A stretch of 20,179 bases of DNA from a virus (IMGVR_UViG_3300042691_006129:1-20179); one strand, 5' to 3'; counted from the stretch's first letter, positions 1 to 20,179 are shown. The notes: generated from the sequence alone by a model not told the origin. Translations and numbers: made by a program.

Positions 1-70
1 TATCATAGTCATTACTGGCTAACTTGTTTAACCTTTGTTTTATCTTAAGTTGTAAAACGTTGTTGTTCAT
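1..70 (-). CDS. N-terminal part of a conserved-looking phage protein, cut by the window edge
   Basis: An ATG at 70 opens a frame that runs off the left edge after 23 complete codons; it begins MNNNVLQLKIKQRLNKLAS. The start lies 6 bases after the stop of the 61-residue gene, in the same direction, and is preceded by the end of that gene without a clear Shine-Dalgarno. The short sequence is Lys/Leu-rich and helical and reads like the N terminus of a protein I recall in crAss-like and other large marine podoviruses, where it belongs to the structural/tail part of the genome; that is memory, not a search. No domain can be assigned from this fragment. Confidence 0.7.
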   Translation of the reverse strand, partial: MNNNVLQLKIKQRLNKLASNDYD

Positions 71-76
71 CTAAGA

Positions 77-262
77 TTACTTCTTTGTTGAACCACCTTT
101 TTTCATCATAGCTTTACCATACTTAGCCATACCACGGTTAGCAGCATTACCAGTTTGGTTCTTAGAAACTACAATTCCTTTTTTAGCTTTAGGAGCTACA
201 GTAGCTTTACCGGCATTCTTAATACCTTTACCACCTACTCCTACTTTACCTGTTGATTTCAT
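77..262 (-). CDS. Small Lys/Gly-rich basic protein with C-terminal KKGGSTKK tail
   Basis: A 61-residue, strongly basic, low-complexity protein rich in Lys, Gly and Ala, with no acidic residues and no hydrophobic segment. It is unlikely to form a normal globular fold and could contact DNA or another acidic surface (inference). Its last residues, KKGGSTKK, share the Gly-Gly-Ser plus Lys ending found in four other small proteins of this island. The start is preceded by an A-rich leader (AAAAACAAACAACC before ATG) of the same type as the other genes here, and the stop is 6 bases before the next start. No known family is recognised. Confidence 0.78.
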   Translation of the reverse strand: MKSTGKVGVGGKGIKNAGKATVAPKAKKGIVVSKNQTGNAANRGMAKYGKAMMKKGGSTKK

Positions 263-295
263 GGTTGTTTGTTTTTATCAGTTATACTTAGTTAA

Positions 296-544
296 TTAAC
301 ACTTCCACTTTCTGAGAGCTTTATTAATCCTAGAGTTAGGATCATTAGCTGTCTTAGAACTTGTAAGTTTCTTTTTCATACCAGACATACGAGCACAGAA
401 AGATTTTTTTCTTGATCCCCCCTCTGGTTGAGGAGCTTTAAGATTACCTCCTGTTTCTCTATTATAAGAAGCACGCCCTTTAGCGTTAAGTCCTCCACTA
501 GGAGACTTACCTTCTTTACGTTGCCATGCTGGTGATTTCCCCAT
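296..544 (-). CDS. Small basic protein, DUF6321-like
   Basis: An 82-residue basic protein with two parts: a Gly/Ser/Lys-rich N-terminal half (residues 1-45) and a more conserved-looking C-terminal half with KSFCARMSGMKKK around 47-59 and SRINKALRKWKC at the end. From memory this C-terminal half matches a domain of unknown function found in many phages of aquatic bacteria (I believe Pfam DUF6321); a profile search would settle it. Two Cys (one at the last residue) and an Arg/Lys-rich helix are visible. It lies 5 bases after the preceding gene. Its function is unknown; size, charge and position point to a virion-associated or DNA-contacting protein. Confidence 0.85.
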   Translation of the reverse strand: MGKSPAWQRKEGKSPSGGLNAKGRASYNRETGGNLKAPQPEGGSRKKSFCARMSGMKKKLTSSKTANDPNSRINKALRKWKC

Positions 545-549
545 AGATT

Positions 550-849
550 TTAAAACTGTGATTGTGATCTTTTATTAAACTTCTTTATAATTTTACGCGA
601 ACTCTTGTTTCCCTTATACTCATCAGGACCACCTGTAGGACGAACATATATATTTGGTATACCAACAGGTGCTTCTCTAGTGTCAAACATTAAACCATCC
701 TTCCAAAGATCTTTTGATGGTGTTTTAGTTGTATCACTTTTATTAAGTCCCTTTTGTGCTTTAACTAGATTATCGTTAGCTTTAATCATAGATTTTTTTC
801 TAGCAGCAGCGTTGTCGTTGAAGTACTTAACTGGGTTAGAGTTTTTCAT
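550..849 (-). CDS. Small basic protein of unknown function
   Basis: A 99-residue Lys/Asn-rich protein. Residues 1-45 are mostly Lys, Ala and Asn and probably helical; a short central stretch (about 53-75, with APVGIPNIYVRPTGG) is more hydrophobic and could form a small folded or docking element; the end is again basic (KIIKKFNKRSQSQF). Unlike five of its neighbours it has no GGS-Lys tail. The stop is 5 bases from the next start and the gene follows the 63-residue gene by one base, so it is part of the same tight array. No family is recognised. Confidence 0.78.
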   Translation of the reverse strand: MKNSNPVKYFNDNAAARKKSMIKANDNLVKAQKGLNKSDTTKTPSKDLWKDGLMFDTREAPVGIPNIYVRPTGGPDEYKGNKSSRKIIKKFNKRSQSQF

Positions 850-850
850 A

Positions 851-1042
851 TTACTTTTTCTTTTTTACAGATCCACCTTTTTTAAATACACCTCTACCTT
901 TAAGAACATCTGCATAACTAGTTTTACCATCGTTATTTAGATCAGGAAAAGTAGAGCCACCAGCTTTCATCTTTTTAGGTTTCTTGCCTGCAGCTTTCAT
1001 AGACATCGCTATAGCTGCTTGTTGTTTCGCGTTCTTTGCCAT
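851..1042 (-). CDS. Small basic protein with one dockerin/EF-hand-like loop and GGSVKKKK tail
   Basis: A 63-residue protein. Residues 1-30 are Ala/Lys/Met-rich and helical. Residues 34-45 spell DLNNDGKTSYAD, with Asp34, Asn36, Asp38-Gly39 and Asp45 in the 1-3-5-6-12 spacing of a dockerin or EF-hand calcium-binding loop. It is followed by VLKGRGV and the basic tail KKGGSVKKKK. A second GGS (28-30) precedes the loop. Dockerins normally have two loops; here there is one, so if it binds calcium it may do so alone or as a dimer (inference). I recall similar loop-containing small proteins in marine phages. It sits 1 base from the downstream gene and 5 from the upstream one. Confidence 0.82.
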   Translation of the reverse strand: MAKNAKQQAAIAMSMKAAGKKPKKMKAGGSTFPDLNNDGKTSYADVLKGRGVFKKGGSVKKKK

Positions 1043-1047
1043 GGTTA

Positions 1048-1356
1048 TTACTTCTTACGTTTAATAGAACCACCTCTTTTGTTACTAGGAAGAGGAATAT
1101 ACTTTACTGGTGTAGAACCATACTTGGTCTCTTTTCCTTTTCTTGCATCAGAAGGTGATCGCTTTTTAAGATCTACTAATTTTTTTACATCAGCATTTGC
1201 TTTATTATAAGCTGCTGTGTTTTGAAAGTTAGCTGCTAATGTACTATCTGCAACCGCTCTTTTTACTTCCGCCGCTCTTTTTATTGGATCAGACTTTCGA
1301 TCAGTATTTCCTCCAGATCCATACTTTTTAACTGATTTTTTAATTGTTTTTTTCAT
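1048..1356 (-). CDS. Small basic helical protein with GGSIKRKK tail
   Basis: A 102-residue protein with a very basic N terminus (MKKTIKKSVKKYGSGG), a central helical part (about 28-65, with AAEVKRAVADSTLAANFQN and repeated Ala/Lys/Asp), then a Lys/Ser-rich region and the tail NKRGGSIKRKK. The heptad-like Ala/Val/Leu spacing in the middle could support a short coiled coil. A second Gly-Gly pair occurs near residue 15. The ending is shared with four other genes here that otherwise differ in sequence. No known family is recognised. Confidence 0.8.
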   Translation of the reverse strand: MKKTIKKSVKKYGSGGNTDRKSDPIKRAAEVKRAVADSTLAANFQNTAAYNKANADVKKLVDLKKRSPSDARKGKETKYGSTPVKYIPLPSNKRGGSIKRKK

Positions 1357-1369
1357 GGTTATTTATTTT

Positions 1370-1582
1370 TTATTTTTTAGTTTTTAAAGATCCTCCCATG
1401 ATAGACTTCTCAAGATCCATCACAGATTTTTTTACATCTCTCATAAGAGATGGGTTTTTACGAATTTCATCCGCACGTTTTAAAGTAGAGATAGCACTTT
1501 CTATCTCCCACTTTCTTTCTTGTGACTTGTTAGGTCTCATGACGCTGATGAATCCACTGTTAGATGATTTTTTCTTTGCCAT
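1370..1582 (-). CDS. Small helical protein with GGSLKTKK tail
   Basis: A 70-residue protein. After a short basic leader (MAKKKSSNSGF) comes a predicted helical body (about 18-60) containing SQERKWEIESAISTLKRADE and LMRDVKKSVMDLEKSIM, with alternating charges typical of an amphipathic helical hairpin. The C terminus is MGGSLKTKK, the same tail type as in its neighbours. The upstream leader reads AACAAACCAACAACT before ATG, an A-rich start region without Shine-Dalgarno. Similar short helical proteins occur, as far as I recall, in other phages next to the 49- and 41-residue genes that follow here. Function unknown. Confidence 0.82.
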   Translation of the reverse strand: MAKKKSSNSGFISVMRPNKSQERKWEIESAISTLKRADEIRKNPSLMRDVKKSVMDLEKSIMGGSLKTKK

Positions 1583-1599
1583 AGTTGTTGGTTTGTTAA

Positions 1600-1749
1600 T
1601 TACTTTTTCTTAGCGGTCTTAGCAGAGTTAATAAAATCTTTTTTACTAGGTGCACCCTTGGTTCCAGGTTTACGCATCTTTTCACCAGATCCCGCAGCTA
1701 TACGTTTACGTTTAGCGTGGATGTTAGCATATAGTCCAGGTTTCGCCAT
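1600..1749 (-). CDS. 49-residue conserved-looking basic protein (MAKPGLYANIHAKRKRI...)
   Basis: Translating from the ATG at 1749 gives 49 residues, starting MAKPGLYANIHAKRKRIAAG, then a SGEKMRKPGTKGAPSKKDF stretch, and ending in SAKTAKKK before TAA. The gene is too short for common length cut-offs, but the case for it is strong: it fills an otherwise empty gap, its start shares one base with the stop of the upstream gene (TAATG), and the sequence is one I recall as a short, strikingly conserved phage protein in marine and crAss-like genomes. It is Lys/Arg-rich with conserved-looking Gly-Pro turns and has no GGS tail. Function is unknown. Confidence 0.88.
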   Translation of the reverse strand: MAKPGLYANIHAKRKRIAAGSGEKMRKPGTKGAPSKKDFINSAKTAKKK

Positions 1750-1874
1750 TATCTTCCTTGTTTATTATAACGTTTAACATTCTTATCCTTAGGTCCTAAA
1801 CGTTTCTTAGCTTTACCTACCTTTCTTTTACCAAAGGTTAGTTTAGTACTAGATGTTTTACTCTGTTTAGCCAT
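1749..1874 (-). CDS. 41-residue highly basic protein
   Basis: Translating from the ATG at 1874 gives 41 residues beginning MAKQSKTSSTKLTFGKRK, then VGKAKKRLGPKDKNV and KRYNKQGR, ending in TAA. About a third of the residues are Lys or Arg and there is only one acidic residue. The stop overlaps the next start by one base (TAATG), which suggests translational coupling with the 49-residue gene. Like that gene it resembles a short phage protein I remember from marine phages. The composition resembles ribosomal-protein tails or DNA-condensing peptides, so nucleic-acid contact is a reasonable guess but unproven. Confidence 0.83.
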   Translation of the reverse strand: MAKQSKTSSTKLTFGKRKVGKAKKRLGPKDKNVKRYNKQGR

Positions 1875-1876
1875 TA

Positions 1877-2107
1877 TTATTTACACTTTAAAGATCCCCC
1901 TTTTTTTAATGAAGGTGCTGGTTTTCCTGTTCTAGGTTGTTGCTCTCTAGGAGCTTTGTAGTTTTCATAGTTACTTTTTACACCTGATACATAGAAACCA
2001 TCTCCATCTTTTTGGGTAGGTTCAGCCATATTTCTACGACCATCATTAAGACGACGAATAATCTGGTTATTCATCATGTCTACTGATCTAAAAGATTTAT
2101 TCTTCAT
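1877..2107 (-). CDS. Small basic protein with GGSLKCK tail
   Basis: A 76-residue protein: an N-terminal helical, Asn/Arg-rich part (MMNNQIIRRLNDGRRNM at 11-27), a central stretch with DGDGFYVSGV (34-43) that may form a short hairpin, a Pro/Arg-rich linker and the tail LKKGGSLKCK. Cys75 lies in the tail. The stop is 2 bases before the start of the 41-residue gene and the start is 5 bases after the repeat protein. No family is recognised. The tail groups it with the genes at 77-262, 851-1042, 1048-1356 and 1370-1582. Confidence 0.8.
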   Translation of the reverse strand: MKNKSFRSVDMMNNQIIRRLNDGRRNMAEPTQKDGDGFYVSGVKSNYENYKAPREQQPRTGKPAPSLKKGGSLKCK

Positions 2108-2112
2108 GATTA

Positions 2113-2322
2113 CTAGCTTTTAGGATCTACATTAGCTGATGCGTTAGTACCTCCTTTGTAACGTGTAGGATTCTTTTCTACTTGTACAGAAGCGTTTTTA
2201 CCACCTGTATAACGAGTAGGGTTTCTTTCAGCGTAAACTGGAGAATTCTTACCGCCAGTATACCGAGTAGGGTTCTTCACTACTTCCGGATACTTGTTTG
2301 CATTTTTCATTATTCCTGCCAT
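2113..2322 (-). CDS. Small protein made of three 17-residue NPTRY-x-GG repeats
   Basis: A 69-residue protein. After a 15-residue lead come three tandem 17-residue units that start KNPTRYTGGKN, RNPTRYTGGKN and KNPTRYKGGTN; the invariant core is N-P-T-R-Y-x-G-G, followed by a more variable six-residue part. Residues 67-69 (PKS) close the protein, which ends in TAG. A second Met at residue 5 is a possible alternative start. The repeats look like an extended peptide with three equal docking sites rather than a globular domain. Given its place just after the capsid gene and the 338-residue protein, binding to a repeated virion surface or to the hexon/penton lattice is an attractive inference. I recognise no family. 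Confidence 0.8.
   Translation of the reverse strand: MAGIMKNANKYPEVVKNPTRYTGGKNSPVYAERNPTRYTGGKNASVQVEKNPTRYKGGTNASANVDPKS
2125..2277 (-). repeat. Three tandem 51-bp coding repeats
   Basis: On the minus strand the units are 2277-2227, 2226-2176 and 2175-2125, each encoding 17 residues in phase. The N-P-T-R-Y-x-G-G part is kept in all three at protein level, while third codon positions and the last residues differ. That pattern fits old internal duplication under protein-level selection rather than a recent slippage array. Confidence 0.85.
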
Positions 2323-2334
2323 GACTATATAGTT

Positions 2335-3351
2335 TTAAGAGTTCCAATTCTTTTCCACTTTCTTTGTCAGGTCTACTAGAATAGTCTCATTAAGTGGGTT
2401 TCTGAGATATTCTGCTACGTCTGAAGGATTACGTCCTAGTAGCGTTAGTGTTTCCTGGTGATAGATAAATCCATCAACTTTTGTTACAATAAACTTATAG
2501 AATGTTGCATCCTTAATAATAGACTTTATTTTTAAAGTTTCCATATCAAGGTTACACGCATCCAAGAAGGATTGTGCTGCACGCTTTTTATTACTTTCGA
2601 CACCTTCACCATTAATGTAACGATCCATGTTATCATAGATCACATCATTTGGTGTAGACTTCTTGTACTGTATACTGTTCGCATCCAGCGCTTTAGCAAC
2701 ATAAAATAGTTTATTACTATTCTTATCAAAGAGCTTCTGTAACTCAGCAAGAGCTTTATTACGTAGTTTTTTAATCTCAGTTTTAGTAGATGCTGTATCC
2801 TCAAACTTATCAAGATAAAACTTGGTAGGTACAGGACGAGATTTAGCATCTTCATAACTCCTAGCTACCATACTGAATCCTCCAGCTTCGATAGCATATA
2901 ACTTTATAAGATCATATGGATCTTTTAAAGGATCCAGTATTAAATCATCATTAGTGCATCTGAGTGTTATCTTACCCCAAAACTCATCATTGTTTGGTTT
3001 TAGTAAGCTAACTTTACTCCAGAACTCAGGATCATTAGGATCTAAAACGTTAGCTGCTAACTCTTTTTCAAGTTGAGCAACAGTCTTACGAATATCCTTA
3101 ATTCTAGCTTCTCTTAGATCTGGAGGTAAAAGTTTTATCTCAGGTGCGAACTCATTGAGTCCGGTAAGATATTGTTTAATACCATTCTTCTCTAAACAAG
3201 CTAGTTGCTCTTCCTGAGCTACACCATCGAAAAGAACAAGACCGTACTGTTCAAGACCCATATTCGGACGACTAGCGTCAAAGTATGGTTTAATTCTAAT
3301 AGGACCCCTTTTGTTTACTTGATGGGGTTCAATCATTGTAAATGTATCCAT
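2335..3351 (-). CDS. Putative virion protein downstream of the capsid gene
   Basis: A 338-residue soluble protein with no signal peptide or membrane segment. Residues about 70-100 are helical and charged (a likely coiled coil), followed by a short duplicated motif, DPEFWSKVSLLKPNNDEFWGKITL-like, in which FWSKVSLL and FWGKITL repeat about 16 residues apart (near 109 and 125). The second half (about 190-320) is mostly alpha-helical. It is the first gene after the capsid protein and a strong hairpin, and its leader is A-rich (AACCAACAAAAA before ATG). A head-completion, head-neck or auxiliary capsid role fits the position, but no family is recognised and the function is inference. Confidence 0.75.
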   Translation of the reverse strand: MDTFTMIEPHQVNKRGPIRIKPYFDASRPNMGLEQYGLVLFDGVAQEEQLACLEKNGIKQYLTGLNEFAPEIKLLPPDLREARIKDIRKTVAQLEKELAANVLDPNDPEFWSKVSLLKPNNDEFWGKITLRCTNDDLILDPLKDPYDLIKLYAIEAGGFSMVARSYEDAKSRPVPTKFYLDKFEDTASTKTEIKKLRNKALAELQKLFDKNSNKLFYVAKALDANSIQYKKSTPNDVIYDNMDRYINGEGVESNKKRAAQSFLDACNLDMETLKIKSIIKDATFYKFIVTKVDGFIYHQETLTLLGRNPSDVAEYLRNPLNETILVDLTKKVEKNWNS

Positions 3352-3396
3352 TTTTTGTTGGTTTTTGGTTTATTGTTACTGACTAGTTTACAAATC

Positions 3397-3426
3397 CCAA
3401 AGGGAGAGTGGTTAGCTCTCCCTTGG
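3397..3426 (-). terminator. Strong hairpin after the major capsid gene (terminator or mRNA-stabilising stem)
   Basis: On the minus strand CCAAGGGAGAG (3426-3416) pairs with CTCTCCCTTTGG (3408-3397) around a 7-base loop, with one bulged base: 11 base pairs, mostly G-C, in a very AT-rich gap 16 bases after the capsid stop. Downstream there is GGATTTG rather than a long T run, so complete termination is doubtful. A partial terminator, or a 3' stem that protects the capsid message while some polymerase reads on, fits the need for far more capsid than downstream product. Confidence 0.7.
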
Positions 3427-3442
3427 TCTTTGTTATTATACT

Positions 3443-5068
3443 TTAGAATGATCCACCTGTAATTGGGTTTCTCATTACAATCTTCAACACTTTGGTTGGA
3501 TCTTTTACCCAGATAGCTGGCATAGTCTGAGTCATGTACACACGGTAACCGTTGAACTGACCAGATGATGCAAACCCCTGACTACGACCCATATAATCCA
3601 TAGTACCATTCTGATACCACCACTTCAACTGGTTATCCCAGCTAAGTTTCAACATAAAGATGTTATCGTTAGTGTTATCAGTGATATCAAAGATAATGAA
3701 ACTGTATGATGACAATGGGAATCCATCGATCAATGGGTTTTCAATATCGTTTGTATGGATGTTATCAAACGCAGGGTTCAATACGAACTGTACGTTAGCT
3801 AAGAACGGAATCACATAAGATGTGTACGCGAATCCAAAACCAAGGTTCATACCTTGACCAGAGATTGCTCCGATACCGTTGTTAGCAGCAGCTTGGATAA
3901 CCAAACCTGAGTTCGCAGCTTCACGCTTGATAGCTTCGTTAACCATACGCATACCTCCCATACCAGTCTGAACAATAAGCTGACGCTTAGGATCTGGACC
4001 TTGGAATTCAACACGACCGGCGTAGAAGTTATAAAGTTCAGCGCGGAATAACTCAAGAGAGAATCCTGACTTATTGTACACACGCTTGAAAGAGTTATCA
4101 AGCTGCTTCCAAAGACCTACTGACATACGGATATCATCTGGTCCATCTTGCTTGATTCTTCCTCCATGACCCCACATTAAGTAAGTTTCGATATCTGTAG
4201 CAATCTTTGTTAAGTGTGCTGCTTCCATCGAGGTCAAGAAAGTACGTGTAAGAGTACCATTAGATACTGCACGTTTTACATAATCTTTACCCATTTTACC
4301 AACCATGTCCTCAATCTTAGTGATTGCTGGATCCATGTTCTGGTCAAAGTTTCTCCAGATTTCAGTTACAGGAACTGTACCATCTGCGTTCATACCACCT
4401 TTCAACATCATATCTGCACGAGATGAAATTGAATAGTGAACGTGAGCTTCAGAACCTCCTACGAAGTTATAGAACTCACGGAACCCAGCTTTAGTCTGGA
4501 TATCGGAGAATCTTTCTCCATACTCACCACGAGCAGAACCTTTTCTGAAGAAACGTGTCTGTGCGGTTAAGTATACGTTATCTAAGAAACGGTAGTTATC
4601 ATTGTTCACTAACTGCACAGTGTAGATGAAACCATCTCCCATAGGAAGAATATCATCAGCAGTAATGTACAATTCCGCACCGTTGTACTTATCATAAGTA
4701 ATGATATCACCGTGTCCAAACTCACGCTTGTTAAGCTTGATTTTGAAGGTAGTACCGTCAATACCTTTATTGGTATTTCCTGGTTCAATGTCCTCGATGA
4801 TATAAGGAAGTTCCTGTGATACAGGAGTCTGCCACTTATATTCACCACGTTGATTGTCTACCATGATGATGTTTTTACCTCCAAAGCTAGATAGCTGGTA
4901 TAGAGGCATTTCTACTTTCTGAGCCATCGCCCAGATGTCTACCGGACCCAAGTCCATGGGTTCGGCGCTCTTAAGCATATTCACTAAGTGATAACTGTCT
5001 ACATGCGAGCTCGCATTGTATTGGGTATCCCTCAGGAATATACCATTGTTAAAAACTGGAGTTGCCAT
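3443..5068 (-). CDS. Major capsid protein (HK97 fold, crAss-like type)
   Basis: A 541-residue protein, slightly longer than the roughly 490-residue capsid protein of human-gut crAssphage. It begins MATPVFNNGIFLRDTQYNAS and has a composition typical of capsid proteins: long, evenly mixed alpha/beta, no membrane segment, no low-complexity region. Its place right after a scaffold-like gene and portal matches the usual head-gene order, and the sequence overall reads to me as the crAss-like capsid type (recognition from memory). The start is fixed by an unusual A/C-only leader (see the leader entry). It ends ITGGSF, a Gly-Gly-Ser near the C terminus but without the lysines seen in the small genes downstream. 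No separate prohead protease gene is visible in this window. Confidence 0.87.
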   Translation of the reverse strand: MATPVFNNGIFLRDTQYNASSHVDSYHLVNMLKSAEPMDLGPVDIWAMAQKVEMPLYQLSSFGGKNIIMVDNQRGEYKWQTPVSQELPYIIEDIEPGNTNKGIDGTTFKIKLNKREFGHGDIITYDKYNGAELYITADDILPMGDGFIYTVQLVNNDNYRFLDNVYLTAQTRFFRKGSARGEYGERFSDIQTKAGFREFYNFVGGSEAHVHYSISSRADMMLKGGMNADGTVPVTEIWRNFDQNMDPAITKIEDMVGKMGKDYVKRAVSNGTLTRTFLTSMEAAHLTKIATDIETYLMWGHGGRIKQDGPDDIRMSVGLWKQLDNSFKRVYNKSGFSLELFRAELYNFYAGRVEFQGPDPKRQLIVQTGMGGMRMVNEAIKREAANSGLVIQAAANNGIGAISGQGMNLGFGFAYTSYVIPFLANVQFVLNPAFDNIHTNDIENPLIDGFPLSSYSFIIFDITDNTNDNIFMLKLSWDNQLKWWYQNGTMDYMGRSQGFASSGQFNGYRVYMTQTMPAIWVKDPTKVLKIVMRNPITGGSF

Positions 5069-5107
5069 TGTTTTTTGTTTTTGTTTTTGTTGTTGTTATT
5101 TATTTAT
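5069..5107 (-). promoter_or_regulatory. A/C-rich translation leader of the capsid gene
   Basis: In mRNA sense the 39 bases before the capsid ATG read AAATAAATAACAACAACAAA and continue as AACAAAAACAAAAAACA. It contains no G at all, no Shine-Dalgarno and hardly any potential to pair. Such unstructured A-rich leaders are the strong-translation signal in Bacteroidota, where ribosomes depend little on Shine-Dalgarno pairing. It fits the most highly expressed gene of the phage. Confidence 0.75.
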
Positions 5108-6382
5108 CTACCGTTTAAAAAAGTTATTTCCACTATTTTGTCTGGAGATTGTTTTAGTCTTACGTGGGCTAGGTGCATCATCTGTATCTCCCATGGTAGT
5201 AGATGATTGGCGACTTTGCTGTTCAGTTTTCAACATTCTCACTGTTTTCTCTGTAGTTTCCTTAACACTACCTTCTTTAATCTTAGACTTGTATCCGTCA
5301 GGATCAGCTAATAACCAAAGCGCTTCCGCGATAAGATCGTGTCTTGGTTGTACATATTGATATTTTTCTAGAAGATGACCTAACAAGTTTGTAGGACGTC
5401 CTGACATAGATGGGTAATTAGGTTGTACTAGACCTTGGAACAAGAGACCTTGTATCTTCTTGTCTATCTTTACTCCATTTAATTCACCAGGTTCAAGAGT
5501 TTTGTAGATGTTATCTGTGTATGCTCTAGCTGCGTGTTCTTGTTGTTTACGCATCTCTTCTTGTTGTTGAAGTCTTCTAGCAACAATCTGTTCCTGCATC
5601 GCATCTAACTTAGGTTTAAATTTTTTAGCTTTAGAACCTAGTTCTTCACGGTCTCTCCAACTATCAATCTCTTCTTCAATCTCTTCAGGTGTACCAAAAT
5701 TGGTAGCTGAGAGATAGTTACGAACGATAGCTTCCTGATCGTCAGCATCCTCTACACTTAACTCTCTCATTTCTTGTACTTGACTTAAGGTTCTAAAAAG
5801 ACCTTTAAGATCAGTACCTCCATCAGCTACATACTTAGCAGCGTATTGAAGTTCATGAGGTAGAGAATCAAAGAATTCCATTGGAGTTTCCTCACGTATG
5901 GTTTTTTCTTTTTCTGCTAGATTAGCTTCAAGAAGTTCTTGGAAATCTTGACTAGAATATTTCTCTAAAGGTTTATCTTCATCAAAAGGTAGAATAACTC
6001 CTTTTTCAATAAGTTTAGAGAATGTTTCTACAAGACCGCTCTTGTCTACACGAGGACGACCAGATTTTCCAGCATCTGCTTCTTCTTCTAAGATATCATT
6101 AAGTTGTTGAGTAACTTCTTGTATCGCTGCTTCTGTTTCTTTCACAGAAGTTGTAGTAGAAGGTGTAGTAGACACTACTGGTTTACTTGTGGTTTCTTCT
6201 TCATCTTTTTCAAGGAACGATGTATCTACGGTGTCTTTTGAAAAGATTGATGGTTTTTTAGCCTCTGCGCTTGGTACCATCACACTCTCAGCACCCGGTA
6301 TTCCTAAGATCTCGTTAAGTGTATCATCACTTACTTCAACCTCTTGTACCGTGGTTGTCTGGGTTGGTTTGTTATCTTCCAT
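5108..6382 (-). CDS. Putative capsid scaffold protein
   Basis: A 424-residue, Glu/Asp-rich, hydrophilic protein between portal and capsid genes. Residues 1-100 are acidic and Thr/Ser/Val-rich with little predicted fold; 130-170 and 215-290 are strongly helical, with a Gln/Arg/Glu coiled-coil stretch around 250-285 (RRLQQQEEMRKQQEHAARA); the C terminus is basic (about 390-424, with KTKTISRQNS). An acidic coiled-coil body with a basic end that can touch the capsid shell is the usual make-up of scaffolds, and the position is the usual one too. No protease domain is evident. It ends in TAG, with an in-frame TAA four codons further on. Confidence 0.7.
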   Translation of the reverse strand: MEDNKPTQTTTVQEVEVSDDTLNEILGIPGAESVMVPSAEAKKPSIFSKDTVDTSFLEKDEEETTSKPVVSTTPSTTTSVKETEAAIQEVTQQLNDILEEEADAGKSGRPRVDKSGLVETFSKLIEKGVILPFDEDKPLEKYSSQDFQELLEANLAEKEKTIREETPMEFFDSLPHELQYAAKYVADGGTDLKGLFRTLSQVQEMRELSVEDADDQEAIVRNYLSATNFGTPEEIEEEIDSWRDREELGSKAKKFKPKLDAMQEQIVARRLQQQEEMRKQQEHAARAYTDNIYKTLEPGELNGVKIDKKIQGLLFQGLVQPNYPSMSGRPTNLLGHLLEKYQYVQPRHDLIAEALWLLADPDGYKSKIKEGSVKETTEKTVRMLKTEQQSRQSSTTMGDTDDAPSPRKTKTISRQNSGNNFFKR

Positions 6383-6421
6383 TTTTGTTGGTTATTTACT
6401 GGCTGACATTTATAATATACA

Positions 6422-6454
6422 CAAAACTAAATAATTAAACATTATAAATTTAAA
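6422..6454 (-). promoter_or_regulatory. Probable Bacteroidota-type promoter for the scaffold-capsid unit
   Basis: The 115-base gap 6383-6497 is the second largest non-coding stretch here and is extremely AT-rich. On the minus strand TAGTTTTG (6429-6422) matches the -7 consensus TAnnTTTG, and TTTA (6454-6451) lies 21 bases upstream in place of TTTG. Transcription would begin near 6415, leaving a leader of about 30 bases before the ATG at 6382. The -33 element is one base off, so this is a moderate call. Nothing else was found in the gap. Confidence 0.5.
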
Positions 6455-6497
6455 AAACTAAAGTTCATAAAAATTTTTTTTATCAGAAATATGGCTA

Positions 6498-9266
6498 TCA
6501 CTTACTTTTTTTATCCTTAGGTTCTTTCTTATCGTAACGATTTTTGTTTACTCTAGCGACCTCAAGTTGTTTATTAGCAATATCCTGTTGAACTCTAAGT
6601 TTATCTCTTTGAATGTTTAGTTTTTCTCTATCATTATCAACTTTAGCTGATTGTTTTTCTCTTTGTAAAGACATGGTTTCCTGATACTGTTCAGTCTCCT
6701 GTATCTTTTCAAGAGCATCAACATAATCACTCTGTAAATTTTGGTTAACGTCTTGCATCGCACCGTATCCTGCAGCACGTATTTCCGCAACAAGGATATC
6801 CTTACGACGGTTCTTTTCAGCTTCAGCAGCTTGAGAATCCAACATCATCTTACGTTCTTCAGTACGTTGTTGCATTTCCATCTCCTTCATCTGTTGCTCA
6901 TGTTGCATCTGTTCCTGACGTTGTTTAGTAGCTTTCTGTTCAGTTTGTTTTAAAATATTTTGTAGTTCAGATAATGACTCAGACTGGATAATTCCACCAA
7001 GATCATAGATAGATGCTCCTGAAGTATTGTTGTTTACAGCTAGTTGCTTCATCTGTTCTATTACAGAACGATGATTAGCTTTAGTTGTACAAAAAACATT
7101 GAGCTCACGTAACAACATATCTGTTCCATTTATTTGGAAATTAACTTGTTCGTCTTTACTTGTAATATACTGTAATCTTAAAGACGGTTTAGTTGAATGA
7201 TAATATTGTGCAAGATCCGTTCTCATCTGGTGTACTCTAGGCATCAGATAATCAGAGTGTTGAATAAAGTAATTTTCCGTCTGGGCGTAAGAACCAGTTA
7301 CGGCTTGTTCTATACCTTTAGCAGTATCGGTTTGACCAATCTGTTGACCCAGACGTTGAGGTGTTATCCCTATCACCTCAAATGCTTGTTGTTTAAAGTA
7401 GTTAGCTAACTGTATCCTAGACATCATCCTTTGAGTCTGCTCTAGGTTAAGTGTTTGAAAATGTTGAAAGTTAAGCGCGTTTTCAGTGTTTGTAATACTG
7501 GTATCTAGAGGAAGGATTTGGAAGTTCTTCATCGCCGCGTAAGCTTTAGCGTAGTTTCCTTTACCCCAATCCTCACCTAAAGAATGTTTAGGTAAAGTAT
7601 TCTGGTCTATAAGAATAACTGTTCCTAATTCATCAACAAGAATATCTGCTATCTGATTGTTGACAATATTATATCCAATCTGGAAAGGTTTCATAAGATC
7701 TACTAGAGCTGTAGATCTAGTATTTCTATCTGAAAATACAGCACCTTCTACAGGAAGTTTACATCCGTACAAAGAGTTATCTCCTTTAAACTGAAACTTC
7801 ACAGGTCCTGGTCTATTACTATTTATACCAATGTACATTGGGTTGATACCACCCGGGTTCTTCATTCCCCACCAGCTAGGACGGTTAGGTCCAATTTTTA
7901 CACCACCCCATACTTCATTAATCCATACCCAGTCAATATGTTCACCAAATACAAGAGTATCTTTTGTTTTGTTTTTTATAAAAGCGTTGTTGTATATAGG
8001 TTTATCTGTAATAGTAAACGACTCATCTACAATATCTGTAATGACTTCGCCGGTCTCAGTAATCTTTGTTAGATGTCCAATCTTACGTTGTGTTTTCCAG
8101 TAGATTGTTGTAACACGGAGCATGAATGCCATACCCATATCATAATAATCTTCTGACTCACCCATAATCCAGTTAATAATATCTCCACCATTGTAGATAA
8201 AGTTATCATACATACTAGTGAATTGACGATACTGGAGACTAGGTTGATTTACGTTCCACTCATGAGATCTTGTAGCATCGTAATAAGATCCGTCGTTTTG
8301 GTATCCCTGTAGAGGATAACCAGAAGATCTTACAGGATAGATAGTCTCGAGAGCTTCCATCTGTTCTGTAGTAAGTAAGTAACCGTACTTATCAATGATA
8401 TCAGCTACGGTCATCATATCAAACTTACCTACAAAGTTACCTTGTGATATGTACCTGCTGTCAGGAGACTTGTGGTAGAAGGTTAATACGGGGTTCCAAA
8501 GTTCTACATCGTAATCATCTTCTAGCATCCTGAAATGCCAGAACTCACGATCGGTAATAAGACTATCTCTAAAACCACGCTCCTCAAGTTCATCCATCTT
8601 AAATCTTTCCTCATCTACTTTAGTTTGGTGCATAGCCCACTGTTCCATCATACTTCTGTAATCCTTTGTAAAAAAGGACTCGATTTCTGGTAAAGATTTA
8701 AGAGCCTCAGGAGACATCTCCTGTTGCATCTTTTCTTGAAACTCTGGGTCATTAGGATCAGCACCCATTTCCATCATTCTAGTCATCACCTTTTTCTCAG
8801 CTTCTGCTAGAAGAACACTTTCAACTTGTAAACGTTTTTGTTCAAGTAACTCATTGTAAGAAAAATCATCTACAGCTCTAAAGGTAATTCTACTATTACG
8901 TTTAGCAAATTCTGTACACAATACATTAATAACGTTTGGTATTATAGGATAGAACTTTAGTTCTAGTGCACTATAATCTTCAGCAGCAAGCGTCTCTACT
9001 ATATCTCTGTAGTCATTATCTTGCTCGATGATATAGTCACCTTTATCAATAATACCTTTTGCAAGCTTGTAGTTTTTCATTAAACGACGAGCGTTTCTAC
9101 GAACCTGTTTAAGTCCTTGCCACTCTAACCAGTCCAGATTCCACGCTGACCACTCGTCATCTTTCTCTTCTCTTGGTAAGAACTGTATGGGTTGGGTTAT
9201 TGAACCCATGCGGTTTACTTCCGCTTTTTTTCCACTTTTTAGTTGTAGCGCATTGAATACTTGCAT
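6498..9266 (-). CDS. Portal protein (crAss-like, long form)
   Basis: A 922-residue protein placed directly after TerL, with one base between them. Residues about 30-700 form the body expected of a dodecameric portal: an alternating alpha/beta N-terminal half, and a central helical part rich in Gln and Asn (about 590-690, with MSRIQLANYFKQQAFEVIG and RLGQQIGQTDTAKGIEQA) that resembles the clip/stem region of large portals. Residues about 755-905 are an almost continuous Gln/Glu/Lys/Met coiled coil, ending in a Lys-rich tail. crAss-like portals are long, so the size fits; the coiled coil is a likely crown or barrel extension into the capsid. The function is inferred from position, size and remembered similarity. 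Confidence 0.85.
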   Translation of the reverse strand: MQVFNALQLKSGKKAEVNRMGSITQPIQFLPREEKDDEWSAWNLDWLEWQGLKQVRRNARRLMKNYKLAKGIIDKGDYIIEQDNDYRDIVETLAAEDYSALELKFYPIIPNVINVLCTEFAKRNSRITFRAVDDFSYNELLEQKRLQVESVLLAEAEKKVMTRMMEMGADPNDPEFQEKMQQEMSPEALKSLPEIESFFTKDYRSMMEQWAMHQTKVDEERFKMDELEERGFRDSLITDREFWHFRMLEDDYDVELWNPVLTFYHKSPDSRYISQGNFVGKFDMMTVADIIDKYGYLLTTEQMEALETIYPVRSSGYPLQGYQNDGSYYDATRSHEWNVNQPSLQYRQFTSMYDNFIYNGGDIINWIMGESEDYYDMGMAFMLRVTTIYWKTQRKIGHLTKITETGEVITDIVDESFTITDKPIYNNAFIKNKTKDTLVFGEHIDWVWINEVWGGVKIGPNRPSWWGMKNPGGINPMYIGINSNRPGPVKFQFKGDNSLYGCKLPVEGAVFSDRNTRSTALVDLMKPFQIGYNIVNNQIADILVDELGTVILIDQNTLPKHSLGEDWGKGNYAKAYAAMKNFQILPLDTSITNTENALNFQHFQTLNLEQTQRMMSRIQLANYFKQQAFEVIGITPQRLGQQIGQTDTAKGIEQAVTGSYAQTENYFIQHSDYLMPRVHQMRTDLAQYYHSTKPSLRLQYITSKDEQVNFQINGTDMLLRELNVFCTTKANHRSVIEQMKQLAVNNNTSGASIYDLGGIIQSESLSELQNILKQTEQKATKQRQEQMQHEQQMKEMEMQQRTEERKMMLDSQAAEAEKNRRKDILVAEIRAAGYGAMQDVNQNLQSDYVDALEKIQETEQYQETMSLQREKQSAKVDNDREKLNIQRDKLRVQQDIANKQLEVARVNKNRYDKKEPKDKKSK

Positions 9267-9267
9267 G

Positions 9268-11475
9268 TTATCTTATATTCTTAAAAGGTCTCTTGACCAT
9301 TTGGTTTGTTTTATTATTATAACCTCTTCCCATGTGACGGAAAGGTGTATTAGACAATTTATACAAATTTTCTGACTTTTGCAAATGTTTATTGTCTACT
9401 CTCTCAACAATCTTCTTGTATCCACGATTAGACTGTTGAATCTTAGCAAAAGCTACAAGCGCTGAAAAAGCGACTAATCTATCTACGTTTAAATCATCTT
9501 GGTACTGAACCATCTCCTGTAGTATCATCTCATCAGGGATACGTTCTACACCGTATATTGTTTTTACTATTGTACCATCTTCTTTAGTTTCGTGATCAAG
9601 TTCTTCTTTAAGGAATTCGATAGCGTAGCTAAGAAGGTGGGAACGGAATAATGTACCTGTGTTTCTCCAACCATATTCTTGATATACGTTATTATTTGAT
9701 CCTAAATCTTTAAGAAATAATATCTGGTTTTTAGGAACTAGGTATCTTTGTTTCTTCCGGTTGATCATATGTTGGATAAATAAGGATACGTTATTCTCAA
9801 CAATAGTCCATGCATTATACCACTCTATAATCATTTCTAAACGCTCGTGGGTTTTATTTATATCATCAAAACGACCACACCAGCTTGCTACTATTCTATC
9901 ATGTTCTATATGTGTAGTTGCTTCTGTACCATTAATCTTAGTTACTTCTACTGCATTCTTATAAACTACAATAGAACATAATGAATCAGACGTTGTTGTT
10001 TTACCTTCAGCTATAGGATCGACTGATGCATAGTATGTCCCAAACTCTGGATTAAGATTGGGTCTTTCGTAAACAACGACTACACCACTCTTATCCTCTA
10101 GTCCCATATCCACAGGGAATTGTTTAATAGGTAACTTGTTACTTAACTCAGATATTATTTTACCCTCCGCGTTACGACTTAAATCTATAAATTCATAAGA
10201 ATACTGTTTATCTTCAATCCTTTTTAACTGAGCTCGTACTAGATGCTGGGGAAATTTGGATACGGATCTATTAGCAAATGCTTCAGCTATATTTCTAGGA
10301 TGCTGAGATATACGTAGTTGATACTTCTCAGGGGATAGTTCTTTCTTCCATTTCTCAAACTTTATGTTAAGAGCTTTAAGTGCTTCTTCTACTTTAGAGT
10401 TACCATACTCATCTATATACGGAGGCATGGACCATTGCTCTGGTATAAACAACCCACTCTCACCAAGTGTTCCTTTCTCATCTAATAAATCGGTATACAC
10501 AGGATAAATACTATTAGCTGTAGGTTTTTCTATCATAGACTTAAGTGGTAAACACTGATCTAAATCACCTACAGAACCAGCAGCTATAAACATACCCGTA
10601 GTAATATCCCCTGACTGTAGAGCTGGAAAAAGATATTCTACAGTCTCTCCCATCTTAGGTGCGATACCCGCTTCTTCATGAAAAAAGTATGTACATGGTC
10701 CACCAACACCTGATGTAGCATCTTTCTCAAAAGTTACACCCTGTAGTGTTCCTTTGAGACCTTTCATTACTTTTCTATTAGATCCTGGTAAAGATGTTTC
10801 AATCTGTTGTTGCCACATAAACATACCACCTGGATTGAAAGGTCTATACCAAGCTGTGTGTTCGTTTAAGAAAGACCTATATTCATTTAAGAATTTCCAT
10901 GTTCCTTTTTCATTAATATAATCTTTTAGACTAGCACCAATTTTTAGTATAGGTGTTTCTTCAAACCAGAGTGTATTAATAAGTTTTGCGGCGTGAAAAT
11001 ACGAAGAGGCTATCTGACGTTTCTTGAGTATAGCACAATGTTGATAGTGAAGTTCAGCTAGTAACTCATATAAAGCCATGTGATACTGAACATCACGTAC
11101 CTGTGGAAAATCAAACTTCTTTTGTTCCTTATCATTAATAGGAAGAAAGTTTAACCACATGTAATAGTCACGTGTAATGTACCAAGATTTGTTTCCGTTA
11201 CGAAATAATACACCTCTTCTACACTTAAGCTTTTCTCCATCCCAATAATGTATAAAATCCTTACTACCGACGGGAGCGGAGCAGTAGAACTTATTGTTCC
11301 GAAATCTACGGGCTTCTGAGTTAAATACATATGAGATGTCATCGAATTCATATTTACCAGGTTCTTTAAATAAACTTAAAATTAATAATCTAAAATCGTC
11401 TTTAGTTTGGAAACTAGTGGATGACCAATTTCCATTTTCATACGTAGGTATTTCTATGTAAGGTGTGTTACTCAT
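9268..11475 (-). CDS. terL: Terminase large subunit (packaging ATPase-nuclease)
   Basis: A 735-residue protein. Residues 151-158 (KKRQIASS) sit where Walker A is expected, but the usual GK[ST] is missing. TYFFHEEAG (262-270) is the Walker B region with His-Glu-Glu instead of Asp-Glu, and MFIAAGSVGD (295-304) is the coupling motif. The nuclease half has the three acidic sites of the RNase H-like fold: Asp486 in ASVDP, Glu560 in TIVENN and Asp660/661/665 in YQDDLNVDR. The protein cuts the concatemer and drives DNA through the portal. It starts at an ATGA overlap with the preceding gene and ends one base before the portal gene. The nuclease motifs make this the safest call in the window. Confidence 0.93.
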   Translation of the reverse strand: MSNTPYIEIPTYENGNWSSTSFQTKDDFRLLILSLFKEPGKYEFDDISYVFNSEARRFRNNKFYCSAPVGSKDFIHYWDGEKLKCRRGVLFRNGNKSWYITRDYYMWLNFLPINDKEQKKFDFPQVRDVQYHMALYELLAELHYQHCAILKKRQIASSYFHAAKLINTLWFEETPILKIGASLKDYINEKGTWKFLNEYRSFLNEHTAWYRPFNPGGMFMWQQQIETSLPGSNRKVMKGLKGTLQGVTFEKDATSGVGGPCTYFFHEEAGIAPKMGETVEYLFPALQSGDITTGMFIAAGSVGDLDQCLPLKSMIEKPTANSIYPVYTDLLDEKGTLGESGLFIPEQWSMPPYIDEYGNSKVEEALKALNIKFEKWKKELSPEKYQLRISQHPRNIAEAFANRSVSKFPQHLVRAQLKRIEDKQYSYEFIDLSRNAEGKIISELSNKLPIKQFPVDMGLEDKSGVVVVYERPNLNPEFGTYYASVDPIAEGKTTTSDSLCSIVVYKNAVEVTKINGTEATTHIEHDRIVASWCGRFDDINKTHERLEMIIEWYNAWTIVENNVSLFIQHMINRKKQRYLVPKNQILFLKDLGSNNNVYQEYGWRNTGTLFRSHLLSYAIEFLKEELDHETKEDGTIVKTIYGVERIPDEMILQEMVQYQDDLNVDRLVAFSALVAFAKIQQSNRGYKKIVERVDNKHLQKSENLYKLSNTPFRHMGRGYNNKTNQMVKRPFKNIR

Positions 11476-11987
11476 TTTTGATCATACGCCATACCCGCGC
11501 CCCCGCGTACGTGACTTTGTTGTTCTTCCTTAAGATCCTGATAAGCTGCTTTAAAAGAAGATCTTATATCTTGATAGTCTTTAGCAGCCTTAAGTAAGGA
11601 GTTTATGTTTCCATCTCTACCGACTGTTATAGGATTATCCGTCATATACTTAGCTAACTTATCTAACATATTCTGAATTCCTATATACGCTCTACTTGTA
11701 GGTGTTTCATACATCTGATTACATTTATTTATAGCATCTAAAATAAGTTCATCATCAGTAGAAAAATCAGCATCTACTTCTCTAAGAATAAACTCTTCTT
11801 TAATCTCAGAGCTCATATTAAAAAAAGGATTAAGATCTGGATTGACACACGTCATATAAAATACATAAGAGTAAATCTTAAGATAGTTTTCAGGATATGC
11901 ATCCATAATATCTTTTAGAAACTTTATGTTATAACAGTGTTCAGTAGGTACTACTTTACCATTTTGTATATCAAATAATTTTATCAT
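11472..11987 (-). CDS. Conserved-looking phage protein next to TerL, candidate small terminase
   Basis: A 171-residue, mostly alpha-helical, slightly acidic protein. The N-terminal third has NIKFLKDIMDAYPENYLKIY and a hydrophobic YSYVFYMTCVNP stretch; the second half has long helices (ILDAINKCNQMYE, IGIQNMLDKLAKYM, and a charged helix 130-160). It overlaps TerL by 4 bases (ATGA) and the preceding small gene by 4 (ATGA). The genome position directly before TerL is where small terminase subunits usually lie, and the size is right, but no helix-turn-helix is obvious and similarity to known TerS cannot be judged here. It could equally be a neck or other packaging protein. A RGGAG sequence near the C terminus is unexplained. 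Confidence 0.8.
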   Translation of the reverse strand: MIKLFDIQNGKVVPTEHCYNIKFLKDIMDAYPENYLKIYSYVFYMTCVNPDLNPFFNMSSEIKEEFILREVDADFSTDDELILDAINKCNQMYETPTSRAYIGIQNMLDKLAKYMTDNPITVGRDGNINSLLKAAKDYQDIRSSFKAAYQDLKEEQQSHVRGGAGMAYDQK

Positions 11988-12169
11988 CGTTTACGCCACT
12001 TTATACTTATGTTGAAAAACAATATACTGATTGCCATATCAGTATAATAATCCATTGGAAATGTTATACCTAAACATATTCCAGGAAAAGTATGTATTTT
12101 TATTTTAGGTTTTTTCATTTTTATTTCTTGACAAAAGAGTCTTCTGTGTTGATAAGGATCATTGCTCAT
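11984..12169 (-). CDS. Very small hydrophobic-ended protein, function unknown
   Basis: A 61-residue frame overlapping the preceding gene by 11 bases and the following one by 4 (ATGA). That tight fit is the main support. The N-terminal half is polar with several His and Lys; the C-terminal half (about 28-57) is hydrophobic, with FPGICLGITFPMDYY and MAISILFFNISIKW, so it may insert in a membrane or pack as two beta strands. The Met at residue 18 is an alternative start that would remove the overlap with the upstream gene. No family is recognised. Confidence 0.6.
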   Translation of the reverse strand: MSNDPYQHRRLFCQEIKMKKPKIKIHTFPGICLGITFPMDYYTDMAISILFFNISIKWRKR

Positions 12170-12377
12170 TTTTTATAGGACTAATTTTAATTCTTCCCAT
12201 AGTTACATTTTTAAAACCTCGCACTTGTTCGTTTTTCCAAGTCCACACCTCTCCGGTATCATCTTGTATAACCACCCATTTAAGATCATGTTCTTCAGAA
12301 TAGTCAATAACTAATACAGCTTGACCGTTTCCTTTTGGTGTAATTAATGGTATCTGTGGTTCTAATTGTAAAATCAT
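12159..12377 (-). CDS. Small beta-rich phage protein of unknown function
   Basis: A 72-residue protein with a pattern of short hydrophobic strands (QAVLVIDYS, KWVVIQDDTGEVWTW, NVTMGRIKISPI), suggesting a small beta-barrel or SH3-like fold; similar short proteins that begin with a strand on a Gly/Pro lead are common in late phage operons. It overlaps the nuclease gene by 4 bases (ATGA) and the next gene by 11. It has no charged tail, Cys pairs or membrane segment. The function is not known. Confidence 0.75.
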   Translation of the reverse strand: MILQLEPQIPLITPKGNGQAVLVIDYSEEHDLKWVVIQDDTGEVWTWKNEQVRGFKNVTMGRIKISPIKNEQ

Positions 12378-13204
12378 TTTGTAAGTTTATCTTTATTTTC
12401 ACTTAACCACTTAATCATAGATCGGACTTCCTCCTTTAAATAAGGAAGTTGATAATGAACAACATCTTTTACTATAGGATCTCCCATATGGTCTTTCATA
12501 GTTATAGGGTTACCAAATTTATCCGTACCATCTTGTTCAAATATAACATGTTGTAGCTCAAGTTTACCAGGTTTGTAACGCGGGTTATGTTTTAATATAA
12601 TATAAAGATAAATACTTAATTGCAAAGAATAATGATTAAAATTACAATCTTCAAGGTGAGCACATGGTCCACTCATCATTTTGGATCTACCTTCCCAGTC
12701 TTTAAAAGACTCTTTATCAATCTTTTTATTAGTCTTATAGTCAAATACGGATACTGTATCTTTAACAACTTCTATTCTATCGGCTTGACCACAGATACCT
12801 GCGGATCTCAAATAAACAAAGTGTTCAGGATAAATACCTTCTACAAGTCTCTGGTCTGGTGCCAACTTTATGTCGCCGTCTATTATAGGTTTGAATATAG
12901 GAACATTCACTCCCTGTCTTTCTATGGTATCAAAGGAGATTAAATCAGACTCTCTTTGATTATGGTACCAAGTACCAAGAACGACAGCTCGTTCTGCTTC
13001 TGATGACCACGCTTTTTGTATTTCTTCTGGTGTCATACCATACCACTTAGATCTCTTGTTTTTAGAAGATTTAATGGATTGACCTATAGCATCAAAAGGT
13101 TGTTTGAACTTAGAGACAAATGATGTAACACTCACCCATGATATGTTATCATTAGGATCTTTACTTTTATAGCTGTGATCTTTAGCTTGAAATATTACTG
13201 ACAT
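12374..13204 (-). CDS. PD-(D/E)XK superfamily nuclease
   Basis: A 276-residue protein with the core of a RecB/Cas4-like nuclease: GTWYH (77-81, His81), Glu123, GQAD (139-142, Asp142), VFDYK (153-157, Asp155 and Lys157 as the D-x-K metal/catalytic pair) and the helix with Gln195 and Tyr199 (YSLQLSIYLY, QxxxY). It lacks a helicase domain and a four-Cys iron-sulfur cluster (only Cys138, Cys181 and Cys187 are seen nearby). In a packaging operon it may process replication intermediates or concatemer branches before packaging (inference). It begins one base inside the preceding stop (TAATG) and ends in an ATGA overlap. Confidence 0.88.
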   Translation of the reverse strand: MSVIFQAKDHSYKSKDPNDNISWVSVTSFVSKFKQPFDAIGQSIKSSKNKRSKWYGMTPEEIQKAWSSEAERAVVLGTWYHNQRESDLISFDTIERQGVNVPIFKPIIDGDIKLAPDQRLVEGIYPEHFVYLRSAGICGQADRIEVVKDTVSVFDYKTNKKIDKESFKDWEGRSKMMSGPCAHLEDCNFNHYSLQLSIYLYIILKHNPRYKPGKLELQHVIFEQDGTDKFGNPITMKDHMGDPIVKDVVHYQLPYLKEEVRSMIKWLSENKDKLTK

Positions 13205-13536
13205 TATTTATCGGGATTATAGTTAATATCAGTATATAGTTTATCTTCTTGTTCCTGAGTTAAGACTGCTTTCCAAAGGGGTCCTTTAGGATGTGGACAC
13301 TCGGAAGCTAGAGAACGTGTTTTTAGTGCGAGTTTACAACCACATATAGAACAGCATGGTTGTGTACCAGGAATAAGACAACCGTGTCCTGTACGGTCTA
13401 TATTAGGACAGCTGTTACATATTTCTAGTCTTTGGTATGCAACTTCCTCTATTTCAACTTTTTTAAAAAAGTTATTGTGTAGTCCCTGAAATATCTCCTT
13501 CCGGTTTTTCCAGATTATTTTGAGTTTTGTAAGCAT
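13204..13536 (-). CDS. Cys-rich, probably zinc-binding small protein
   Basis: A 110-residue protein. After a basic, amphipathic N-terminal part (1-30) come eight cysteines at 40, 43, 53, 61, 62, 65, 67 and 80, plus His51 and His82, including CNSC (40-43) and CSIC (62-65). Two CxxC knuckles fit a zinc ribbon, possibly with a second site from the others. Its ATG lies 65 bases inside the IHF-like gene in another frame, and no later Met exists before the cysteines, so either the genes truly overlap or a non-ATG start is used. It might help the nuclease or terminase bind DNA or pack as a structural zinc module; unproven. Confidence 0.82.
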   Translation of the reverse strand: MLTKLKIIWKNRKEIFQGLHNNFFKKVEIEEVAYQRLEICNSCPNIDRTGHGCLIPGTQPCCSICGCKLALKTRSLASECPHPKGPLWKAVLTQEQEDKLYTDINYNPDK

Positions 13537-13894
13537 CTTTTTTTTCTTTTACAGTTTGTTTTTTGAGTTTAAGTTGTTTATAGTCTTCTAGTAAGTTACG
13601 AACTCTATCGAGTCTAAGTTGTGTATCTTTAAGTAAAGCATATCTTCTAAATGTTGTTACATCAGGTCTTTCTTTTAAAAAATTCATGTACTTCTTTTCT
13701 GTTTCTACTAACCGGTTTTTTCTAGATATAAATATTCCAAAGTTTATAACATTTACTCTATTAGCTTTTAACTCGTTAAGCGCAAGTCTTACTTCTTTCC
13801 AGTATGTATTAACTATAACATCTACAAGATCTTCGTCAAGGTTTAACTCTTTAGCGACTAAAGGGATAAACTCTTTTGCTTTCTTAGGAACCAA
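13472..13894 (-). CDS. IHF/HU-like DNA-bending protein
   Basis: A 140-residue protein. The first ~60 residues look like the IHF/HU helical dimer part, and the stretch about 48-65 (VNVINFGIFISRKNRL) corresponds to the start of the beta-arm region, where bacterial HU/IHF has a conserved GFG-like turn followed by basic residues. The rest is a basic helical extension (about 85-130), longer than in ~90-residue bacterial HU. crAss-like phages are known to encode IHF-like subunits in this part of the genome. A role in bending DNA at packaging or replication sites, or in compacting the genome, is inferred. It overlaps both neighbours (11 and 65 bases). Confidence 0.8.
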   Translation of the reverse strand: MVPKKAKEFIPLVAKELNLDEDLVDVIVNTYWKEVRLALNELKANRVNVINFGIFISRKNRLVETEKKYMNFLKERPDVTTFRRYALLKDTQLRLDRVRNLLEDYKQLKLKKQTVKEKKDAYKTQNNLEKPEGDISGTTQ

Positions 13895-14294
13895 CGTATG
13901 CCATTTTAAAGTCCAACAATATATTACCCTGCGTCTGAATTTTCATATCTGGATTTAGAGTAATGCTTCTTTTACCTTGAGAATCTTTAATTATTAAACC
14001 TAGTTTCTCAAGTTTAAACACAGCGTTTCTTATTGTTTGAGGAGATGCTTCAGGACGTTTTTTAGATCTATCAGTTTCCCACTCTTTTAACTTTTCATCA
14101 AGTCTAGCATCCGCTACTTTTTTACAGAACTCTGTTAACTCGATTTTACCAAAACTTCCTAGAGAAACAAGACAATCGATATCTGTCGTACTAAGATAGA
14201 TATGATTAATATAACAATGGGTAATTATCTGATATCTAATGATATCATCTTTACTCATTCTTACTTTCTTTTCTACTAGATGTAGTTTCGCCAT
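13884..14294 (-). CDS. Winged-helix DNA-binding protein, putative
   Basis: A 136-residue basic protein. Residues 84-116 carry a recognisable winged-helix pattern: SPQTIRNAVFKLEKLGLIIK (84-103) is a helix with T-I-R-N as recognition residues, followed by a Gly-Lys-Arg turn and a short strand (RSITLNP) as the wing. The N-terminal half (about 14-48) is helical with ISTT-like turns and may hold the rest of the fold. Helix-turn-helix proteins near terminase genes may act as late regulators or recognise the packaging site. A Met at residue 13 (ATG) is an alternative start. It overlaps the IHF-like gene by 11 bases. Confidence 0.78.
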   Translation of the reverse strand: MAKLHLVEKKVRMSKDDIIRYQIITHCYINHIYLSTTDIDCLVSLGSFGKIELTEFCKKVADARLDEKLKEWETDRSKKRPEASPQTIRNAVFKLEKLGLIIKDSQGKRSITLNPDMKIQTQGNILLDFKMAYVGS

Positions 14295-14296
14295 AA

Positions 14297-14602
14297 CTAC
14301 TTTTTCTTAAGAGTTCTTGGTTTCTTATCTATATCAAAGTCGGAACCTTCAGGTGATTCTTCAGGACTATCCTCCTGACCTTGATCTTGAGGACCCGCTA
14401 ACATCTGTGCGATACGTATATCATACATTATACGTTCCGCTCTAGCTTTAGATATAGAAGCTTTAATCTCCTCATGCTTAAGTACTAAACTTAAATATTC
14501 TTCTTGGTCCTTGTAAAAAGCGACCATGTTTTTACGTTGAGCATCGATTTCTTCTTGTGTAAGTTCACGCTCTTCTGTTGTGTTGGTTTTTGTTTTTGAC
14601 AT
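14297..14602 (-). CDS. Short acidic coiled-coil protein
   Basis: A 101-residue, charged protein. Residues about 10-68 look like a helical or coiled-coil region (VAFYKDQEEYLSLVLKHEE, then ISKARAERIMYDIRIAQML); the tail is Gln/Glu/Pro/Ser-rich, then basic (TLKKK). It is the first gene after the Bacteroidota-type promoter at 14626-14656, starting about 17 bases from the expected transcription start. Its stop is TAG. The size and coiled coil might suit a small virion or assembly factor, but no family is recognised. Confidence 0.8.
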   Translation of the reverse strand: MSKTKTNTTEERELTQEEIDAQRKNMVAFYKDQEEYLSLVLKHEEIKASISKARAERIMYDIRIAQMLAGPQDQGQEDSPEESPEGSDFDIDKKPRTLKKK

Positions 14603-14625
14603 GTTTAAACATTTTTAATTATCAA

Positions 14626-14656
14626 CAAATCTATAAAAAATATTTACACATTCAAA
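14626..14656 (-). promoter_or_regulatory. Bacteroidota-type promoter (TTTG - 19 bp - TAGATTTG)
   Basis: On the minus strand TTTG (14656-14653) is followed after exactly 19 bases by TAGATTTG (14633-14626), a full match to the -33 TTTG / -7 TAnnTTTG pattern of the primary sigma factor of Bacteroidota. Transcription would start near 14620, with about 17 bases before the ATG at 14602. It lies directly downstream of the terminator at 14678-14708, so a transcription unit ends and another begins within 100 bases. This is the best evidence in the window for the host phylum. Confidence 0.75.
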
Positions 14657-14677
14657 GTTTATACTCAAGAATGAATG

Positions 14678-14708
14678 AAAAAAAAACCCTGAGATTTCTC
14701 CCAGGGTG
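14678..14708 (-). terminator. Intrinsic terminator of the appendage/lysis unit
   Basis: On the minus strand ACCCTGGGAGA pairs with TCTCAGGGT across a short loop (two bases bulged), immediately followed by a run of nine T. It is 24 bases after the stop of the 226-residue gene, just before the promoter at 14626-14656. Hairpin plus T tract is the textbook form. Confidence 0.85.
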
Positions 14709-14732
14709 TATATATGATTGATTTAGAAGTGG

Positions 14733-15413
14733 TTAATATGTATCGTATCCTTCGAAAGGTGTAGCCCATCTTCTTTTACCAGTGTATCTATAAAAGAAAT
14801 TAGTTTCTCCTGTAGGTTGATATATAGGTGCTATATATTCTGTTTGTACACCAAGAGCAGCATCAGCTGGTACTTTTAAATTATTCCATGCATTTGCATA
14901 GGTAGTACCTTGTGCGAAGGGTGAACCAGGTAGTGGTGCTCCTAAAGCATCCGTTAGTGCTAATGTAGCAGTAGCTCCACCATTCCATATACCCATTAGT
15001 CTAAAATAGTTAGTTTTTTCTAGAACAGTATATGGTGTATAATAGGATGTTTTTAAAGGATAGATGTTATTTACAATCTTACTAATTGTAATCTGTAGTT
15101 CATCCCATTCATCTTCGGATATAGCTACTACCATACCTAAGTTTAGGTGATGTGTATTTTGATCAGGAGTAAATAAATCGAGCTGGGGTGATCCATCAAC
15201 AAGTGTATAGTTCCATGTAGCATTACTATCAGCAACCTTTACTTCCTTAGCATACACACTCGCTATATAGTTTATAGCATCTATTAGAGCATTATTATAC
15301 TTATTAATTTTTTTAGAAGGTTGTTTATAAAACCCACTAGTAGAGTACTTAACTCCTTGTAGGTTATTAGCTATCGTAATAGCGTTGGGTATGAGTTTAT
15401 CGTTTGCTGCCAT
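14733..15413 (-). CDS. Putative virion appendage protein, function unknown
   Basis: A 226-residue, Asn/Tyr/Thr/Ala-rich soluble protein. Residues 1-110 look helical with some strands (NKYNNALIDAINYIASVY at about 38-55; LNLGMVVAISEDEWDELQI near 90-108). The C-terminal half is low in charge and rich in Gly, Pro, Tyr and aromatic residues, ending in RRWATPFEGYDTY, a style common in phage appendage proteins. It is the last gene of the appendage/lysis unit, directly before the terminator, and is separated by 25 bases from the coiled-coil gene. No family is recognised. Confidence 0.78.
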   Translation of the reverse strand: MAANDKLIPNAITIANNLQGVKYSTSGFYKQPSKKINKYNNALIDAINYIASVYAKEVKVADSNATWNYTLVDGSPQLDLFTPDQNTHHLNLGMVVAISEDEWDELQITISKIVNNIYPLKTSYYTPYTVLEKTNYFRLMGIWNGGATATLALTDALGAPLPGSPFAQGTTYANAWNNLKVPADAALGVQTEYIAPIYQPTGETNFFYRYTGKRRWATPFEGYDTY

Positions 15414-15438
15414 ATACTATAATATAAGGATTTTTTCT

Positions 15439-15975
15439 CTAATCTACAATCTTATCTACAAGCTTTTTTATTTCTCCTTTAGCTACCTTGTTTCCCTTCA
15501 TGTATGGATCCGGATCAACATAATGATACAAAAGACCTTTAGCATAAAGATCTTCTAGGGTTCCTTGTAGTTCTTCTTTGGTAGGTTTTCTACCCATCTT
15601 TTCAGTCATCGCTTGATATGAGGCATCAGGAGATATCCAAGTAAGTTCTTCTTTTACTATCTTCTCTAGACTATAAAGAGCTATCAAATACTCTTTTTCT
15701 CTAAACTCTTTCTCTTTTTTTTGTAGGTCTTCGTCTACACTATCTTTACTCTTAGATGCTTCTAGTTGGTTTACAAGACTAGCGTTCTCAGATTTAAGTT
15801 GATTATTTTCTTTTACAAGCTTGTGATTTTCTGTACAAAGAGAGTCGTTCGCGTGCGCTAGTTGTTCTTTTTCTTCTACAACAACAACGTGGTGTTCGCC
15901 AGCGTTAACCGTAGTTCCTAATACTAATACTATTAAAGCAGTTAGTATTCCCAGGATTACAAAACTTTTTTTCAT
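15439..15975 (-). CDS. Signal-anchored coiled-coil protein, possible inner-membrane spanin-like
   Basis: A 178-residue protein. Residues 4-20 are a hydrophobic export segment (FVILGILTALIVLVLG) after MKK, with a possible signal-peptidase site VNA-GE at 23-27, or it may stay as a membrane anchor. Residues about 32-105 are a long coiled coil rich in Glu, Lys, Leu and Asn; a globular-looking C-terminal part (106-178) follows. A membrane-tethered coiled coil next to an endolysin is the shape of an i-spanin (Rz-like), and the 82-residue lipoprotein in the same unit could be its partner. The length of the C-terminal part and the separation from the lipoprotein are not typical, so this is tentative. 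It ends in TAG. Confidence 0.82.
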   Translation of the reverse strand: MKKSFVILGILTALIVLVLGTTVNAGEHHVVVVEEKEQLAHANDSLCTENHKLVKENNQLKSENASLVNQLEASKSKDSVDEDLQKKEKEFREKEYLIALYSLEKIVKEELTWISPDASYQAMTEKMGRKPTKEELQGTLEDLYAKGLLYHYVDPDPYMKGNKVAKGEIKKLVDKIVD

Positions 15976-15978
15976 GAC

Positions 15979-16254
15979 TTATCTTCTTACAGATGTAATA
16001 ATCATATCTCTTATATCATGGAGTGCTTTAGTGTTATTATCTATAGTATCTTTAAGAATCTTCTGATCATTTCTAATGTAATCATTCAACTCTTTTTGTA
16101 AGGCTGTTACATCAGCTTTTAATCTATCTTCTGATGCAAGTTGTCTTTTTAATAAATACCATAGTGCGCCACCTAGCGCTAGAGTTACTACTCCTAAAGC
16201 TCCGTACTGAGTCAAAGTATCAAATACTCCAAAGGATGCATTTAGTATTGTCAT
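15979..16254 (-). CDS. Holin-like small membrane protein with coiled coil
   Basis: A 91-residue protein with one transmembrane segment (about 17-35, QYGALGVVTLALGGALWYLL), then a basic stop (KRQ) and a coiled coil (about 40-85, EDRLKADVTALQKELNDYI onward). One membrane helix plus a cytoplasmic or periplasmic coiled coil resembles XhlA-type or other class III holin-associated proteins. It lies 3 bases after its paralogue at 16258-16464, which shares the QYGALG, ALG, W and DRL positions. A holin or accessory role in timing lysis is inferred. Confidence 0.8.
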   Translation of the reverse strand: MTILNASFGVFDTLTQYGALGVVTLALGGALWYLLKRQLASEDRLKADVTALQKELNDYIRNDQKILKDTIDNNTKALHDIRDMIITSVRR

Positions 16255-16257
16255 GAT

Positions 16258-16464
16258 TTATTTTTTTATAGATTGTTCTAATAACATTTTTTCTAGTTCC
16301 TCCACTCTTTTTTGTAGTCTGTCTTTTTCTTCAAGGTTTTTATTCCACATTTTCCAGACTACAAAACCTAAAGCTATAACTACAATACCTAAAGCTCCAT
16401 ACTGTACAAGACCTTCATACGCTCCTAAACCAGGATTAGTATGTCCAACATTAGTAGTATCCAT
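16258..16464 (-). CDS. Holin-like paralogue of the neighbouring 91-residue protein
   Basis: A 68-residue protein with a transmembrane segment (about 21-40, QYGALGIVVIALGFVVWKMW) followed by a coiled-coil tail (KDRLQKRVEELEKMLLEQ). The QYGALG, VxxALG, W and DRL residues match the 91-residue protein in order, so the two arose by tandem duplication. The N terminus here is a Gly/Asn/Thr-rich lead instead of the other's hydrophobic one, and the coiled coil is shorter. Its ATG shares one base with the stop of the upstream gene (TAATG). A pair of related membrane peptides could act as a holin and its antagonist, or as hetero-oligomer partners; unproven. Confidence 0.8.
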   Translation of the reverse strand: MDTTNVGHTNPGLGAYEGLVQYGALGIVVIALGFVVWKMWNKNLEEKDRLQKRVEELEKMLLEQSIKK

Positions 16465-16748
16465 TACACAATAGGTTCTTCGGGTTTAACACTAGATTCT
16501 TCTTTCTCAGACTTACTAGGTTTATTAGCTATCCACTTATCTAAGGAAGTACCAAAGAAAGCACCTAGCACTATAAACATAATACCGTCAAATACAAACT
16601 CGTGGATAGGCATATTTTTACCCATGAATCCTGTGACAATATCACAGATAATTGTTATAACAATTAACCCAAAGGCACATAGTCCTATAAAGGTTTTTTC
16701 ACTAAGTGTGTTCTCGTCACACAATAGTTCTCTGAAAAACTTTCTCAT
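16464..16748 (-). CDS. Two-helix membrane protein, holin candidate
   Basis: A 94-residue protein with two hydrophobic segments, about 20-42 (FIGLCAFGLIVITIICDIVT onward) and about 50-68 (FVFDGIMFIVLGAFFGTSLD), and a hydrophilic charged tail (75-94, Lys/Ser/Glu-rich). Two membrane helices and about 95 residues are the usual form of a class II holin, and it is followed by the single-helix pair and preceded by a lipoprotein and the endolysin. Its stop overlaps the next start by one base. Holin function is inferred from size, topology and neighbours. Confidence 0.82.
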   Translation of the reverse strand: MRKFFRELLCDENTLSEKTFIGLCAFGLIVITIICDIVTGFMGKNMPIHEFVFDGIMFIVLGAFFGTSLDKWIANKPSKSEKEESSVKPEEPIV

Positions 16749-16750
16749 AT

Positions 16751-16999
16751 TTACTTTACTTTTAAATATTTATAATAAATAGTATCCCCTATTCTAGCAT
16801 GAGGTGAACAAGGTACAGTATCTCCATTATTTAAAAGAGCTTTGTATCTAGGATTTATTTCCTGATGGATGTTAAAAGGATATTCTTCCCAAACATCGGT
16901 TATTACATAACTCTCTTTTTCAGATACCGTAGTTGTACATCCTGAAAGAACTACTAATAATATAAAAAAAAATTTTGTATTATTTAGTAAGCCAACCAT
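16751..16999 (-). CDS. Small lipoprotein, possible outer-membrane spanin-like
   Basis: An 82-residue protein with a clear lipoprotein signal: a short N terminus, hydrophobic FFFILLVVL and lipobox LSGC (18-21), so Cys21 would be lipid-anchored. The mature part is about 60 residues with mixed strands and turns (NGDTVPCSPHARIGDTIYYK). Its ATG lies 20 bases inside the endolysin gene in another frame. A small lipoprotein beside an endolysin and holin suggests an o-spanin or lysis accessory, but the mature part is not Pro-rich as classic Rz1 proteins are. Confidence 0.8.
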   Translation of the reverse strand: MVGLLNNTKFFFILLVVLSGCTTTVSEKESYVITDVWEEYPFNIHQEINPRYKALLNNGDTVPCSPHARIGDTIYYKYLKVK

Positions 17000-17594
17000 A
17001 AAATCTTTTAGTAAGTGATATTCTTTCTTCTAAACCATGGGTACCACCGTTTATTCTACGAGTCATAGCTAATATAGTAGCATCGTCTACACCCTTATCA
17101 GCTATATTCCATAACTTATTATTATCAAAAAAGAACATAGCGGATTCAAATGCGTAGTCTGTAGCTACTAAATCAGGATTAGTCATAACTTCTGGTTTGT
17201 TAAGATAACTCGCAAACGCTTGATAATTAGACTTTCCCGTAAGTTGGAGAGCACCTCTACCGCGGTATTTCCAACCGTCACCGGAAGCCTCATCACCATT
17301 ACCCATACGATTAGCGTATACTCTATTAGCTATCTTCATAGGTTGTCTAGCGTAACTATCTTCTAGTTTGTCAGGAAAGTACTTACCAAAGATCTTATCT
17401 AGACCTGCGGCTGAGTAGTTAAGGTTTTCACTAAATATTGTAAACCCACCAGACTCATGGGAGGTTTGTCCAAAAAAGTGTGCAGCACGCTCAGGTGATA
17501 ATTTATAGTAAGCGGCTGCTGCTTTTAGTGTTCCAGGTCCGAATGCTCCATCAGCTTTGGTACCTATTTTTTCTTGTAGTTTTATTAGACTCAT
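16980..17594 (-). CDS. Endolysin, glycoside hydrolase family 19
   Basis: A 204-residue protein. It has the GH19 lysozyme/chitinase core found in many phage endolysins: HFFGQTSHESGGF (39-51) with Glu47 as the likely catalytic acid, SENLNYSAAGL (55-65) with Glu56 as the possible second acid, YANRMGNGDEASGDGWKYRG (93-112) and RGALQLTGK (113-121). The N terminus (GTKADGAFGPGTLKAAAAYY) resembles the last part of a peptidoglycan-binding domain but is too short for a full one. No export signal is present, so access to peptidoglycan would depend on a holin. It cleaves the glycan strand of host peptidoglycan at the end of infection. Confidence 0.93.
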   Translation of the reverse strand: MSLIKLQEKIGTKADGAFGPGTLKAAAAYYKLSPERAAHFFGQTSHESGGFTIFSENLNYSAAGLDKIFGKYFPDKLEDSYARQPMKIANRVYANRMGNGDEASGDGWKYRGRGALQLTGKSNYQAFASYLNKPEVMTNPDLVATDYAFESAMFFFDNNKLWNIADKGVDDATILAMTRRINGGTHGLEERISLTKRFYGWLTK

Positions 17595-17605
17595 ATTATT
17601 TTTAT

Positions 17606-17833
17606 TTATTCAGTTGGTGGAAAAGGTGGTGGTACAGGAGGAATCCATTCAATAAGTGGTAAACCTTTTACCCACATAAATTCAGGATTAACACATTGGT
17701 CAATCTCTTGTGTTGATATTATCCAATTAGGAGGAGTATTTCCATCCTCTACAGGATTGAAGTATGAATCAGGAGCAAACCATTGTCCTACTAATTCATC
17801 TTTTTGTGTTATTGTTAATAATCCTACTTGCAT
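17606..17833 (-). CDS. Small Trp/Pro-rich protein of unknown function
   Basis: A 75-residue acidic protein with six Trp (18, 36, 54, 63 among them) and a Pro-rich C terminus (IPPVPPPFPPTE). The beginning, VGLLTITQKDELVGQWFAPD, looks like a short strand-rich region, and the pattern recalls small phage proteins found beside fibre genes, possibly acting as fibre chaperones or small tail components (inference). It starts 11 bases after the fibre gene and ends 11 before the endolysin. No family is recognised. Confidence 0.75.
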   Translation of the reverse strand: MQVGLLTITQKDELVGQWFAPDSYFNPVEDGNTPPNWIISTQEIDQCVNPEFMWVKGLPLIEWIPPVPPPFPPTE

Positions 17834-17844
17834 ATATTTTAATA

Positions 17845-19473
17845 TTAAACTTGTCTTCCAAGAGCTGTTTGTAGAGTTTGAACCGCAGTCCTAAAATTAC
17901 TTACTTCAGTATCATTAAGTCCATCACCTATTGATATAAACCTATACTGTCTATCAGAGTATTGAACTATAGAGCCATTACTATTTAAAGCACCTATAAT
18001 CATACCTTGAGTTGGTAATGTATTTGGGTTAGCATTAGTATCAGTTGCTAAAACACTTCCATCTTTATATAACTTATGGCTTGTACTTGTTGTTCTACTA
18101 CCAACATAGAAACCTCTTGCATCTGCGTTTGCTGCTGTTATTTGATTTGTAGATAAATTATATGCACATGAATAAGATAAATTTCCTGTGTATTTTGCAC
18201 TCAATAACATGATTGGAACTAATGTACCTCCAACACCAACACCCATTTCTATTTTATTACCTGCTGCGGTATCTGTTCCAATATAATATGAAATATGAGT
18301 ATTGTTTGTAGTTAATACAGATGAAGGGATTAAGTTTGGATTTGCGGTAGTATTACTTCCGTTACCCTGCATACCTGTAGCACTATGTACCCAACCACCT
18401 GCAAATGTTATTCTGTAAGCACTATTAGTATCTTGTGGATTGACTAAGTTAAACTTTTGTTGAGTAGCAGTCGTACCCATAATAGGATATACAGCCTTCA
18501 TCTTAGACCATATACCATACCCCTTTAAGCTAGTTACAAATGTATCTAAAGCTGTTTGTTCTGTTGTGTTTGTTATTTGAGTACTAAATAAGTATGCGTT
18601 AGTTTCATTGTTGTAGTTTCTATTATAATAGAATGATTGCAAAGGATTAATACTCCTACCCAAAGCAACCTGATACTTCTCAACTATTTGATAAAATAAC
18701 TGTGATTCAACATCTGTAAGACCGCTACCAATTGATGCAAAAGCACATTGTCTATTAGAATAAACTCTACCTCCAACTAAATTTGAATTTCTTGCACCTA
18801 CCCAAACATTCAAATTTATAGCACTTGATGGTAAATTTGTATCAGTTGCTAATATAGCACCATTTTTATATAACTTAGTTGAAGTACTTGTTGTTCTTGA
18901 AGTTAAAAATAAACCTATTGGTATTTGTCCTGTTGTTGTGGGAAAAACACTTTGATTATTTGAATAATAAGTAATTCCAGCATAATTAAATCCAATTGTG
19001 TAAAAACGGTCAGGAGATAAATTTACTGCTCCAATTTCCCAATAATTTCCTGAAGAATTAGTCCTTGAATAATATGATAAGTGCGTACTATTTACATTTT
19101 GTCCAACTGTATTTTGATTGAAAAAACTATCAGCATAAGCATTTGTTCCATTAGGAGTAGCACCTGTTGAACTATGAGTCCATCCACCTACAAAACTTAA
19201 CCTAAATGCTGCATTAGTATCTAAAGGGTTTTTTAAGTTGAATTTATGTTGAGTTGCTGTTGTACCAATAATAGGGTATAAAGCATTAAACTTAGTCCAT
19301 ATATTGGCACCTTTTAAATCTAATACCAACTCATTAAGAGTAGTAGCATCACCACCACTTATTCCTGTAGCAGTAATAAATGCCTGCGCATCAGGATCGT
19401 ATGTACTTACAGGAGCAACCGCACCTCTAAAACCTACACCTACAAACTTATCTATGTTTATAGTAGTAGACAT
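17845..19473 (-). CDS. Fibre/adhesin with two tandem LamG-like domains
   Basis: A 542-residue protein rich in Asn, Thr, Ser and Gly with little charge. After a short N-terminal lead (1-28, FVGVGFRGAVAP), domain 1 (about 29-274) and domain 2 (about 290-542) are clear repeats: both hold a GIW/NIW-x-K...YPI-GTTATQxKFNL-NP-DTN block, an FxGGWxHSxTG block, an SRTTSTSxKLYKxG-LATDTN block and a closing LGR. The fold is probably a concanavalin A/LamG-like beta-sandwich, a known adhesion module in phage receptor-binding proteins. The protein lacks a signal peptide. It is probably a virion appendage that binds host surface glycans or other polymers; the exact partner cannot be told from sequence. Confidence 0.85.
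   Translation of the reverse strand: MSTTINIDKFVGVGFRGAVAPVSTYDPDAQAFITATGISGGDATTLNELVLDLKGANIWTKFNALYPIIGTTATQHKFNLKNPLDTNAAFRLSFVGGWTHSSTGATPNGTNAYADSFFNQNTVGQNVNSTHLSYYSRTNSSGNYWEIGAVNLSPDRFYTIGFNYAGITYYSNNQSVFPTTTGQIPIGLFLTSRTTSTSTKLYKNGAILATDTNLPSSAINLNVWVGARNSNLVGGRVYSNRQCAFASIGSGLTDVESQLFYQIVEKYQVALGRSINPLQSFYYNRNYNNETNAYLFSTQITNTTEQTALDTFVTSLKGYGIWSKMKAVYPIMGTTATQQKFNLVNPQDTNSAYRITFAGGWVHSATGMQGNGSNTTANPNLIPSSVLTTNNTHISYYIGTDTAAGNKIEMGVGVGGTLVPIMLLSAKYTGNLSYSCAYNLSTNQITAANADARGFYVGSRTTSTSHKLYKDGSVLATDTNANPNTLPTQGMIIGALNSNGSIVQYSDRQYRFISIGDGLNDTEVSNFRTAVQTLQTALGRQV
17848..19389 (-). repeat. Internal duplication of the LamG-like domain
   Basis: Domain 1 is encoded at about 19389-18652 and domain 2 at about 18606-17848. 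Shared blocks occur in the same order with similar spacing, but the segments between them (residues 115-185 versus 375-455) have diverged strongly. That is the pattern expected if a common scaffold is kept while surface loops change binding specificity. Confidence 0.85.
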
Positions 19474-19475
19474 TA

Positions 19476-20084
19476 TTAGGCTGTATATGTAACGTATATA
19501 GTTGTTCCTGTAGCATTATAACCAAAAGCGTTGGCTGGATACTTGTTACCGTTTCCACCGGCATCATAGTTAAATGTAACTCCTGGAGGGATGGCTACAG
19601 TTACACCGTTTACTGTAATAGTTCCTGCTGAGGCACCTGAGTTATAAAAGGATATGTTTAACACAGCTGGAGAAATAGTTGCTGAACCACCACTAGCTAA
19701 TAATACATAAGGTGTTCTTGTAGTAGAAAGTGTATTAAGAACTAAATTTAAAATGTTTCCTACAGATGTAATATCAGATTGATAATCTATATAAGTAATA
19801 GGTGCTTGAGGAAAGGGTGGTGTTGCAGCAGTATTATCTCCAACAGCATAATACGCAGGAGATCCTACCCAGTTGTTAGTTGCACTATCCCATACACGCA
19901 CTTCTATATATAAATCTAAAGCAGCGTCTCTCACTAGAGTACTAAATGCTGTAGTTGTTCCACCACCACCACCACCTCCACCTGAGGTGTTAACGCTTAT
20001 TTCTCCCAAGAGCTGGAGACTTCTTAATTGATATGGTAAGTTATTACCTTGATTACCCTGTGTTTTTAAGTTTCCTACTGACAT
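19476..20084 (-). CDS. Structural protein with poly-Gly linker, putative appendage protein
   Basis: A 202-residue protein. The N-terminal part (1-30) reads MSVGNLKTQGNQGNNLPYQL then RSLQLLGEIS, a lead I recall from phage structural proteins of aquatic phages, probably an attachment segment to the virion. Eight glycines (35-42) form a flexible linker. The C-terminal part (about 43-202) is a mixed beta region rich in Gly, Ala, Thr and Asn with strand-like stretches (DLYIEVRVWDSATNNWVG; SPAVLNISFYNSGAS; GTITVNGVTVAIPPG), suggesting one or two small beta-sandwiches. It lies 2 bases upstream of the fibre gene, so it may be an adaptor or baseplate component. No exact family is recognised. Confidence 0.8.
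   Translation of the reverse strand: MSVGNLKTQGNQGNNLPYQLRSLQLLGEISVNTSGGGGGGGGTTTAFSTLVRDAALDLYIEVRVWDSATNNWVGSPAYYAVGDNTAATPPFPQAPITYIDYQSDITSVGNILNLVLNTLSTTRTPYVLLASGGSATISPAVLNISFYNSGASAGTITVNGVTVAIPPGVTFNYDAGGNGNKYPANAFGYNATGTTIYVTYTA
19959..19982 (-). repeat. Gly-codon run encoding an eight-Gly linker
   Basis: Eight consecutive GGN codons, mainly GGT and GGA with mixed third bases, encode Gly35-Gly42 of the 202-residue protein. A triplet run of this type can slip during replication and change linker length in frame. Confidence 0.85.
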
Positions 20085-20101
20085 AGTCTGTGTTTTTAAT
20101 A

Positions 20102-20179
20102 TTATCTACTTATTTCTTCCCAGTCTACAGAGGCATACATACCTAAAGTTCCACCTATAGTATCTATAGCTGCTTCTAA
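20102..20179 (-). CDS. C-terminal end of an upstream gene, cut by the window edge
   Basis: A frame entering from the right edge gives LEAAIDTIGGTLGMYASVDW and then EEISR before TAA at 20104-20102. It ends 17 bases before the ATG of the 202-residue protein, in the same direction and with the same spacing as other genes of the unit. Only 25 residues are visible, so no domain can be assigned; its place before the poly-Gly and fibre genes makes a tail or appendage protein likely. Confidence 0.7.
   Translation of the reverse strand, partial: LEAAIDTIGGTLGMYASVDWEEISR

Follow-up and report, generated by a model that had tools for sequence, protein, structure and literature searches.

The internal proteins of phage T4 are diverse and have the capsid-targeting sequence (CTS) alone in common, and among their residues only lysines contact the phosphates of the DNA (PMC3012670). 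In crassviruses, the cargo protein gp45 of crAss001 is present in virions by both cryo-EM and mass spectrometry (MS), and the portal C terminus of the same phage forms a long C-terminal barrel (PMC10172136). In the cyanophage S-CREM2, ORF137 and ORF160 were both detected in the virion proteome by MS (PMC10665884, Table 3); the authors warn of possible co-purification of some non-structural proteins (PMC10665884). Literature searches found nothing on the KKGGSxKxK tail described here or on the gene block in which it occurs, while DUF5872, a domain with members in that block, figured in one algal-virus paper; no virion proteomics turned up for the clade of the phage studied here.

The stretch of DNA analyzed here (hereafter the window) is a 20,179-base fragment of an environmental crAss-like phage, as indicated by the profile matches of its terminase large subunit (TerL), portal and major capsid protein (MCP). 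These genes follow the Crassvirales order TerL, portal, crassvirus MCP, the MCP matches the Crass_capsid profile with an E value of 1.4e-32, and all the genes considered lie on the minus strand (Table 1). Ten tiny genes (77-2322) form a block downstream of the MCP and of the 338-aa protein in the gp33 position; every one encodes a basic protein (net charge +8 to +21), and five of the proteins have tails of the KKGGSxKxK type. The original prediction, that five small proteins share the C-terminal tail GGS-x-K-x-K, was correct about the five open reading frames and where they lie; four of the tails fit that formula exactly, while the protein at 77-262 ends in GGSTKK, in which the spacer is absent.

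Table 1. Head genes and small-protein block of the window
Feature	Coordinates	Strand	Match or basis
61-aa basic protein, net +16, tail KKGGSTKK at 80-103	77..262	-	
82-aa DUF6321 protein, no tail	296..544	-	PF19846, 2.9e-23
99-aa basic block protein, no tail	550..849	-	
63-aa protein, EF-hand/dockerin-like loop FPDLNNDGKTSYADVLKGRGV, tail KKGGSVKKKK at 854-883	851..1042	-	
102-aa helical basic protein, net +21, tail KRGGSIKRKK at 1051-1080	1048..1356	-	
70-aa helical protein, tail MGGSLKTKK at 1373-1399	1370..1582	-	
49-aa basic protein, no tail	1600..1749	-	phrog_16028 family match
41-aa basic protein, no tail	1749..1874	-	
76-aa Asn/Arg-rich basic protein, tail KKGGSLKCK at 1880-1906	1877..2107	-	
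69-aa protein, three NPTRYxGGxN repeats, no C-terminal tail; first block gene	2113..2322	-	
338-aa protein, crAss001 gp33 position, upstream border of block	2335..3351	-	position
Crassvirus major capsid protein (Crass_capsid), C terminus NPITGGSF	3443..5068	-	
424-aa scaffold-like protein, net -24, C terminus NNFFKR	5108..6382	-	between portal and MCP; charge
Portal protein, Lys-rich C terminus	6498..9266	-	phrog_6547
Terminase large subunit	9268..11475	-	phrog_6681

Several other features of the window deserve mention. The NPTRYxGGxN repeat, present three times in the first block protein, occurs twice in its relatives from L001 and L013. The MCPs of the clade (97 in all) invariably end in NP[IV]TGGS[FL], which has GGS with no lysines, and the scaffold-like protein and its relatives end in a conserved [FM]F[KR]R(F), which may bind the MCP. 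A pair of adjacent genes (15979-16254 and 16258-16464) encodes small single-TM-like proteins with a similar YGALG(V/I)V..AL segment and suggests a tandemly duplicated holin-like gene, close to the endolysin (16980-17594); a 542-aa protein (17845-19473) appears internally duplicated, with two similar halves of ~270 aa each.

The shared tail on small head-locus proteins is real and wider than first reported. From 80 retrieved relatives of the MCP locus, we gathered 348 distinct (dereplicated) block proteins, in which GG peaks at six to nine residues from the C-terminal end. The strict pattern GG[ST]x[KR]x[KR] was observed 26 times within the last 10 residues, against 0.1-0.3 (maximum 2) when either whole proteins or only their last 15 residues were shuffled. 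The consensus of the 81 distinct C-terminal GG ends is K-K-G-G-[S/A/V/T/M]-[V/I/T]-K-x-K-K, that is, the residue following the two glycines is often A, V, T or M in place of S, a K stands two residues past the S position in 68 of the 81 tails, and V, I or T is common just before that K. Placement at the C terminus is not strict, since the motif is also found inside longer proteins, at module junctions. At the other end of the block proteins, a KAQxG-type N-terminal motif is mildly enriched (13 of 69, against 4.5 in shuffles).

A tail profile built without the test genomes was applied to 1,014 predicted proteins from ten large contigs (64-126 kb), where it matched 23 of 69 block proteins but only 3 of 945 others. 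Of these exceptions, one, of 50 aa, is encoded between scaffold and MCP, one upstream of TerL and one in the position of the crAss001 cargo gp45; 24 of the 26 matches lie within 5 kb of the MCP. The predicted enrichment near capsid genes also holds against proteins matched for basicity and size, the tail being present in 20 of 62 block proteins versus 2 of 90 elsewhere (Fisher p 2e-7), with a weaker contrast among the most basic proteins (at least 22% K+R; 11 of 48 versus 1 of 26, p 0.047). The Cellulophaga phages phi4:1 and phi14:2 have neither the block nor the tails, which rules out a tail general to crass-like phages.

The tail reaches well beyond these relatives. In a scan of 2.9 million viral contigs, K-G-G-[ST-like]-x-K-x-K-K-stop was compared with the permuted K-[ST-like]-G-G-x-K-x-K-K-stop: KGGSxKxKK-stop was found in 96 stretches and KSGGxKxKK-stop in 11, a roughly ninefold difference, the degenerate codon WSN used for the ST-like position also letting in R, C and W, with R occupying it in one recurrent family outside crass-like phages. 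Crass-like loci account for 43 of the 96 stretches, mostly between gp33-like and gp35-like genes or at the portal C terminus, and 39 of the other 53 are on contigs with portal (phrog_1216), TerL or MCP (phrog_267) of unrelated phages. In all, head or packaging genes accompany 82 of the 96 on their contigs, which come from crass-like phages and at least two unrelated phage groups. Together with the shuffles and matched controls, this order-permuted scan rules out an artifact of composition. A similar basic block (gp44-gp54) lies between portal and capsid in the cultured Pelagibacter phage HTVC027P; there the motif is internal to the proteins (FKKGGSSKFIQK, YKKGGSVKKKKMKQ) and can therefore also join small modules. 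Among GenBank phages, we found no cultured relatives of the 63-aa protein and one weak match to the LPTEVRNNMGY family.

Across 81 related loci of aquatic crAss-like phages, about 30 kinds of body carry the tail. BLAST of tail-stripped bodies gives 32 clusters, mostly singletons, a count that is approximate because low complexity links the members of the largest cluster. Three of the four window tail proteins listed in this comparison are singletons, in line with the claim that the bodies are mostly dissimilar, and the body clusters also indicate that the tailed proteins are not recent paralogues. The tail is portable, and dispensable for a given body, because it is kept in some orthologue pairs whose bodies are 40-65% identical and absent from the orthologues of the 1370-1582 protein retrieved from other genomes, the window member of this family having it. 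Many other pairs differ in their tails, in part an effect of the regular expression, which does not admit GGGYKN-type ends. Some two in three block proteins have no tail, so that the tail is not required for the role of the block. One of these, the DUF6321 protein, is ~80% identical among cyanomyoviruses, pelagiphages and this crass-like phage, with 533 phage records matching, and DUF6321 modules are far more alike than the phages carrying them.

Three lines of indirect evidence connect the block and its tail to the virion. The packaged gp45 of crAss001 ends in GGTKKAKGGKVRTKKKKGLTYG, a related GG-plus-Lys-rich stretch, and proteins in the gp45 position in several contigs have KKGG[SA] near the C terminus. 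S-CREM2 ORF160 matches DUF5872 by tblastn, and the C terminus of ORF137 is DUF6321-like in a comparison made by eye. The third line is the portal, whose C terminus is Lys-rich in this clade and has a GG motif in 7 of 82 distinct portals. In a single-sequence AlphaFold model of the 1048-1356 protein, which is weak because of its mean pLDDT of 75 and pTM of 0.27, the tail lies outside the helices. As a separate observation, a second conserved C-terminal motif, GG[EKSQ][LIV]E[YF]L, ends large cargo-position proteins in eight contigs (G002:C1:70619-73678, G003:C1:49873-53646, G004:C1:42961-45402, G005:C1:57128-62911, G006:C1:41127-43685, G007:C1:54187-58521, G008:C1:22705-26646 and G012:C1:28846-31353).

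The tail had been proposed to be a packaging signal, a DNA- or capsid-contact peptide, or a Gly-Gly cleavage site for a maturation protease. Packaging or DNA contact is the best supported of these, because the ten block proteins are strongly basic and the scaffold-like protein strongly acidic, and because sister modules and gp45 are virion-borne; Gly-Gly cleavage gained no support. We consider it somewhat probable that the sequence is a basic docking tail of virion-internal proteins, which would join the head via an acidic scaffold core and/or DNA. The block would then encode a rapidly changing repertoire of small basic proteins located inside the virion, and KKGG[S/A/V/T][V/I/T]KxKK would be a portable tail consisting of two glycines, acting as a flexible hinge, followed by a basic strand. 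During assembly, the tail would attach these proteins to the acidic scaffold core, the incoming DNA or both, and so bring them into the head; it would then hold them on the packaged DNA, from where they could be delivered along with the genome. That the tailed proteins are carried in the virion, what the tail binds and the delivery into the host are all inferred. Counting against this reading are the many block proteins with no tail, the tailless orthologues of the 1370-1582 protein, the phages phi4:1 and phi14:2, and a tag that sits at the other end of the protein from the T4 CTS and has no sequence relationship to it. A bolder version, which we put forward tentatively and hold to be doubtful, is that of a dedicated C-terminal capsid-loading peptide used across unrelated aquatic tailed phages, which would bind a head component specifically, the gain of ten residues being enough for phages to load and deliver new small proteins.

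Charge alone could be what is selected, the tail being a flexible basic DNA-binding end comparable to protamine or histone tails, in which any Lys-rich end would serve and GGS would be a convenient spacer. This would agree with the composition of the block proteins, which are basic throughout, with the 1370-1582 orthologues, most of which have a longer basic N terminus and no C-terminal tail, and with the portal C termini of the clade, which are mostly Lys-rich (mean net charge +3.7 over the last 12 residues) and yet have the GG motif in only 7 of 82 distinct portals. We nevertheless regard it as unlikely, given that the order of residues matters (96 stretches versus 11 for the permuted motif), that V/I/T and then K follow GG[S] at specific positions, and that the tail is rare on equally basic proteins elsewhere, if less markedly so in the most basic class. 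Basic tails generally bind nucleic acids, which would also suit a host-directed tail on intracellular effectors, shielding them from C-terminal degradation by the host or anchoring them to the host nucleoid or ribosome, with proximity to the capsid genes reflecting only late co-expression. This is quite improbable, since the tail is nearly absent from the remainder of the genomes and related tails are found on the virion cargo gp45 of crAss001 and on the portal C termini of some relatives.

Adenovirus-type GG-X protease sites are known, and GG-x is common to several dissimilar head-locus proteins and to the TGGSF end of the MCP, as would be expected if a maturation protease cut after Gly-Gly in the assembling head and freed the basic tails, as in adenovirus and T4 core proteins. 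We give this very little credence: no protease was recognized among the window proteins scanned by profile, the crAss001 structure paper is silent on protease and cleavage (PMC10172136), and cutting would remove only 4-7 residues, which leaves unexplained the selection on V/I/T and alternating lysines past the cut. An origin at the nucleotide level, whether by copying of DNA ends or through A-rich 3' ends that act as translation leaders for the next gene, is the least probable of these readings, even though little space separates the genes (median gap 2 nt) and tail genes have a higher A content in their last 21 nt (0.56 versus 0.49). The two Gly codons have a synonymous identity of 0.50 within contigs and 0.486 between them (permutation p 0.43), which agrees with the earlier remark that Gly codons vary and gives no sign of a recent duplication of tail DNA. 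Similarly, the absence of an AAA bias (0.72 of Lys codons in tails versus 0.77 in bodies) and of any dependence of tail frequency on the distance to the next gene disfavors an A-rich leader, and the retention of tails in some diverged orthologues also speaks against a nucleotide-level origin. The sequences show the tail to be maintained at the peptide level.

If the docking-tail reading is true, a ten-residue sequence would predict virion-carried, and probably host-delivered, unknown proteins of abundant environmental phages, and the tail would make a great many uncharacterized phage genes directly accessible to testing. It would also be a C-terminal loading tag for phage heads, versus the N-terminal one of T4.

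Compared with known systems, the tail has several partial counterparts. The DUF6321 and DUF5872 modules have members within the same block, and related modules end S-CREM2 ORF137 and ORF160; unlike the tailed proteins, these are conserved domains whose ends are their own and which lack the KKGGSxKxK tail. The crAss001 cargo proteins (gp45, gp46, gp47, gp49 and gp50) provide a packaged example, gp45, with a GG-plus-Lys-rich end and KKGG[SA] in its counterparts here, but these are proteins of at least 500 residues, whereas the block proteins, presumably also in the virion, are mostly 40-200 aa long. Encapsulin targeting peptides (GSLxIGSLK, GGDLGIRK) are likewise short C-terminal cargo peptides made of Gly, hydrophobic and basic residues, for an HK97-fold shell (PMC10960027). 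However, these use two or three hydrophobic residues that the P-domain of the shell binds, whereas the present tail is mainly lysines, its logo showing one variable aliphatic position plus lysines and no GSLxIGSLK-like hydrophobic C-terminal motif. The original prediction knew of no named system of this kind, which is only partly right because the T4 internal proteins with their shared CTS are a close functional analogue: small, basic, with diverse bodies and one short peptide in common, alongside an acidic scaffold, as with the scaffold-like protein here. The T4 CTS is N-terminal and is removed by the gp21 protease, while KKGGSxKxKK is C-terminal, unrelated in sequence and found in a window where no protease was recognized among the proteins scanned and where packaging of the tailed proteins is a prediction. 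The tail is functionally like T4 internal-protein targeting and is not a member of the T4 CTS family.
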